64,000 nucleotides of DNA. Source: Caulobacteraceae bacterium (GTDB lineage: Bacteria; Pseudomonadota; Alphaproteobacteria; Caulobacterales; Aquidulcibacteraceae). Shown here in pieces: positions 1-64,000 of the stretch. The position numbers were made by a program, and so were the translations under genes. Position 1 is the stretch's first letter, and every line of letters begins with the position of its first letter. The stretch is taken from the NCBI GenBank assembly GCA_009773335.1, contig WRPF01000013.1, forward strand, positions 1 to 64,000. Direction: 5' to 3'. The notes below the pieces were generated by a model. The model was not told where the DNA came from. It was given only the letters and a program-made list of their open reading frames with translations, and did no database searches.

Positions 1-986
1 TCGAAGCCTTCGCCGACATTCTCCGTCACCACGTCGCCTGCAGCGTCCACGCCGTAACTGTCGGAGCCGAGACCGCCCAAGAGGGTGTCATTGCCGGCGT
101 CGCCGTCGAGAACGTCGTCGCCCGCGCCGCCTTCGATGGAATCCGCGCCGCCGCCGCCATGCACGTTGTCTGCGCCGCCGGCGCCATAGAGCTTGTCGCC
201 GCTTGCGCCCCCGGTCAGCGTGTCATTGAGGTCGCTGCCCTCGAGTCTCTCGATACCTGTCAATGTATCGATGCCGCCGCCGCCGGTGTTCTGCGCGCCG
301 GCGACAGCAAGGGAGACCGTGACGCCCGCTGCGACGTCGACGTAGGACACGAGGTCCACGCCGGCATCGCCATTGAGGATGTCGTCCCCAAGTCCGCCCG
401 CGAGCGCATCGTCGCCGTTCCCGCCGTTCAGCGTGTCATTGCCGGCGTCCCCGAGCAGGAGATCGAGATCGTCGCCGCCGTTGAGGAAATCGTTTCCATC
501 GCCGCCCGACATCACGTCGTTGCCGGCGTCCCCGTAGAGCTGGTCAGCGCCGCCCGCGCCCGAGACGATGTCGCCGCTGGCGCCAGCGTGAAAGATATCC
601 GTCGACGCCGAACCGAGGAAGTCGTCGCTGCCGGACACGAGCAGCGACGGATCGTTGATGAAGTCCTGCGTGGACCGGCCCAGCCCCCCGAGATTGTCAA
701 AGACGGCGATCACGGCGCCGCCGGAATCGTAGAGCACGACCGCGTCCACGACGCCTGCTGGCGCGGTCCGGGTGCTCGTCGGGCCAGGGACAAAGACCGT
801 CAGCGGGAAGAAGCCGATGTAACCCACGCCGCCGAAAACGAAATCCGTCTGCACGACCCATCGGTCCGACGCGTTGAACACGACCGAGAAGGGTTTGCTT
901 CCGCTGAACACGTTCAGAAAGTTCGAGCTATTGCTCGTCGAACCCGGATCGAAGGTCAGGCCGTTGTAGAAATCGATGATGCTCAT
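1..986 (-). CDS. RTX (hemolysin-type calcium-binding repeat) exoprotein, partial
   Basis: The frame is open from an ATG at 986 to the window edge, so about 328 N-terminal codons are visible and the C-terminus is missing. The first ~115 residues are a non-repetitive, beta-rich domain without a signal peptide. After that come many glycine/aspartate nonapeptides of the GGxGxDxLx type (for example GGDGNDFLNGG and GGAGDDVLDGDAGND), which form Ca2+-binding beta-rolls. They are interrupted once by a VSYVDVAAGVTVSL-type spacer. A GGGGGA Shine-Dalgarno lies 6 nt upstream of the ATG. RTX proteins usually leave the cell through type I secretion using a C-terminal signal, which would lie outside the window. 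The biological role (enzyme, adhesin or S-layer-like) cannot be told from this part. Confidence 0.9.
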   Translation of the reverse strand, partial: MSIIDFYNGLTFDPGSTSNSSNFLNVFSGSKPFSVVFNASDRWVVQTDFVFGGVGYIGFFPLTVFVPGPTSTRTAPAGVVDAVVLYDSGGAVIAVFDNLGGLGRSTQDFINDPSLLVSGSDDFLGSASTDIFHAGASGDIVSGAGGADQLYGDAGNDVMSGGDGNDFLNGGDDLDLLLGDAGNDTLNGGNGDDALAGGLGDDILNGDAGVDLVSYVDVAAGVTVSLAVAGAQNTGGGGIDTLTGIERLEGSDLNDTLTGGASGDKLYGAGGADNVHGGGGADSIEGGAGDDVLDGDAGNDTLLGGLGSDSYGVDAAGDVVTENVGEGF

Positions 987-1083
987 GCGTTCCCCCACAT
1001 GGTGATGGGCCAGCCTAGCATCCGGCAGGCTGCGGCGTCACGGGTCGAGCTGCATCCGTGCGGCTTCGTCGCCGGACGCCCAG

Positions 1084-1116
1084 GCCGGATCGGGAGGCCC
1101 GATTTCCCGATCCGGC
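1084..1116. repeat. 12-bp perfect inverted repeat in the RTX/purH divergent gap
   Basis: GCCGGATCGGGA at 1084-1095 pairs perfectly with TCCCGATCCGGC at 1105-1116 around a 9-nt loop. It lies 41 bp before the purH start, between two divergent genes. There is no T-run, so it does not look like an intrinsic terminator. It could be an operator or a leader hairpin of the purH transcript. Confidence 0.55.
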
Positions 1117-1157
1117 GGCGCCATGCTACCCGGACGAAAAATTGAAGGATTCGTGAC

Positions 1158-2747
1158 ATGACCATCGACATCGTGCCCGTCCGCCGGGCGCTCATTTCCG
1201 TTTCCGACAAGGCGGGGCTCGTGGAGCAGGCGCGCGCGCTGAGCGAGAAGGGCGTGGACCTCGTCTCCACCGGCGGCACGAAGGCTGCGATCGCGGCGGC
1301 GGGGCTCGCCGTGCGCGACGTAAGCGACATCACTGGGTTTCCCGAGATGATGGACGGGCGCGTGAAGACGCTGCACCCCGGCGTGCATGGCGGCCTGCTC
1401 GCGCGGCGCGACACGCCCGATCACATGGCGTCGATGAAGGCGCACGACATCGTCGAGATCGATCTGCTCTATGTGAATCTCTATCCGTTCGAGGCGACCG
1501 TGGCGGCGGGAAGCCCATGGGACGACTGCATCGAGAACATCGACATCGGCGGACCGGCGATGCTGCGCGCGGCGTCGAAAAACCACGAGTTCGTTGCGGT
1601 GTGCACGGACGCGGAAGATCTGGCGGCGGCGCTGGCGGAAATTGCGGAGAAGGGCGGCACGACGCTCGCGCTCAGGAAGCGTCTCGCCGCCAAGACCTAT
1701 GCGCGCACGGCGGCGTATGACGCGGCGATCTCCAACTGGCTGTTTGCGCAGCTGGGCGAGGAAGCGCCGGCGTGGCGCGCGGTCGGCGGCAAGCTGAAGC
1801 AGTCGCTGCGCTACGGCGAGAATCCGCACCAGCAGGCGGCGTTCTATGTGAACGGCGACAACCGTCCGGGAGTGGCCAGCGTACGTCAGGTGCAGGGCAA
1901 GGAGCTTTCGTACAACAATCTGAACGATACGGACGCCGCCTACGAACTCGTTGCGGAGTTCGATCCCGCGGAGAGCGCCGCCGTCGCCATCATCAAGCAC
2001 GCCAATCCCTGCGGCGTAGCGCTCGGCGTCAATGTGCTGGAGGCATACCAGCGCGCGCTGGCGTGCGACTCGGTCTCTGCGTTCGGCGGCGTCGTGGCGC
2101 TGAACCGGAAACTCGATCGCGCGGCGGCTGAAGCCATCGCCGAGATTTTCACAGAAGTCGTCATCGCGCCCGATGCGGATGAAGATGCGATCGCGGTGTT
2201 CGCGAAGAAGAAGAATCTGCGCCTCCTCATAGCAGGCGGACTGCCCGATCCGGCGGCGCCGGGGCTCTACGCCAAGACTGTCGCCGGCGGGCTGCTCGTC
2301 CAATCGCGCGACAACGGGCGCGTCTCGGCAGGAACCCTCAGGGTCGTCACGCAGCGCGCCCCGGATGCGCAGGAGATCGCTGACATGGTGTTTGCGTTCC
2401 GCGTCGCCAAGCATGTGAAATCGAACGCCATCGTCTACGCCAAGGACGGTCAGACCGCAGGCGTCGGCGCGGGGCAGATGAGTCGCGTCGACAGCGCGCG
2501 CATCGCACGGCGCAAGGCCGAGGACGCCGCCCAGCACATGGGCTGGAAGGATCCCATGACGGTCGGCAGCGTCTGCGCGTCGGATGCGTTCTTCCCGTTC
2601 GCCGACGGCCTCATGCAAGCCGTGCAGGCGGGCGCCACGGCGGTGATCCAGCCGGGCGGCTCCATGCGCGACGATGAAGTCATCAAGGCCGCCGACGACG
2701 CGGGCCTCGCGATGGTGTTCACCGGCATGCGGCACTTCCGGCACTGA
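1158..2747 (+). CDS. purH: bifunctional AICAR formyltransferase / IMP cyclohydrolase
   Basis: This enzyme catalyses the last two steps of de novo IMP synthesis: 10-formyl-THF-dependent formylation of AICAR, then ring closure to IMP. The 529-residue length is normal for the family. The N-terminal cyclohydrolase (MGS-like) domain shows [10 protein letters not shown], the glycine-rich STGGT and [14 protein letters not shown]. The transformylase domain shows RYGENPHQ, the catalytic KHANPCG motif and a C-terminal FFPFADG ... [11 protein letters not shown] ... RHFRH block. The start at ATG 1158 gives the expected N-terminus just before the first beta strand. The next gene begins 1 bp after the stop, so the two are probably co-transcribed. 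Confidence 0.98.
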
Positions 2748-2748
2748 C

Positions 2749-3150
2749 ATGTCGCACATTGGCGCCTTCACGCTGCTCGTGCGCGACTACGACGAGGCGA
2801 TCGCCTTCTATGTCGGCGCGCTGGGCTTCACGTTGCTGGAAGACACTGCGTTGAGCGCAGACAAGCGCTGGGTGCGCGTGGCGCCGAATGGCGGCGGCGT
2901 TGCGCCGAATGGCGGCGGCGTTGCGCTGTTGCTTGCGAAGGCGTCGACGCCCGAACAGATCGCGCGCATTGGCGACCAGACCGGCGGACGCGTCGGCTTC
3001 TTCCTGCACACGGACGATTTCGCGCGCGATCACGCGGCGTTCGTTGCGAAGGGCGTGCGGTTTCTGGAAGAGCCGCGCAGCGAGAGCTACGGCAAGGTCG
3101 CGGTGTTCAGCGATCTCTATGGCGCCAAGTGGGATCTGATCGGCCCGTAA
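2749..3150 (+). CDS. VOC-family (glyoxalase/bleomycin-resistance fold) protein
   Basis: This is a 133-residue single-domain protein starting [21 protein letters not shown], whose order ([19 protein letters not shown] ... FFLHTDDF ... [18 protein letters not shown]) is typical of the vicinal oxygen chelate superfamily. An ATG further upstream in the same frame lies inside purH, so 2749 is preferred. The substrate cannot be inferred. Residues about 45-58 are two identical copies of VAPNGGG, produced by a perfect 21-bp tandem duplication at 2881-2922; this lengthens a loop before the LLLAK strand. The gene is convergent with ubiG, with only 3 bp between the stops. Confidence 0.85.
2881..2922 (+). 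repeat. perfect 21-bp tandem duplication inside the VOC gene
   Basis: Bases 2881-2901 and 2902-2922 are identical. The unit is a multiple of three, so it adds seven residues without breaking the frame. This is consistent with replication slippage. Confidence 0.95.
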
Positions 3151-3153
3151 ACG

Positions 3154-3885
3154 TCACACGGCCGGCTTCGTCACCGTCAGGAAATAGTTCATCGACACGT
3201 CTTCGCTCGTTTTCCACGCGCCCGTCAGCGGATTGAAGCTCAGGCCCACCGGTGCATCCGCCACCAGCGGCAGGAGCGCCGCCGCAAGTTCGTCGGGCTT
3301 CACGAGCTTCTCGAAATCGTGGGTGCCGTGCGGGACCCAGCGCAGGATGCGTTCGGCGGCGGTGATCGCCAGCGCGCGCGCCTTGGCCGTGCGGTTGATG
3401 GTCGAGAAGATGACGAGCCCGTTGGGCTTCGCCAGCGCGACCGCCGCCTCGCAGAAGGCGTACATGTCGGCGACGTGTTCGATGATCTCCAGCGCGAGGA
3501 CCACGTCGAACGCAGCGCCGGAGGCCGCAAGATCTTCGGCAGTTCCCTGCCGGTAGTCGATGGCAAGCCCGCCCTCGATCGCGTGCGCCTGGGCGGCCTT
3601 CACGCTCTCTTCTGCGCCGTCGAGGCCGGTGACAGTCGCGCCCAGCCGGGCCATGGGTTCGGTGACGAGCCCGCCGCCGCAGCCGACGTCGATCATGGTC
3701 AGGCCCTCGAATGGCCGGCGGCCCGCGCCGCGGCCGAAATGGGCGCCGATGGCCTCGCGCAGGAAGCCCAGCCGGGCGGGGTTCATCCGGTGCAGCGGCG
3801 CGAAGTCGCCCTTCGGGTCCCACCAGGCCTCGGCCATGGCGGCGAACTTGGCGATCTCGGCGGGGTCTAGGGTGGTGGCGGACAT
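3154..3885 (-). CDS. ubiG: 3-demethylubiquinone-9 / polyprenyldihydroxybenzoate O-methyltransferase
   Basis: This SAM-dependent O-methyltransferase carries out both O-methylations of ubiquinone biosynthesis. The 243 residues show the family N-terminus (EIAKFAAMAEAWWDPKGDFAPLH, with the LH..NP.R substrate helix), motif I IDVGCGGGL for SAM binding, and the UbiG signature EIIEHV plus STINRT. The frame stays open far upstream antisense to lysC, but the ATG at 3885 gives the canonical N-terminus and the next gene starts divergently. With ubiTUV at 17-19 kb, this shows that the host makes ubiquinone. Confidence 0.95.
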   Translation of the reverse strand: MSATTLDPAEIAKFAAMAEAWWDPKGDFAPLHRMNPARLGFLREAIGAHFGRGAGRRPFEGLTMIDVGCGGGLVTEPMARLGATVTGLDGAEESVKAAQAHAIEGGLAIDYRQGTAEDLAASGAAFDVVLALEIIEHVADMYAFCEAAVALAKPNGLVIFSTINRTAKARALAITAAERILRWVPHGTHDFEKLVKPDELAAALLPLVADAPVGLSFNPLTGAWKTSEDVSMNYFLTVTKPAV

Positions 3886-4050
3886 GCCTGGGACTTTGGC
3901 CGCCGGACATCGGGGGTCAAGCAACGCGCCCTGTTTTGCGGCAGAAGGGCGCGGCGGCGGCGGCAATACCCCATTCAGGTGTTTCTCCGGACGCGGATCG
4001 GTTATGACGAGCGTTCCCCAACCTTGGCGAAGGACGTAAGCGGTCGGCGT

Positions 4051-5316
4051 ATGACGCGTGTGGTAATGAAATTCGGCGGCACGTCGGTGGGCGACGTGGA
4101 ACGGATCCGGCGCGTGGCGCGGATCGTGGCGGCGGAGCGCAAGCCCGGCAAGGGGATTGCGGTCGTCGTGTCGGCCATGTCCGGCGAGACCGACAGGCTG
4201 GTGAAGCTCGCCCGCGACGCCGGCGGCGAGTCGGCGAACGGTCCGGCGGCCGGCGGCTCCGGCTTCGATGACGAGTACGACGTGATCGTCTCCACCGGCG
4301 AGCAGGTGACGACCGGGCTTCTGGCGCTGGCTCTGCGCCAGCTCGGCATTCCGGCGCGCTCCTGGCAGAACTGGCAGATCCCGGTGCGTTCGGACGCCGC
4401 GCACGCCAAGGCGCGGATCGATTCCATCGACGAGAAGGGCGAACTCGCGCGCTCCATCGACGCGGGCGAAGTGGCCGTGATCCCGGGCTTTCAGGGCGTG
4501 ACGGCGGAAGACCGCATCACCACGCTTGGCCGCGGCGGGTCGGATACCTCGGCCGTGGCGATCGCGGCGGCGCTGAAGGCGGACCGCTGCGACATCTACA
4601 CCGACGTCGACGGCGTCTACACGACCGACCCGCGCATCGTGCCGAAGGCGCGGCGGCTGGAGAAGATCTCGTACGAGGAAATGCTGGAGATGGCCTCGCT
4701 CGGGGCCAAGGTGCTGCAGACGCGCTCGGTGGAGCTCGCCATGGCGCAACGCGTGCCGGTCAGGGTGTTGTCGAGTTTCGTGGAGCCGGGCGAACCCAAC
4801 GCCGGCACCATCGTATGTGACGAGGAAGAGATCGTGGAAAAGCAGATCGTGTCGGGCGTCGCCTATTCGCGCGACGAAGCGAAGGTTTCGCTGATCGGCG
4901 TCGTCGATGCGCCCGGCGTCGCCGCGGACATCTTCGGCCGCCTTGCTGACGCCAACATCAACGTCGACATGATCGTCCAGAGCCAGTCGCGCCAGGAAGG
5001 CAAGCAGAACATCGTGTTCACGTGTCCCGATCGCGACGCCCCGCGCGCCAGCGACATCCTGCACGCCGCGCACGAGAAGATCGCGTTCGACGAACTGCAC
5101 ATCAAGCGCGACGTGGCGAAGGTGAGCGTGATCGGCATCGGCATGAAAAGCCAGGTGGGCGTTGCGCGCACCATGTTCTCGGCGCTGGCCGCGAAGGGGA
5201 TCAACATCGAAGTCATCGCGACCTCCGAAATCAAGATCTCCGTGATCATCGATTCCCAGTACGTCGAGCTTGCCGTGCGCGCGCTGCACACTGCCTACGG
5301 CCTCGATGCCGCGTAA
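4051..5316 (+). CDS. lysC: aspartate kinase (aspartokinase)
   Basis: This enzyme phosphorylates aspartate, the first step towards Lys, Thr, Met and diaminopimelate. The 421-residue protein opens with VVMKFGGTSV, the kinase signature. It has STGEQVT and LGRGGSDTSAVA in the catalytic domain and two C-terminal ACT domains (around VSLIGVVDAPGVAADIF and VSVIGIGMKSQVGVA), which normally give feedback control by lysine or threonine. The start at 4051 is preferred; an internal ATG at 4066 is possible. ptsP begins 3 bp after the stop, an arrangement common in alphaproteobacteria. Confidence 0.97.
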   Translation: MTRVVMKFGGTSVGDVERIRRVARIVAAERKPGKGIAVVVSAMSGETDRLVKLARDAGGESANGPAAGGSGFDDEYDVIVSTGEQVTTGLLALALRQLGIPARSWQNWQIPVRSDAAHAKARIDSIDEKGELARSIDAGEVAVIPGFQGVTAEDRITTLGRGGSDTSAVAIAAALKADRCDIYTDVDGVYTTDPRIVPKARRLEKISYEEMLEMASLGAKVLQTRSVELAMAQRVPVRVLSSFVEPGEPNAGTIVCDEEEIVEKQIVSGVAYSRDEAKVSLIGVVDAPGVAADIFGRLADANINVDMIVQSQSRQEGKQNIVFTCPDRDAPRASDILHAAHEKIAFDELHIKRDVAKVSVIGIGMKSQVGVARTMFSALAAKGINIEVIATSEIKISVIIDSQYVELAVRALHTAYGLDAA

Positions 5317-5319
5317 CGT

Positions 5320-7584
5320 ATGACCCCCTCGCCCGCCCCCGGCGCGGCGCGCGTGCTCGTGCGCAAGCTGCGCGAGATCACGAACACGTCCGACACGGCG
5401 CAGGCGAAGCTCAACCGCCTCGTGACCATGATCGCCTCGACGATGGTCGCGGACGTCTGCTCGATCTACCTGAAGCGCGGCATCATCCATGAACTGTTCG
5501 CGACCGAGGGCCTGAAGCCTGAAGCCGTGCACCGCACACGGCTGAAGGAGAACGAGGGCCTCGTCGGCCTCGTCGCAGAGACCGCCCGTCCGCTGAACAT
5601 CGCCGACGCGCCGCACCACTCGCGCTTTTCCTATCGCCCGGAAACCGGCGAAGACCCGTTCAACGCCTTCCTCGGTGTGCCCATCGTGCGCTCCGAGCGC
5701 GTGTTCGGCGTGCTCGTGGTGCAGAACCGCGCTTCGCGGGTCTACAGCGAAGAGGAAGTCGAGTCGCTGCAGATCGTCGCCATGGTGCTCATGGAGATGG
5801 TGGCGGCGGGCAGCTTCGGCGATCTCTCCGGCCTGCAGGAAGTCGAAGTCCGTCCGAGCCGGCCGGAACGGCTTGTGGGCCGTGCGTTCGCGGACGGTCT
5901 CGCCATTGGCCGCGCGGTGCTGCACGAACCGCACGCGCCGCTGGGTCGTGCGTTCTCCGACGATCCGGTGAAGGAAGAGGCGCGGCTCGATGCAGCGCTT
6001 GCGCGCGTGCGCAAGACCATCGACGAACACATCGAAAGCGATCCCGGCAGGCTTTCCGGACAATCGCGCGAAGTGCTCGAAACGTTCCGCATGCTGGCGA
6101 ACGATCACTCGTGGGAAGCGCGCCTCAAGCGCGGCGTGCGCGACGGACTATCTGCGGAAGCCGCCGCCGAACGTGCGCGCGCCGAACACCGCGCGAAGAT
6201 GCAGGCCGCGCGCGATGCGTACATGCGCGACCAGATGCACGATCTGGAGGATCTCGATAACCGGCTGATGCGCGCGCTCGCTTCGCCGGAGGGCGACGAC
6301 AAGCTGTCGCTGCCGGAGGACGCCATCCTCATCGCGCGCGATATCGGTCCCGCGGAGCTTCTCGACTACGGCGCCGACCGCCTCAAGGGCGTGGCGCTGG
6401 AAGAGGGCGGCGCTTCATCGCACGCAACCATCATCGCCAAGGCGCTCGGGATTCCGATGGTCGGGCGCCTCACGCAGATCGGCGCGCGTGTCGAGGCGGG
6501 CGACCGCATCGTGCTCGACGGCGAGCGCGGCGAGGCGCGGCTGCGGCCTGAGCCGGAAGTCGTCGTCGCCTACGAGCAGCGGCTCGAACTGCGGTCTGCG
6601 CAGGCCGAGGAATTCGCCCGCCAGCGCGACGATCCGGCGGTCACGCGCGATGGCGCGGAAATCTCTCTGCTGCTCAACGCTGGCCTCATGCTGGACGTGC
6701 AGCACCTCGCCGACACGGCGGCCAAGGGCATCGGCCTCTTCCGCACCGAGTTCCAGTTCATGGTGTCCGAGCGCCTCCCGCGCACCAGTGAGCAGATCAA
6801 GCTCTACAGCGACGTGCTCGCCGCTGCGGGCGATCGGCCCGTCACGTTCCGCACGCTCGATGTCGGCGGCGACAAGGTGCTCTCCTACGTGCCCACGGAG
6901 CGGGAGGAAAATCCTGCGCTCGGCTGGCGCGCGCTGCGCATCGGCCTGGAGCGGCCCGCGCTGCTGCGCACGCAGGTGCGCGCGCTCATCGAGGCCGCGG
7001 AGGGCAGGCGGCTGCGCGTCATGTTCCCGCTGGTCACCGTGCCGCAGGAATTCATCGATGCGCGCGAGATCGTGGAAAAGGAGCTCGCCGTCGCGCAGGC
7101 GCGCGGGCGCAAGGGGCCGGCGAAACTTGAGGTTGGCGTGATGATCGAGGCGCCGGCCATCGCCTTCGCCATCGGCATGTTGGCGGGCAAGGCGGACTTC
7201 CTGAGCATAGGCACCAACGACCTGATGCAGTATTTCTTCGCCGCCGATCGCAGCAACCCGCGTGTCGCAGACCGCTACGACATCCTCAGCGCGCCGGCCT
7301 TGAAGTTCCTGCGTTTCATCCGCGAGCAGGCGGCCGAGGCCGGGATGCCGCTGTCGGTCTGCGGCGAGGCGGCGGGCAAACCGCTGGAGGCGATGACGCT
7401 GATCGCGCTCGGGTATGACCGGCTCTCCATGCCGGCGGCCGGTATCGGGCCGGTCAAGCGCATGCTCCGCAGTCTGGATGCGCAGGCCGCGCATGCGGAA
7501 CTGGAAAGCCTTCTGAAGTCGCACAACACTTCGCTGCGCCCCGAGCTGAGCGCCTGGGCCAAGCGCGAGGGCGTCGCGCTCTGA
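5320..7584 (+). CDS. ptsP: phosphoenolpyruvate-protein phosphotransferase of the nitrogen PTS (EI-Ntr)
   Basis: EI-Ntr autophosphorylates from PEP and passes the phosphate to NPr and EIIA-Ntr, a regulatory rather than sugar-transport relay. The 754 residues begin with a GAF domain (roughly residues 20-165, with FLGVPIVRSERVFGVLVVQNR), which separates PtsP from sugar-type EI. Then follow the EI N-terminal domain, the phospho-histidine loop GGASSHATIIAK, and a PEP-binding TIM barrel with GIGLFRTEFQFM, TLDVGGDKVL, GVMIEAPAIAF, SIGTNDLMQYFFAADR and SVCGEAAG. In related systems GAF binds glutamine or 2-oxoglutarate. It is very probably in one operon with lysC. Confidence 0.96.
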   Translation: MTPSPAPGAARVLVRKLREITNTSDTAQAKLNRLVTMIASTMVADVCSIYLKRGIIHELFATEGLKPEAVHRTRLKENEGLVGLVAETARPLNIADAPHHSRFSYRPETGEDPFNAFLGVPIVRSERVFGVLVVQNRASRVYSEEEVESLQIVAMVLMEMVAAGSFGDLSGLQEVEVRPSRPERLVGRAFADGLAIGRAVLHEPHAPLGRAFSDDPVKEEARLDAALARVRKTIDEHIESDPGRLSGQSREVLETFRMLANDHSWEARLKRGVRDGLSAEAAAERARAEHRAKMQAARDAYMRDQMHDLEDLDNRLMRALASPEGDDKLSLPEDAILIARDIGPAELLDYGADRLKGVALEEGGASSHATIIAKALGIPMVGRLTQIGARVEAGDRIVLDGERGEARLRPEPEVVVAYEQRLELRSAQAEEFARQRDDPAVTRDGAEISLLLNAGLMLDVQHLADTAAKGIGLFRTEFQFMVSERLPRTSEQIKLYSDVLAAAGDRPVTFRTLDVGGDKVLSYVPTEREENPALGWRALRIGLERPALLRTQVRALIEAAEGRRLRVMFPLVTVPQEFIDAREIVEKELAVAQARGRKGPAKLEVGVMIEAPAIAFAIGMLAGKADFLSIGTNDLMQYFFAADRSNPRVADRYDILSAPALKFLRFIREQAAEAGMPLSVCGEAAGKPLEAMTLIALGYDRLSMPAAGIGPVKRMLRSLDAQAAHAELESLLKSHNTSLRPELSAWAKREGVAL

Positions 7585-7730
7585 GCATCTCGTCCACTGC
7601 AGTGAACGCGGGATTAACCAGACGCGTCGTTGAATGACCCGCCGCTTGTGAGTAGTATGAACGCGGCGCGGAACTTGCTTAAATTTCACTTCGACGGCGT
7701 GCGACGCGCGGCCGACGGAACCCAAAGACG

Positions 7731-8591
7731 ATGTTCAATCCTCCCCCGGGCACCCCTCATGACGGAAACGAAACGCCGGCTGCGCGCCCTCAGGCCCGCC
7801 CTGCGGCTGTCCTCCCCGCCATGGAGCCCAACATGAGAGCGGGCACCAAGCTGCGCACCGCGCGCGAAGCGCAGGGATTTTCGCTGGAACAGGTGGCGGC
7901 CAAGACCCGCATTCGCGTGGAGTACATCGCCGCGCTGGAGACGATGAACGTCAATCTCATTCCCGGCAAAGCCTACGCCAAGGCCTATCTCCGCAGCTAC
8001 GTGAAGTTCCTCGGCATGACCGGGGAAGAACTGATCTTCCAGTACGAGAACGAGAGCGCGCGCTTGCGCGAGGACGCTGGCGACCAGATCCGTAACCCGG
8101 ATTCGAAGCCCGCGCCGGAACGCCCCTGGCTGGCGGCTGCTGCGCTCGCGGTGGTCTGCGCGGCTTTCGTCGGCTGGCGGGCCATGCAGGACGGTTCGTC
8201 CGATACGTCCGCGCCGGCGCAGACCCGCACGGAGCGCGCTGAGGCGACCCTTCCCACCGCGCCGGTCCCGTCGCCGGCTTCGGAAGATCCCTGGGGCGGG
8301 CTCTCCACCCAGGTGGTCGAGATCCGTGCGACCGTGCCGGCGTGGCTTGAGGTCCGCGGTCCGGACGGCACCATCTTCGTCTCGCGGACCATCCAGGCCG
8401 GCGAGACCTACCGCCCCGACGTCGGCGGCAACTGGACGCTCCACGCCAAGGACGGCGGCGCCTTCGAGGTGCTGCTGAACGGCGCGCTTGTCGGCCCGCT
8501 CGGCGATACCGGTTCACCCGTTCTGGGCCGCCAGGTGGACCGGATCGCCGCTGCGCCGCCTGCGCCGGTCGCGCCAGCCGGCGAGGGCTGA
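7731..8591 (+). CDS. RodZ-like HTH protein with one membrane helix and DUF4115-type C-terminus
   Basis: A Cro/Xre-type helix-turn-helix (LRTAREAQGFSLEQVAAKTRIRVEYIAALE) lies near the N-terminus. It is followed by a charged linker, one membrane helix (PWLAAAALAVVCAAFVGWRAM, about residues 125-145), a proline/alanine-rich stretch and a C-terminal beta domain with VRGPDGTIFVSRTIQAG, as in RodZ. RodZ links the MreB cytoskeleton to the elongation machinery. Starts at 7731, 7821 and 7833 are possible; 7731 adds a Pro/Ala-rich leader of doubtful authenticity. The gene lies just upstream of ispG, a conserved pairing. That it acts as true RodZ here is inference. Confidence 0.8.
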   Translation: MFNPPPGTPHDGNETPAARPQARPAAVLPAMEPNMRAGTKLRTAREAQGFSLEQVAAKTRIRVEYIAALETMNVNLIPGKAYAKAYLRSYVKFLGMTGEELIFQYENESARLREDAGDQIRNPDSKPAPERPWLAAAALAVVCAAFVGWRAMQDGSSDTSAPAQTRTERAEATLPTAPVPSPASEDPWGGLSTQVVEIRATVPAWLEVRGPDGTIFVSRTIQAGETYRPDVGGNWTLHAKDGGAFEVLLNGALVGPLGDTGSPVLGRQVDRIAAAPPAPVAPAGEG

Positions 8592-8669
8592 GCCGCTCCG
8601 AGGTAGCGCCCAAGGTAGCATCACGCCGCCGCCACGCTTAAGTATCTGCCAACGCGGCGAAGAGACCTC

Positions 8670-9791
8670 ATGGCAGACCTGCACCACATCCGTCCCTGGC
8701 GACGCATCGAACGGCGCGTGTCGCGGCAGATTCATGTCGGCAAGGTGCCTGTCGGCGGCGGCGCGCCTATCACCGTGCAGTCGATGACGAACACGCTGAC
8801 GTCGGATGCCCAGGCGACCATCGCGCAGATCAGACGGATGGAAGAGGCCGGCGTCGATATCGCCCGCGTCTCATGCCCCGATCAGGAGTCGACGGCGGCG
8901 CTCCCGGCCATCGTGAAGGCGGTGAGCGTCCCGATCGTCGCCGACATCCATTTCCACTACAAGCGCGGCATCGAGGCGGCTGTCGCGGGCGCGGCGTGCC
9001 TGCGGATCAATCCGGGCAACATCGGTTCCTCCGCGCGGGTGAAGGAAGTCGTGCAGGCCGCGAAGGATCACGGCTGTTCCATGCGCATCGGCGTGAACGC
9101 AGGATCGCTCGAGAACGAACTTCTGGAAAAATACGGAGAACCATGTCCCGAGGCGATGGTCGAGAGCGCTCTGCGCCACGCCGCCATGCTCGAGGAGCAT
9201 GACTTCCGCGAGTACAAGATTTCCGTGAAGGCGTCCGACGTATTCCTCGCGGTCGCCGCGTACCAGCAACTCGCCGAAGCCACCGATGCGCCGCTGCATG
9301 TGGGCGTCACCGAAGCCGGCGCGCTGCGCATGGGCACGGTGAAATCATCCGTCGGCATGGGCGCGCTGCTGTGGGCCGGCATCGGCGACACGATCCGCGT
9401 CTCGCTCGCCGCCGATCCGGTCGAAGAGGTGAAGGTCGGCCACGACCTGCTGAAGTCGCTGGGCCTGCGCCAGCGCGGCGTGAACATCATCGCGTGCCCA
9501 TCGTGCGCGCGGCAGGGTTTCAACGTCATCGAGACGGTGGAGAAACTCGAAGCACGCCTCGCGCACATCGCCGAGCCGATCACGCTGTCGATCATCGGCT
9601 GTGTCGTCAATGGCCCCGGCGAAGCGCTGATGACCGATCTCGGCTTCACCGGCGGCGGCGCCGGCAGCGGCATGATGTATGTGAGCGGCAAGCCGGATCA
9701 CAAGCTGTCGAACGACGCGATGGTCGAACATATCGTCGAACTCGTCGAAGCGCGAGCGCGCGCGATCCGCGATGCGGCTCTCTCCGCCTGA
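8670..9791 (+). CDS. ispG: 4-hydroxy-3-methylbut-2-enyl diphosphate synthase (flavodoxin-type IspG/GcpE)
   Basis: This enzyme catalyses reductive ring opening of MEcPP to HMBPP in the MEP isoprenoid pathway. The 373-residue protein shows [17 protein letters not shown] at the start of the TIM barrel, DIHFHYKRG, and the [4Fe-4S] cysteines in [14 protein letters not shown] and [11 protein letters not shown]. There is no large central insertion, so it is the short bacterial form. It supplies isoprenoid precursors, including the ubiquinone side chain. Confidence 0.97.
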
Positions 9792-9823
9792 ACCGAATCT
9801 CCAATCCAACACAAAGGTCGATC

Positions 9824-10036
9824 ATGGAAACCCGCGACGCCAACGGCAACATTCTGGCGGACGGCGATACCGTCCATCTTGTCAAAGATTTGAAAGTGAA
9901 GGGCACGTCCGTCACGCTGAAACGCGGCACGGTGGTGAAGAACATCCGCCTCACCGACGATCCCGCCGAGATCGAGTGCAACGCCGAGAAGGTGAAGGGC
10001 CTCGTCCTGCGCACGGAGTTTGTGAAGAAGGCGTGA
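9824..10036 (+). CDS. PhnA-like (YjdM C-terminal domain) small protein
   Basis: This 70-residue protein, METRDANGNILADGDTVHLV..., matches the C-terminal SH3-like domain of the PhnA/YjdM family (xDxNGNxLxDGDxVxxIKDLKVKGxSxxLKxGTxVKxIRL) without the N-terminal zinc ribbon. Despite the old label 'alkylphosphonate utilization', no phosphonate genes lie nearby and the role is unknown. The stand-alone short form is common in proteobacteria. Confidence 0.85.
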   Translation: METRDANGNILADGDTVHLVKDLKVKGTSVTLKRGTVVKNIRLTDDPAEIECNAEKVKGLVLRTEFVKKA

Positions 10037-10119
10037 CGGCCGTCACATTACCACGACGAAACGAGCCCTAGACGAGGCCGGGTGCTATCCAGCGCCGCCA
10101 GCATCGAAGGGGTTCCATC

Positions 10120-10479
10120 ATGGCCATCGACATCTCGAAAATCCTCTCTTCCCTCGGCGACGAACTCGTCGCGCAGGCGGGCGAACCTGTGGGCCTCGAC
10201 AAGGACCAGTCGGTGCGCGTGGCGAAGGCGCTCGGCCAGCACATCGGCGGCGGCAAGGATCTCGCGATCAAGGCCGCGGCGGCAGACACCGGCCTCACCG
10301 AGGACGTGATTTCCTCCATGCTCACCAAGCTCATCGAGGCCGGCAAGGAAAAGCTCCTGAGCGAGGGCGCGGTCGGCGATGCGATCGAAAGCGCCAAGGA
10401 TCAGGCCATGACCGCCGTCGGCAACATCGGCGGCGAAGCCGCGAAAGGCATTTTCGGCAAGCTGTTCGGGAAGAAGTAG
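10120..10479 (+). CDS. conserved-looking small helical protein of unknown function
   Basis: This is a 119-residue protein starting MAIDISKILSSLGDELVAQAG. It is mostly alanine/lysine-rich amphipathic helix with a glycine-rich C-terminus (EAAKGIFGKLFGKK). There is no signal peptide, no clear membrane helix and no cysteine. The reading frame has alphaproteobacterial codon use. I do not recognise the family. It ends 17 bp before the convergent end of the S9 peptidase gene. Confidence 0.65.
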   Translation: MAIDISKILSSLGDELVAQAGEPVGLDKDQSVRVAKALGQHIGGGKDLAIKAAAADTGLTEDVISSMLTKLIEAGKEKLLSEGAVGDAIESAKDQAMTAVGNIGGEAAKGIFGKLFGKK

Positions 10480-10496
10480 GCCTGCCATTCGCGTCG

Positions 10497-12497
10497 TCAT
10501 GGCGTGATCGCCGGCGACGCGGGCGGCGCTGCTGACGCGGCCAGGTGCTGCGCGAGAAACGTTTCGATCTCCTCCAGCATCTGCGTGCGCGTGGCGGCGG
10601 CGGACAGCCAGTGGTCGTCTCCGGTCAGCACCACCACGCGCGGCGGCTTTCCCGCATCGCGCAGGCGTCGCGCCATGATTTTCGTCTGCTCCGGCGGCAC
10701 GACTGAATCTTCCGTCGAGTGCATCAGCAACACTGGCGCCCGTACGTTGGCCGCGAGATTCGCCGGCGACACGGCGCGGATGCGCGCGGCGTCCTCGGCG
10801 CGGTTGCCGATGGAGAGTTGCCAGAAGTCCGCGGTAGGACCATTCGCGTCGCCGTCGGTTTCCTGTTGCAGCATGAGTGAAAGATCCGAAACGCCGTTCA
10901 CGCTCACGGCGCAGGTGTAGCGATCAGGGGTGAGAGTCGCGCCAGCGAGCGCCGCATAGCCTCCATAGCTCGCGCCGATGATGCAGACCCGCTTCGCATC
11001 CACCCGACCGCCGCGCACGAGCGCGACGACGCCGTCTTCGACATCCGTCTGCATGCGTCCGCCCCATTCACGTCGGCCCGCCTCGCGCCACGCCTCGCCG
11101 TAGCCGGACGACCCGCGAAAGTTGGGTTGCAGGACCATGTAACCGCGCGAGGCAAGGAACTGCGCCCACCAGTCGAACGTCCAGGAGTCGCGCGAATGCG
11201 GGCCGCCGTGCACGAGCACGACGAGCGGGAGGTTGTTCGGTCCGCGACCTCTGGGAACAGTCAGATATGCGGGGATGCGGACACCGTCGCGGGCGCGGTA
11301 GGTGATCGCGCTGACGGCGGAAATTTCTTCGGCTTGGATGTCAGGGTACACGGAGCCCAGTAGTGTGAATCGCTTCGTCTCCGGTTCGTAAATTTGGTAG
11401 GCAGGCGGGCCACCTAGATTTTCGCCGAGCACAAGGAATCGTCTTTGATCTCGCGACCAAGAGAGAATCGACACGTGACCGTTTCTGAAAAACGAGCCAA
11501 GCTCGGTGCTGACCGCCTCGAGTTCTGGATCGAAGAAGTGTTGTCGGGGCTCCTCTTCCGTCCACGAGACACCGACGGCCCGGCGTGTCCATGGATCAAG
11601 GATCGCATCTGCGATGTCGTGGTGAGGTGCTTCATGGACGATGGTGCGAACACCAGTGTCGAGATCAATGCTGTACAAGGCATCGCGATCACGATTTTCC
11701 GGTGCGTCTATAGTTGCGAGCCGCCCATCGGTGAACAATCCAAGCAGCGGCGGCGGAACGCCAGTTTCGGAAACACCTTCCAATACAAGGCGTTCACGAC
11801 CATTTCGCCTAGCGAATAGCTTCCAGCTGTTAGATTTGTCCTGCGACTCGGTGCGTGCCGCCATTCGCCCTGTCTCATCGAGCAACAAGTCCCAACTGTC
11901 GGCAGGCGCGCTCAACAGAACACGCCCGTCGCCGGAAGATAAGTCGACTCGGTAGACCGCCAGCCGCCCTTCACGTGTAGGCGCTGTCCGAGCAACCATG
12001 CGACCGTATCCCGGATCGTCAACAACGGGTGCTTGCAAATAGTCTAGATTCGAGTTCGCCCAACTCCCAGTCTCTTTGTCCAGCATGACCATCGTGCGCC
12101 CTCGCGGGACGGCAATCGTCTGGACGCGGTAGTACTCGAACAGCCGCTTTGAGCCACGCCTTCGAAAACCCGTCATGGTCGCCTGATTTTTCGTTAGCGT
12201 TCTGCTGACGATGACGGTCGCTGTGGTTTCATTGGCCCACCCGACGCCTCTAGTTGTGTTTCCTTCTGGTGCATAGGCATTCAGCACGATCTGGTTCGTA
12301 TCGATGTTGAAGATACGTGCGTAGGTTCGGTCGTTGGGAGTCACGACCATTGCGACGTGACGACCGTCGGGGGAAATGGCGGCGTCCTGGATGACAGGCA
12401 ACCGCCCATAGACTTCCGCCGCCGGCGCCGGCTGCGCCAGGGCGGGCGCGCCGAGCGCAAGCACACAGAAAATCGCCAGCAGAAATCTTGCAGTCAT
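10497..12497 (-). CDS. secreted S9-family serine peptidase, copy A
   Basis: The protein starts MTARFLLAIFCVLALGAPALAQP, a Sec signal peptide, at 12497. An ATG one codon upstream and a longer frame from 12533 are less likely, because the twin gene starts at the same MTARFLLA. It has an N-terminal beta-propeller (about residues 30-400) and a C-terminal alpha/beta-hydrolase domain. That domain shows VLVHGGPHSRDSWTFDWWAQ, the nucleophile elbow GASYGGYA, the acid in MHSTEDSVVP and His in GDDHW, the S9 prolyl-oligopeptidase triad. It probably digests peptides in the periplasm. Its catalytic half is nearly identical to copy B. Its propeller half is divergent and has visibly lower G+C (about 50-63% in the 60-bp lines I counted, against 68-73%). 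Confidence 0.92.
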   Translation of the reverse strand: MTARFLLAIFCVLALGAPALAQPAPAAEVYGRLPVIQDAAISPDGRHVAMVVTPNDRTYARIFNIDTNQIVLNAYAPEGNTTRGVGWANETTATVIVSRTLTKNQATMTGFRRRGSKRLFEYYRVQTIAVPRGRTMVMLDKETGSWANSNLDYLQAPVVDDPGYGRMVARTAPTREGRLAVYRVDLSSGDGRVLLSAPADSWDLLLDETGRMAARTESQDKSNSWKLFARRNGRERLVLEGVSETGVPPPLLGLFTDGRLATIDAPENRDRDALYSIDLDTGVRTIVHEAPHHDIADAILDPWTRRAVGVSWTEEEPRQHFFDPELEAVSTELGSFFRNGHVSILSWSRDQRRFLVLGENLGGPPAYQIYEPETKRFTLLGSVYPDIQAEEISAVSAITYRARDGVRIPAYLTVPRGRGPNNLPLVVLVHGGPHSRDSWTFDWWAQFLASRGYMVLQPNFRGSSGYGEAWREAGRREWGGRMQTDVEDGVVALVRGGRVDAKRVCIIGASYGGYAALAGATLTPDRYTCAVSVNGVSDLSLMLQQETDGDANGPTADFWQLSIGNRAEDAARIRAVSPANLAANVRAPVLLMHSTEDSVVPPEQTKIMARRLRDAGKPPRVVVLTGDDHWLSAAATRTQMLEEIETFLAQHLAASAAPPASPAITP

Positions 12498-12536
12498 CAT
12501 CGTCCCCTTCGGTCCCACACCATTGCCTATCATAAT

Positions 12537-14555
12537 TCATCGCGCGTCCGGCTGTCTTGTGGGATGTGCGGTCTCGAAGGCTGGATGGGCGGCGGGTGCG
12601 GCCAGGTGCTGCGCGAGAAACGTCTCGATCTCCTCCAGCATCTGCGTGCGTGTCGCGGCGGCGGAGAGCCAGTGGTCATCACCAGTGAGCACGACAACGC
12701 GCGCCGACTTGCCCGCATCGCGCAGACGTCGCGCCATGATTTTCGTCTGCTCTGGCGGCACGACTGAATCTTCCGTCGAGTGCATGAGGAGGATCGGCGC
12801 GCGCACGTTGGCGGCGAGGTTTGCGGGCGACACGGCGCGGATCCGTGCGGCGTCCTCGGCGCGGTTGCCGATGGAAAGTTGCCAGAAGTCGGCGGTTGGC
12901 CCGTTGGCGTCGCCGCTCACTTCCTGCTGCAGCATCAGCGACAGGTCCGACACGCCATTGACGCTCACCGCGCAGGCGTAGCGTTCGGGCGTGAGCGCGG
13001 CGCCCGCGAGTGCGGCATAGCCCCCGTAACTCGCGCCGACGATGCACACGCGCCGCGCATCGACCCGACCGCTTCGCACGAGCGCGGCGACGCCGTCCTC
13101 AACGTCGGTCTGCATGCGGCCGCCCCATTCGCGCCGGCCCGCTTCGAGCCATGCGTCGCCATAACCTGACGATCCGCGAAAGTTTGGCTGCAAAACCATG
13201 TAGCCGCGCGAGGCAAGGAACTGCGCCCACCAGTCGAACGTCCAGGAATCACGCGCATGCGGGCCGCCGTGGACGAGCACGACGAGCGGGAGGTTGCGCG
13301 GCTCCAATCCGTTCGGGATCGTCAGGTAGGCCGGTATGCGCACGCCGTCGCGGGCAGGGTAATTGATCACTGAAACCGACGACACGCCTTCCGGCGGCAG
13401 TTCGGGATAGAGGGCGCCGAGCTTCCTCAGGCGCTTCTCCGCGGGTTCGTAGACGTAATAGGCGCCGGGGTTTCCGACGCCCTCGCCGAACACCAGTATG
13501 CGTCGCATGTCGCGCGACCACGACAGCACAAGCGCGTAACCGCCCTCGAACGTCGCCGTCACATCTCCGGCGATGGCGGCGAGGCCCGGGTCGAAGAAGT
13601 GCTGTTTCGGCAGGTCTTCGGTCCACTGCGCGCCGACGATGCGCCGCGTCCATGGATCGGCGATAGCGCCGGTTATGTCGTGGCGCGGGGCCTCGTGGAC
13701 GAGGGTGTGGGCGCCTGTCGCGAGGTCCACGCCGTAGAGACCGACACGGTCGCCGCCGTCGGGCGTTTCGAGCGTGGCGAGACGTCCGTCCGCGAGCAAT
13801 CCGAGCAGGGGCGGCGGCGCGCCGGTCTCCGATTCATCTTCGCCGATCTGTCGTTCGGCGTCGCCCTGGACCGAAAACAGCTTCCAGCGGTTGGTATTTT
13901 CCTGCGACTCCGTGCGCGCCACGAGCCGGCCGGACTCGTCGAGGAGCATGTCCCAGCTGCGAGGCGATGCGCTCTGCTGGATGCGGCCATCGCCCGTGAG
14001 CAGGTTGACGCGGTATATCGCCACCCGCCCATCGCGTGTGGGTGACGTACGCCCGAGCATGCGGCCGAAACCGGCGTCGCCGACAATGGGCGCCTGCAAG
14101 TCGTCGAGCCGCGTATTCGCCCAGCTCCCGTTCTCCTTTTCCATCATGAGTTTCATGCGACCGTCGGGCAACGTGATGGTGCCGACGCGAAAAAACTCGA
14201 AAAGCCGCTGCGCGTCGCGCCACCCGTATTCGTCCGCCCGCGACTGGTCCCATGTCAGGGCGGTGCTGAGGACGAAGGTCGCGGTGGTCTCGTTCGCCCA
14301 GCCGATCGAGCGCAGCGTGTGGTCCTTCGGCGAGGCGACAGTGAGCACGACCCGGCTCGCGTCGAGGTCATAGATGCGCGTGTAGGTCTGGTTATTGCCG
14401 GTCACGATCATCGCAACGTGGCGCCCGTCGGGAGAGATCGCCGCGTCGTCTATGTTTGGCAGGCGCCCGTAGACCGATGCCGGCGGTGGTTGCGCCACGG
14501 CCGGCGCGCCGAGCGCAAACGCGCAGACAATCGCCAGTAGAAATCTTGCGGTCAT
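12537..14555 (-). CDS. secreted S9-family serine peptidase, copy B
   Basis: This is the tandem paralogue of copy A, with the signal peptide MTARFLLAIVCAFALGAPAVAQ, a beta-propeller and the same catalytic signatures (GASYGGYA, HSTEDSVVP, GDDHW). The start at 14555 has a GGGGGA ribosome site. Its last residues, AHPAFETAHPTRQPDAR, do not match copy A. They match the C-terminus of the GST-zeta isomerase encoded immediately upstream (AHPAFQIAHPTRQADAR). The tail therefore looks like isomerase sequence captured at a duplication breakpoint. Gene order on this strand is isomerase, copy B, copy A, with gaps of only ~40 bp. Confidence 0.92.
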   Translation of the reverse strand: MTARFLLAIVCAFALGAPAVAQPPPASVYGRLPNIDDAAISPDGRHVAMIVTGNNQTYTRIYDLDASRVVLTVASPKDHTLRSIGWANETTATFVLSTALTWDQSRADEYGWRDAQRLFEFFRVGTITLPDGRMKLMMEKENGSWANTRLDDLQAPIVGDAGFGRMLGRTSPTRDGRVAIYRVNLLTGDGRIQQSASPRSWDMLLDESGRLVARTESQENTNRWKLFSVQGDAERQIGEDESETGAPPPLLGLLADGRLATLETPDGGDRVGLYGVDLATGAHTLVHEAPRHDITGAIADPWTRRIVGAQWTEDLPKQHFFDPGLAAIAGDVTATFEGGYALVLSWSRDMRRILVFGEGVGNPGAYYVYEPAEKRLRKLGALYPELPPEGVSSVSVINYPARDGVRIPAYLTIPNGLEPRNLPLVVLVHGGPHARDSWTFDWWAQFLASRGYMVLQPNFRGSSGYGDAWLEAGRREWGGRMQTDVEDGVAALVRSGRVDARRVCIVGASYGGYAALAGAALTPERYACAVSVNGVSDLSLMLQQEVSGDANGPTADFWQLSIGNRAEDAARIRAVSPANLAANVRAPILLMHSTEDSVVPPEQTKIMARRLRDAGKSARVVVLTGDDHWLSAAATRTQMLEEIETFLAQHLAAPAAHPAFETAHPTRQPDAR

Positions 14556-14595
14556 TTTCGTCCCCCACGGATCGAACAACTGGAATGAGGCTACC

Positions 14596-15252
14596 TCATC
14601 GCGCGTCGGCTTGCCTAGTCGGATGCGCGATCTGGAAGGCCGGATGCGCGGCGGCCGCCATGTCGATTTCGGCGATGCGGCGCCAGTAGCGGATGTCGAG
14701 CGCGTAGCGCGATACGGCGGCGTAGATCTGCGGCACGAGGCAGACGTCTGCGAGCGTGGGGTCTTTGCCCCAGCACCACGGGCCGCCCAGTGACCCTTTG
14801 GGACTGTCGGCGAGCATCTGCTCTATCGCGTGGAAGCCGTCCCTGATCCAGCGCGTGGCCCACGCGGCGACGCCCGCTTCGTCCTGGCCGTATTCCTTGC
14901 GCAGATATTGCAGCACGCGGAGATTGCCGAGCGGGTGGATGTCGCACGCCACCGCGTTGGCGATGGCGCGGACTTTCGCGCGCGCCACAGGATCTTGCGG
15001 CAGCAGCGGCGGTTTGGGATGCGTCTCCTCCAGCCATTCGATGATCGCCATCGATTGCGTGAGCGTCTCGCCCTCGTCGGTGACGAAGGCGGGCACGAGC
15101 CCTTGCGGATTGCGCGCGAGAAAGTCCGGATCGCGCTGCGCCGACGCGGTGAGATCGATCGCGACCTGTTCGTAGGCCACGCCCTTCAGCGCGAGCGCGA
15201 TGCGCGTGCGGTGCGACGTGCCGGAACGAAAATAGGTGTAGAGCGTCGCCAT
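14596..15252 (-). CDS. maiA: zeta-class GST: maleylacetoacetate or maleylpyruvate isomerase
   Basis: This 218-residue protein opens MATLYTYFRSGTSHRTRIALALKG, a zeta-class thioredoxin-fold N-terminus with the glutathione-activating Ser region. It continues with NPQGLVPAF and QSMAIIEWLEE, and ends in the family's AHPAFQ...RQ.DA tail. The enzyme performs glutathione-dependent cis-trans isomerization of a ring-cleavage product. Its start overlaps the stop of the FAH-family gene (TGATG), so the two are translationally coupled. The partner resembles fumarylpyruvate hydrolase of gentisate catabolism, so maleylpyruvate is as likely a substrate as maleylacetoacetate. Confidence 0.88.
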   Translation of the reverse strand: MATLYTYFRSGTSHRTRIALALKGVAYEQVAIDLTASAQRDPDFLARNPQGLVPAFVTDEGETLTQSMAIIEWLEETHPKPPLLPQDPVARAKVRAIANAVACDIHPLGNLRVLQYLRKEYGQDEAGVAAWATRWIRDGFHAIEQMLADSPKGSLGGPWCWGKDPTLADVCLVPQIYAAVSRYALDIRYWRRIAEIDMAAAAHPAFQIAHPTRQADAR

Positions 15253-15935
15253 CAGCTCATCTCGAAATCTATGCGCGCGACGCCTTCGACCTGCGCCGTG
15301 ATGTGATCGCCGCGCGTGATGCGGCTGACGCCTTCAGGCGTGCCGGTGAAGATGAGATCGCCCGGCGCCAGCGTCCACACTTCGGAGATGCGCGCGATGA
15401 TCGCCGGCACTGGCAATATGAGATCGGCGAGATCGCCCGACTGGCGCGTCTCGCCGTTCACGGCGAGTGCGATGGCGCCGGATTTTGGATGGCCGATGCG
15501 CTCGGCGGGGAAGATTGGCGAGATCGGCGCCGACGCCTCGAACGATTTCGCGCGCTCCCACGGCTGGCCCTTGGCCTTCGCGTCGTTCTGGCGGTCGCGC
15601 TTGGTGAGATCGACGCCGACGGCGTAGCCGTAGACGAGATCGAGCGCCTGCTCATAGGCCACGTCCCAGCCGCCGCGACCGATGGCGATGACGAGTTCGA
15701 CCTCGTGGTGGAGATTGTCCGTATCCGGCGGATAGGGGACGCGATTGCCGAGCACCACCGCGTCGGCGGGCTTCATGAAGAAGAAGGGCGGCTCGGCGGC
15801 GGGATCGGCGCCCATCTCGCGGGCGTGCGCGGCGTAGTTGCGACCGACGCAGTAGATGCGGCGGACGGGAAAGGCGCGGGTCTCCCCGTCGATGGGAACC
15901 GTGGGCGGGGCGAGCGGGAAGATCAGCTGTGTCAT
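15252..15935 (-). CDS. FAH-family hydrolase, probably fumarylpyruvate hydrolase-like
   Basis: This 227-residue FAH-fold enzyme has FPVRRIYCVGRNYAAHAREMG, PPFFFMKPADAVV, the metal-binding HHEVELVIAIG and FTGTPEGV near the C-terminus. The short length and the GRNYAAHAREMG signature resemble fumarylpyruvate hydrolases (NagK type) that split the isomerized gentisate ring product. The ATG at 15935 gives the normal N-terminus; the frame remains open another 1 kb upstream but that part is unlike any family member. It is translationally coupled to the downstream isomerase gene. Confidence 0.88.
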   Translation of the reverse strand: MTQLIFPLAPPTVPIDGETRAFPVRRIYCVGRNYAAHAREMGADPAAEPPFFFMKPADAVVLGNRVPYPPDTDNLHHEVELVIAIGRGGWDVAYEQALDLVYGYAVGVDLTKRDRQNDAKAKGQPWERAKSFEASAPISPIFPAERIGHPKSGAIALAVNGETRQSGDLADLILPVPAIIARISEVWTLAPGDLIFTGTPEGVSRITRGDHITAQVEGVARIDFEMS

Positions 15936-16002
15936 GGGGCGGGCATAGCCAGTTCGCGGGGGGAAGGGAATGTGGATGGCGGTGTGCAGAGTGGCGGAGA
16001 GT

Positions 16003-16073
16003 AGGATCGCGGGCCTATGGCCCGCCGTCGCACGACATCTTGGCTCTGATGCGGGCCATAGGCCCGCGGTCCT
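16003..16073. repeat. REP-like inverted repeat, GCGGGCCTATGGCCCGC type
   Basis: The arm at 16003-16025 is repeated inverted at 16051-16073 with one mismatch in 23 positions. Each arm contains the near-palindrome GCGGGCCTATGGCCCGC. It is extragenic, between two minus-strand genes. It is a different sequence family from the palindromes at 20.8 and 21.3 kb. Confidence 0.7.
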
Positions 16074-16147
16074 GACCTCCAACACCGGGTCATGACTCAT
16101 CGCCCGCCGCAGGCGGTTGATTTCGACGGATGGCGCAGACGCGCCCC

Positions 16148-16804
16148 TCAACTCGAATTCAGCGGATGGAGCGCCCATCGCGCCGCCTCCCGTGCGTCGC
16201 AGAGATCGCGGTAATAGTCGCGCCGGCCCGGCGGCGGTTTGCGTTTCGGATTGCGCGTGAGAACCTTGAAGACATCCCGCCGCATCCGTCGTGCGAGGCG
16301 GGTGATGAACGGCATCGGCGCTTCGAGAACGCGGCGCAGGCTTTCCATGCGGTGCGCGATGACCAGGAGCGGATTGCGCACGGCGCGTGCGAAGTTCTCC
16401 GGCAGGCGCCGGTCTCGGATCACCCGCACGGGGCGCCAGCGCGGCGGCGTCACGAAGCCCACGCGCCATGTGGCGGGATCGCCGGCGATGACGGGGCGTT
16501 GCTTGCGCGACTGTCGCGCGACCGGACCCGGTTTCGTCTCCGAAGGCGGCGCGGTCTTCAGCAATCGCGCGGCGTAGACAACGAGGATGTAGCGCACGAT
16601 CTTCTGCACCCGCCGCAGCATCGCCGCCGTGCGCCAGAGAAAATGCCCTTCGCAATAATTCAGACGCCGCACATCCGCAGGCGCCCCGAACCGCGTGATA
16701 AACCCCGCCAGCGCGAGCGCCGCCGTCCGCCAGAGCGGTGCGATCTGGCGGGCGACGCCGGAGGGGAGTGCGATATCGGGGAGGAGAGGAAGGGCGTGTG
16801 TCAT
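16148..16804 (-). CDS. arginine-rich protein of unknown function
   Basis: This 218-residue product starts MTHALPLLPDIALPSG. It has a hydrophobic N-terminal half with candidate short helices (WRTAALALAGFITRFG, YILVVYAARLL) and a very basic C-terminal half (RLARRMRRDVFKVL, NPKRKPPPGRRD). There are no recognisable catalytic motifs. The ATG at 16804 is preferred over the longer frame from 16951, whose leader looks random. An antisense open frame here is a codon-bias shadow. I do not recognise the family. Confidence 0.6.
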   Translation of the reverse strand: MTHALPLLPDIALPSGVARQIAPLWRTAALALAGFITRFGAPADVRRLNYCEGHFLWRTAAMLRRVQKIVRYILVVYAARLLKTAPPSETKPGPVARQSRKQRPVIAGDPATWRVGFVTPPRWRPVRVIRDRRLPENFARAVRNPLLVIAHRMESLRRVLEAPMPFITRLARRMRRDVFKVLTRNPKRKPPPGRRDYYRDLCDAREAARWALHPLNSS

Positions 16805-16982
16805 CCGCAGAGGATGCGCGCGTCCCGATGCCGGTCGGATAGATTCCGCCAAAAATTCTCTTGGCCCTTGGGGCCCATGAGCGGAGGCGCCCGAAAGGCG
16901 TGGAACGCGGGGTGGCGTTCCCTCCAATTTCTTGCGTGTCACCGGAAGCAACGGAAGCGGGACGGGCGGCCTTCAAGACATG

Positions 16983-17867
16983 TCAAACGTATTCCGCGCC
17001 AGCCATGCCGCGGGCGAACCCATTGGTGAAACGCGCTTCCGGATAAACCGCCGCGAGAAGCTCATGGCCGTGCCCAGCCTCGCAAGCTCCGTCCATGACA
17101 TCGCGAAAGACAAGGGCGACGGCCGCCATGTCACAGAGCTGTGGCGAGAGCCTGAGCGCGCCGACGCCAGCGGCTGCGAGATCGGGGATGTCGCCCAGCA
17201 AGCTGGCACACGTATGAGAGAGGGTCTGGACGCCGTTGATGGCGAGGAAGCGCTCACCGTCCAGCGTATCCACCGCCAACCCGTCAGGGTCGTTCCCGCA
17301 GACGAAGCGGCAATTGTCCTTGGCGAGCTTGTGCAGGCGCGCATGATAGCAGCGCGCCGAAATAGCGAGCGGGACGTTCCCGAAGGCGAAGACCTCCGTG
17401 AGCACGTTCGGCTCACTTTGCGCGATGGCGGCGATGGATTGGAGCGGCAACTCCGGCGGCAGGCAGATCCGGCGCGCGCCTTGCCTGGCGAAGAACGCCG
17501 CCGTCGCCTCGTTGTAGACGTTCACGAGCGGCCCAATCGCGTGCGGGCGCTTCGCGAGATGCTGCAGGCATGCGACGTCGTTCGCCTCGACCATGAACAG
17601 GCCGTTCCCGGCGAGTTCGGCCATCTGTCGCCGCTCGCGGGGCAGCGTGGCGAGTGCAAGCGAAGCGAGGATGACATCTTTGCCCGCGGCCGCGAGCCGT
17701 TCGATGACGTCGGGAAATACGTCGCCGTAGAATGGCGCTCGCTTCGAGCAGACGACTTCGCCGACGACGACGGCATCGACGGGTGCTTCATCGGCGATAC
17801 GGAAATAGAAGTCCCGCCACACTTGCGGGCCCCAATGGAACAGAACGGGACCAAGCGTCAGGCGCAT
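16983..17867 (-). CDS. ubiV: U32-family protein UbiV, O2-independent ubiquinone hydroxylation
   Basis: UbiV forms a complex with UbiU and is needed for the O2-independent hydroxylations of ubiquinone synthesis. The 294-residue U32 fold shows Cys40, Cys173, Cys186 and Cys190. The spacing of the last three (13 and 4) equals that of the E. coli [4Fe-4S] ligands C180/C193/C197, and Cys40 fits C39. It lies 11 bp downstream of ubiU. Hydroxylation without O2 in this family uses prephenate as oxygen donor. All four cluster ligands are present, so activity is expected. Confidence 0.93.
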   Translation of the reverse strand: MRLTLGPVLFHWGPQVWRDFYFRIADEAPVDAVVVGEVVCSKRAPFYGDVFPDVIERLAAAGKDVILASLALATLPRERRQMAELAGNGLFMVEANDVACLQHLAKRPHAIGPLVNVYNEATAAFFARQGARRICLPPELPLQSIAAIAQSEPNVLTEVFAFGNVPLAISARCYHARLHKLAKDNCRFVCGNDPDGLAVDTLDGERFLAINGVQTLSHTCASLLGDIPDLAAAGVGALRLSPQLCDMAAVALVFRDVMDGACEAGHGHELLAAVYPEARFTNGFARGMAGAEYV

Positions 17868-17878
17868 CGCATCGCCCC

Positions 17879-18856
17879 TCAGCGCCAGGATTTTCGGTAG
17901 GCGCCGGAGGTCGTGGTCTGGCCCTCTGTCATGCGCGCCAGTCCGGACGTGACGATCGGACGGCCGGAATCGAGCGCCTCCAGCGCCTCGCGGAAGGCGC
18001 GCACGACGCCCTCGATATAGGCGCGGCTGCGTTGGCGGCCCTCGATCTTGAGCGCCGTTACGCCGGCGTCGCGCAGCGCCGGCAGCAGCGCGGCCGCATC
18101 GAGGCTTGCGGGGTCCTCGAAGATGTACCCCGATCCCGACTTTGTGCTGAACCGTCCCTTGCAGAGCGTCGGGTAAGGCGCCGGCTCATCGGCCGCGAAT
18201 CGATTGATGGTGAAATCGCCAAGCCGGGAGACCAGCGCATCGCCCTCTTGGCGATAGCTGACATGGCTGGCCGGGGAGCACACGCCATGCATGTTTGGCG
18301 ACTGGCCGGTGGCGTAGGAAGAGAGTGAGCAGCGTCCCTCGGCCATGACGCAGAGCCCGCCGAACACGAACACTTCTGTCTCGCAAGATGCGTCCAGGTT
18401 GATTGCGGCGATCTCCGCCACGGAAAGCACGCGTGGCAAGACCACCCGGCGTACGGCGAAGTTGTCGACATAGAACTGGATCGAATCGGGGTTGGCTGCA
18501 GCGGCCTGCACCGAGAGGTGCAAACGCTGATGCGGGTGCGTCCGCGCGACATAGTCGAGCAGGCCAATGTCGGCGACAATGAGCGCATCCGCGCCCAGAT
18601 CCACTGCATCGTCTACGGCGCGCCGCCAGATCGCCGTCGCGCCAGCGCGCGGAAACGTATTGATCGCCACGAGGACTTTCGCCTTTTCCGCGTGCGCATA
18701 CGCGATGCTTTCGCCCATTTCCTCACGGCTGAAATTGAGACCGGGAAAGTTGCGCGCATTGGTTTCGTCGCTGAAGCCGCAATAGACGGCGTCGGCGCCG
18801 GCGCCGATGGCTGCGCGCAGGGCGGCCGGCGTTCCGGCTGGACAGACTAACTCCAC
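17879..18856 (-). CDS. ubiU: U32-family protein UbiU, O2-independent ubiquinone hydroxylation
   Basis: This 325-residue partner of UbiV begins MELVCPAGTPAALRAAIGAGADAVY, the typical peptidase-U32 N-terminus. The iron-sulfur cysteines fall at residues 169, 176, 193 and 232, the same numbers as in E. coli UbiU. The U32 signature appears as FVFGGLCVMAEGRCSLSSY. The gene overlaps the end of ubiT by 10 bp. The arrangement ubiT-ubiU-ubiV is a complete anaerobic hydroxylation module, suggesting respiration with ubiquinone at low oxygen. Confidence 0.95.
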   Translation of the reverse strand: MELVCPAGTPAALRAAIGAGADAVYCGFSDETNARNFPGLNFSREEMGESIAYAHAEKAKVLVAINTFPRAGATAIWRRAVDDAVDLGADALIVADIGLLDYVARTHPHQRLHLSVQAAAANPDSIQFYVDNFAVRRVVLPRVLSVAEIAAINLDASCETEVFVFGGLCVMAEGRCSLSSYATGQSPNMHGVCSPASHVSYRQEGDALVSRLGDFTINRFAADEPAPYPTLCKGRFSTKSGSGYIFEDPASLDAAALLPALRDAGVTALKIEGRQRSRAYIEGVVRAFREALEALDSGRPIVTSGLARMTEGQTTTSGAYRKSWR

Positions 18857-19392
18857 GCCCGCCTCGTCGTTCGTTGCGATGATGGCGCCGACCTGTGCGC
18901 ACGGCGGAGAGCGCGCACGATGACCTGGGCCGGTCCGGCCAGGACTCCCAGTGAGGCCGCCGCCTCGCCGACGAAGTCTATCTCCGCATTGTCGATCGCA
19001 TTGCGGAGCGCCAACACCGCCTCCATGTCGCCTTCGACGAGAAGGTCACGCGAAAAGACCAGGGCATCGCCGTCATAGGCGCCGTCGATCAACCCGATGA
19101 GGCCGGCGAACGGGCCCGAAATGTTCGCGTCCAGGTCCGGCGGCAGACGGCGCACCGCCCGGATGGCGGGGCGCGCGCGTCGCGGAACCAGCACGAAGGA
19201 GAACGGCAGGTCGGTAGGGTTGAGGCCGATGCGCTTTCCGGCATGCGCGCCGAGACGATCGAACAGGTTCGGGTGACGCCCTACGATGGCGTTCAGACAA
19301 AGCGCCAGCAACGGCTGCAGCGGCGCAAGCGGCAATGGCGCCAGCGCGAGCCGGACCAGCGGCGGCGCAACGGGTGGACGGGAGCGGAGCAT
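18847..19392 (-). CDS. ubiT: SCP2-domain accessory protein UbiT
   Basis: This 181-residue protein has an SCP2 sterol-carrier-like lipid-binding fold (DLDANISGPFAGLIGLIDGAYDGDALVFSRDLLVEGDMEAVLALRNAID). A proline/leucine-rich N-terminus precedes it. In E. coli UbiT is required for ubiquinone synthesis without O2 and is thought to bind lipid intermediates. It is the first gene of ubiTUV, with a good FNR-type box 39-52 bp before its start codon. Confidence 0.9.
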   Translation of the reverse strand: MLRSRPPVAPPLVRLALAPLPLAPLQPLLALCLNAIVGRHPNLFDRLGAHAGKRIGLNPTDLPFSFVLVPRRARPAIRAVRRLPPDLDANISGPFAGLIGLIDGAYDGDALVFSRDLLVEGDMEAVLALRNAIDNAEIDFVGEAAASLGVLAGPAQVIVRALRRAHRSAPSSQRTTRRAWS

Positions 19393-19430
19393 GTGCGGCT
19401 TTTGTTTAGGCGCGATCGCCCGCGCGCCAT

Positions 19431-19444
19431 TTGTTCTTCATCAA
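19431..19444 (-). promoter_or_regulatory. FNR/FixK-type box upstream of ubiTUV
   Basis: TTGTTCTTCATCAA on the plus strand reads TTGATGAAGAACAA on the coding strand. It matches the FNR/Anr/FixK consensus TTGAT-N4-ATCAA at 9 of 10 defined positions. It is centred about 45 bp before the ubiT start codon. Oxygen-sensing control is what this pathway would need. Confidence 0.6.
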
Positions 19445-19680
19445 GTGGTCCGCCCTGTTTCTTCGGACCACGCTGGAGGCAAATTTCCGGTCCGGGAAGG
19501 GTGACTGCGCCAAATTCTCTATCGCACAAAAGAACAAAACAAGCGCAAATCGTGCGTGGCAGACGCCCCATGCCCGGGCAGGCCCGCATCGTTGTACCCG
19601 GTGCGTAACTTGACGGAGCGTGGCGATCGCCGTCAGCACACGTTTTCGCGACGCGGACCACCTGCGCTATCAATTTCGCG

Positions 19681-19709
19681 GGTGACACACACTGAAAGTG
19701 TGTGTCACC
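19681..19709. promoter_or_regulatory. 13-bp perfect palindrome just before the FAH-family gene
   Basis: GGTGACACACACT (19681-19693) and its exact complement (19697-19709) flank the trinucleotide GAA. The right arm ends 7 bp before the ATG at 19717, so the element covers the ribosome-binding region. It may be an operator for a dimeric repressor or an RNA hairpin that occludes the start. No T-run follows. Confidence 0.6.
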
Positions 19710-19716
19710 AAGGCGC

Positions 19717-20727
19717 ATGAAACTCGCCTCCCTCAAGCATGGCCGTGACGGCCGCCTCGTCGTCGTTTCCGAAGATCTCGCCTGGTGCGTGGATGCCTCC
19801 CCCGTCGCGGAGACGCTGCAGGCCGCGCTGGATGACTGGGAGCATGCCGAACCGCAGCTGCGCGCGCTGGAGGAAAGCCTGATCCACGGCAGCGTGCCGA
19901 AGGAGCGCTTTCACGAGCGCGAATGCGCCTCGCCCTTGCCGCGCGCGTACCAGTGGGCGGACGGCTCGGCCTACGTCAATCACGTGGAGCTGGTGAGGAA
20001 GGCCCGCGGCGCGGAGATGCCGGAAAGCTTCTGGACCGATCCGCTGATGTATCAGGGCGGCAGCGACAGCTTCCTCGGGCCCCGCGATCCGATCCCGCTC
20101 GCCGACGAAGCGTGGGGCTGCGATTTCGAGGCGGAGGTGGCGGTCATCGTCGGCGACGTGCCGCAGGGCGCGAGCGTGGAGGAGGCGGCCGCCGCGATCC
20201 GCCTCATCATGCTCGTCAACGACGTGAGCCTGCGCAATCTCATCCCGAACGAACTCGCCAAGGGCTTCGGCTTCTTCCAGGCTAAGCCGTCGAGCGCGTT
20301 CTCGCCGTGCGCGGTGACGCCCGAGGCGCTCGGCCCCGCGTGGGACGGAAAAAAGCTCAGCCTGCCGCTGCTGTCGGCCGTGAACGGCCGCGCCTTCGGC
20401 AAGCCGAATGCGGGCGTCGAGATGACGTTCGATTTTCCCACGCTCATCGCGCACGCCGCAAAGACGCGGCCCCTGTGCGCGGGAACCATCATCGGCTCGG
20501 GCACCGTGTCGAACCGCGATCCCGACGGCTCGCCCGGCAAGCCGGTGAGCGAAGGCGGTCTCGGCTATTCGTGTATCGCGGAAATGCGCACGGTGGAGAT
20601 GCTCAACGGCGGCAAGCCCGAAACGCCGTTCCTGCATGTCGGCGATCTCGTGGAGATCGAGATGCAGGACAACCGCGGCCGCTCCATCTTCGGGCGCATC
20701 GAGCAGGAAGTGGTTGGCGTGAAGTGA
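19717..20727 (+). CDS. fumarylacetoacetate hydrolase-family protein (bacterial fumarylacetoacetase type)
   Basis: This 336-residue protein has the FAH fold preceded by an N-terminal domain (MKLASLKHGRDGRLVVVSEDL). It shows YQGGSDSFLGPRDPIPL, the metal site DFEAEVAVIVGDVP, LVNDVSLRNLIPNELAKGFGFFQAKPSS and CAGTIIGSGTVSNRD. It probably hydrolyses fumarylacetoacetate to fumarate and acetoacetate at the end of tyrosine/homogentisate breakdown. A GTG 15 bp upstream is in frame but lies inside the palindrome, so the ATG at 19717 is preferred. It is divergent from ubiT. Confidence 0.88.
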   Translation: MKLASLKHGRDGRLVVVSEDLAWCVDASPVAETLQAALDDWEHAEPQLRALEESLIHGSVPKERFHERECASPLPRAYQWADGSAYVNHVELVRKARGAEMPESFWTDPLMYQGGSDSFLGPRDPIPLADEAWGCDFEAEVAVIVGDVPQGASVEEAAAAIRLIMLVNDVSLRNLIPNELAKGFGFFQAKPSSAFSPCAVTPEALGPAWDGKKLSLPLLSAVNGRAFGKPNAGVEMTFDFPTLIAHAAKTRPLCAGTIIGSGTVSNRDPDGSPGKPVSEGGLGYSCIAEMRTVEMLNGGKPETPFLHVGDLVEIEMQDNRGRSIFGRIEQEVVGVK

Positions 20728-20785
20728 TGGGGCGCTGAGGCATGTTGCGCGCGGCGACACACTCCGCGCGACCCCAACCCGCTCC

Positions 20786-20866
20786 GCTCGGCCCCGACGA
20801 AAGTCGGGGCCCATGCCACAGCCAGACCGGTGTCAACATGGGCCCCGACTTTCGTCGGGGCCGAGC
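20786..20866. repeat. REP-like element: two inverted 30-bp arms, each with a GAAA-loop hairpin
   Basis: Bases 20786-20815 are the exact reverse complement of 20837-20866. Within each arm GCCCCGAC and GTCGGGGC form an 8-bp stem around GAAA (or TTTC on the other strand). The element lies between a plus-strand stop and a minus-strand stop. This is the classic place and form of repetitive extragenic palindromes. Confidence 0.85.
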
Positions 20867-20897
20867 GGGAATGGGCGCGCGCCGATTTCAGGTGATT

Positions 20898-21257
20898 TCA
20901 TCGCCGCCCGCGGGCGGCGCCCAGTGGAGATTGGCAAGGTCGGGTTTCAGCGGCGAGCCCGCCGTTCAAACTGGCGTAGAGATCAATCCAGTCCGGATTG
21001 CGCGCTTCGATCAATTTAACTTTCCACGCGCGTCGCCATTCCTTGATCCGCTTTTCGCGCAGGCGTGCGCCGTCGAGCCAGTCATGCGCTTCAAACCACA
21101 CGAGTTTTGTCACGCCGTATTTGCGTGTGAAGGGCGATCCCTTCCCGATGCGATGTTCAAACACGCGGCGCGGCAGATCGCTCGTGACGCCGGTGTAGAG
21201 CGTGCCATTCCTGCGACTCGCGAGAATGTAGACGGCGATCGCGCGTTCGCTGTTCAT
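20898..21257 (-). CDS. GIY-YIG nuclease-family protein
   Basis: This 119-residue single-domain protein has YILASRRNGTLYTGVTSDLPRRV, a GIY-YIG core in which VYI...LYTG replace GIY and YIG, followed by HRIGKGSPFTRKYGVTKLVWFE and the catalytic-type Glu in LREKRIKEWRRAWK. Stand-alone proteins of this UPF0213/YhbQ-like group are common in alphaproteobacteria, with no established physiological role. REP-like palindromes lie on both sides (20786-20866 and 21304-21331), which may reflect mobility of the palindromes or of the gene. Confidence 0.88.
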   Translation of the reverse strand: MNSERAIAVYILASRRNGTLYTGVTSDLPRRVFEHRIGKGSPFTRKYGVTKLVWFEAHDWLDGARLREKRIKEWRRAWKVKLIEARNPDWIDLYASLNGGLAAETRPCQSPLGAARGRR

Positions 21258-21303
21258 CGTGTGTTCTTACAGGGTTGTCGCTATTGTCGCAATCGAAACG
21301 CCA

Positions 21304-21331
21304 CTCGACCCCGACGATAATCGGGGCCGAG
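21304..21331. repeat. single REP-like hairpin related to 20786-20866
   Basis: CTCGACCCCGA (21304-21314) pairs with TCGGGGCCGAG (21321-21331) with one mismatch around a 6-nt loop. Sequence and arm length match half of the element at 20.8 kb, including the trailing GAGCGG. It lies between the GIY-YIG start and the M13 peptidase stop. Confidence 0.7.
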
Positions 21332-21356
21332 CGGTCGTGTCAGATTTCGAAAACGC

Positions 21357-23396
21357 TCACCAGATCTTCGCGCGCGCGTCCGGCGCGACGAACATCTTCT
21401 GGCCTTCAACCACGTTGAACGCCGCGTACCACGCATCGACGTTGCGCAGCGTGCCGTTGACGCGGAACTCCGCGGGGGAGTGGACGTCGGACGTGATCTG
21501 CTGCTTCAGCGCCTCCTCGCGCACCTTCTCGCGCCACGCCTGCGCGTAGGCGAGGAAGAAGCGCTGGTCGCCGCTGAGGCCGTCGAGCACGGGCGCTTCC
21601 TGGCCGTTGAGCGAGAGCTTGTAGGCGTCGAGCGCCACCAGCACGCCGCCGACATCGGCGATGTCTTCGCCCAGCGTCTGCTGACCGTTCATCTTGAAGC
21701 CGGGGATCGGCTCGAACGAGGAGTAGAGATCGACGATGCGCTTGGCGCGCTCGTTGAATTTCCTGTCGTCGTCGGGCGTCCACCACGTCTGCAGCAGGCC
21801 CTTGGCGTTGTAGAGGCGGCCCTGATCGTCGAAGCCGTGCGTGATCTCGTGGCCGATGACCGCGCCGATGGCGCCGTAGTTCACCGCCGGGTCTGCGGCA
21901 GGATCGAAGAAGGGCGGCTGCAGGATCGCGGCGGGGAAGACGATCTCGTTCTTCTCGGCCCAGTAGTAGGCGTTCACGGTCTGCGGCGTCATCAGCCACT
22001 CGTCGCGGTCGATCGGGCGCTTCAGCTTGCCGATTTCCCACGCGGTGTTGAACGCGCCCGCGCGATCGACGTTGCCGAGCAGGTCGCCGGCCTGCACGTC
22101 GAGGCTTGTGTAATCGCGCCACTTGTTCGGGTAGCCGATCTTCGTGCCGAAGGTGGAGAGCTTCTCCAAAGCCTTGGCCTTCGTTTCCGCCGACATCCAG
22201 TCCAGCGCCTCGATGCGCGGCTTCATCGCTTTCAGCAGGTTGTCGACGAGCACCTGCATCTTGGCCTTGGAGTCTTCCGGGAAGTGCCGCTTCACGTAGA
22301 CCTGGCCGATGGCTTCGCCGAGCGCGTCGTCCACCGCGCCGACGCCGCGCTTCCAGCGTTCGCGGTTCTGCTGCTGGCCGTTCAGCACCTTGCCGAAGAA
22401 CTCGAAGCGCGCGTCGACGAACGCCTTGGACAGGTACCGCGCCGCGCCGTTGATGCGGTGCGCGGTCATCCAGTCCTTCCACTCATCGAGCGGACGCGAC
22501 GCCACGAGTGCTGCGATCTTCTGCAGCGCGGTTTTCTCGTTGAGCGAGACCTGCGCCACGCCGTCGGCGCCCATCGCTTTCAGGAAAAGCGTCCAGTCGA
22601 GACCGGGCGCCGTCGTGTTGAGTGTTGCGACATCCACGAGATTGTAGGTCTTGATCGCGTCGCGCTGTTCCTCGAGCGCCCAGTGCGCCTGCGCGATGCG
22701 CCGCTCGAGCGCGAAGACGCGCGTCGCGCGCGCCCCCGGATCGGAAACGCCGGCGAGCGTGAGGATCTGTTCGAGATAGGCGCGGTACTTGCCGGCCTGC
22801 TCGGCGAATTTCGGGAGCAGCAGGTAATCGCGGTTCGGCAGGCCGATGCCGCCCTGCACGAGGTTCATCAGGTAGCGGTCGGAGTTCTTCGAATCGACGT
22901 TGACGTAGAAGTCGATCGGGGAGGGGTAACCCGCCGTGCCGAACAGCGTCGCCAGCGTGGCCTTGTCGGGCGCGGCGGCGATGGCGTCGAGGCTCGTCTT
23001 CAGGGGGCTCGCGCCTTTCGCTTCGACGCCAGCCTCGTCCATGAAGGCGTTGTAGTAGTCGCCGATCTTCTTCTCGACCGTGCCCGCGGCCGCCCCGGAT
23101 TTCGCGCTGTCCTCGATGATCGCGCGCACCTGCACTTCGGCGCGGTCGTAGACGATGTCGAAGGCGCCGAAGGAGGACTTGTCGGCGGGGATTTCCGTCC
23201 TGTCGAGCCACGCGCCGTTCACATGGCGGAAGAAATCATCGCCCGGCGCGATGGCGGTGTTGCGCGCGTCGAGCTCCACGCCCCAGGCGCCCAGTTCGGC
23301 CTTCGCCGGCGCCGCGGCCGGCTTCTTCACGCACGCGGCGACTGCGCTGACGACTGCGAGGCTCGCGCCAGCGCGAAGAAATGTTCTGCGATCCAT
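21357..23396 (-). CDS. M13-family (neprilysin-like) zinc metallopeptidase, probable lipoprotein
   Basis: This is a 679-residue oligopeptidase. The start MDRRTFLRAGASLAVVSAVAACVKKP carries a twin-arginine motif, a hydrophobic stretch and a lipobox-like AVAAC, so it is probably a Tat-exported lipoprotein. The zinc site is in VIGHEITHGFDDQGR (HExxH), with the third ligand in LGEDIADVGG, and the substrate-binding NAYYWAEKNEIVFPAAILQPPFF is conserved. The full length matches M13 peptidases. A longer frame from 23501 has no convincing extra N-terminus. It lies 53 bp after the RND permease gene on the same strand. Confidence 0.93.
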   Translation of the reverse strand: MDRRTFLRAGASLAVVSAVAACVKKPAAAPAKAELGAWGVELDARNTAIAPGDDFFRHVNGAWLDRTEIPADKSSFGAFDIVYDRAEVQVRAIIEDSAKSGAAAGTVEKKIGDYYNAFMDEAGVEAKGASPLKTSLDAIAAAPDKATLATLFGTAGYPSPIDFYVNVDSKNSDRYLMNLVQGGIGLPNRDYLLLPKFAEQAGKYRAYLEQILTLAGVSDPGARATRVFALERRIAQAHWALEEQRDAIKTYNLVDVATLNTTAPGLDWTLFLKAMGADGVAQVSLNEKTALQKIAALVASRPLDEWKDWMTAHRINGAARYLSKAFVDARFEFFGKVLNGQQQNRERWKRGVGAVDDALGEAIGQVYVKRHFPEDSKAKMQVLVDNLLKAMKPRIEALDWMSAETKAKALEKLSTFGTKIGYPNKWRDYTSLDVQAGDLLGNVDRAGAFNTAWEIGKLKRPIDRDEWLMTPQTVNAYYWAEKNEIVFPAAILQPPFFDPAADPAVNYGAIGAVIGHEITHGFDDQGRLYNAKGLLQTWWTPDDDRKFNERAKRIVDLYSSFEPIPGFKMNGQQTLGEDIADVGGVLVALDAYKLSLNGQEAPVLDGLSGDQRFFLAYAQAWREKVREEALKQQITSDVHSPAEFRVNGTLRNVDAWYAAFNVVEGQKMFVAPDARAKIW

Positions 23397-23449
23397 GCCC
23401 GAAATCTCCAGTATGTTTTTGCTTTTTCCCTGACCGATGGTCGCTCGCG

Positions 23450-26400
23450 TCACTCCGCCGGAGTCGCCGCCGGTGAGCGTCCGTTCCAGCCGCGCAGCCA
23501 CAGCCGTTGCACGCGGCCGAGGAGGCCCTTGATGTCCTTGCCGATGACATACCAGCAGGGCGTCAGGATCAGCGTCACCGGCATGCAGAGCAGCACGCCG
23601 AACGCCAGTGACAGCGCCATCGGCTTCAGGAACTGCGCGATGGCGGCGTTTTCCAGGATCATCGGCGCCATGCCGATGAACTCCGTCACGGAGGTGAGGA
23701 AGATCTGCCGGAAGCGGGAGACGCCCGCGTCCACCGCGCCGTTGATGACGCTGACGCGCGCAAGCGTGTAGCCTTCGGACTCCGCGTTTTCCGCCATTTC
23801 GCGCATTTCGCGCGCCTGATGGTGACGCCAGTCGTTGCGGGTGGCGAAGTAACCGGCGAATTCCGGCTCACCGGGCATGCCCGAACGCGTGTGCAGTTCT
23901 ATCGCGCCATCGCCGAAGTTCGCCGCGATGGACTTCCGCAGCAGAGGCTCGTCGAGTTCAAAACTCTCGCCGATCGGCTTCACTTCCCAGCGTGAGCCGT
24001 CTTCGCCTTCCACCTCGGCGAGTCCATCGGCCTCGCGCAGGCGTTCTCCGGGGGCGAGTTTGCGCAACCCGAAGAAGGCGCGGATCTGGTTGGCCTTGTC
24101 CACGAGCACGACGTTGTCGTTGACCACCACGCCCGCCGCCGCGATGACGCCGAGATAGGAGAAGAGCGCAAACGACGTGCCGAAGACCGCGTGCCCGAAC
24201 GTCGCGCCCACGAAGGCGAAGGGGATCGCCGACATGATCAGCGCCGGCTGCCAGTACGAGCGGAAGACGATCGCCAGCAGCATGTACATCGCAAACAGCG
24301 ACATCAGGATCAGCGGCCCGAGTTCGCCGAAGAACTCCGCCTGCGCCTCCGCCTCGCCGATCGCGCGGCGCGAGACGGTAGGATATTTCTGCAGGAGCGC
24401 CGGGAAGAACTGCTCGTCCAGCTCCTTCATGATCTTCGGGCGCTCTTCCTTCACGCCCTCGGCTTCCACGAGGATCGAGCGCAGCCGCTGGCGGCGGTCG
24501 AGGCCCGTGACGCCCGGCGCGAACTCGACGTCCGCCACCGACGCCAGCGGCACCTCGCGGCCGTCGGCGGTGCGGATGCGGAACTGCTGCAGGCTTTCCA
24601 GCGTGCGCCGGTCGTCGCGCGGATAGCGGACGTAGACGCGCACGTCGTCGCCGTCGCGCGGCAGGCGCTGCGCCTCCTCGCCGAAATAGGCCTGACGCAC
24701 CTGGCGCGAGACATCGGCGATGGAGATGCCGGTCTGCTCGGCGCCGGGCTTCAACGTGAAGCGCAATTCCTCGATGGCCGCTTCCTGGCTGTCGCGCACG
24801 CTGGAGATTGCGGTGTAGCTGGAGAGCTTGGCCTTCAGTTCATCGACGGCCGACCGCAGGTCCGCCTGGTTCTCGCCGAGAATGGCGATCTGGAATTCCG
24901 GTCCGTTGTCATTGCCCGAGAGTGAGAAGCTGATTCGTTCCGCGTCGGGCACTTCGCCAAGGAGTTCCTCAAGGCGCGCCGTCACCTGCTTGGAGCGCAG
25001 CTTCGGGCGACCCTCCGGCGGCGTGAGGCCGACATAGGCGCGGATCGAGTTCTCCTCGATCGCCTGGCTCCACGAGCGCACCACGCCGCGCGACATCTTT
25101 CCGGTGTTGGGATCCTTGTAGGCGACCTCGGCGGTCTCCTTCTCCAGCTGGATGCGCGCCGCGTCGAGCTGGGCGGCGACTTCCTCCATGCGCGAGAAGG
25201 GCGCCGTCTGCGGCAGCTCGATGGAAGCCATCATGAAGTCGCCTTCGACGTCAGGCATGAAGGTCTGCTTGACGCGCCCGGTGCTGACATAGCTGACCGC
25301 GATCATGAACACGCCGATGAAGATCGCGAGCGTCAGGTAGCGCCACTTCACCGCGCCGCGCAGCAGCGGGCCGTGGACGTTGCGCGCCACCCAGATCACG
25401 GAATGCGCGCACTTCTGCTGGAAGGTCATCAGGCGGCCGAAGAACGTGTCGCTGCCCTTGGGCATCGTCACGTGCGCTAGGTGCGCCGGCAGGATGATGA
25501 GGCTCTCGATCAGCGAGAACACCAGCGTCGAGATGACGACGATGGAGATCGATCGCGTGAACTGCTGCACTTCGCTCTGCAGCAGCATCCAAGGCGAGAA
25601 CGCGATCATGGTCACGAACACCGACGCCACGAGCGGCTTCAGCACCAGTTGCGTCGCAATGATGGACGCGTCCGCCCCGTGTTCCCCGCGCTCGATGCGC
25701 TCATAGACCGCCTCGCCGACGATGATGGCGTCGTCGACCATGATGCCGAGCACCAGCAGGAAGCCGAACACCGTCATGAAGTTCAGCGACACGTTCATGT
25801 ACGGCAGGATGAAGAACGAGCCGAGGAAGGCCGTCATCACGCCGATGGTCGCCCAGGTCGCCACCTTCGGGTGCAGCGTCAGCAGCAGCAGCAGGAAGAT
25901 CAGCCCGAAGCCCTGCATGGCGTTCTGGAAGAGGATGCCGGTCAGCGCGTTGTAGTCTTCCGCCTGGTTGTAGACAGGCGTGATCTGGAGGCCCGTCGGC
26001 AGTTGGTCGCGGGCCTTCTTCAGGACCTCGTCCACCTTCTTGGACACGTCCCAGATGTTGAACGTGTCGCCGACCTGCACGGTGACCAGCAGGGACGCCT
26101 CGCCGTTCATCCGCGAATAGACGTTCACGTCCTGGAAGCCGTCGATGACCTTCGCCACATCGCCCACTTTCACGATGCCGCCATCGGCGGTCTGGCGAAT
26201 GGTGATGGCTTCAAAGTCGATGCGCGTGTCGGCGAGGTTGCGCGCGCGCAGCTGGTAGTCGCCGTCCTGCGTCCGCACGGAGCCTGACGACAGGTTGATC
26301 GACGTGCGCCGGATCGCGCTCGCCACGTCGTCGAAGGTCAGCCCGTAGGCGCGCAACTGGTCCTCGGAAATCTCGATGGAGACTTCAGGCTGGCGGGCGC

Positions 26401-26926
26401 CGACGACGATGGTGTTCGACGCGCCGTCGATGATGGAAAGCTGGTCGCGCAGGCGTTCGGCGGTGGCGCGCAGCGTGCGCTCGTCGCTCTTGCCGTGCAC
26501 GGAGATGATGTAGGTCCAGTCGCGGAACGTGCGCTGTTCGACCCGCACGGGCTCCATGCTGGAGGGCAGGCCGGAGATCGAATCGATCTTCGAGCGCGCT
26601 TCCTGCGTGAGGTCCTGGATGTCCACGCCTGGGTTGGCGTTGAGGCTGACCCACGCGAAACCTTCGCCGGAACGCGAGCGCACCCAGTTGATGCCGTTGA
26701 GATCGGCCACCGCCTCCTCGAGGCGCACGGTGACCTGGCTTTCCATGTCCTCCGGCGAGGCGCCCGGCCAGAAGGCGGAGATATAGACGGACTGGTCCTT
26801 GCCCGGCGGAAAGAACTCCTTCTCCATCTTCATGAAGGAGAGCAGGCCCGCGATCGCACACGCGAGCATCAGCAGATTGCCCGCGACCGGGTTCTTGCCC
26901 CACCAGGCGACGATGCCCTTCATCAT
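23450..26926 (-). CDS. RND-family multidrug efflux permease with an enlarged cytoplasmic loop
   Basis: This is the inner-membrane pump of a tripartite efflux system. The 1158 residues start MMKGIVAWWGKNPVAGNLLMLA (TM1). The proton-relay pair is in GIMVDDAIIVGEAVYERIERG (TM4), and the NDNVVLVD motif lies at TM10. Typical HAE-type pumps have about 1030-1050 residues. Here roughly 100 extra residues lie between ANQIRAFFG and RFRQIFLTS, about residues 950-1060, in the cytoplasmic loop before TM11. The insert is charged and contains no membrane helix. The start could be either of two adjacent ATGs. Confidence 0.93.
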   Translation of the reverse strand: MMKGIVAWWGKNPVAGNLLMLACAIAGLLSFMKMEKEFFPPGKDQSVYISAFWPGASPEDMESQVTVRLEEAVADLNGINWVRSRSGEGFAWVSLNANPGVDIQDLTQEARSKIDSISGLPSSMEPVRVEQRTFRDWTYIISVHGKSDERTLRATAERLRDQLSIIDGASNTIVVGARQPEVSIEISEDQLRAYGLTFDDVASAIRRTSINLSSGSVRTQDGDYQLRARNLADTRIDFEAITIRQTADGGIVKVGDVAKVIDGFQDVNVYSRMNGEASLLVTVQVGDTFNIWDVSKKVDEVLKKARDQLPTGLQITPVYNQAEDYNALTGILFQNAMQGFGLIFLLLLLTLHPKVATWATIGVMTAFLGSFFILPYMNVSLNFMTVFGFLLVLGIMVDDAIIVGEAVYERIERGEHGADASIIATQLVLKPLVASVFVTMIAFSPWMLLQSEVQQFTRSISIVVISTLVFSLIESLIILPAHLAHVTMPKGSDTFFGRLMTFQQKCAHSVIWVARNVHGPLLRGAVKWRYLTLAIFIGVFMIAVSYVSTGRVKQTFMPDVEGDFMMASIELPQTAPFSRMEEVAAQLDAARIQLEKETAEVAYKDPNTGKMSRGVVRSWSQAIEENSIRAYVGLTPPEGRPKLRSKQVTARLEELLGEVPDAERISFSLSGNDNGPEFQIAILGENQADLRSAVDELKAKLSSYTAISSVRDSQEAAIEELRFTLKPGAEQTGISIADVSRQVRQAYFGEEAQRLPRDGDDVRVYVRYPRDDRRTLESLQQFRIRTADGREVPLASVADVEFAPGVTGLDRRQRLRSILVEAEGVKEERPKIMKELDEQFFPALLQKYPTVSRRAIGEAEAQAEFFGELGPLILMSLFAMYMLLAIVFRSYWQPALIMSAIPFAFVGATFGHAVFGTSFALFSYLGVIAAAGVVVNDNVVLVDKANQIRAFFGLRKLAPGERLREADGLAEVEGEDGSRWEVKPIGESFELDEPLLRKSIAANFGDGAIELHTRSGMPGEPEFAGYFATRNDWRHHQAREMREMAENAESEGYTLARVSVINGAVDAGVSRFRQIFLTSVTEFIGMAPMILENAAIAQFLKPMALSLAFGVLLCMPVTLILTPCWYVIGKDIKGLLGRVQRLWLRGWNGRSPAATPAE

Positions 26927-26935
26927 GGCGTGCTC

Positions 26936-28198
26936 CTATTCCGACCGTTGCCGGAGTTCGTCGGCGGTTTCCGCCGAGGCGGCGGCGCGCGCGATCGGCG
27001 TGACTTTCATCCCTTGACGCGGGGTGGGCAGGTGCGAGACCACGACCCGCTCGCCCGCCCGGACGCCCGTGCGGAAGAAGACCTCGTCGCCCGTCGTCTG
27101 CGCCGCGTGCACCGTGCGGATGTCGATCGTGTTCTGCGCGGTCACCACATAGATGAACTCGTTGCGCTTCAGCGCCGAGCGCGGCGCCGCTGCGAAGGTC
27201 TCCGATCTTGCGCCATCGATGTGCGCGGTGACGAAGAGGCCTGGCGCCAACGGCGCGCCGTTGCGCGACGAGAAGGGGTCGCGCACCTCCACGGTGCCGT
27301 AGACCAGACGCGTCTGCGGGTCGATGGCGGCTTCGGTGCGCACGAGGCGGCCTTCCCAGCGACGATCCTGACCGCCGACGGGTGCGTTGAGGTGCGCGTC
27401 GGCGCCGCGGCGCTGCGTGCTGGCGTTGAAGCCCACGGGCGTCTGCAACAACGCGAGGTCGCTGTCGGCCAGCGGCACGCGCACTTCCATGACGTCGGTG
27501 GCGAACACTTCGCCCACGATCGCGCCCGGGCCGACGAAGTCGCCGACATTGAGTTTCTTCGATCGCACGCGGCCGTCGAACGGCGCGCGCACGTTGGTGC
27601 GTTCCAGATCCAGCTCCGCGGACCGGAGCTGCGCCTGCGCAGCGTCGAGCGCGGCCTTGGCCTGCGCCAGCTGCGGTTCGCGCAATGCGAGCGCGGAGGC
27701 CTTCTGGCCCTGACCGAGCGCTTCCCAATCGCGACGGGCGAGTTCGGATTCCGCTTCCTCGCGCGCCACGCCCTCTCGCGCCTGCGCCACCTGGCTGCGC
27801 GCGCGGATGACCGCGAGGCGATAGTCGGCGTCGTCGATGCGTACGAGCGTCTGGCCCTTGCGGAACGCGCCGCCGGCGGCGAACGCCGGGTCCACCGAAA
27901 CGATCCGTCCGGAAACCTGGGCTGCGAGCGCGGCCTGCGTCTTCGGCGTCGCCTCGCCCTGCACGGTGATCGACAGGCGCGTGGTGCGCGTTTCCACGGG
28001 CGCGACCTGCACCGCCACCGCGCCGGGGGCCTCGTCCTTCTTTTCCGGCTTCGGCTTCGTGGCGTCGAGAACGCCCATCACCATGACGACGCCAACCACG
28101 ACGCCGATCGGCGCCAGCACCATCGCGGAGCGACGGATGAAGGCCATGGCGCCGCCGCTCTTGGGCTCGCCAGTTTCGTTGTCCATGGGACCGCTCAT
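26936..28198 (-). CDS. RND efflux periplasmic adaptor (membrane fusion protein)
   Basis: This 420-residue adaptor bridges the pump and the outer-membrane channel. One N-terminal membrane helix (SAMVLAPIGVVVGVVMVMGVL) acts as anchor. Then come a split lipoyl/barrel-sandwich region (GEATPKTQAALAAQVSGRIV ... RAPFDGRV), a coiled coil rich in RARSQVAQAREGVAREEAE, and C-terminal beta-barrel domains. The start overlaps the stop of the channel gene (ATGA), and the permease gene follows after 9 bp, so all three form one operon. Confidence 0.93.
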   Translation of the reverse strand: MSGPMDNETGEPKSGGAMAFIRRSAMVLAPIGVVVGVVMVMGVLDATKPKPEKKDEAPGAVAVQVAPVETRTTRLSITVQGEATPKTQAALAAQVSGRIVSVDPAFAAGGAFRKGQTLVRIDDADYRLAVIRARSQVAQAREGVAREEAESELARRDWEALGQGQKASALALREPQLAQAKAALDAAQAQLRSAELDLERTNVRAPFDGRVRSKKLNVGDFVGPGAIVGEVFATDVMEVRVPLADSDLALLQTPVGFNASTQRRGADAHLNAPVGGQDRRWEGRLVRTEAAIDPQTRLVYGTVEVRDPFSSRNGAPLAPGLFVTAHIDGARSETFAAAPRSALKRNEFIYVVTAQNTIDIRTVHAAQTTGDEVFFRTGVRAGERVVVSHLPTPRQGMKVTPIARAAASAETADELRQRSE

Positions 28199-29607
28199 CG
28201 GTCGTTCTCCCGGGAAGATGCAGGCGCGAGGCCACCGGTTTCGGCGCCGCCGCCCAGTGCGACGTGATAGGTGACGCGGTTCGACGCGCGCGCGGCGCGC
28301 GCCTGAATGAGGCCGCGCTCGGCGTCGATGCGACGGGTGTAGGCGTCGATCAGTTCGAAAATCGTCGCCACGCCGCTGGTGTATTCGCGCTCCGCGAGGC
28401 GTTGCGCTTCACGCGCTTCTTCCGCGGCTTTCGCAAGTTCGACTTCACGGATTGCGAACGCCGCATCCGCCGACAGCGCGCCTTCGACTTCGCTCCACGC
28501 GCCGATGGCGGTGGTGACGTAGTTTGCCGCAGCGGCGCGCGAATCCGCCGCCGCTGCGCGCGCTTCCGCGCGCAATGCCCCGCCATTGAACAGCGGCGCG
28601 GCGAGACCGCCGAGCACCTGGGTGACGAGGCCGTCGACATCGGTGATGTCGCGCAGTCCGTCGCCCGACCCGGAAGCGGTCGCGCTCAGCGTGAGGCGCG
28701 GCAGCAATGCCTTGCGCGCCTCGCTTGCACGCAGGCCGGAGGCTTCCAGCCGCGCTTCCGCAGCCGCAACATCGGGGCGGCGCGCCAGCAGATCGGCAGG
28801 TGCGCCGGCGGCGGAAATCGGTTGCAAGGCAGGGAGTTCCGATTGCGTCGCAAGTGCTGCATCGGGGTAACGGCCAAGCAGCGCCTGCAATGCGCGCGAC
28901 GACTGCAGCAATGCGTCGCGCTGCGCCGCCTGTTGCGCGCGCGCCGACGCCACCTGGCTGCGCGCGGTGCGCACGGACAGCGCCGTCAGCAATCCGCTTG
29001 CGTAGCGGCGATCGGTGATTTCAAGCGCGCGTTCGCGCTGCGCCAGGTCCTCGTCGGCGAGCGTCGCAAGCTGGCGCGCCTGCACCAGATCGATCCAGGC
29101 GCTCGCGGTCTGTCCGGCGACCGAAAGGCGTGCGCCGTTGAGGTCCGCATTGGCGGCGCGGGAGTCCGCGAAACTCGCGCGTGTTCCGTCCAGCACGCGG
29201 CCCCAGAGATCGGCTTCCCATGTTGTGGAGAGGCGCGAGGTCGAGAGGTCGGCGCGGATGCGATCATCTGTTCCCGCGACCGGCGTTTCGGTCCGCGATG
29301 AGCCGAAGCTGATGTCGAGGTCGGGCAGCCAGCGTCCTGCTGCGGCGCGGGCGCGTTCATGGGTCGCACGGGCGCGCGCCTCGGCGGCATGCAGACCCGG
29401 GTTGGCCTTGAGGGCTTCCGCCACATAGGCGGTCAGTTCCGGTGTCGTGAAACTTTCTACCCACGCGTCTTCCGGGGTGGTCGCGGCGGCGGTCGGCGTC
29501 GTCGCCTGCGCAGCGAACGACTGCGGCGGCGCCGGAGGCTCCGCCTTCGTCGCGCAGGCGCCCGTCATCGCCGCGAGCCCGATTCCTATCCACAGGTGGC
29601 GCATCAT
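28195..29607 (-). CDS. RND efflux outer-membrane factor (NodT/OprM family lipoprotein)
   Basis: This is a 470-residue TolC-like channel. The signal MMRHLWIGIGLAAMTGACATKAEPP ends in a lipobox with Cys. Two repeated helical-barrel halves follow, recognisable from AEARARATHERARAAAGRWLPDL, RPDVAAAEARLEASGLRASEARKALLPRLTLSA and GGLAAPLFNGGALRAEARAA. It is the first gene of the efflux operon. The second ATG at 29604 is an equally possible start. Confidence 0.93.
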   Translation of the reverse strand: MMRHLWIGIGLAAMTGACATKAEPPAPPQSFAAQATTPTAAATTPEDAWVESFTTPELTAYVAEALKANPGLHAAEARARATHERARAAAGRWLPDLDISFGSSRTETPVAGTDDRIRADLSTSRLSTTWEADLWGRVLDGTRASFADSRAANADLNGARLSVAGQTASAWIDLVQARQLATLADEDLAQRERALEITDRRYASGLLTALSVRTARSQVASARAQQAAQRDALLQSSRALQALLGRYPDAALATQSELPALQPISAAGAPADLLARRPDVAAAEARLEASGLRASEARKALLPRLTLSATASGSGDGLRDITDVDGLVTQVLGGLAAPLFNGGALRAEARAAAADSRAAAANYVTTAIGAWSEVEGALSADAAFAIREVELAKAAEEAREAQRLAEREYTSGVATIFELIDAYTRRIDAERGLIQARAARASNRVTYHVALGGGAETGGLAPASSRENDR

Positions 29608-29633
29608 CTATATCTTGGTCCCCAAGCGCCGGG

Positions 29634-29687
29634 CGATACCGGCAACGATCCCGAAAGTCAATAATTACATATCGACATTCAATAATT
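29634..29687 (-). promoter_or_regulatory. promoter and twin 9-bp direct repeats upstream of the efflux operon
   Basis: TCAATAATT occurs at 29658-29666 and 29679-29687, exactly 21 bp apart (two helical turns), in an A+T-rich island. On the coding strand, TTGACT (29661-29656) is followed after 17 bp by TATCGC, a fair sigma-70 -35/-10 pair. The nearer repeat overlaps the -35. This looks like a repressor operator, although no regulator gene is adjacent. Confidence 0.45.
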
Positions 29688-29859
29688 TCGTAAACCCTTA
29701 TCCTCTCCCCGGAAGGATGGTTTGCCTATGCGATGCAGCCGCGCCCGGGATCGGATGCACGGCGTCGCGATCGGCGTTAAGGTTTGACGGGCGCCGAGTC
29801 GGCGCCCATCTCCCGTGCACGTGAACCGGGAGCGCCCTTAGCCCCGAACGGATCGATCA

Positions 29860-31239
29860 ATGCGCGTCCCGGACGCCTTTCTCGCGCGCTGGACCCGCCC
29901 GGTCTTGATCGGGACGGGGCTAGCATGCGCCGCGGCGCTCGGTCTGGAGCTCGCGGGCGGCGGCAGGCCCGCCACAGTGCTGGCCCTGCTGGTTGCGGGG
30001 TCCATTGCAGGTTTTCTGGCCTATCGCGATGTCGTGACGTCGATCTCGCCCGCGCCGCTTTCGCCCCCTGCGGCCGACATCGCGCCATCCGCCGAACCGG
30101 AGAAATTTCTCACCGAGCTCGGACCCTTCATCGAGGCCCTGCCGGAGGCGACGCTGCTCGTCGACAGCGAAGGACGGGTGGCGGCGTCCAACCGCGAAGC
30201 GCGCCGGCAGTTGCAGTTCGAGGCGCTGGGTCTGCGCCTGTCGGCGATCCTGCGTCATCCCGAGATCCTCGAAGCGGCCCATGGGGCGGCGGTGGACGGG
30301 ACGACCCGCGTCGTCGAATACGAGAACGCAGCGCCCGTCGAGGAGCATTACCGGGTCTATGTCGCGCCGATCGCTTGGGGAGACAACACCGCCGCGCTGA
30401 TGATCTTTCACGACCAGACCGCCCACATCGTCACCGAACGGATGCGGGCGGACTTTCTGGCCAACGCCAGCCACGAGCTGAAAACCCCTGTCACATCAAT
30501 TTCCCTGCTCATCGAGACGCTGGGCGGTGCGGCACGGGAGGATGTGACCGCCCGCGAGCGCTTCCTGGGGCTCATGGAGCGTCAGGTCGACCGGATGCGC
30601 CGGCTGATCGACGACCTGCTGTCCCTGTCGAAGATCGAGATCAACGAGCACGTCCCGCCATCCGAGCGCGCCGATCTGGTGATGATCGCCCGGGAAGCAG
30701 CCGAAACCCTCGGCGCGGTCGCCGCCGACCGCAGCGTCACCGTGCGCGTGTCGCCCGAGTCGGCCCAGCATCTGGTGATCGGCGACCGGTTCCAACTCAC
30801 CCAGGTCGCCCAGAACCTTATCGACAACGCCATCAAGTACTCGCCGGATAACGGGGAGGTGACCGTCGAGATCGGCGCAGCGGAGGGGCGCGAGGCCGCC
30901 GCCGACCGCGCCGGACGGCAGTGGCCGGACGCTTCGCGCATCTCGCTGCTCACGCCCGGCGCGCCCGCGTCGCGGCGCTTCGTCTATCTCCGGGTCGCCG
31001 ACCAGGGGCCGGGGATTCCCCGCCGCCACCTGCCGCGACTGAGCGAGCGGTTTTTTCGCGTGGAACGCGATCAGCAGGCAGTGGAGCGCCCCGGCACCGG
31101 GCTGGGGCTCGCCATCGTCAAGCATATCGTCAATCGCCATCGCGGCGGCTTCGTCGTGGAGAGCGAGCCGGGGCGCGGATCGGCCTTCGCCATTTACCTT
31201 GATCAGGCGAGGCAGGCATCCGCGAGTGCGACCACATAG
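29860..31239 (+). CDS. phoR: phosphate regulon sensor histidine kinase
   Basis: This 459-residue kinase has two N-terminal membrane helices (PVLIGTGLACAAALGLELAG and TVLALLVAGSIAGFLAY). A PAS-like domain follows (FIEALPEATLLVDSEGRVAASNREA), then the phospho-acceptor His in FLANASHELKTPV, the N box NLIDNAIKYSP, G1 VADQGPGIP and G2 GTGLGLAIVKHIVNRHRG. PhoR phosphorylates PhoB under phosphate starvation. It heads the cluster phoR-pstB-phoU-phoB. In Caulobacter, pstC and pstA sit between phoR and pstB; here they are absent. Confidence 0.93.
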   Translation: MRVPDAFLARWTRPVLIGTGLACAAALGLELAGGGRPATVLALLVAGSIAGFLAYRDVVTSISPAPLSPPAADIAPSAEPEKFLTELGPFIEALPEATLLVDSEGRVAASNREARRQLQFEALGLRLSAILRHPEILEAAHGAAVDGTTRVVEYENAAPVEEHYRVYVAPIAWGDNTAALMIFHDQTAHIVTERMRADFLANASHELKTPVTSISLLIETLGGAAREDVTARERFLGLMERQVDRMRRLIDDLLSLSKIEINEHVPPSERADLVMIAREAAETLGAVAADRSVTVRVSPESAQHLVIGDRFQLTQVAQNLIDNAIKYSPDNGEVTVEIGAAEGREAAADRAGRQWPDASRISLLTPGAPASRRFVYLRVADQGPGIPRRHLPRLSERFFRVERDQQAVERPGTGLGLAIVKHIVNRHRGGFVVESEPGRGSAFAIYLDQARQASASATT

Positions 31240-31257
31240 ATCAACGCATGTCGGTTA

Positions 31258-31275
31258 TTTCACGATAGTGTCACG
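31258..31275 (+). promoter_or_regulatory. candidate Pho box before pstB
   Basis: TTTCACG and TGTCACG are 7-bp direct repeats separated by ATAG, giving the 11-bp period of PhoB sites (consensus around CTGTCAT). The element lies in the phoR-pstB gap, 102 bp before the pstB start. Matches to the consensus are moderate. Confidence 0.45.
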
Positions 31276-31377
31276 CAAGGTGCGTAGAGACGGTCCGTGA
31301 TCGTGATCCGACTCTTTGAGCCGGAGCCTGAGTGCGCCCGCATTCTTGCGCGCCAAGCAATCCTAGGAGCCGTTTCG

Positions 31378-32232
31378 ATGAATTTCCAGTCGCCGCAGGC
31401 AGGGGAAGAACGGCTCCCGGGCGCCCTCCAGATGGCTGTGCCGACCGTCAAGAGCGCCGGCGACGCCTCGCGCGGCGAGATCAAGGTCGATGCGCGTGAC
31501 GTAAACGTCTTCTACGGAGCCAAGCAGGCCCTGTTCAATGTCTCGATCGGCATACCGGATCGTTCCGTGACTGCGTTCATCGGGCCGTCCGGCTGCGGCA
31601 AGACCACCTTCCTGCGCTGCATCAACCGCATGAACGACCTCATCGAGGGCTGCAAGGTGTCCGGCGTCATCGAGATCGAAGGCACGAACGCTTACGACAA
31701 GTCGGTCGATCCGGTCGTCCTGCGCGCCCGTGTCGGCATGGTGTTCCAGAAGCCGAACCCGTTCCCGAAGTCGATCTACGAGAATGTCGCCTACGGACCG
31801 CGCATCCACGGCATGACGACGAAGAAGTCCGAACTCGACGCCATCGTCGAGAAGTCTCTGCGCCGGGCCGGCCTCTGGGAGGAGGTGAAGGATCGCCTGC
31901 ACCAGAGCGGCATGGGCCTGTCGGGCGGCCAGCAGCAGCGCCTTGTCATCGCGCGCACCGTCGCCATCGAGCCGCAGGTGATCCTCATGGACGAGCCGTG
32001 TTCGGCGCTCGACCCGATCGCCACGGCGCGCATCGAGGAGCTGATCGACGAACTCCGGACGAACTACTGCATCATCATCGTCACACACTCGATGGCGCAG
32101 GCTGCGCGGGTTTCGCAGAAGACCGCGTTCTTTCACCTCGGCACGCTGGTCGAGACGGGCAGCACGGAAGAAATCTTCCAGAATCCCCGCGACAAGCGTA
32201 CGCAGGACTACATCACCGGCCGGTTCGGCTGA
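31378..32232 (+). CDS. pstB: phosphate ABC transporter ATP-binding protein
   Basis: This 284-residue ATPase has Walker [10 protein letters not shown], a Q-loop in [21 protein letters not shown] (a PstB signature), ABC signature LSGGQQQR, Walker B VILMDEP and the H-loop [10 protein letters not shown]. The ATG at 31378 has AGGAG 8 bp upstream; a start at 31297 is less likely. PstB powers phosphate import and also works with PhoU to keep PhoR quiet. The permease genes pstC/pstA and the binding protein pstS are not in the window. Confidence 0.95.
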
Positions 32233-32270
32233 TAGCCGCATAACCGAAACTCTGCAACGGAAGGCCTCGC

Positions 32271-32963
32271 ATGGGCGACCACATCGTCAAGGCGTTTGAT
32301 CAGGCGCTTGACCACCTCGCAGGCGACCTCGCCAAGATGGGCGGGCTTGCGGAGTCGCAGGTCAACGACGCAATCACTGCGATCACGCGCCGTGACACCG
32401 CGCTGGCGCAGGCCGTCATCGAGCGCGACGCCAAGGTGGACGTTGCGCAGAAGGAGGTCGAGAAGCGGTGCTCGTCGCTGCTTGCGCTGCGCCAGCCTAT
32501 GGCCAACGACCTGCGCGAGGTGATGGCGGCGTGGAAGATTTCCGGCGACCTCGAGCGCGTGGGCGATCTCGCCAAGAACATCGCCAAGCGCACGCTCGTC
32601 ATCAACCAGTCCGATCCGATCCAGCTCACGCGCTCGATCGAGCGGATGGGGCGTCTCGCGGCGGCGCACCTGAAGCAGGTTCTCGATGCGTACTCGTCGC
32701 GCGAAGTGGCGCCGGCGCTCGCGATCTGGTTCCAGGACGAGGACATCGACGCGCACTATAATTCGCTGTTTCGCGAACTTCTCACCTACATGATGGAAGA
32801 TCCGCGCACGATCGGGCCCTGCGCGCACCTGCTGTTTGTGGCCAAGAACATCGAACGCATCGGCGATCACAGCACCAACATCGCAGAGACCGTGCATTAC
32901 CTCGTCACTGGCGAGGAAATTGCTTCGCAGCGGCCGAAAGCCGACGATGAGCGAAACGTTTAG
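32271..32963 (+). CDS. phoU: phosphate signalling accessory protein
   Basis: This 230-residue protein is built of two PhoU three-helix repeats. Each has the metal-binding motif region seen in DLERVGDLAKNIAKR and NIERIGDHSTNIAE. It is a negative regulator that couples the Pst transporter to PhoR. It begins 38 bp after pstB and ends 21 bp before phoB, so co-transcription is expected. Confidence 0.95.
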   Translation: MGDHIVKAFDQALDHLAGDLAKMGGLAESQVNDAITAITRRDTALAQAVIERDAKVDVAQKEVEKRCSSLLALRQPMANDLREVMAAWKISGDLERVGDLAKNIAKRTLVINQSDPIQLTRSIERMGRLAAAHLKQVLDAYSSREVAPALAIWFQDEDIDAHYNSLFRELLTYMMEDPRTIGPCAHLLFVAKNIERIGDHSTNIAETVHYLVTGEEIASQRPKADDERNV

Positions 32964-32984
32964 CCCCGGAAGGAAAATGTCGCG

Positions 32985-33674
32985 ATGACGCCGCATGTGC
33001 TGGTGGTCGAGGACGAAGAGCCGATCGCGCAACTGCTCAAGTACAATCTTGAGAAGGAAGGCTACCGCGTTTCCGTCGCCGGCGACGGCGAGGAGGCGCT
33101 GCTGCTGGCCGATGAGGGCAAGCCCGATCTCGTCGTGCTGGACTGGATGCTGCCCAAGATCGCGGGCATCGAGGTGTGCCGGCGCCTGCGCAGCGCGCGC
33201 GAAAGCCGCAACACGCCGATCGTGATGCTCACCGCCCGCGGCGATGAGGGCGACCGTATCCGCGGCCTCGACACCGGCGCTGACGACTACATCGTCAAAC
33301 CATTCCAGATGAGCGAGCTTCTCGCCCGCCTGCGCGCGGTGATGCGGCGCATCCGCCCGGCGCTGGCCGACGACAAGGTCGCCGCCGGAGACGTTACGCT
33401 GGATCGCGGGTCGCATCGCGTGAAGCGGGCAGGGCGCGACGTGCATCTCGGCCCCACGGAATTCCGGTTGCTTGAGTACTTGATGCAGCATCCCGGACGC
33501 GTGTTTTCGCGCGAACAGCTCCTCGACGCCGTGTGGGGTTCGGAAGTCTACGTCGAAGCGCGCACCGTGGACGTTCACATCGGCCGCCTGCGCCGCGCGC
33601 TGAACGCCGGCCAGGAGTTCGACCCGATCCGCACGGTGCGCAGTGCGGGGTATTCCTTCGACGCCGAAGGCTGA
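32985..33674 (+). CDS. phoB: phosphate regulon response regulator
   Basis: This is a 229-residue OmpR-family regulator. The receiver domain has acidic residues in VVEDEEP, phospho-acceptor Asp in LVVLDWMLPKIAG, Thr in IVMLTARG and Lys in DYIVKPF. The C-terminal winged helix shows HLGPTEFRLLEYLMQHPGRVFSREQLLDAVWG and RTVDVHIGRLRRAL, both strongly PhoB-like. It is the last gene of the phosphate cluster; PhoB would bind the Pho box at 31258. Confidence 0.96.
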   Translation: MTPHVLVVEDEEPIAQLLKYNLEKEGYRVSVAGDGEEALLLADEGKPDLVVLDWMLPKIAGIEVCRRLRSARESRNTPIVMLTARGDEGDRIRGLDTGADDYIVKPFQMSELLARLRAVMRRIRPALADDKVAAGDVTLDRGSHRVKRAGRDVHLGPTEFRLLEYLMQHPGRVFSREQLLDAVWGSEVYVEARTVDVHIGRLRRALNAGQEFDPIRTVRSAGYSFDAEG

Positions 33675-33802
33675 CACGGCCCATCCCGTACTATCCCACC
33701 CCGTGGATCACAGCCGGCGCGACCTTTCGTTAAGGGTCCGCTGGCATATCGGACCCGGGAGCGGTCCGTCGGTGCGGGCCGCGTGACAGGGGCGCGAAAC
33801 GG

Positions 33803-34972
33803 ATGGCCGCACCAAAACAACTTGGTAGCCGCGACCTGTCGCTGGTGCGCGAGAACGGGTCGACGGCGCGTGTCCTCAACCTGACCGCCGTCTATCACAG
33901 GAATCTGGACAATCCGGAATACCAGCAGCACCCGCTGTTCCGGAACAAGCGCCTGAACACGTCGATCATCGTCAAGCATTCGCTGCGGGTCTTCGAGCGT
34001 TCGGTGTTCGCCCACCCGCCGGTCACCGCAACGAAGGTCATCCTGCCGTTCGCGATCTCCGACCTGAAGGTCGGCGGTTCGAGCTTTTTCTACAACCAGA
34101 TCGACTTCAAGAAGATCATGAAGGAGTCCCTCGGAGGCTACGCCGATCCGCTGGACTTCGACGCCGATCTGGCGCTCCTGGCTGCGATCGACGGGCTTCC
34201 GTCCTTCGACCCGTTCCTCATGCGCGAACGTCTGCGCCAATCGGGCTTCGACGCGGCGCGATGCTACTTCGACGTGTCCGAGGCCGACGTCGCACGGATG
34301 CGGGAATTTGTCCGCAAGGAAGTCGGCCGTCTTGTGGAGCTAGCCTTCGCCGGCGGCGGCGGCGGCGCCGAACTGTCGGCGAAACTCGCCGACAAGCTCA
34401 TGACTGACGAGACCGCAACTTCGCTCGATCCGCTGCGCTCCACGCTGCGCCTGTCCGGCAACGAGTATCGCGAAGGCGTTTTCGCCTGGAAGGGATTCCT
34501 CTACTACAAGTGGATATTCGCCGACGTGCAGAGCCGTCTCGACGCCCTCTCGCGCCAGATCGTGTCTTGCCGGATCCCGGGCGCAAGCAAGGCGGATATC
34601 GAGTACATGAACTCCGCGCGTCAGCGCATCGTCGAATATCTCGGTGTCGCGTCCACACACGTGCAGAAGGCGTTGCGGGAATATGACGTGGCGTTCGGGC
34701 GTCTCGCGGACGGCCGGCCCATGGCGTTCCGCGACTTCCTGCTCACCGCGCCGGGCATGTTCATCTATATCGGCGAGGCCATCGGGGTCATCCAGCACAT
34801 CGAGTCGTTCTGGCGCTTCCGCTATCCGCGCACGCCGACGGCGATCGAGCCGGACGAAGCCTATGAAGTCTTCCAGGATTTCGAAGCGACCCTTGGCGGC
34901 ACGCAGGCCGTCCAGGAAATGATTTTGCGCCAGGGCGCCGACATCGCGATGCGCGCGAAACACGCGTGTTGA
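33803..34972 (+). CDS. 389-residue protein of unknown function
   Basis: The product starts MAAPKQLGSRDLSLVREN, with an AGGGG ribosome site. It has no signal peptide or membrane helix. The first half looks globular (FAISDLKVGGSSFFYNQIDFKKIMKESLGG). The middle has a glycine run, and the second half is helical (YYKWIFADVQSRLDALSRQI, ending FQDFEATLGGTQAVQEMIL). Codon use matches the neighbours, so it is resident rather than recently acquired. It stands alone between phoB and the chemotaxis island. I do not recognise a family and assign no function. Confidence 0.75.
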   Translation: MAAPKQLGSRDLSLVRENGSTARVLNLTAVYHRNLDNPEYQQHPLFRNKRLNTSIIVKHSLRVFERSVFAHPPVTATKVILPFAISDLKVGGSSFFYNQIDFKKIMKESLGGYADPLDFDADLALLAAIDGLPSFDPFLMRERLRQSGFDAARCYFDVSEADVARMREFVRKEVGRLVELAFAGGGGGAELSAKLADKLMTDETATSLDPLRSTLRLSGNEYREGVFAWKGFLYYKWIFADVQSRLDALSRQIVSCRIPGASKADIEYMNSARQRIVEYLGVASTHVQKALREYDVAFGRLADGRPMAFRDFLLTAPGMFIYIGEAIGVIQHIESFWRFRYPRTPTAIEPDEAYEVFQDFEATLGGTQAVQEMILRQGADIAMRAKHAC

Positions 34973-35187
34973 TTGCGCGCGCATGTCTTCCTGTCCGCAG
35001 TCTGAGCACGGGAATCCACCTTCGCGTCGTCTCGACGAGACGCGCCCCAGTCTGAGCCGGGTTGGACGGCATTCTGGGTGAAATCACCTAGCTCTTTTAA
35101 TCTATCCCCAAGGAATTCAGCTCAGACGGAACGCACGATGCGTTCACGGTACTTTGTTGCGCGCTCGAGAAATTGTGGAGAGCGAAA

Positions 35188-37317
35188 GTGTTTGATAGGG
35201 TCAACAGCGAACTCTCGATTGGCGCCCGGTTGGCACTCGTATCGGCGCTGTTTGTCGGCTCATCGGCGATCGTGACGGGGCTTCTGGTCAAGAACGCGCT
35301 CGATGATCTGTCCTTCTCCGGGAAGGAACTCGATGGCGCCAGCCATCTTGCACTCGTGTGGGACGCGGTCGAGGCGGCGCCGGAAAAAACAGCCTCCATG
35401 CTCGCTGCGGGCGGCAAGAATGATGAACGCTTCGCTTCGGCGGACGAAGCCGCCGCCTTCATCGCTGCGGAGCCCGGCGGCGAACGGATGTCCGCCGCGG
35501 CCAGTTACATCGTCGCCATCGGCGACGGCTCGAACCTGACGCTCGATCCCGATCTCGACAGTTTCTACGCGATGGACGCCATTGTCGTGCGCCTGCCGAG
35601 CGTCCTGCTCGACATGCAGACGCTCAACGCAGCGCTCACCTCGTCCGCCGAGCCGGCGCAGAAGGGGCGTGACATCGCTGTCGCCATCGACCGGCTGCAA
35701 CGCAGTCGCGACCAGGCGCTTGGATCGATGGCGGCGGCGGTCGCCAACAACAAGAATGGTTCTCTGGGCAAGACGCTCGCTGCGCCTGCGGATGCGTTGA
35801 GGGCTTCGACCGATTCGTTGCTGCACGTCGCCCGCCAGGCGATCGACACGGGCGTCGCGGGTTCCGCAGATTTCGACGGCGCGGAGAACATGACGAACGC
35901 CGCGTGGGCGGCATCGCATGACGGACTTGAAGCGCTTCTGAAGGCCCGCATCGACCGCATTCAGGGCGCCTTGCTCGCCGAGCTGCTGATCGCCGTTCTG
36001 AGCGCCATCCTGGCGGCGTTCGTTTCGCTGCTGATTGCGCGCGGCCTCTCGGGCCGCCTTTCGGCGTTGCTCGCCGTCATGGACAGTCTGCGCGAGTCCA
36101 ACGCCACAGTCACCGTGCCGTATCTCTCCGATCGCCACGAAACCGGCAAGATCGCCTCGACGCTGGAGCTCTTCCGCACGCGCATCATCGAGCGTGAAGC
36201 TGAGCAGCGGAAGGTCGAGGCCGACAAGGTCGCGGCGGAGCGCGCACGCCGGGAAGCTGAAGAGGCCGCGCTCGGGCGCGAACGTGCGACAGTTGTGGGG
36301 TCCATTGGCGAAGGTCTCTCGGCGCTGGCGGCGGGCGATCTGACTTATCGCCTCGATCACGACATGCCGGCCGCCTACGCACAGCTCCAGTCGGACTTCA
36401 ACGCGGCGGTGTCCCAGTTGCAGGAGACAATGAAAACCGTTGCGGCCAACGTTACCGGCATCAGGTCCGGGGCGAACGAGATCGGCCAGGCGGCCGACGA
36501 CCTCTCGCGGCGCACCGAACAGCAGGCGGCCGCCATCGAGGAAACGGCCGCCGCGCTGGATGAGATCACCGCGACTGTGCGCAAGTCCGCCGAGAGCGCC
36601 GCGCGTGCAAACTCGGTCGTGGCGTCCGCGCGGTCGGATGCCGAAGTCAGCGGCGCCGTGGTGCGCGAAGCGGTCTGCGCCATGGGCGAGATCGAGCGTT
36701 CTGCGAACCAGATATCGCAGATCATCGGCGTCATCGACGAAATCGCCTTCCAGACCAATCTTCTGGCTCTCAATGCGGGTGTCGAGGCGGCGCGCGCCGG
36801 CGACGCGGGCAGGGGATTCGCGGTCGTCGCTTCCGAAGTGCGCGCACTCGCGCAGCGCTCGTCGGACGCTGCCCGGGAAATCAAGACGCTCATCTCCGCG
36901 AGCACGGGACATGTCGGTTCGGGGGTGCGGCTCGTCGACAAGACGGGCGCTGCGCTTCAGGAAATCATCGGCCGCGTGACGGAGATAAACGACCTCGTCT
37001 CCGAGATCGCGGCGTCGGCGAAGGAACAGTCCACGGCGCTGCAGGAAGTGAATACTGCGGTCAACCAGATGGACCAGGTGACGCAACAGAACGCGGCGAT
37101 GGTCGAGGAATCCACTGCGGCCAGCCATTCGCTCACACAGGAAGCGGCGGAGCTCACCCGTCTCATTTCCGGCTTTCGCGTCGCAAACGCGGAAGCCCCC
37201 CGCGCCACGCGGGCGCCGCCGGTCGTTGCGCAACAGAAGCGTGTCGCAGCATTCGCTGCGTCGCAGGCCGGCGTCCCGCTCAAGATGCGCGCGCCGGATG
37301 ATTGGGAAGAGTTCTAG
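35188..37317 (+). CDS. methyl-accepting chemotaxis protein 1 (membrane-bound, WEEF tail)
   Basis: This receptor of about 709 residues has TM1 LALVSALFVGSSAIVTGLLV, an extracytoplasmic helical sensor of ~240 residues, TM2 LLIAVLSAILAAFVSLLIA, a HAMP domain and a cytoplasmic signalling hairpin. The hairpin tip is [21 protein letters not shown], and [16 protein letters not shown] marks the methylation region. It ends APDDWEEF, a CheR/CheB-tethering type pentapeptide. A GTG at 35188 with GGAGAG 5 bp upstream is preferred over the TTG at 35173. It stands directly before the cheR remnant and cheB of che copy 1. Confidence 0.94.
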   Translation: MFDRVNSELSIGARLALVSALFVGSSAIVTGLLVKNALDDLSFSGKELDGASHLALVWDAVEAAPEKTASMLAAGGKNDERFASADEAAAFIAAEPGGERMSAAASYIVAIGDGSNLTLDPDLDSFYAMDAIVVRLPSVLLDMQTLNAALTSSAEPAQKGRDIAVAIDRLQRSRDQALGSMAAAVANNKNGSLGKTLAAPADALRASTDSLLHVARQAIDTGVAGSADFDGAENMTNAAWAASHDGLEALLKARIDRIQGALLAELLIAVLSAILAAFVSLLIARGLSGRLSALLAVMDSLRESNATVTVPYLSDRHETGKIASTLELFRTRIIEREAEQRKVEADKVAAERARREAEEAALGRERATVVGSIGEGLSALAAGDLTYRLDHDMPAAYAQLQSDFNAAVSQLQETMKTVAANVTGIRSGANEIGQAADDLSRRTEQQAAAIEETAAALDEITATVRKSAESAARANSVVASARSDAEVSGAVVREAVCAMGEIERSANQISQIIGVIDEIAFQTNLLALNAGVEAARAGDAGRGFAVVASEVRALAQRSSDAAREIKTLISASTGHVGSGVRLVDKTGAALQEIIGRVTEINDLVSEIAASAKEQSTALQEVNTAVNQMDQVTQQNAAMVEESTAASHSLTQEAAELTRLISGFRVANAEAPRATRAPPVVAQQKRVAAFAASQAGVPLKMRAPDDWEEF

Positions 37318-37348
37318 GCGTGTGACAGATGACGGAAATCCGCAAAGC

Positions 37349-37462
37349 CCGGCGGGTCGGCCTGCTGGTCGGTGCGGAGTCGGACACTCCGCGCGCGTCA
37401 ATGACCGCGACCGCGTGAGCAACGGCCTGACGATCTGCAGGCTCGATGGAGGTGCGAAGTGA
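37349..37462 (+). pseudogene. remnant of cheR (last ~37 codons) in che copy 1
   Basis: The frame ending at TGA 37460-37462 reads VGHSARV ... [13 protein letters not shown]. The intact cheR at 50.2 kb ends VGHSERV ... [15 protein letters not shown] count 16 identities over about 30 aligned positions by hand. The remnant's stop overlaps the cheB start (GTGA), as the intact cheR stop does (ATGA). Everything upstream in cheR, with cheX, cheYI, cheA and cheW, is missing; mcp1 ends only ~30 bp before. Confidence 0.75.
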
Positions 37463-38499
37463 GCAAGGTCCGCGTTCTTGTTGTCGACGATTCACCGACC
37501 ATGCGCGGTCTTATTTCCGCAGCCTTGCGCGCCGATCCGGACATCGAGGTCGTCGGCGGGGCAGGCGACCCCCTTGAGGCGCGCGAAGCCATCAAGCGGC
37601 TCAACCCGGACGTCATCACGCTCGATGTCGAAATGCCGAAGATGAGCGGCGTCGAGTTTCTCGAAAAGATCATGCGACTGCGACCCATGCCGGTCATCAT
37701 GGTGTCGACGCTTACCAGCGCCGGCGCCGAGACCGCGCTGAGGGCGCTCGAGATCGGCGCGTTCGATTGCGTGGGAAAGGCGCTGGATGGCCCGCAGAAA
37801 GATGCGTTTGCGGGCTTGCCTGAGATAGTGAAGGCGGCTGCAAAAGCGCACGTGCGCGCGTCAACGGACGCTCGTCCCGCCGCGCTGCAACGCACGTCAT
37901 TCGCGCCGGACAACAAGATCGTGGCCATCGGCGCCTCCACCGGCGGCGTCGAAGCGTTGCTGACCGTGCTTTCGAGTTTTCCAGAGAACTGTCCGCCGAC
38001 GGTCATCACCCAGCACATGCCGGCCAATTTCACCCGCAGCTTCGCGGTGCGACTTGATCGCACCTGCAAGCCTCGCGTGAGCGAAGCCGTGGATGGGGCT
38101 CTGTTGCGGGAGGGGCAGGTCTATCTCGCGCCGGGCGGCGAGACCCATCTCGAGGTGTCGAGAAGCGGCGGCGGGCTCGCGTGCCGGCTCACACGCGACG
38201 ATCTCGTGAGTGGGCACCGTCCGTCAGTCGACGTGCTGTTCCGCTCGGTTGCGGCCAGCGTCGGGCCCCGCGGGGTCGGCGCCATCCTGACGGGCATGGG
38301 GCGGGACGGCGCCGCCGGGCTCAAGGCGATGCGCGATGCCGGAGGTCACACCTTCGGCCAGGATGAGGGAAGTTGCGTCGTGTACGGCATGCCGCGCGCT
38401 GCGTTCGAAGACGGGGCCGTGATCAGGCAGCTGCCGCTCGGCCGGATCGGCGATGCGATTCTCGACAAGTGTACCCGGGTTCTCAGGGAGAGTGCGTGA
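37459..38499 (+). CDS. cheB: chemotaxis methylesterase/deamidase CheB, copy 1
   Basis: This 346-residue protein has an N-terminal receiver ([13 protein letters not shown], phospho-acceptor in [13 protein letters not shown], Lys in CVGKAL) and a C-terminal methylesterase. The catalytic residues are Ser in [12 protein letters not shown], His in [14 protein letters not shown] and Asp in [10 protein letters not shown]. The GTG start has GGAGG 6 bp upstream. It removes methyl groups from MCP glutamates. It is very similar to copy 2 at 50.2 kb. Copy 1 has no intact cheR or cheA of its own, so its phosphate must come from the CheA at 46.7 kb or elsewhere. Confidence 0.95.
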
Positions 38500-38667
38500 T
38501 GCCGGCTCCGCCGATGCAGGGCGTCCTTCGTCATGCTTGACGGTCGTGCCGACGCCGACCTTGGCCAGCGAACGCGCCAGTTCGGCGTTAACAATTATTG
38601 TGTAAAATCATCTACAGTGCAGATGCTTCGCGAGAAGATTGAAGACGTGTTCGGCAGGCTGACATGA
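38500..38667 (+). pseudogene. remnant of cheYII in che copy 1
   Basis: The frame directly after the cheB stop, closing at TGA 38665-38667, contains FVMLDGRADADLGQR, QFGVNNYCVK and REKIEDVFGRLT. The intact cheYII at 51.3 kb has FIMLTGRADKDLVQR, QFGANNYLVK and KEKIEQVFGVLT. Over the last 41 residues 27 are identical by hand count. The first ~75 codons, including the phospho-acceptor Asp, are gone. A 44-codon product from ATG 38533 is conceivable but could not be phosphorylated. The stop overlaps the cheD start, as in copy 2. Confidence 0.85.
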
Positions 38668-39233
38668 CGAGGAGCGCCGCGCTGGCCATCGAGGAGGCGG
38701 TAGATCGCAGCAACGTGATTCACGTCATTCAGGGCGAGTCTCACGTTTCGGCCGATCCATTGGCGTTGATGACGACGGTCCTTGGATCGTGCGTCGCGGC
38801 TTGCCTGTTCGATCAGCGCGCCGGTGTCGGCGGCATGAACCATTTCCTGCTGCCGGGCGACAACGGCGGTGATGAGAATCTGCGCTATGGCGTCCACGCC
38901 ATGGAACTGCTGATCAACGGCCTGCTGCGGCTGGGCGCGCGCCGTGAAAATCTGCGAGCGAAGCTGTTCGGCGGGGCGCGCATGGTGGCGGGTCTTTCGG
39001 ATATTGGCGCCAAGAATGCCGCTTTCGCCAACGAGTTTCTTGCGCGCGAAGGGCTCGTGTGTGTCGGCGGCAGCCTCGGCGGCGACCACGCGCGCCGGAT
39101 CCAGTTCTGGCCGACGACGGGACGTGCGCGCCAGATCTATCCTTCGACGGCGCCCCGTCAGGTATTTGAAACCGAGTTGCGAGAAAAGACGGCCAAACCG
39201 GCGGCCGACTCCGGCGATCTGGAGTTGTTCTAG
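38664..39233 (+). CDS. cheD: receptor glutamine deamidase CheD, copy 1 (catalytically intact)
   Basis: This 189-residue CheD deamidates MCP glutamines. The catalytic triad is visible as Thr37, Cys43 (TTVLGSCVAACLFD) and His60 (GGMNHFLLPG), with the same spacing as T21/C27/H44 of Thermotoga CheD. The rest (LRYGVHAMELLINGLL, KLFGGARM, VGGSLGGDHARRI) is canonical. It overlaps the cheYII remnant by 4 bp. It is the only complete cheD in the window, because copy 2 is internally deleted. Confidence 0.94.
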   Translation: MTRSAALAIEEAVDRSNVIHVIQGESHVSADPLALMTTVLGSCVAACLFDQRAGVGGMNHFLLPGDNGGDENLRYGVHAMELLINGLLRLGARRENLRAKLFGGARMVAGLSDIGAKNAAFANEFLAREGLVCVGGSLGGDHARRIQFWPTTGRARQIYPSTAPRQVFETELREKTAKPAADSGDLELF

Positions 39234-39235
39234 CC

Positions 39236-39372
39236 ATGCCGTCGCAACCGCTCGTCCGGACCAACGCCGCCAGCGTGACCTTGAGCGCACGGCCGGTGTC
39301 GTGGCGCTTGAAGGCGTCGCCGGGACGCGGGACGGGCGCGACCTCTTTGAACTACTTCAGGCTTTGACATGA
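39236..39372 (+). pseudogene. remnant of cheU in che copy 1
   Basis: The slot held by cheU in copy 2 contains only ~135 bp here. The frame closing at TGA 39370-39372 reads LERTAGVVALEGVAG ... DLFELLQALT, resembling ELANASGVCIGLEGSV ... LIRELQHLDV of CheU. The other frame from ATG 39236 begins MPSQPLV, like MSAKPLV of CheU. This fits a cheU with a frameshift and a large 3' deletion. The support is weaker than for the cheR and cheY remnants. Confidence 0.55.
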
Positions 39373-39974
39373 GCAAGCGATCACTGGATCCCAACCGCAA
39401 GGTCAATCTTGAGAACGTCACTGTGCTGGTCATGGATGGCAGTTCCCACGGTCTGGAAATCCTGTCGCAGATTCTTGCGGGCTTCGGCGTACGGACCCTG
39501 CTGCGCGCCAGCTCCCTGGAGGAGGCGCGCAGGTTCACGGAGAAGGCGCCCATCGATCTCATCGTGGCGGATCCCGACGTCCCCGGCGAGGATGGCTACG
39601 ATTTCCTGCGCGATCTTCGCCGGTCCAAGCGCCAGCCGAACTGCTATGTGCCGATCGTTCTGGTAACGGGTCACACCAGGGATTCAAACATCAAGCGGGC
39701 GCGCGATATCGGCGCCAACATGATCGTAGCCAAGCCTGTTTCCTCGAAAGTGCTGTTCGAACGGATCCTCTGGGTCGCTGCGGATCCGCGTCCGTTCGTC
39801 GAACTGGATCACTATGTGGGCCCCGATCGCCGGTTCAAGTTTACCGGACCGCCGCCGGGGACGGACGGGCGCCGCGAGGCCGATCTTCCGTCCGTTGTCG
39901 GTGATGCCGCTGCGCCGAACATGTCCCAATCGGAAGTCGATACGTTCATGAAGCCGCAAAAGGTCTCCCTATGA
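39369..39974 (+). CDS. CheYIII-type response regulator with C-terminal extension, copy 1
   Basis: This 201-residue protein has a receiver domain (residues ~15-135) with phospho-acceptor Asp68 in IDLIVADPDVPGEDG, Thr in IVLVTGHT and Lys in IVAKPVS. The usual acidic pair is reduced to one Asp (VLVMDGSS). A tail carries an arginine-rich GPDRRFKFTG...GRRE and ends MSQSEVDTFMKPQKVSL. Position and tail match cheYIII of the Caulobacter che operon and the copy at 52.4 kb. It overlaps cheE by ATGA. Confidence 0.88.
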   Translation: MSKRSLDPNRKVNLENVTVLVMDGSSHGLEILSQILAGFGVRTLLRASSLEEARRFTEKAPIDLIVADPDVPGEDGYDFLRDLRRSKRQPNCYVPIVLVTGHTRDSNIKRARDIGANMIVAKPVSSKVLFERILWVAADPRPFVELDHYVGPDRRFKFTGPPPGTDGRREADLPSVVGDAAAPNMSQSEVDTFMKPQKVSL

Positions 39975-40459
39975 CGGGCGTGAAGAAGTTCTGGCCGAAG
40001 AACCGCCTGAAGGAACTCGTCGCCGCTCCCGGCGGCATCCGCGCGAGCGATGCGGTGGCGCGCGCCGAGGAGCGTCTGGAGACCATCAGCGAGTCCTGCC
40101 TCGCCGGGATCGACGCCAAGATCGAGGAACTCAGCGCATTGTCGGTCGCACGTGGCGTGGAGGCGGGGGGCGGACAGGCGATCGACCGGATCTACCAACT
40201 CGCCAATGAGATCTTCGCGGAAGGCGGCGCCTTCGGTCGCGTCGCATTGAGCACTGCCGCGCACAGCCTCTGCGATCTGACCGGGCCGGGCAACGAGAAC
40301 GACGGGGGCGTCTGGGACGCAATCGAGGTTCACGTTCAGTCGATGCGCGTGCTGAGACGAAGCGACGTCGAAACCTCCGACCAGATGTGCCGCGCCGTGC
40401 TTGACGGGCTGCGCGCGGTGTCAAAGCGGTCGCACGATCGCACGGCAGGGCACGGTTGA
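39971..40459 (+). CDS. cheE: CheE-like chemotaxis protein, copy 1
   Basis: This 162-residue, mostly helical protein has FWPKNRLKELVAAPGGIRASDAVARAEERLETI near the N-terminus and an Asp/Glu-rich middle. No enzymatic motif is visible. It is translationally coupled to the CheYIII gene, exactly as in copy 2, whose CheE shares the YPK.RL...P.GI....AV.RA pattern. The name follows position in the Caulobacter-type operon; the biochemical role is not clear. Confidence 0.75.
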   Translation: MTGVKKFWPKNRLKELVAAPGGIRASDAVARAEERLETISESCLAGIDAKIEELSALSVARGVEAGGGQAIDRIYQLANEIFAEGGAFGRVALSTAAHSLCDLTGPGNENDGGVWDAIEVHVQSMRVLRRSDVETSDQMCRAVLDGLRAVSKRSHDRTAGHG

Positions 40460-40819
40460 TCGTCGGTTCTGGACCAACTGGTCGTGCGATTTTCACCCTT
40501 CTCCGGATGACGTTCTGGAGCTGTCCAGATGCGCGTGCGCCATGGCGTGCACTTCGGCGCCAATTTTCCCGCACCGTGACATTTGCGCCATCGCAATTCG
40601 CTCTGGACCCGGACCCAGTATGGGTGTGCTTTCGCTACGCATGGCTTCGTCTGCGTCTGTCGGAACAGACCGGACACGCAGCGGGAATGGGCGCGAACAC
40701 ATTGTATTCGGACAACTTTAACCATGCTAAGTGCTGAGTTTACCACGCCCGCCGATGGCGCGCCGAATGGCGGCCTTGGCGCGATACCGACAAATCAGCG
40801 AACAGTTGGCGGATTGCCC
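40460..40819. other. 360-bp intergenic region after che copy 1
   Basis: This lies between cheE and the LuxR-type regulator. An upstream ATG at 40724, in frame with the regulator, would use the last ~95 bp as coding, but has no ribosome site. No convincing promoter, repeat or residual che sequence was seen. Confidence 0.5.
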
Positions 40820-41452
40820 ATGGGGATAGCTACCGCACTCATCGTCGATGACCACGAGCTCTTTCGCGGCGGCCTGAAGCTGTTGCTGAACGAGATGGTG
40901 GGCTTTGAGCACATTGTCGAAGTGGGGAATTTCGAGCAGGCGCAGGATGTGATCGTCGCCGGCCTTTCCCCTGATCTCGTGACATTCGATCTGAGCATGC
41001 CCGGATTGTCTGGCGAGGAAGGTTTGGCGGCGCTGGCGGATGCGCTCCCGAACGCACGGCTGGTCGTGATCGCGGGCTCGGAGCGCCGCGAGGACATACT
41101 TGGCGCCCTGGGCGCCGGCGCGCACGGCTATATACCCAAGAGTCTCGGAGCGGCCGAAACGGCCGCCGCCCTTCGCGATGTGCTCGCCGGGCGGATTTTC
41201 GTGCCGAAGGTCCTCAATCGCGGCGATCAGGCTCTCCCGCAGCCGCATGTTGCGGGCACAGGACTGCTGAAGGGATATTCCTTCACCGCGCGGCAGCGCA
41301 GCGTGGTCGATTGCCTGCTGACGGGCGCGTCAACACGGAAGATCGCGGCGGATCTTGGCCTCGCGGAAGGCACCGTGAAGATTCACCTCGCCGCCATCTT
41401 CCGTATCGTCGGCGTACACTCACGCGCGGAAGTCATCGCGAAGTTGAAATAG
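40820..41452 (+). CDS. NarL/LuxR-family response regulator
   Basis: This is a 210-residue regulator. The receiver has acidic residues in ALIVDDHELF, phospho-acceptor Asp in LVTFDLSMPGLSG and Lys in GYIPKSLG, with Ala-Gly replacing the usual Thr/Ser region (VVIAGSE). The LuxR helix-turn-helix is FTARQRSVVDCLLTGASTRKIAADLGLAEGTVKIHLAAIFR. It is DNA-binding and probably phosphorylated. No full kinase lies adjacent; the convergent neighbour is an isolated DHp-domain protein. The start could also be 40724. Confidence 0.9.
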   Translation: MGIATALIVDDHELFRGGLKLLLNEMVGFEHIVEVGNFEQAQDVIVAGLSPDLVTFDLSMPGLSGEEGLAALADALPNARLVVIAGSERREDILGALGAGAHGYIPKSLGAAETAAALRDVLAGRIFVPKVLNRGDQALPQPHVAGTGLLKGYSFTARQRSVVDCLLTGASTRKIAADLGLAEGTVKIHLAAIFRIVGVHSRAEVIAKLK

Positions 41453-41561
41453 CCCCGCTCAAAATGAGGGGTTTCGCACGCTCGGCCCGGCGACCGGTCG
41501 TTTCGATCATCGCCGTCGGCGTTGATTGCACCCTCGATCAGCGGGCGCCTGAAGCCCGTCC

Positions 41562-41894
41562 TTAGGTGCTCGCCTTCACGGCGCGCCCACCTTCGCGCGC
41601 CGGAGGCGTGCTCACACCCTGCGCCAGATCTGACAGACGGGCGTGCAGGTCAGCGACGGCGAGATGGAGACGCGCGACGATTTCGCGCGCATCTTCCGTC
41701 TCGATCCGGCGTGAAATCGCCGAGGCGTAAAGTTCGATCGCCTGGATGGGCTGGCGCACGTCGTGCACGCGCGCAGCGATCTCCTGCGTAGCGCGTTCGC
41801 GGGCGCGTCGGTGCAGGCGCCCGGTCCACGCATAAGAAACAAGAAATCCGAATGTCGCTGACGCCGATGCGACGGCCAACATCAACGCGATCAT
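41562..41894 (-). CDS. membrane-anchored orphan histidine-kinase DHp domain, no ATPase domain
   Basis: This is a 110-residue protein. The ATG at 41894 follows GGAGGGAG, a strong ribosome site; longer frames from 42068 have none. One N-terminal membrane helix (MIALMLAVASASATFGFLVSYAW) leads into a dimerization helix with RVHDVRQPIQAIELYASAI, the H-D-x-R-Q-P phospho-acceptor motif of kinases that pair with LuxR-type regulators. A second helix (RLHLAVADLHARLSDL) completes a four-helix-bundle half. It then ends at VKAST, with no N, G1 or G2 boxes. It could be a phosphotransfer or decoy protein, or the start of a decayed kinase. Confidence 0.7.
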   Translation of the reverse strand: MIALMLAVASASATFGFLVSYAWTGRLHRRARERATQEIAARVHDVRQPIQAIELYASAISRRIETEDAREIVARLHLAVADLHARLSDLAQGVSTPPAREGGRAVKAST

Positions 41895-42511
41895 TTCCGC
41901 TCCCTCCGCCCCGAGCAGCAATGGCGCGCGGCTGTCGTCCATCGCAGCAGGCCATGTCCACCCGAAAGGTGGCATGGAGACAGCCGGCGTAGCGATAGGG
42001 GCATAGAGCACATTACCTATGACGAACAGCTTGAGGTGCGCGTCACACGAGTAGCCACCGCATGCCATGTAGATACGTACATCGGACTAAAAGCGCGCCG
42101 ATCCATTCGGCAATTGGCGATTTTGTGTTTGTTTACCACTGCCGACTACCAGAGTCGCAATATGGTTATTCTGGTTCGAGGTCTCGGTGAATAGCGCAAC
42201 TGGCGCAGGACTTTTGGCGACCCGTGTGGCCGGCATCGGCGGGCTCGCGCAATCGCCTGGCCTTGACGCCGGTCTCGTGGGCGATCCCTCGCGTCGGAGC
42301 GCGCAGGGCGGGATTTTTTCCGCGGAACGCGCGCCGATGGGGGCGGGGGGCGAAGGCCGCCGCGCCGGCGGTCACCTAACCCCGCAACCGGACTTTCACG
42401 ATTTCCCCAATCCCCCGGCGGACTCTTCGCGCGAAGGGGGGTGGATCGGGATTCCCAGATTCACGGTGGAACTCAACTAACGCCTCGGTGGGACGGGGAG
42501 CGGAGCAAAGA
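41895..42511. other. 617-bp intergenic region before mcp2
   Basis: It separates the DHp gene from mcp2 and should contain both promoters. An open frame at 42187-42480 (GTG start, GAGG nearby, 97 residues, Gly/Arg-rich, no recognisable motif) is doubtful. No clear sigma-70, sigma-54 or CtrA site was found by eye. Residual kinase ATPase-domain sequence was not recognised. Confidence 0.45.
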
Positions 42512-44425
42512 ATGTCGGTGACAAACAAGCACAGTCTGGAGCGAAAGGCCGTCATCGCCGGCGGAGCGCTCGTTTCCCTGTTCGCCGTTTCCGGCGGGGC
42601 GGGCCTCCTGTCGACCTTCCTGCTCGGCTCTGGACTGCATGCCGTCGAGAAGTCCGGGGCGGCGCTCGAAAATCACCTCACGGCGGACATGATGCATGAT
42701 GCGCTGCGGTCCGATGTGCTCATGTCGCTTGTGGCGAACGACCCGACCTTCGGCATTTCATACGCCGAGGTCGAGGCTGACCTCAAGGCGCACGCCCGCG
42801 AGCTGACCGGTCGTATCGCGTCGAACGAAGGACTTGTAAAGGGCGATGCTCGCGCCGCCGTCGGTGCGGTCGCGACGCCGCTGGCTGAATACGTCAGGTT
42901 CGCGAGCGACATGGTCGAACTTGCCGGCTCCGATCCTGTGGCGGCGCGGGCGCGGTTGCCGGATTTCCAGGTGAAGTTCGAGGCGCTTGAAAAGGCGATG
43001 GCCGAAGCAAGCGACGCCATTGCCGCCGACGGTGAGCGCACCGCGAGCGCCAGCAGCCTGAGCGCAGAGGTATTCAAGTGGGCGATGATCCTGCTTGCGA
43101 TCGTCGGCGTCGTAGGGTGTGGCGCGCTGATCCATGCAGCAAGGCGGACCCTTGTCCGGCCGCTCCTCGAACTCTGCGAGGCGATGGATCGTCTCACCAA
43201 GGGAGACACCACCATCGACACGGCCCTTGAAGGCCGTGAGGACGAGATCGGCGCCATGGCCCAGGCGGTTGTCGTCTTCCGCGACGCCGCAATCGACAAG
43301 AAGCGTCTTGAAGCGGAGCAGATCGCTGCTGTCGCCCGCGCAGAAGCCGAGCGGATCGCCGCAATCGCCCAGGCTGAAACGCTCGTCGTCGATACCTTCG
43401 GGAAGGGCCTTGAGCGTCTCGCTGGGGGCGAACTTGTGTACCGGATGCACGCCGATCTTCCGCCCGCGTACAAGAAGCTTGAGGCGGACTATAATAACGC
43501 CATGGAGCGTCTGCAGGCGACGATGAAGTCCGTCCTCGCCAACACCGCTGGAATCGGCCTCGGAACGGAGGAAATCGCCCAGGCGTCCGACAATCTCGCC
43601 CGGCGGACGGAGCAGCAGGCGGCATCGCTGGAAGAGACTGCCGCAGCGCTTGACGAGATAACCGCGTCGGTCGGCAAGACGGCGTCCGGCGCGCGCCACG
43701 CGAGCGAAGTGGTCGCTGTCGCGCGTGGTGAGGCGGAGAAGGGCGGCTCGGTCGTTCTCAACGCGGTTCAGGCGATGAGCGCGATTGAAAAGTCCGCGGG
43801 TCAGATTACCCAGATCATCAGCGTCATCGATGAAATCGCCTTTCAGACCAACCTCCTTGCATTGAACGCGGGTGTCGAGGCGGCGCGGGCCGGCGATGCT
43901 GGCCGCGGCTTCGCTGTCGTCGCGCAGGAAGTGCGTGCGCTGGCGCAACGTTCGGCGGACGCCGCCAAGGAGATCAAGTCTCTCATCGCAACGAGTTCAT
44001 CTCAGGTCGACGCGGGCGTGAAGCTGGTCGACCAGACCGGAGAGGCCCTGCAGCGCATCGTCTCGAAGGTTCTGGAAATCGACGGCGTCGTCACGGAAAT
44101 CGCCGCCTCCGCGCAGGAGCAGTCGACTGCGCTCGCGCAGATAAACACCGCTGTGAACCAGATGGACCAGACGACGCAGCAGAATGCGGCGATGGTCGAG
44201 CAGAGCACTGCTGCGACACATTCGCTTCACGCTGAAACCGACGAGCTTGCGCGCCTCATGGCGACCTTCTCGATCGGCGAGGTGTCTGGGCGGCGCGCCG
44301 AGCCGGGGCCGGCGACGCCTGTGTCGCGCGCGCGGCCCGCGCCTGCGCGTCGCTCGCCTCCGCGCAGCAGTGCGATGCCGGCCTCACGTCCGTCCGCAAG
44401 CGCTGACGCGTGGGAAGAGTTCTAG
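42512..44425 (+). CDS. methyl-accepting chemotaxis protein 2 (membrane-bound, WEEF tail)
   Basis: This receptor of about 637 residues starts [20 protein letters not shown]. It has TM1 ([20 protein letters not shown]), a ~160-residue extracytoplasmic helical domain, TM2 ([21 protein letters not shown]), HAMP ([18 protein letters not shown]...EIGAMAQAV) and a signalling domain with [21 protein letters not shown]. It ends SADAWEEF, the tethering pentapeptide. It is followed after 31 bp by mcp3 and may be the first gene of the full che operon. Confidence 0.94.
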
Positions 44426-44456
44426 AGTCTGGGTGTGGTTGACGAAGGGCAGAAGC

Positions 44457-46037
44457 ATGAGTGCCGACTACCACCTGAGTGATCGACTCCGATTCGTCGC
44501 GTTGGATGAAGATGCGCGATCAGCCCTACGCGCGCTGAAGCCGTTGATCGAAAAGGAACTGCCGAAAGCCCTGGACGTGTTCTACGGACAGGTTCGCAGC
44601 TTTCCGGAGACGAAAAAGTTCTTCACTGACGACGGTCACATGTCGGCTGCAAAGGGGCGGCAGGCGCAACACTGGGCAGTCATTGCATCTGCCGATTACA
44701 ACGATGCTTATGTGCGCGGTGTGCGCGCGATTGGTCAGGTTCATGCGAAGGTCGGGCTGGATCCGCGCTGGTATATCGGCGGTTACGCGATTGTTGCGGA
44801 GCGACTCATAGACTCGATCGTTCGTGCAAGCTGGAAGGGCGGCGGCAAGAAGGTCGATGCGTTGAGCGCGTCGCTGGGGAGCCTCGTGAAGGCGGCGCTC
44901 CTCGACATGGATTTCTCCATATCCATCTACATCGAGACGCTGGAGAACGAGCGCCGCACGCTTGAGGAGCAACGCGCGGTCGCGGAGCGGGAACAAGCCG
45001 ACGTCGTGCATGCGCTGGCCGAAGCTCTTGACCAACTTTCCAGAGGCAACCTCACCTACCGTCTGCAAACGCCGATGACCGGGGCGCACGAGAAGATTCG
45101 CACTGACTTCAACAACGCGATGTCGAGCCTGCAGAACACGATGCAGGGCATCGCGCGCAATACCCGCGGCATCGAGTCCGGAACCGATGAGATCGCGAGC
45201 GCCTCGGACGATCTTTCACGACGCACCGAACAGCAGGCGGCCTCCCTGGAGGAAACAGCCGCCGCGCTGGATGAGATCACTGCGACCGTGCGCAAGACTG
45301 CCAGCGGGGCGCAGGTCGCCAGCGATGTCGTCGTGGTCGCGCGTGGCGAGGCGGAGAGGGGCGGGGCAGTCGTCACGCATACTGTCGAGGCGATGAGTGC
45401 GATCGAGAAGTCGTCGGAAAAGATCGCTCAGATCATCGTGGTCATCGACGAGATCGCATTCCAGACCAACCTTCTTGCTCTCAACGCCGGCGTCGAGGCC
45501 GCACGCGCGGGAGACGCCGGGCGGGGCTTCGCTGTCGTCGCGCAGGAGGTCCGCGCTCTCGCACAACGATCCGCCGACGCCGCCAAGGAGATCAAGGCGC
45601 TGATTTCGGCCAGTTCGGCGCAGGTGGGCGCCGGCGTCAAGCTCGTGGACCAGACCGGAGAGGCGATTGGCAGCCTTGTGTCGAAGGTGCTGGAGATCAG
45701 CACGGTCGTCGGAGAGATCGCGGCGTCGGCGCACGAACAGTCGACCGCACTCGCGCAGATAAACACCGCAGTGAACCAGATGGATCAGGCGACGCAGCAG
45801 AATGCGGCGATGGTCGAACAGAGCACCGCGGCCACGCATTCCCTGCGCAGCGAGTCAGCTGATCTGGTGCGCCTTGTCGGCGCCTTCCAGATTGGCGCCG
45901 AAGCTCAACAAGGTGCGGCGCGGCCGTCGATGCCGAGGACGGCGGCGGTACGGCCTGCCTATCGGCCCGCGCGGCGCGCCGCAGTGGCGTACGCGCCGAG
46001 TGAGAAACCGCAGTCCGATGGTTGGGAGGAGTTCTGA
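44457..46037 (+). CDS. globin-coupled-sensor methyl-accepting protein (soluble, WEEF tail)
   Basis: This receptor of about 526 residues has no membrane helix. Residues ~1-170 form a protoglobin sensor ([20 protein letters not shown]...) with proximal heme His in [20 protein letters not shown], the hallmark of globin-coupled sensors such as HemAT. A HAMP-like segment ([14 protein letters not shown]) and the signalling hairpin ([21 protein letters not shown]) follow. It ends SDGWEEF. It probably mediates aerotaxis by binding O2. It lies directly before cheX, so it is the receptor of the intact operon. Confidence 0.94.
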
Positions 46038-46041
46038 GGCG

Positions 46042-46338
46042 ATGAGCGAAGAGATGGAATCGCCAGGCGTGGTCGTGCTCGACGCGGCGCTGGACTATCG
46101 CGCCGCTGCGCCGCTGAGGGATGCGTTTCTCGAACGGCGTGGCGGACCCGTATTGGTGGATGGCGCCAATGTGGAGACGATCGGCGGGTTGTGCCTTCAG
46201 GTCCTGCTGGCGGCGCGGCAGGCGTGGGTCAGTGATCATGTGAGCTTCACGATCGCTGCGAGATCGGCCGCATTCGACCGGGGCATTCTTGGATTTGGCG
46301 CGTCGGCCGCACTCGGCCTCGATGCAATGTCGGAGTAG
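46042..46338 (+). CDS. cheX: STAS-domain protein at the CheX position
   Basis: This 98-residue STAS-like protein has VVVLDAALDYRAAAPLRDAFLERRGGPVLVDGANVETIGGLCLQVLLAA. A serine at the phosphorylated site of anti-anti-sigma factors is not evident (VETIGG). It starts 5 bp after mcp3 and ends 4 bp before cheYI. Its position equals the gene called cheX in the Caulobacter operon; it is not homologous to the CheX phosphatase of other bacteria. The role is unknown. Confidence 0.8.
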   Translation: MSEEMESPGVVVLDAALDYRAAAPLRDAFLERRGGPVLVDGANVETIGGLCLQVLLAARQAWVSDHVSFTIAARSAAFDRGILGFGASAALGLDAMSE

Positions 46339-46342
46339 GATT

Positions 46343-46708
46343 GTGACACGAAGAATTCTGACGGTCGACGATTCACGGACGATGCGCGACATGCTGCGGC
46401 TCGCGCTCGTTGACGCCGGCTTCGAGGTTATTGAAGCCGTGGACGGTGTTCATGGCCTGGAAGTGCTGGAACAGCACGGCGCCGACGTCATCATCACCGA
46501 TATCAACATGCCGCGGATGGACGGGTTCGGCTTCATCGAAGCCGTGCGCGGGTCCTCGCCCTATCGGTCAACGCCAATCCTGGTGCTGACGACGGAGAGC
46601 ACGCCCGAGAAGAAAGCGCGCGCGCGCGATGCGGGCGCCACCGGCTGGATAGTCAAGCCGTTCCATCCGACGAAGCTCGTCGAAGCGATCCGTCGCGTAG
46701 CGGCCTGA
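46343..46708 (+). CDS. cheY: chemotaxis response regulator CheYI
   Basis: This 121-residue single-domain receiver has all key residues: acidic pair in ILTVDDSRTMRD, phospho-acceptor Asp in VIITDINMPRMDG, Thr in LVLTTEST and Lys in GWIVKPF. The GTG at 46343 gives the canonical N-terminus. It accepts phosphate from CheA and probably signals to the flagellar switch or drains phosphate. This gene has no counterpart in copy 1. Confidence 0.93.
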   Translation: MTRRILTVDDSRTMRDMLRLALVDAGFEVIEAVDGVHGLEVLEQHGADVIITDINMPRMDGFGFIEAVRGSSPYRSTPILVLTTESTPEKKARARDAGATGWIVKPFHPTKLVEAIRRVAA

Positions 46709-46724
46709 GGAGATCAAGAACGCC

Positions 46725-48872
46725 ATGGATCCGATGGAGAGCATCAAGGCGACGTTCTTCCAGGAATGCGAGGAGCTGCTCGCTGATCTGGAAGCCGGTC
46801 TGCTCGCCATACAGGCGGGGGCGGGCGATGAGGACACGATCAACGCCGTGTTCCGCGCGGTGCACTCGGTCAAGGGTGGCGCCGGCGCGTTCGGCATGGA
46901 CGCGCTTGTACATTTTGCGCATGTGTTCGAGACACTGCTCGACGGCGTGCGCGCCGGTCGTATCGCGGCCGCGCCGGACCTTCTTGAGATATTGCTGCGC
47001 GCTGCGGACATCCTGGCAGACCATGTCAACGCTGCGCGCGACGGCGGCGCCGTCGATGAAGCCCGCTCCGCGGAGATGATCCGCGATCTTGAGCACGCTA
47101 CAGATCCCGAGCACGACCATCGCGCTGCGCCCGATCTGGCGGCGCCCGATCTGGCGGCAGCGGGGGCGCCGGGCGTCGATCAGCCTGACGAGTTCGGGTT
47201 TACCGTCACGAGGTTCAATCCGGAATCCCTTGAGCCCCTGGTCGTGACCGAGGCTCTCTGGAAGATTTGGTTCCGCCCGAAGTCCGCGCTGTACCGCAAG
47301 GGCAATGAGTCCGCGCTCCTGCTGCGCGAGCTTGCACGACTGGGACCCACCAAGGTCCGCCTGGACCAGACCGAATTGCCAGATCTCGCAAGCCTCGATC
47401 CCGAGTCCGCCTTCCTCGCGTGGGAGATCGAACTCGAAGCGGATACCGATGAGGCTGTCATACGTGAGGTTTTCGAATTCGTCGAAGGCGACTGCGACAT
47501 CGAGATACGCCGGTGCAGCACGTCCGAATCGCCGGACGCCACGTCGGAGAGCGTGATCACCGCCATCGTGGAGCCGCCGCCAAGCCGGGCGACCGTGAAC
47601 ACAGAGTCCCCAGCGTCCGTCAAAGTCGAAACGCCGAAGGGGGAAGCGGTCGCCACACCGGCGCACGCAACGATACGCGTCGATCCGGAGCGGATCGACC
47701 GGCTCATCGATCTCGTCGGCGAACTCGTCATCAATCAGGCGATGCTCGCGCAGCGCGTCATCGAATCCGGACTGCCGCAATCGTCCAATGTCGCCACAGG
47801 CCTGGAAGATCTCGAGAGCCTCACACGGCAGATCCAGGACAGCGTCATGGCGATCCGGGCCCAACCGGTGAAGTCAGTATTCCAGCGAATGCCGCGACTG
47901 GTGCGCGAGGTCGCCGCACAAACGGGCAAGTCCGTGCGCCTTGTGACCGAAGGTGAGGCGACCGAGGTCGACAAGACCGTCGTCGAGCGCCTCGGCGATC
48001 CCATCACGCACATGATCCGGAACGCAATCGATCACGGACTTGAATCCCCGGAGCGGCGGGCGGCCGCGGGCAAGCCGCGTGAAGGTGTCGTGCGCCTTGC
48101 TGCGCTGCACCGCGGCGGTCGAATTGTGATCGAGGTGCAGGACGACGGCGCCGGGATCGATCGCAAACGCGTGCAGGCGATAGCCGTGGAGAAGGGGCTC
48201 ATCGTTGCTGACGCCCAGCTGACCGACGAGGAAGTCGACAATCTGATATTTCTTCCCGGTTTTTCGACGGCGAACGCGATCTCCGACATTTCGGGTCGTG
48301 GGGTCGGCATGGATGTGGTGCGCCGCAGCGTGCAGGCCCTTGGCGGGCGCATTTCCATCACATCGCGCCCCGGGCAGGGTTCGACGTTCACGCTCAGTCT
48401 GCCGCTGACCCTTGCGGTGCTCGATGGCATGGTGGTCGATGTCGCGGGCCACACGCTGGTCGTGCCTCTGACGGCGATCGTCGAGAGTCTCAGGCCCAAG
48501 CCAGCCGACGTGAAGCGGTTGGGGCCCCAGGGCGCAGTCCTTTCGGTGCGAGACACTTATGTTCCGGTCGTCGATGTCGCTGCGATTCTCGGCTTTCGCG
48601 ACTATTCAAAGTCCCCCTGTGACGGCGTCGTCATCCTGGTGGAAAGCGAAGACGGCGGGCGCGCCGCACTGACAGCGGATTCGATCTACGGTCAGCGGCA
48701 GGTGGTCATCAAGAGTCTCGAAGCCAACTACAGACAGGTCGACGGGATAGCGGCCGCGACAATCCTCGGTGATGGCCGTGTTGCGCTTATCGTCGATGTC
48801 GACGCCGTGATCGCAATGCGGCGCCGGGACACCATCCGTGACTATCAACAGCCGCTCGCAGCTGCAGGGTGA
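46725..48872 (+). CDS. cheA: chemotaxis histidine kinase CheA
   Basis: This 715-residue kinase has an Hpt domain with His47 in [16 protein letters not shown] linker follows with a repeated [15 protein letters not shown]. Then come a P2-like domain ([30 protein letters not shown]), the dimerization domain ([19 protein letters not shown]), an ATPase with N box [13 protein letters not shown]1 VQDDGAGID and G2 [13 protein letters not shown], and a C-terminal CheW-like domain. It is the only cheA in the window, so it must serve all three receptors and both cheB copies if they share a pathway. Confidence 0.96.
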
Positions 48873-48876
48873 AGAC

Positions 48877-49344
48877 ATGACCGATATCGCCACACTGGCC
48901 AGTTCAGATCGTCGGGAACTCATCTCGTTCTGTATCGGGGAGCAGGAGTTCTGCGTGGATATCATGGCTGTTCGCGAGATTCGCGGATGGACGCCGGCCA
49001 CGCCCCTGCCGCAGACGCCGGGATACATCCGTGGGGTGATAAACCTGCGGGGCGCTGTCCTTCCGGTCATGGATCTCGCGGCGCGCATGGGGTTGCCACC
49101 GGTACAGCCGAGCGCGCGCAGCGTCATCATTGTCGTCAAGGTTGCTGAACGCCTGATCGGTCTGCTCGTGGACGCGGTTTCGGACATCCTTTCCATTACG
49201 GACGAAAACATCCAGCCGCCGCCGGACGTCGCCTGCGACCGGGTGCGAAGCTTCGTGCGCGGGCTATTCACCATAGACGGCCGGATGATCAGTCAGATTG
49301 CGCTCGATCGCATCCTGCCGGAAATCGAGCAGGTCGCCGCATGA
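48877..49344 (+). CDS. cheW: chemotaxis coupling protein CheW
   Basis: This 155-residue CheW links receptors to CheA. It has the SH3-like motifs [45 protein letters not shown] and [11 protein letters not shown]. The start at ATG 48877 is 4 bp after the cheA stop; a frame start at 48838 lies inside cheA. Its stop overlaps cheR (ATGA). Confidence 0.95.
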
Positions 49345-50231
49345 CGGGCGCAGCACGTGTCGCACGCAGACAGGACACAAACGTGATCGTGGAGGGCGAG
49401 TTTGCGTTCACGGGCGAGGATTTCGCGCGGATCGCATCCATCCTCTACGATACCGCCGGCATCGCGCTTCCTGACAGCAAGGCGACGCTTGTGTACTCGC
49501 GCCTGGCCAAAAGGCTTCGAACGATCGGCCTGCAGAGCTTCCGCGAGTATTGCGCGCTGGTTTCCTCCAGCGAGGGGCTCGACGAGCGTCAGGCGATGCT
49601 TGCGGCGCTCACCACAAACGTCACGCGCTTCTTCCGCGAGCCGCATCACTTCGAACATCTCAAGGCCAACGTCGTTGCGCCCATGGCGGACGCCATTCGC
49701 CGCGGCGCCCGGCTCAGGATCTGGTCAGCCGGATGCTCCACAGGGCAGGAGCCATACTCGATTGCGCTGGCGATCCTCTCCGTGATCCCCGAAGCGCCAA
49801 AACTCGACGTGCGCATTCTTGCAACCGACATCGATCCCAATGTCATCGCCACCGCACGGGAAGGACTTTACTCCGACGATCTTGTGGAACCCATTCCGAC
49901 GGCACTTCGCAACCAGTGGCTTGAACGCGCAGGTCCGGACCGGAAAATGTGGTCCATAGGTCACGCCGCCCGCTCCCTTGTGACCTTCAATGAGCTCAAT
50001 TTGATGGGGAACTGGCCCATGAAGGGAAAGTTTCAATCCATCTTCTGCCGCAACGTCGTCATTTACTTCGATGAGCCTACACAGGAAAAAATGTGGGCGC
50101 GGTTTGCGGCGACGATGGCGCCGAACGGCTGGCTATATGTGGGCCACTCCGAGAGGGTGAGCTTGGCGAGTTGCCCGTTTTCGAACGAGGGGCTGACAAG
50201 CTACCGGTTGACCACTGGAGGCGCGGCATGA
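49341..50231 (+). CDS. cheR: chemotaxis receptor methyltransferase CheR
   Basis: This 296-residue SAM-dependent enzyme methylates MCP glutamates. It has an N-terminal helical domain ([28 protein letters not shown]), [17 protein letters not shown], and SAM-binding [45 protein letters not shown] and GHSERVS complete the catalytic domain. WEEF tails on all three receptors fit tethering to its beta subdomain. The corresponding gene in copy 1 is reduced to its last ~37 codons. Confidence 0.95.
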
Positions 50232-51256
50232 GCGCTGTCCGGGTGCTTGTGGTTGACGACTCGCCGACCATGCGCGGATTGATCACCGCGACGTTGCGTG
50301 CTGATCGTGACATCGACGTCGTCGGCTCGGCAGCCGATCCGCTTGAGGCGCGGGCGGCGATAAAGGCGCTCAATCCGGACGTGATTACGCTCGACATCGA
50401 GATGCCGAACATGAGCGGTCTCGAATTTCTCGAAAAGCTGATGCGTCTGAGGCCGATGCCTGTGGTCATGGTGTCCACATTGACGCACGCGGGTGCGGAA
50501 GCATCCATTTCGGCGCTGGAACTTGGCGCCGTCGATTGTGTTGGCAAACCGGCAAACGGGCGCTCGGTCGCCGCCGCCTTTGCGGATCTCGCAGACAAGG
50601 TGAAGGATGCCGCGCGCGCGCACGTGAGATCCGGAGCGGGGATCGTACGCAACAAGGTAACGCGGGCCAACTACGTATCGTCGCGGCGTCTGGTTGCGAT
50701 CGGGTCCTCTACCGGCGGCGTTGAGGCGCTCCTTACGGTCCTGAGCGGATTTCCGCGAACCTGTCCGCCCACGGTCATCACCCAGCACATGCCGGCGGCT
50801 TTCACCGGCAGCTTCGCCGCCCGTCTCGACAAGGAGTGTGACGCGGCGGTCGCAGAAGCGCACGATGGCGCGATGCTGGAGCCGGGGCGAATCTACCTGG
50901 CTCCGGGCGGAGAGGCGCATCTCGAAATCTCCGGTTCGACGGCGATGCGCTGCCAGTTGCGTGAAGCCGACAAGGTGGAAGGCCACCGCCCATCTGTGGA
51001 CGTACTGTTCCAGTCGGTGGCGCGGGCCGCAGGTGCGAATGCCGTGGGCGTCATACTGACCGGAATGGGGCGCGACGGCGCACGCGGTCTCAAGCTCATG
51101 AGAGACGCCGGCGCGCAGACGATCGGGCAGGACTCCTCGACGAGCGTTGTCTTCGGCATGCCGCGTGTCGCTGCCGAGATTGGCGCAGTGAAGGTGCAAC
51201 TTCCGATCGGCGCGATTGGCGCCGCCATTCTTGATCACTGCGCTGTGAGGAACTGA
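50228..51256 (+). CDS. cheB: chemotaxis methylesterase/deamidase CheB, copy 2
   Basis: This 342-residue CheB has receiver [14 protein letters not shown], phospho-acceptor in [13 protein letters not shown], Lys in CVGKPANG, and catalytic Ser ([12 protein letters not shown]), His ([14 protein letters not shown]) and Asp ([10 protein letters not shown]). It starts inside the cheR stop (ATGA). It is the paralogue of the cheB at 37.5 kb; both have complete active sites. Two functional CheB proteins may differ in receptor preference. Confidence 0.95.
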
Positions 51257-51260
51257 CCAC

Positions 51261-51650
51261 ATGCCGGCCGCATCCGCAATAAACGCTATCATCGTGGATG
51301 ACCAACTGACGATGCGCGCGCTCATTCGAAGCACGCTGCAGCAGATGGGCGTCTCAAATGTCCGGGACGCCGGCGACGGAGAGGAAGCGCTGGTGCGTCT
51401 GGCCGAACGGCCGGCGAACCTGATCATATCGGACTACAATATGCCGAAGCTCGACGGGCTTGGGTTGCTGCGTGCAGTGCGCGCCAATCCAAACACCCAG
51501 AAGGCGGCGTTCATAATGCTGACCGGACGCGCGGACAAGGATCTGGTCCAGCGCGCCGCGCAGTTCGGCGCCAACAACTATCTCGTGAAGCCGTTCACGC
51601 TCATGAGCCTGAAAGAGAAGATCGAACAGGTGTTCGGAGTGTTGACGTGA
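51261..51650 (+). CDS. cheY: chemotaxis response regulator CheYII
   Basis: This 129-residue receiver has acidic residues in AIIVDDQLTM, phospho-acceptor Asp in LIISDYNMPKLDG, Thr in FIMLTGRAD and Lys in NYLVKPF. It starts 4 bp after cheB and overlaps the cheD start by 4 bp. It corresponds to the decayed fragment at 38500-38667 in copy 1. All key residues are present, so it should be phosphorylated by CheA. Confidence 0.94.
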   Translation: MPAASAINAIIVDDQLTMRALIRSTLQQMGVSNVRDAGDGEEALVRLAERPANLIISDYNMPKLDGLGLLRAVRANPNTQKAAFIMLTGRADKDLVQRAAQFGANNYLVKPFTLMSLKEKIEQVFGVLT

Positions 51651-51961
51651 CGGCTACAACGACTTCGGTCCCGGGCCGACGAGTGCATGTCGGGCAGGGC
51701 GAACACCAGGTGAGTGGTGAAACCAACCTGCTGCTGTCCTCGATTCTCGGGTCGCGCGTGGCCGCGTGCCTGCGTGACGAAGGTATTCCGATTGTCGCCA
51801 GCAGTCTCGGCGGCCGGTCGGCGCGACGCATCCACTACTGGCCTGCGACGGGAAAAGCGCTGGTGCGCGTCGTTGAGGACGCCGAGGGGATCGAGAAAGC
51901 GAAGCGCTGGAAGGTTCGCGAAACGGCACAGGTGGCGGGTGGTTCGGTGGAGTTCTTCTGA
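51647..51961 (+). CDS. cheD: CheD copy 2, internally deleted and without catalytic residues
   Basis: The GTG-started frame is only 104 residues, against 189 in copy 1. Both ends align (SSILGSRVAACLRDEG with TTVLGSCVAACLFDQR; VASSLGGRSARRIHYWPATG with VGGSLGGDHARRIQFWPTTG), but about 85 central residues are missing in frame. The catalytic Cys is Arg37, the Thr is Ser31 and the His-containing GGMNHFLLP segment is deleted. It cannot be a deamidase. Its intact frame and preserved overlaps suggest it may still be translated, perhaps as a binding partner. Confidence 0.88.
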   Translation: MTATTTSVPGRRVHVGQGEHQVSGETNLLLSSILGSRVAACLRDEGIPIVASSLGGRSARRIHYWPATGKALVRVVEDAEGIEKAKRWKVRETAQVAGGSVEFF

Positions 51962-52362
51962 TGTCAGCGAAACCACTTGTCGCCGCCGAAGGTGCGCCGG
52001 GCCTCGATGTCTTCGAGTGCGCGCGCGCGTTTCTGGGTATTGCGCGTGAACTGGCGAACGCTTCCGGGGTCTGCATAGGCCTGGAAGGCAGTGTGACCCA
52101 TCTTTTGACACACTACACCGGCGAGGATCGATCGGTCCTCATCCGTGAACTGCAGCACCTCGATGTCCTGAACCAGCTGCTGGTCTCACTGTCCTCCTAT
52201 GCGTCAGTGCTCGGCTCCCAGTGTATCGCCGGTGTTCCGCTGGATATCGACGGCGCATCGCAGGAACTCGGTCTTGCCCGCGTGGCTGCGCGGCTCAGGG
52301 AACTAGAAGATCGCGACAGCGCGGACCGTGTGAGCGACTCCGGCGAAATGGACTTGCTGTAG
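51961..52362 (+). CDS. cheU: CheU-like chemotaxis protein
   Basis: This 133-residue helical protein starts MSAKPLVAAEGAPGLDVFECARAF and overlaps the cheD stop by one base. There are no catalytic motifs. It sits at the cheU position of the Caulobacter-type operon, between cheD and cheYIII. Its counterpart in copy 1 is a ~135-bp remnant. The biochemical role is not established. Confidence 0.75.
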   Translation: MSAKPLVAAEGAPGLDVFECARAFLGIARELANASGVCIGLEGSVTHLLTHYTGEDRSVLIRELQHLDVLNQLLVSLSSYASVLGSQCIAGVPLDIDGASQELGLARVAARLRELEDRDSADRVSDSGEMDLL

Positions 52363-52367
52363 GCTGA

Positions 52368-52973
52368 ATGATGACGGGCGCGATCCCTTCCGGCACGCGG
52401 ATCAACCTGGAGAGCTCCGTTGTCCTGTTGATCGACGACAACCGGATGTCTCTCGATATCCTGAATTCCGCGTTCATGGGATTTGGCGTCCGCGACAGGC
52501 TCCGCGTTGACAGCGTCGACGAGGCGAAGCGAACGCTCAAGTCCCGCAACGTCGATCTTGTTGTCGTTGAAGCGGGGATGCCAGAGGACTCAGCGTTCGC
52601 TTTCATGCGCTGGCTGCGTCATGAGGCGGCGGAACCCGTTTGCTACACTCCGGTCGTCATGGTGCTCGGGCACACAACCCACAGCGGCGTCACCCGTGCG
52701 CGCGATGCCGGCGCGAATTTCGTTGTTGCGAAGCCAATCTCAGCCGGAACGCTGCTCAGCCGCGTCATCTGGATTGCGCGGGGGCGCCGAGCATTCCTGA
52801 AGGGCGACTCATTTGCAGGGCCTGACCGCCGATTCCACAATCTCGGCATTCCCGCAGGGATTGACGGCCGTCGCGCGGAAGACCTCGGCATGGATCTGGG
52901 TGGTCCGGTCGATCCCAATCTCTCTCAATCGGAAGTGGACATGATGATGAAGCCGATGAAGGTCGAGTTGTGA
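52368..52973 (+). CDS. CheYIII-type regulator with Glu at the phosphorylation site, copy 2
   Basis: This 201-residue protein is collinear with the copy-1 protein. The acidic pair is intact (LLIDDNRMS) and Lys is present (FVVAKPIS). Residue 68, the phospho-acceptor, is Glu (VDLVVVEAGMP) and the conserved Thr is Leu (VVMVLGHT). The tail again has GPDRRF...GRR and ends LSQSEVDMMMKPMKVEL. Ordinary phosphorylation is therefore unlikely; a constitutive or non-phosphorylated mode is inferred. It overlaps cheE by GTGA. Confidence 0.88.
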   Translation: MMTGAIPSGTRINLESSVVLLIDDNRMSLDILNSAFMGFGVRDRLRVDSVDEAKRTLKSRNVDLVVVEAGMPEDSAFAFMRWLRHEAAEPVCYTPVVMVLGHTTHSGVTRARDAGANFVVAKPISAGTLLSRVIWIARGRRAFLKGDSFAGPDRRFHNLGIPAGIDGRRAEDLGMDLGGPVDPNLSQSEVDMMMKPMKVEL

Positions 52974-53419
52974 GCGGGATGCGCCGGGTTTATCCCAAAC
53001 TCCGTCTCCACAACACCCTGCGTGATCCGCTCGGGATATCGGTCGAACAGGCCGTCCAGAGAGCAACGTCCGAGATGGAGGCGTTCTCCGGCGAGGCCTT
53101 CGTGGTGGTCGACGCTGCGATCGCGAAGCTGCGGGAAATGTGTGCGCCAGGACAGGGTGAGCTCGATCCGTCGACGGTGTTCGATCAGGCGGAGCTCGTG
53201 GTCGATCTCGCGGGGCTCTATACGCCGCCATTGTGCCTGGCCGCGCAGAGCCTGTGCAACCTGGCGCAAAAGGCGATGCAAAGCGGATCGATCGATCGCG
53301 GCGCCGTGTCTGTGCATGTTGAAACGCTACTGTTGCTGCGATCCATGGACGGCAAGGAGAGTCCGACGACAAGGGCCATCATCGACGGTCTTGTCGCAGT
53401 CGTCGCGAAGGCGCGCTGA
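52970..53419 (+). CDS. cheE: CheE-like chemotaxis protein, copy 2
   Basis: This is a 149-residue helical protein with VYPKLRLHNTLRDPLGISVEQAVQRA at the N-terminus and CLAAQSLCNLAQKAM in the middle, matching the pattern of the copy-1 protein. GTG start, coupled to the CheYIII gene. It closes the operon. A run of ten C residues follows 21 bp after its stop. Confidence 0.75.
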   Translation: MSGMRRVYPKLRLHNTLRDPLGISVEQAVQRATSEMEAFSGEAFVVVDAAIAKLREMCAPGQGELDPSTVFDQAELVVDLAGLYTPPLCLAAQSLCNLAQKAMQSGSIDRGAVSVHVETLLLLRSMDGKESPTTRAIIDGLVAVVAKAR

Positions 53420-53439
53420 AGCGCACCAGTCCGCTTCCG

Positions 53440-53449
53440 CCCCCCCCCC
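53440..53449. repeat. ten-base homopolymeric C tract
   Basis: Ten consecutive C in the 101-bp gap between cheE and the MaoC gene, about 70 bp before the latter's start. Such tracts are slippage-prone. It is too far upstream to alter a reading frame, but could change promoter spacing. Confidence 0.8.
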
Positions 53450-53520
53450 GATCCGCTGCGATCAGGCTTGACGCTTCGCGGCCGCCTCGCGCATGTCAGC
53501 GTGAGCGAGAGGATGCGCGC

Positions 53521-54042
53521 ATGGTACAGAACTGGAAGGAAGTCGGGCCGCAGCGGTTCCGCGAGACATTCGGACGGTACTTCGAGGACTTCACGGTTGG
53601 CGATGTCTACGAGCATCGCCCCGGAAAGACGGTGACCGAGTACGACAATCACCTTTTCACGCTGCTGACGCTCAATACACACCCGATCCATTTCGACGCG
53701 GAGTATGCGGCGGGATCCGAGTTCAAGCGCAATCTCGTCGTTTCCACCTACACGTTGTCGCTGCTCATCGGCATGAGTGTGACCGACTGCAGCCAGAAGG
53801 CGATCGCAAACCTCGGCATGGACAACGTGAAGTTCGCATCTCCCGTGTTCGCGGGGGATACGCTGTATGCGGAAAGCGAAGTTCTGGCCAAGCGTGAGAG
53901 CGCCACCCGTCCGGGGCAGGGCGTCGTCACGATACGTACCCAGGGCAAAAATCAGCGCGGCGAGACAGTGTGCACATTCGAGCGGAACATGCTGATTCCC
54001 GCGCGTGGACACGCGGTGGAAGACAAGGTGGACAACTACTGA
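53521..54042 (+). CDS. MaoC-family (hot-dog fold) enoyl-CoA hydratase-like protein
   Basis: This is a 173-residue single hot-dog domain. YFEDFTVGDVYEHRPGKTVTEYDNHLFTLLTLNTHPIHFDAEYAAGSEFKRNLVVS contains the catalytic Asp/His region of R-specific hydratases (N.HPIH.D..YA), here N-T-H-P-I-H-F-D. Related proteins hydrate mesaconyl-, methylfumaryl- or enoyl-CoA; the substrate here is unknown. Its stop overlaps that of the convergent transporter gene by 7 bp. Confidence 0.85.
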   Translation: MVQNWKEVGPQRFRETFGRYFEDFTVGDVYEHRPGKTVTEYDNHLFTLLTLNTHPIHFDAEYAAGSEFKRNLVVSTYTLSLLIGMSVTDCSQKAIANLGMDNVKFASPVFAGDTLYAESEVLAKRESATRPGQGVVTIRTQGKNQRGETVCTFERNMLIPARGHAVEDKVDNY

Positions 54043-54938
54043 ATACGACGCCGCGGTGTTCGTTTGCTGATGATCGGCCACAGGAGATTGAGCGCCAGTC
54101 CGGTCATGACGAGACCTGTGGCGACGATTTTCCAGGCGGGCATCTGTTCACCCAGTACAAGTGCGGACGCCCCCATGCCGAACACAGGAACAAGCAACGC
54201 CATGGGCGTGACAATCGACGCGGGATAGCGCGCCAGCAGCCAACCCCACGCCGTGTAGCCGAACATTGTGTTGCCGGCGGACTGCCACAACACTGCCGCC
54301 CAGGTCGTCGCGTCAGCGTCGCTCACCCCGTGCACCATGGCAGGCCAGCCTTCAAAGATGATCGACAAGAGCAGTAACGGCGGCACGGAGAAGAGCCCCG
54401 CCCACACGACATACGACAGCATGTTCGTCGGCTGCCCCGCGCGCGCGACGAGATTTCCGCCGGCCCAGCTCAGCGCCGCCATCAGCACCAGTCCGATCCC
54501 CAGCGGCGTGGAGCTGCCGTCGGTGCGCAGAAAGATGATTGCCAGTCCCGCCGTCGCGATCGCAAGCGCATACAGCTGGTAGGCGCGCACGCGCTCTCCC
54601 GAGAGGCGCATGGAAAATGCGATGGTGAAGAAGATCTGCGTCTGCACGATCAGTGACGCGAGCCCCGGCGTTATGTCGCTCTTCATCGCGAGAAAGAGCA
54701 GTCCGAACTGGCCCGCGCCGATCAGGATGCCGTACGCGGCGAGATTGCTCCACGGCGCCGCGGGTCGCTTGAGGAACAGCGCGAGCGGGAAGAACACGAA
54801 CGCGAACCGCAGCGTCGCCAGCAACAGCGGCGGCAGATGTTGCAGCGCGATCTTGATGACGACAAAATTCGTCCCCCACACGGCCATGACCGCGACGGCC
54901 AGCAAGAGGTGAGGCCACGAGAGAGCGGAGGATTGCAT
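54036..54938 (-). CDS. EamA-family (DMT superfamily) transporter
   Basis: This protein of about 300 residues has ten predicted membrane helices in two EamA repeats. The first begins AVAVMAVWGTNFVVIKIALQHLPPLLLATLRFAFVFFPLALF. The second includes AALSWAGGNLVARAGQ and MALLVPVFGMGASALVLGE. Members export amino acids or metabolites. The start is taken at ATG 54938; ATG 54971 would add 11 residues. The aminotransferase is divergent, 120 bp away, and might supply or consume the transported compound. Confidence 0.88.
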   Translation of the reverse strand: MQSSALSWPHLLLAVAVMAVWGTNFVVIKIALQHLPPLLLATLRFAFVFFPLALFLKRPAAPWSNLAAYGILIGAGQFGLLFLAMKSDITPGLASLIVQTQIFFTIAFSMRLSGERVRAYQLYALAIATAGLAIIFLRTDGSSTPLGIGLVLMAALSWAGGNLVARAGQPTNMLSYVVWAGLFSVPPLLLLSIIFEGWPAMVHGVSDADATTWAAVLWQSAGNTMFGYTAWGWLLARYPASIVTPMALLVPVFGMGASALVLGEQMPAWKIVATGLVMTGLALNLLWPIISKRTPRRRIQ

Positions 54939-55058
54939 GGAGACGAGCCAAGATAGCGCCTTCACACGCATCTGTCGATTGGTCCCGGTCCGGCGGATGT
55001 CGTCGCGCCGCCGCTTTCCGGGGCTTGCATCCTGCGTCGGGTCCCGCAAGCTGGCGGT

Positions 55059-56216
55059 ATGAACCCGCTTTACTCGGCATTGCCGACAACCATCTTCGAC
55101 ATCATGTCCGGGCTCGCGCGGGAGACGGGCGCGGTCAATCTCGGGCAGGGGTTCCCGGAGGACGACGGTCCTCTGGACGTGCGCGAGGCCGCCGCTGCGG
55201 CCATTCTCGCAGGGCCGAACCAGTATCCCCCCATGCGTGGTTTGCCCGCCTTGCGCGAGGCGGTCGCGGAACACTACGGCCGTCTCGGCGGCGTTTCCCT
55301 CGACTGGCGGACCGAGATCACGATCACGTCCGGGGCGACTGAAGCCATCGCAGCCGCGCTTCTCGCCGTGGTTTCGCCGGGCGACGAGGTCGTGGTGTTC
55401 GAGCCGATGTATGATGCCTACGCGCCGCTCATTCGCCGGGCGGGCGGTACGCCAACGGCAGTGCGCCTCGTCCCGCCGATGTGGACAGCGACGGACGACC
55501 AGATTGCGGCGGCATTCACGCCGCGCACGCGCGCGGTCGTTCTGAATACGCCACTCAATCCGACGGCGAGCGTCTTTGATGACGCGATGCTCGCGCGCAT
55601 TGCACATCTCTGTGTGGCGCATGACGTGATCGCGATCAGCGATGAGGTGTGGGAGCATGTCGTGCTCGACGGCGCACAGCACCAATCCATGTTGTCCGCG
55701 CCCGGTATGCGGGACCGCACGATCAAGATCGGATCGGCCGGCAAGATTTTCGGGATGACGGGCTGGAAGGTCGGATTTGTCTGCGCCGCGCCTGCGCTGA
55801 CGGAAGCCGTGGCCAGGGCGCACCAGTTCCTGACATTTACAACGCCGCCGCACCTCCAGTCGGCCGTCGCCTTTGGTCTTGGCAAGGACGCCGCTCATTT
55901 CGATGCGATGCGCGAAGGGTATGGGAGATCGAAGGCCCGTCTCGAACTCGGACTGGCGGCGGAGGGGTTCGTGACGCTGCCGTGCGCCGGCACCTACTTC
56001 CTGAATATTGATCTCGTGGGATCGGGGATTGCGCTCGCGGATGCGGAGTTTGCCTTACGTGCCGTCAAGGAGGCCGGCGTCGCCGTCATCCCGCTTTCGG
56101 CGTTCTACGAGCACGCCGGCGAGGGGCGGTTCGTGCGCCTGTGCTTTGCCAAGCGCGACGAAACACTTGATCGCGGGATCGAAGCGCTGGCGAAAGCGCG
56201 CGGTCTGTTCGCCTAG
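55059..56216 (+). CDS. class I/II PLP-dependent aminotransferase
   Basis: This is a 385-residue fold-type I enzyme. It has VNLGQGFPEDDGP and YPPMRGLPALREAVAEHYGR at the N-terminus, TSGATEAIAAALLA, NTPLNPTASVF, SDEVWEHVV and the PLP lysine in GSAGKIFGMTGWKVGF, and the carboxylate Arg near RFVRLCFAK. The pattern fits methionine/glutamine-type (YbdL or kynurenine aminotransferase-like) enzymes. The exact amino donor cannot be told. Confidence 0.93.
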   Translation: MNPLYSALPTTIFDIMSGLARETGAVNLGQGFPEDDGPLDVREAAAAAILAGPNQYPPMRGLPALREAVAEHYGRLGGVSLDWRTEITITSGATEAIAAALLAVVSPGDEVVVFEPMYDAYAPLIRRAGGTPTAVRLVPPMWTATDDQIAAAFTPRTRAVVLNTPLNPTASVFDDAMLARIAHLCVAHDVIAISDEVWEHVVLDGAQHQSMLSAPGMRDRTIKIGSAGKIFGMTGWKVGFVCAAPALTEAVARAHQFLTFTTPPHLQSAVAFGLGKDAAHFDAMREGYGRSKARLELGLAAEGFVTLPCAGTYFLNIDLVGSGIALADAEFALRAVKEAGVAVIPLSAFYEHAGEGRFVRLCFAKRDETLDRGIEALAKARGLFA

Positions 56217-56324
56217 AATAACCCCGGGCCGGCCGTACACGGTCGTCTCCCGACAAGTTGTTCCAGAATACAGGTTGGACCGCCTTCCTGGCGGGCAACA
56301 CGATTTCACTTGGCCTGAAGCGGT

Positions 56325-56945
56325 CTAACCTTTCTGCTTTGCCATCGCACGCTGGAACGCGGGGCGCAGCCGTAGGCGTTCCAGGTAAGCCCGCGACAGC
56401 GGTGGAATGCGATCCATGAGCGGCGCTAGCGAGTCCGCAAGATGCAGCGCGTAGGCGATGCAGATGTCGGCGATGGTAAACCGTCCGCCGACAAGAAACT
56501 CCCGGTCCGCCAACGCCGCTTCAACGGCCTTGAGGCGACCGAGAAACCATTTCCCGTAGTCTTCCGCCGCTTGCGGCAGGCGTCGTTCCTCCGGCTCCAG
56601 TCGTGTGTATCGCAGTACGATTGTCTGCGGAAATGTCAGCGTCGCATCGCTGAAGAAGAGCCAGTTGAGATAGGCGGCGTAGTCCGCCTCCTGAGTCGTG
56701 ATTTCAAGCGGCGTTGGACCATATTTCGCAACCAGATAGGCGCAGATACCGGATGACTCCGTCATCCTTGCATCGCCGTCGATGAAGAAGGGGATCGTTC
56801 CCAGCGGGTTGATCGCAAGATATTCCTTCGCCAGCACGCGCGGCGGAAACGGCAACAACTTGAGATCGTAGTCGAGACCCATCTCTTCGAGCGCCCAGAG
56901 AGGGCGCAGCGAACGCGCATCGGCGCAGTGGTAGAGCGTGATCAC
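56325..56945 (-). CDS. glutathione S-transferase family protein
   Basis: This 206-residue protein has an N-terminal thioredoxin-like domain (MITLYHCADARSLRPLWALEEMGLDYDL, NPLGTIPFFIDGDARMTESSGICAYL) and a C-terminal helical domain with FLVGGRFTIADICIAYAL, the GST capping motif. The canonical beta-class Cys is not obvious; Ser12 may activate glutathione. No partner genes indicate a substrate. Confidence 0.9.
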   Translation of the reverse strand: MITLYHCADARSLRPLWALEEMGLDYDLKLLPFPPRVLAKEYLAINPLGTIPFFIDGDARMTESSGICAYLVAKYGPTPLEITTQEADYAAYLNWLFFSDATLTFPQTIVLRYTRLEPEERRLPQAAEDYGKWFLGRLKAVEAALADREFLVGGRFTIADICIAYALHLADSLAPLMDRIPPLSRAYLERLRLRPAFQRAMAKQKG

Positions 56946-57004
56946 GGGTCTCTCCTCTTTTCCCCACCATGCAGGGACGGGGAGTCCGGTTCAATACGGT
57001 CTTC

Positions 57005-60000
57005 TCAATACTCGCGCCGCCAGCGGATGGAGAGACGGCGATCTCCATTGGGCTGGAACGCGGAGATCAGGAAGAGCTGAGGCCGCATACGCCACTCCAC
57101 CTGCGTCTCTGTTTCGCCGATGCCGGTGCGCGCCACTTCGAGATAGACATCGCGCGTCAGATACTTGCCGCCGGCCACGCGCAGGCCAACGCCGGTTTCC
57201 CTGACATCGAGGCGGTCGAGGCCCACAAGATCGCGGGCCGCGCCCGCGATGTCGAGCGAAGCCTGACCGGCCAGTTGCGCGAGGGAAGTTGCGAGTTGCG
57301 CCGCCTCAAGCGCGGAGAGGTCCTGCGACGCACGTCCGAACAACGCCTGCGGCAGGATTTCGTCCTGTGGCAACGCGGGAGTGCTGGAAAGTTCTATCGC
57401 AGGATCGCCCACAGGCCCGCTCAGCACGATGCGCGCGGTGATTTCGGGTGAGGACATCTCCGCCGCGAGATTGATCAGCGCCTCCTCCGGCGCGCCATTG
57501 AAGCGTATCAGGCCGCTTTGCGCATCGAACACGCGGCCGGCGAGCGTGAAGCGTCCGCGGATGAGGCGGGCTTCGCCAAACAGGCGCGGCGCGGTCGAAG
57601 TCCCTCTTACGCGCAAATCGAGCGACCATTCCGAATCGAGTCCGCGATCACGCACGAAGACACGTCCCGGCGCACGCACGCGCAAATCCAGCGAAGCGCG
57701 GGCAACCTCGTTCCTGGGACTCCCCGGCGTTTCCCCATCTTGTTCGCCCGGGCGGTTGATCTCGATTACGTCGAGTTGCGGAATACCTGCGTTGGCGCGG
57801 GGTGTCGAAAGCGTCGCCTCGCGCACGTTGAGATCGCCGCTCAGGGTCATCTCGTCGACCGTCCATTTGAGCGCAAGCGGGCCGCTGACGACCGCCTTTG
57901 CGTCAGGGCGATTGAGTATCTGGATGTCGTTGGCGACAATCGCCACCTCGCCGTCCTTCAGGCCGCGTGCTTGCCCAGTTCCCGTCAGCGTGCCGGTACG
58001 CAGGTCCCGCGCGGCAAACTGCTCCAGGCGTGCACCGCTATCGTTGAAACTCACACGGGCCGACATGTCGCGCATCTCGATGCCTGTCTGGCGATCGGAA
58101 AAGCGCCCGCCAGCAAGCGAAAAGCCGCCTTCTCCCGAAAGCGTCCCCACAGCGAAGCGCACGTCGCCGGCGCCCTCGAACTGGCCAGCGAGGTTCTGGT
58201 CCAGCGAACCGACCAGTCCCCACAGCGCATCGGCAGGCCCGCGCGCGCGCCAGGTGGCGCGGCCTTCTCCCGCAAGCGCGATGCGCATGGGGCGTGCGCG
58301 GGCGGAGACAGGCGCGCGGGCGTCGAACGCGCCGTCCAGTCCGTTGCGCGAGCTGGCTGTGCCAGAGACCGTCATGGACCCGTTGGCGATCCGTCCCGTA
58401 AGTTGCAGCGACAGCGGATCTCGCGTGCGCCGAACAAGCAATGCATCCGTCAGCGCAATGTCCACCGCGCCGTCGAGGCTGTTGTCGCCGCCGCTGAGCG
58501 AGATCGTTCCGGTCGCCCGGCCTGTCGCGCGTTCGCCCATCAGATCGAGCACAGGACCGATAGGTGCATTGTCCACCACGGCGTTGAACTGCAGCCTGTC
58601 GCGCTCATCCTTCAGTGTCGCTCGCAGCACGCCGTCACCCAGCGCGAATACGCCGCTGGCGTTCATTGCATTGGGGGCGAGCGACAGCACGAAGGGCTCG
58701 CGCGTCTTCACAGTCGAACCGTTGATGCTTCCGGCGCCTTCGATCTGGATCAATGTCGTATCTCTCGCGCGATCAACGCTTGCGGTGAGATCGAAGAGGA
58801 CTGGCGCACCGGACGCGGCGCCTCGCAGGGTTCCATGAAGCTTGATAGCGTCGAGCGGCCCGGAGGCTTCGGCATCGAGGCGAGAGAGCGCAAGCGCACC
58901 TATGCGTCCGCTGGTGATGCGCGCCGAAGCGGAGAGCATCGCCGCACCCGATTGCGCGGGCCTGAGCGTCGCCGTACCGGTGACGCGACCCGTCAGCGGG
59001 GCGGCGAGTTTGTCCGTTCGTCCGCTGAACGTCACATCGAGCGTAGGACCTGCAGCGGTGAATGACGCAGCGCCGGTGGCGACGAGACCTGCCGCGTGAA
59101 TGTCGAGGTCCGAGAGCGTCAGCTGCTCGCGGTCACTCGCGAGCAAGGCGGTCGCAGTCGCAGGCTCACCCGCGACTGCGCCTTCGATCCTGATCGTTCC
59201 CTCGCGTCCCCGGGCGGCGGGAGCGAATGCGAGCGTGACGACGGGATGTTCTATCGCGAGCCCGGCGACGTCGATCTGACTCAGGCGTGCTGTGGTTGCG
59301 ACCGTCGGATTTTCGAGGCGTCCCGTGATCGCACCAGTCGCATCCGCGACGCCATCGAACTCGGCGCCGCCAAGGCGTATGGGGCCCGTCGCCGAGGTCT
59401 CGAACGAAAGGGTCGCCTGGCCGTGATCGATGCGACCGAATGCGGCCGCCCGCAGTTTTGGAGCGCTTACGGATATGCGCCGCACGTCAATGAGGCCGCC
59501 GCGAAGGGCGAGCGTGGCGTCGAGCGACGGCGCCGCGCCGAGCATCTGGTCGAGCGGCTGAAGCGTCGTTGAAAAACGCCGCGTCTTCGCGTCCACGGTC
59601 ACGATCGTGGGGCCTGAGCCGCCACCTGCCGCCGTCCATGTTCCGCTGGCTTCGCCACGGACATGAGGATCGAAGGCTTCAAGGCGCGTCGTGCGCCACA
59701 CGCCCCGCAATCCGCGCGCGTCGTCGCCGAGCACGCCGTCGCCCAGAACGTCGATCGCGCTCGACTTCAGCCGCGCTTCGCGGACGGAAATGCGCCTGGA
59801 CTGGCGATCGTATCTTCCCCGAAACACGAGGTGTCCGTCCTTTGCGAGGCGGTCGACAATCTCCGCGCCGGTTGCTTCGGCGAGTGTCAGGTCGGATTCC
59901 AGATCGAGAAGTCCGCGCGATGCACGCAGACGCACGTCGCCTGCGAAGTTCGCGCGCATAGCCGCAATGCGAACGCCAGTTCCCGTCGCGCGACCGGAAA

Positions 60001-61093
60001 GGGTCTGCATATCGTCGTCGGATTCGAGTACGCCCTCGAAGCGCGCGGCGCCGCTGGCGATGTTGTGCGTGAGGCGATCGAGGCGGCTTGCCGTGACGAT
60101 AACGGCAGTGCTTCCGTGCGGACGCCAATCGTCGCCCAGCGCGCCACGGGCTTCCACCATCGCATCCTGAGCCTTTGCGGTGACCGCGAATGTGGGTCGC
60201 GCGCCGCGAACGCCTTCGCCATCGATGCGGATTGCGCCGCCAGTGCGAGAGACGACGTCGACGAAGGCGGGCGCGAGGTCAAGACGGATGTCGGCGCCGG
60301 TGGACCAGCTCTCGTGCCGCCAGCCGAATGTCGCCACAACAATCGGCTGGTCGCCGATCCGGGCATCAAGCACGCCGGCTCCGGCGGTTTCGTCGCCGTC
60401 GGCCTTTGCAGCTACATGCAGTTCGTGCTCGCTCTTCAGCGCCGCTGCAAAGAACCCGTCCTTCGGACCGTCGAGCGCAGCTTCCAGATGGATCGCCTGC
60501 TTGCGCTGCAGGTTGATGCGCAGGGTGTCGCCCGCGGCGTCGAGGCGGCGCAGATCCACCAGGGCGCGATCGATCCGCGCCCCACGCGCCGCAAAGTTCG
60601 CGTCGAGCGAAAACGCGGCCGCTTCGCCGAAAACCGTCGCGTCGACGTCGATACGCCTCACCTGCAACGCCTCGAGATCGACATCGATGCTGCGACCGGG
60701 TGGTCTGGCGGGCGTGAGTTTCGGGTTGCGGAAAAAGTGTATCGCGCCAGCCGACACCTGGCGCACAGCTGCTTCGCGCGTGAGCAGGCGCAACGGCTCC
60801 CAGCCCACTGCCAGATCCGTCGCCTCCACCCAGACTCCCCCAGCGTCGCTCAGGGTTGCTCGGGCGACACGCAAATCGCCAAGGCCGCTTCCGCTCACGC
60901 CTTCAAGATGCAGAACCCCGAGACGCCACACGGCGCGTCCTTCGGCCAGCCGTGAAACGAGAAAAGGGCCTCCGGGGCCCAACACCCATGCGAATGCTCC
61001 GGTCGTCAGCACGACAGCCCCCGCCGACGCGTAGAGCAATCGCCGGCGCAGGCGCCCGACGCGCGATGGAAAGGGGATGCGCGGGTCCGTCAA
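57005..61093 (-). CDS. tamB: translocation and assembly module inner-membrane protein TamB
   Basis: This is a 1362-residue AsmA-like protein. One N-terminal membrane anchor (RLLYASAGAVVLTTGAFAWVLG) is followed by a very long beta-rich periplasmic part of repeated 'GxLxxRxG' style strands that form a lipid-conducting groove. The C-terminal DUF490 domain has GKYLTRDVYLEVARTGIGETETQVEWRMRPQLFLISAF and ends LSIRWRREY. TamB works with TamA in outer-membrane protein and phospholipid transport. Its start overlaps the tamA stop (ATGA). Confidence 0.95.
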   Translation of the reverse strand: MTDPRIPFPSRVGRLRRRLLYASAGAVVLTTGAFAWVLGPGGPFLVSRLAEGRAVWRLGVLHLEGVSGSGLGDLRVARATLSDAGGVWVEATDLAVGWEPLRLLTREAAVRQVSAGAIHFFRNPKLTPARPPGRSIDVDLEALQVRRIDVDATVFGEAAAFSLDANFAARGARIDRALVDLRRLDAAGDTLRINLQRKQAIHLEAALDGPKDGFFAAALKSEHELHVAAKADGDETAGAGVLDARIGDQPIVVATFGWRHESWSTGADIRLDLAPAFVDVVSRTGGAIRIDGEGVRGARPTFAVTAKAQDAMVEARGALGDDWRPHGSTAVIVTASRLDRLTHNIASGAARFEGVLESDDDMQTLSGRATGTGVRIAAMRANFAGDVRLRASRGLLDLESDLTLAEATGAEIVDRLAKDGHLVFRGRYDRQSRRISVREARLKSSAIDVLGDGVLGDDARGLRGVWRTTRLEAFDPHVRGEASGTWTAAGGGSGPTIVTVDAKTRRFSTTLQPLDQMLGAAPSLDATLALRGGLIDVRRISVSAPKLRAAAFGRIDHGQATLSFETSATGPIRLGGAEFDGVADATGAITGRLENPTVATTARLSQIDVAGLAIEHPVVTLAFAPAARGREGTIRIEGAVAGEPATATALLASDREQLTLSDLDIHAAGLVATGAASFTAAGPTLDVTFSGRTDKLAAPLTGRVTGTATLRPAQSGAAMLSASARITSGRIGALALSRLDAEASGPLDAIKLHGTLRGAASGAPVLFDLTASVDRARDTTLIQIEGAGSINGSTVKTREPFVLSLAPNAMNASGVFALGDGVLRATLKDERDRLQFNAVVDNAPIGPVLDLMGERATGRATGTISLSGGDNSLDGAVDIALTDALLVRRTRDPLSLQLTGRIANGSMTVSGTASSRNGLDGAFDARAPVSARARPMRIALAGEGRATWRARGPADALWGLVGSLDQNLAGQFEGAGDVRFAVGTLSGEGGFSLAGGRFSDRQTGIEMRDMSARVSFNDSGARLEQFAARDLRTGTLTGTGQARGLKDGEVAIVANDIQILNRPDAKAVVSGPLALKWTVDEMTLSGDLNVREATLSTPRANAGIPQLDVIEINRPGEQDGETPGSPRNEVARASLDLRVRAPGRVFVRDRGLDSEWSLDLRVRGTSTAPRLFGEARLIRGRFTLAGRVFDAQSGLIRFNGAPEEALINLAAEMSSPEITARIVLSGPVGDPAIELSSTPALPQDEILPQALFGRASQDLSALEAAQLATSLAQLAGQASLDIAGAARDLVGLDRLDVRETGVGLRVAGGKYLTRDVYLEVARTGIGETETQVEWRMRPQLFLISAFQPNGDRRLSIRWRREY

Positions 61094-62850
61094 AATGCCT
61101 GACCGATGGAGACGTAGAAAGCTGCCCTGGAATCGCTGGGTCTCGGATCGACGGGCATCGCGATGTCGAACCGCAGCGGCGCGAAGCCGAGATCGTAGCG
61201 CGCGCCAACGCCGACGCCCCAGCGCATGTCGCCAGCATCATCCAGATTCCGGAAGGCCGCGCCGCCGTCGACGAAGGCGACCGCACCGATGCGTTGCGTG
61301 AACCGCGCGCGCGCTTCGCCGGAAACCTCCAGCAGGCCGCGTCCGCCGGGCGCCACGCCCGTCTTCGTCATGGTGTCGGGGTAGATCGAATTGAACGCGT
61401 ATCCGCGCACGGAGCCGCCGCCGCCTGCGTAGAAGCGCCGGTCCAGCGGAAGGTCGTTGTCGTCGCCGAGGACGGGCTCAACCCAGCCGAGGCGCGTGCG
61501 CGCCGCAAGCGTGTAGCGGTCTGCGCCGCTGAAGGTGTGATAGACGCGCGCCTGCGCGACGGCGCGCACGAAGGCGACCGTCGCGTCGCCGGTGGAAATG
61601 GAGGGCTCGGCGCGCAACTGCAGAAGATAGCCCCTGCGCGCATCCAGCGGCGTGTCGGTCTCGTCACGCCGGACTTCCCCGAAGGCCGACAGCACGTAAG
61701 CATTCTCGACCCCTTCGGCCTGACTGTAGAAGTCTGCCGACGCGGTGACGCCGTAACTGATGGCGTACCGAAGTCTGTCTGCGGCGTTGACGGCGCTGGA
61801 GACGAAGACGCCGTTGCGGGCGAACGGGCCGGTTTCGTCGTGCGAGACGCCGGCGGAGAACTGGCCTGCGCGTCCGGGGCCAAACGCGTTCGGGCGCGTG
61901 AGCTCGGCGGTCAGGCTCTGCTGTTCCTCGCCGAGAACGGTCTTCACCACGAGCGCGTCAGCGCGGCGCGTGATGTTGCGGCGGGTCCATTCCGCTTCGA
62001 GGCCGAAACCCTCGGTTGTCGACCAGCCGACGCCGACCTCGATGACGCGGGGCTTTGCTTCTTCCAGCGTCACGATGACATCGGTGAGTCCATCTGTGTT
62101 CGGTTGCGCCGCGAGCCTGGCGCCTACGACAGAAAAGGCTCCCGTGGATGCGAGATCGCGCCGGAGTTGCTGAAGCTTCTCGGGATCAAAATAATCACCC
62201 GTCTTCCAGTTCGCGGCGCGTGCGGCGAAGGCCGGCTGCAGGGCGCCCGGCGGTTCGACGGTGACGGCGCCCAGACGAAGGCGATCGCCGACGGCGAACT
62301 GGAACTGCGAGGTCATGCTGGTCGTCGCGTGATCGACGACAGTCCTTCGGGGGAGGGCTTTTGCGTGTGCATAGCCGCGCGCGCGCAAGGCGGCGACGGC
62401 TGCGAGTTCCGCGGCGATGACATCTGCAGCGCGCGCGGGCTTGCCGACGGCGACACGACCGATCTCCTTGCGCACGGCGGCAGTCGATACCTCGTCGATG
62501 CCACCCTCGAAAGTCACAAGGGGTGCGGCGAAGGCAAAGCGCGCGCCGGGGGTGATCCGCACAAGCGCGCGGGGCGGCGTCTCTTCGGCGACTGGTTCGA
62601 CCGTTGCGGCGTACCAGCCTTCCGAGCGCAAGAACGCGCGTGCGCGCTGCGCGGCTTCCTCGGCGAGGCGTTCGGCATCGAACAGGGACTGCGGCTCTTC
62701 CCGATCAGGCAGCACGCGCCTGATCGCGTCGCGCGTGTCATCGTCGACTCCCTCGACTTTCACCGGCGTCGCCGCCGCCACGGGGCTCGCGCTCACTGCC
62801 CATGCAAGGGCGGCGGCGGGGAGGGCGAGGGCGGCGGGAGAAAAGCGCAT
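61090..62850 (-). CDS. tamA: translocation and assembly module outer-membrane protein TamA
   Basis: This is a 586-residue Omp85-family protein. The signal peptide is MRFSPAALALPAAALAWAVSASPVAAA. POTRA domains follow (VKVEGVDDDTRDAIRRVLPDR; ARAFLRSEGWYAATVEPVAEE; LGAVTVEPPGALQPAF). The 16-strand barrel shows the conserved lid-lock motif RFYAGGGGSVRGYAFNSIYP and ends FYVSIGQAF with the terminal Phe of outer-membrane barrels. It is coupled to tamB. Confidence 0.95.
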   Translation of the reverse strand: MRFSPAALALPAAALAWAVSASPVAAATPVKVEGVDDDTRDAIRRVLPDREEPQSLFDAERLAEEAAQRARAFLRSEGWYAATVEPVAEETPPRALVRITPGARFAFAAPLVTFEGGIDEVSTAAVRKEIGRVAVGKPARAADVIAAELAAVAALRARGYAHAKALPRRTVVDHATTSMTSQFQFAVGDRLRLGAVTVEPPGALQPAFAARAANWKTGDYFDPEKLQQLRRDLASTGAFSVVGARLAAQPNTDGLTDVIVTLEEAKPRVIEVGVGWSTTEGFGLEAEWTRRNITRRADALVVKTVLGEEQQSLTAELTRPNAFGPGRAGQFSAGVSHDETGPFARNGVFVSSAVNAADRLRYAISYGVTASADFYSQAEGVENAYVLSAFGEVRRDETDTPLDARRGYLLQLRAEPSISTGDATVAFVRAVAQARVYHTFSGADRYTLAARTRLGWVEPVLGDDNDLPLDRRFYAGGGGSVRGYAFNSIYPDTMTKTGVAPGGRGLLEVSGEARARFTQRIGAVAFVDGGAAFRNLDDAGDMRWGVGVGARYDLGFAPLRFDIAMPVDPRPSDSRAAFYVSIGQAF

Positions 62851-63119
62851 GAAACGAGCAGCTTCGGTTCGAGTCGGATCAGGGCTGAAACGGGTACCGC
62901 TGACCGTGGCGCGAACCAGTTAACTTGCTGTCAACGAATTGGATGGGCTGCACGTCGAAGCCATGGTGCGCGATGATGCTGCGGCGATCGTCGCGCCCGA
63001 ACTGCGTTCGCTTCATGCGGATATTGCACTGGCGGCAGGCTCGCACTGGTGATTTCGGCTGAAATGAGTCCGGCTCACTGTTCGTTGGCAAATCGAAATG
63101 AGTCTGGCTGGCGGCGTAT
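62851..63119. other. 269-bp gap before tamA with a 15-bp direct repeat
   Basis: GAAATGAGTCCGGCT (63061-63075) and GAAATGAGTCTGGCT (63095-63109) are 14/15 identical with a 34-bp period. Several such repeats near a terminus are typical of IS21-type insertion-sequence ends, but no transposase is present. A 70-residue frame at 62879-63091 on the minus strand shows no known motif. Confidence 0.4.
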
Positions 63120-64000
63120 TTAGCCGAACGGCGCTCGAGGTCGCGCGGTGAACTCGTTCTTCATGTCGCCAGTCTCGTCGTCCATCTCGCGCAGGGACAC
63201 TTCGTAGCCCCAGAGATCGGCAAGGTGCTGAAGGACGTGATCGGTGTCTGTGTCGTCGAGCACGATGCCGTCGACGACGCGATGATGCAGGATCAGGCGA
63301 CGATCGCCGGCGAGATCGACGTCGGCGATCTGGATGTCGGCGTCGCGACGCGCCACATCGTAGTGTCGCGAGAGCGCGCGCCTGATCTCGCGGTAACCGC
63401 GCTCATTGTGGATGTGGCTGACGTTGAGATCGAGCTCTTCTTCGTCGTCATGGACATTGAAGAGGCCGAGGTTGCGGATCAACGCCGGCGACAGGAACTG
63501 CGACACAAAACTCTCGTCGCGATAGTTCGCCCAGACGTCGCGGAGCACGGCGTATGGATCCTTTTGTCCCGCGATGTCGGGCATCCAGGCGCGGTCCTCG
63601 TCGGTGGGATTGAGGCAGACGCGCTCGATATCCGACATCATCGCAAAGCCGAGCGCATAAGGATTGATGCCGGAGTATCGCCGGTCATTGAAGGATGGCT
63701 GGAAGATGACCCCCGTGTGCGAGTGCAAGAATTCCAGGAACGCCCCGTCGCTGATTTTGCCCTGCTCATGGAGGCGCGTCATGATGCGGTGATGCACGTA
63801 GGTGGCGCAGCCCTCGTTCATCATCTTGGTCTGGCGCTGCGGATAGAAGTACTGCGCGATCTGGCGGACAATGCGCAGGATTTCACGCTGCCACGGCGCA
63901 AGCCGCGGAGCGGATTTTTCGAGGAAGTAGAGGAGGTTCTCCTCGGGCAGACCGAGGAGCGCGCGACGGGAGTCTTCGTCCGACTTCTCGCGGGTCTTGC
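63120..64000 (-). CDS. SpoVR-family protein, partial (C-terminal part)
   Basis: The frame continues past the window edge, so only about 292 C-terminal residues are visible of a family usually near 500. It contains LPEENLLYFLEKSAP, WQREILRIVRQIAQYFYPQRQTKMMNEGCATYVHH, INPYALGFAMMSDIERVC, WANYRDESFVSQFLSP and the C-terminal HHRVVDGIVLD. The usual family motif has WATFWH where this has CATYVHH. In spore formers SpoVR affects cortex formation; in proteobacteria it usually travels with a serine-kinase (PrkA/YeaG) and a YeaH/YhbH-like gene, which would lie outside the window. Confidence 0.93.
   Translation of the reverse strand, partial: KTREKSDEDSRRALLGLPEENLLYFLEKSAPRLAPWQREILRIVRQIAQYFYPQRQTKMMNEGCATYVHHRIMTRLHEQGKISDGAFLEFLHSHTGVIFQPSFNDRRYSGINPYALGFAMMSDIERVCLNPTDEDRAWMPDIAGQKDPYAVLRDVWANYRDESFVSQFLSPALIRNLGLFNVHDDEEELDLNVSHIHNERGYREIRRALSRHYDVARRDADIQIADVDLAGDRRLILHHRVVDGIVLDDTDTDHVLQHLADLWGYEVSLREMDDETGDMKNEFTARPRAPFG

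Follow-up and report, generated by a model that had tools for sequence, protein, structure and literature searches.

Chimeric genes are formed at the breakpoints of tandem duplications in Drosophila yakuba (PMC5460883), tandem duplications bordered by microhomology have been shown in Escherichia coli (PMC11111574) and fusion genes born by deletion have been described across bacteria (PMC12803068). Here we describe a locus within the first 64,000 nucleotides of contig WRPF01000013.1 from a Caulobacteraceae bacterium (the stretch of DNA analysed, hereafter the window) in which a peptidase gene, pepB, has a C-terminus matching that of the adjacent isomerase gene, maiA. As in the D. yakuba chimeras (PMC5460883), a duplication that ended within a neighbouring gene would have joined parts of two genes in a new frame with the parent copies kept. 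Here, however, the organism is a bacterium, the captured part is C-terminal and only ~20 codons long, and the chimera, with a dS of about 0.7, appears to have persisted since about the time when this lineage separated from its nearest sampled relative. The E. coli duplications (PMC11111574) likewise have a short GC-rich similarity and a new join, but they were engineered and laboratory-selected, whereas the pepB event is natural, fixed and known from sequence, and the similarity at its breakpoints is about 7 nt, a length for which exact measurement is no longer possible. In the deletion-born fusions (PMC12803068), as here, a structural change puts the beginning of one gene and the end of a second into a single fusion; pepB, in contrast, would have been made by duplication, with both parents kept and nothing lost. 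Our literature search returned no direct precedent for a natural bacterial case, although this is weak evidence, as most subscription journals lie outside its coverage.

Genes of the locus and the shared C-terminal tail

The three genes are on the minus strand, in the order maiA, pepB, pepA. The features to which the text refers are, with their basis:

14596..15252, minus strand: maiA, maleylacetoacetate isomerase (zeta-class GST), tail donor; NCBIfam TIGR01262 equivalog
14596..14660, minus strand: 3′ end of maiA, part of the proposed duplicated unit; 48/59 identity with 12537-12595
14556..14595, minus strand: maiA-pepB gap, 40 nt, putative spacer copy 1
12537..14555, minus strand: pepB, predicted S9 (prolyl oligopeptidase family) peptidase with a signal-like N-terminus and a chimeric C-terminus; PF00326
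12598..12604, minus strand: approximate position of the putative duplication junction in pepB, TGGCCGC (in maiA, TGGCGGC); identity switch, within ~6 nt
12537..12597, minus strand: maiA-derived end of pepB, ~20 codons with the stop codon counted; match to maiA and pLDDT
12498..12536, minus strand: pepB-pepA gap, 39 nt, putative spacer copy 2
10497..12497, minus strand: pepA, predicted S9 peptidase that retains the native C-terminal end (AASAAPPASPAITP); PF00326
11235..12339, minus strand: central part of pepA, divergent and low in GC3, a probable replacement; change points, pS and GC3

With 264 bits against TIGR01262, above the equivalog cut-off of 171, maiA is annotated unambiguously as a maleylacetoacetate isomerase. 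pepB runs from an ATG at 14555 to a stop codon whose last base is 12537, and pepA from an ATG at 12497 to a stop codon whose last base is 10497. Their products are 70% identical in amino acid sequence, both have a signal-like N-terminus, and both match Pfam PF00326 (E values of 3e-47 and 4e-48, with 161 and 164 bits, for pepB and pepA respectively) above the curated cut-off of 22.6 bits. In the alignment, S509 (within GASYGGY), D596 and H628 are invariant and follow the Ser-Asp-His order. The AlphaFold model of pepB (mean pLDDT 79.8) has a strand-rich N-terminal part preceding the alpha/beta domain, as in an S9 peptidase, and its PDB matches are S9 peptidases and acylaminoacyl peptidases. Both genes are placed in peptidase family S9 and are predicted to encode peptidases. 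Members of the S9 acylaminoacyl-peptidase type (PDB 8wt1, 5l8s, 3azo) combine a propeller with an alpha/beta-hydrolase fold, as does pepB, and pepA and pepB likewise have the GASYGGY serine motif and the residues D596 and H628. The solved members are <20% identical to pepB over the whole fold, and pepB differs from them by an extra tail that is modelled as disordered.

The initial annotation, made from the window alone, held that pepB ends almost as maiA does and that pepA ends otherwise. The peptide ends are as quoted there, AAPAAHPAFETAHPTRQPDAR for pepB, AAAAHPAFQIAHPTRQADAR for maiA and AASAAPPASPAITP for pepA. The DNA match that accompanied this claim, 12535-12597 with 14595-14660, was placed correctly to within a few bases: 12537-12595 and 14596-14654 are 81% identical (48/59), with the stop codons in register, and the next-best match for the pepB tail on either strand of the 64 kb is 31/59. 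A chimeric C-terminus had also been proposed and is evident as a sharp switch in pepB, from pepA-like to maiA-like, at about 12593-12604. Before the switch, pepB and pepA differ by one mismatch in 37 bases; past it, pepB is maiA-like. The sequence TGGCCGC adjoins the switch in pepB (12598-12604) and is present in pepA (10537-10543), and TGGCGGC occupies the corresponding switch position in maiA (14654-14660). The similarity claimed for the ~40-bp gaps upstream of the two peptidase genes holds for only part of their length. The two gaps are clearly similar in the half that adjoins the peptidase start and hardly so in the distal half, with an overall global score of P = 0.017 relative to shuffles.

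Direction, age and setting of the proposed duplication

Single-copy relatives with a peptidase that already ended in the AHPAF tail had been named as the observation that would count against a duplication. This tail is absent from all 11 single-copy peptidase relatives (40-49% identical), nearly all of which stop near the pepA end, shortly past the helix FLAQHL. The maiA genes of two congeners (85 and 75% identical) have almost the same C-terminal peptide and no peptidase gene beside them. As the tail is present in congener maiA without a neighbouring peptidase, it belongs to maiA, and the direction of transfer is from maiA to pepB. The fused part and the full parental maiA are both present, in the order expected of a tandem duplication.

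The synonymous divergence (pS) of the tail, 0.54 (CI 0.25-0.81), is compatible with the values between the peptidase genes, 0.42 in the 5′ end and 0.46 in the 3′ catalytic part. Since such agreement of the tail with the shared peptidase ends is required by a single event, the data support one tandem duplication of ~2.06 kb that would account for the full-length maiA, for a chimeric copy upstream and a native copy downstream, and for the repeated spacer. The tandem duplication of the isomerase 3′ end, gap and peptidase suggested in the initial annotation thus gains support from the tail, the polarity and the divergence.

Several measures bear on the age of this event. The ends of pepA and pepB have dS values of 0.63-0.71, close to those for orthologues in the window and G001 (0.47-0.78). 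By most measures the congener G001 is the sister of the window: for the FAH-like gene, dS is 0.47 between these two, whereas the other pairs give 0.60 and 0.70. In the tail, five sites unite pepB with the maiA of the window, two unite the maiA of the window with that of G001 and none supports the third pairing (bootstrap 0.81), few sites in all, as this dating rests on 19 aligned codons. The five sites that the pepB tail and the maiA of the window have in common relative to the congeners are the first base of ATC/ACC, an AGG/AGA arginine, CGA and two in TGA. As the tail groups with the maiA of the window, rather than with that of the sister species, the event would postdate the split from G001, and the duplication probably occurred soon after that split, a conclusion held with moderate, not strong, confidence. 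Where pepB has RQPDAR, as does G001, the maiA of the window now has RQADAR, and from this comparison of sequences the change in maiA is placed after the duplication.

In G001 and G002, a haem-NO-binding (H-NOX) protein and a histidine kinase are encoded on the other strand between maiA and the orthologue of a gene that, in the window, is at 10120-10479 and encodes 119 amino acids (the site in the congeners is at L090 6317-8083 and L091 1208-3024). The H-NOX protein has no match in the genome from which the window comes. Probably the peptidase came in, replacing the H-NOX/histidine-kinase pair; loss in the two congeners is a possible alternative. The gene order maiA-peptidase, described in the initial annotation as ancestral, would then apply just before the duplication in this lineage, but it does not extend to the two congeners, which have no peptidase at this position. 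The check suggested with it, for genomes with a single peptidase gene beside maiA, returned none in 60 family-level and 398 order-level genomes, nor around any of the peptidase loci. In G015, a single-copy homologue 44-45% identical to the peptidases is located between the rodZ-like and ispG orthologues (L097, about 6424-8283), near the counterpart of the neighbourhood in the window, and peptidases of the pepA/pepB kind may therefore have a longer history in this region.

Two further observations concern peptidase genes in relatives. G022 (L098/L078) has a peptidase homologue in two overlapping frames, as if frameshifted, with the C-terminal part 61% and the N-terminal part 37% identical. G002 has a tandem pair of M13-family peptidase genes (L091 5966-7903 and 8061-10190), 77% and 50% identical to the one M13 peptidase in the window (21357-23501), and so another tandem peptidase pair is present in the same genus and region.

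The divergent middle of pepA and the proposed sequence of events

Divergence is not uniform over the duplicated unit. A fit with two change points, computed without the tail (LR 69), gives nucleotide identities between pepA and pepB of 0.80 before, 0.62 within and 0.86 after codons ~52-420 of pepA (12339-11235). In this middle region pS is 0.71 (CI 0.63-0.77) and saturated, whereas the 3′ part, at 0.46 (CI 0.39-0.53), is unsaturated. GC3 is 0.60 in the middle of pepA versus 0.80 in its own ends (P = 6e-8) and is even along pepB. Sliding pS and GC3 values along pepA describe a mosaic. Tree distances are 0.82 for the middle and 0.105 for the C-terminal part, and the corresponding ratio of protein distances, 7.9, compares with 4.2 for the next highest pair and a median of 2.8 (all pairs, 13 proteins). 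Uniform divergence is expected only if there were no later events and so is not strictly defining for a chimera born by duplication. Because the pepA middle is saturated while the ends and the tail agree, a later replacement is proposed, in which the middle of pepA was probably exchanged, by recombination, for that of a lower-GC homologue. The replaced stretch ends near the propeller/hydrolase boundary. This difference in history between the middle and the ends of pepA had escaped the initial annotation.

The pepA middle still groups with pepB (55%, the next being 38%), and the donor would therefore be a relative outside the genomes searched; across 385 class-level and 60 family-level genomes, no candidate was closer than 38%. 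Rapid evolution of the propeller was rejected as the sole cause, as there is also a step in synonymous divergence and in GC3, and the ratio of 7.9 is outside those of all other pairs. That the pepB middle was the one replaced is disfavoured, as its GC3 (0.83) resembles that of the flanking sequence, unlike the GC3 of the pepA middle.

We envisage the following order of events and assign this account as a whole a probability of roughly 0.87. First, a gene for an S9 peptidase whose N-terminus is signal-like would have arrived directly downstream of maiA in this lineage. A tandem duplication of ~2.06 kb would have followed, with the left breakpoint ~60 bp short of the maiA end, the right one ~40 bp short of the end of the peptidase gene and both at the short GC-rich similarity TGGCSGC. 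Through the resulting in-frame join, the upstream copy, pepB, would have gained the last ~20 codons and stop of maiA and, behind this tail, a second copy of the maiA-peptidase spacer, with the downstream copy, pepA, retaining the native end. Later, recombination with a distant homologue of lower GC content would have swapped ~1.1 kb of central pepA sequence, which encodes most of the propeller domain. Counting against this account are the failure to find maiA beside one peptidase gene in any genome searched, the shortness of the tail, the weak likeness of the distal spacer halves and the absence of a donor for the pepA middle from the genomes surveyed.

The main rival to replacement of the pepA middle is an older pair of paralogues with 5′ and 3′ ends homogenised by gene conversion, the maiA tail having reached pepB by a separate conversion or insertion. 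Gene conversion is common between tandem copies, and synonymous saturation of the middle (pS 0.71), but of neither end, is the pattern that it could leave. Nevertheless, several independent events would have to result, by coincidence, in similar synonymous divergence in the 5′ end, the 3′ end and the tail, and both the confinement of low GC3 to the pepA middle and the copied spacer beside the pepA start would be left unexplained, so that we consider this history unlikely. Less probable still is an assembly artefact in which sequences of related strains were merged into one locus. The genome is a draft of 285 contigs with an estimated contamination of 2.5%, and the composition of pepA does shift twice, but the repeats differ by ~15-20%, too much for joining by k-mer collapse, both genes are intact, and two switches would be needed within pepA, each at a homologous position. 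Convergence on a shared functional motif, or chance, is in effect refuted as the origin of the similar C-termini by the match in the DNA, for although both tails are Ala/Pro-rich in high-GC DNA, their 81% nucleotide identity includes shared codons absent from congener maiA (AGR arginine, CGA, TGA), the match lies exactly at the stop codons, the next best in the window is 31/59, and homologues are without the motif.

The captured tail and the significance of the locus

The captured tail could be a passenger or could be maintained. Residues 654-672 of pepB have pLDDT values <50 in the AlphaFold model. Because the tail is modelled as disordered and extends beyond the catalytic domain, passenger is the default interpretation. 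The tails of maiA and pepB differ by 3 non-synonymous and 8 synonymous changes, where 8.5-11 non-synonymous changes are expected if the pepB tail drifted freely (P = 0.004-0.03, a test that uses no ancestral states). Reconstruction with the most likely ancestral states assigns 6 synonymous and 1 non-synonymous change to the pepB branch, with a P value of 0.0013 that depends on those states, only two or three of the changes being unambiguous. These counts are suggestive of fewer amino acid changes in the pepB tail than under neutrality, and ongoing gene conversion with maiA as donor could also have produced them. A more elaborate proposal, that the tail, a 20-residue piece of a cytosolic isomerase, is under amino acid-level selection on an exported peptidase, through stability, localisation or interaction, and that the substrate-filtering propeller of the sister copy was changed by acquisition of a foreign middle, is speculative, and we consider it doubtful.

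In pepB a known mutational mechanism can be read in a natural setting; the locus is a worked example that introduces no new principle. Tandem duplications are very frequent in bacteria and mostly transient, and old, diverged natural cases that can be read at both breakpoints are useful for that reason. The shared and private changes in the tail bound the pepB event in time, and the locus illustrates that the members of a duplicate pair can come to differ in two ways, by a new C-terminus acquired through the duplication and by a new middle acquired through later recombination near the propeller/hydrolase boundary.
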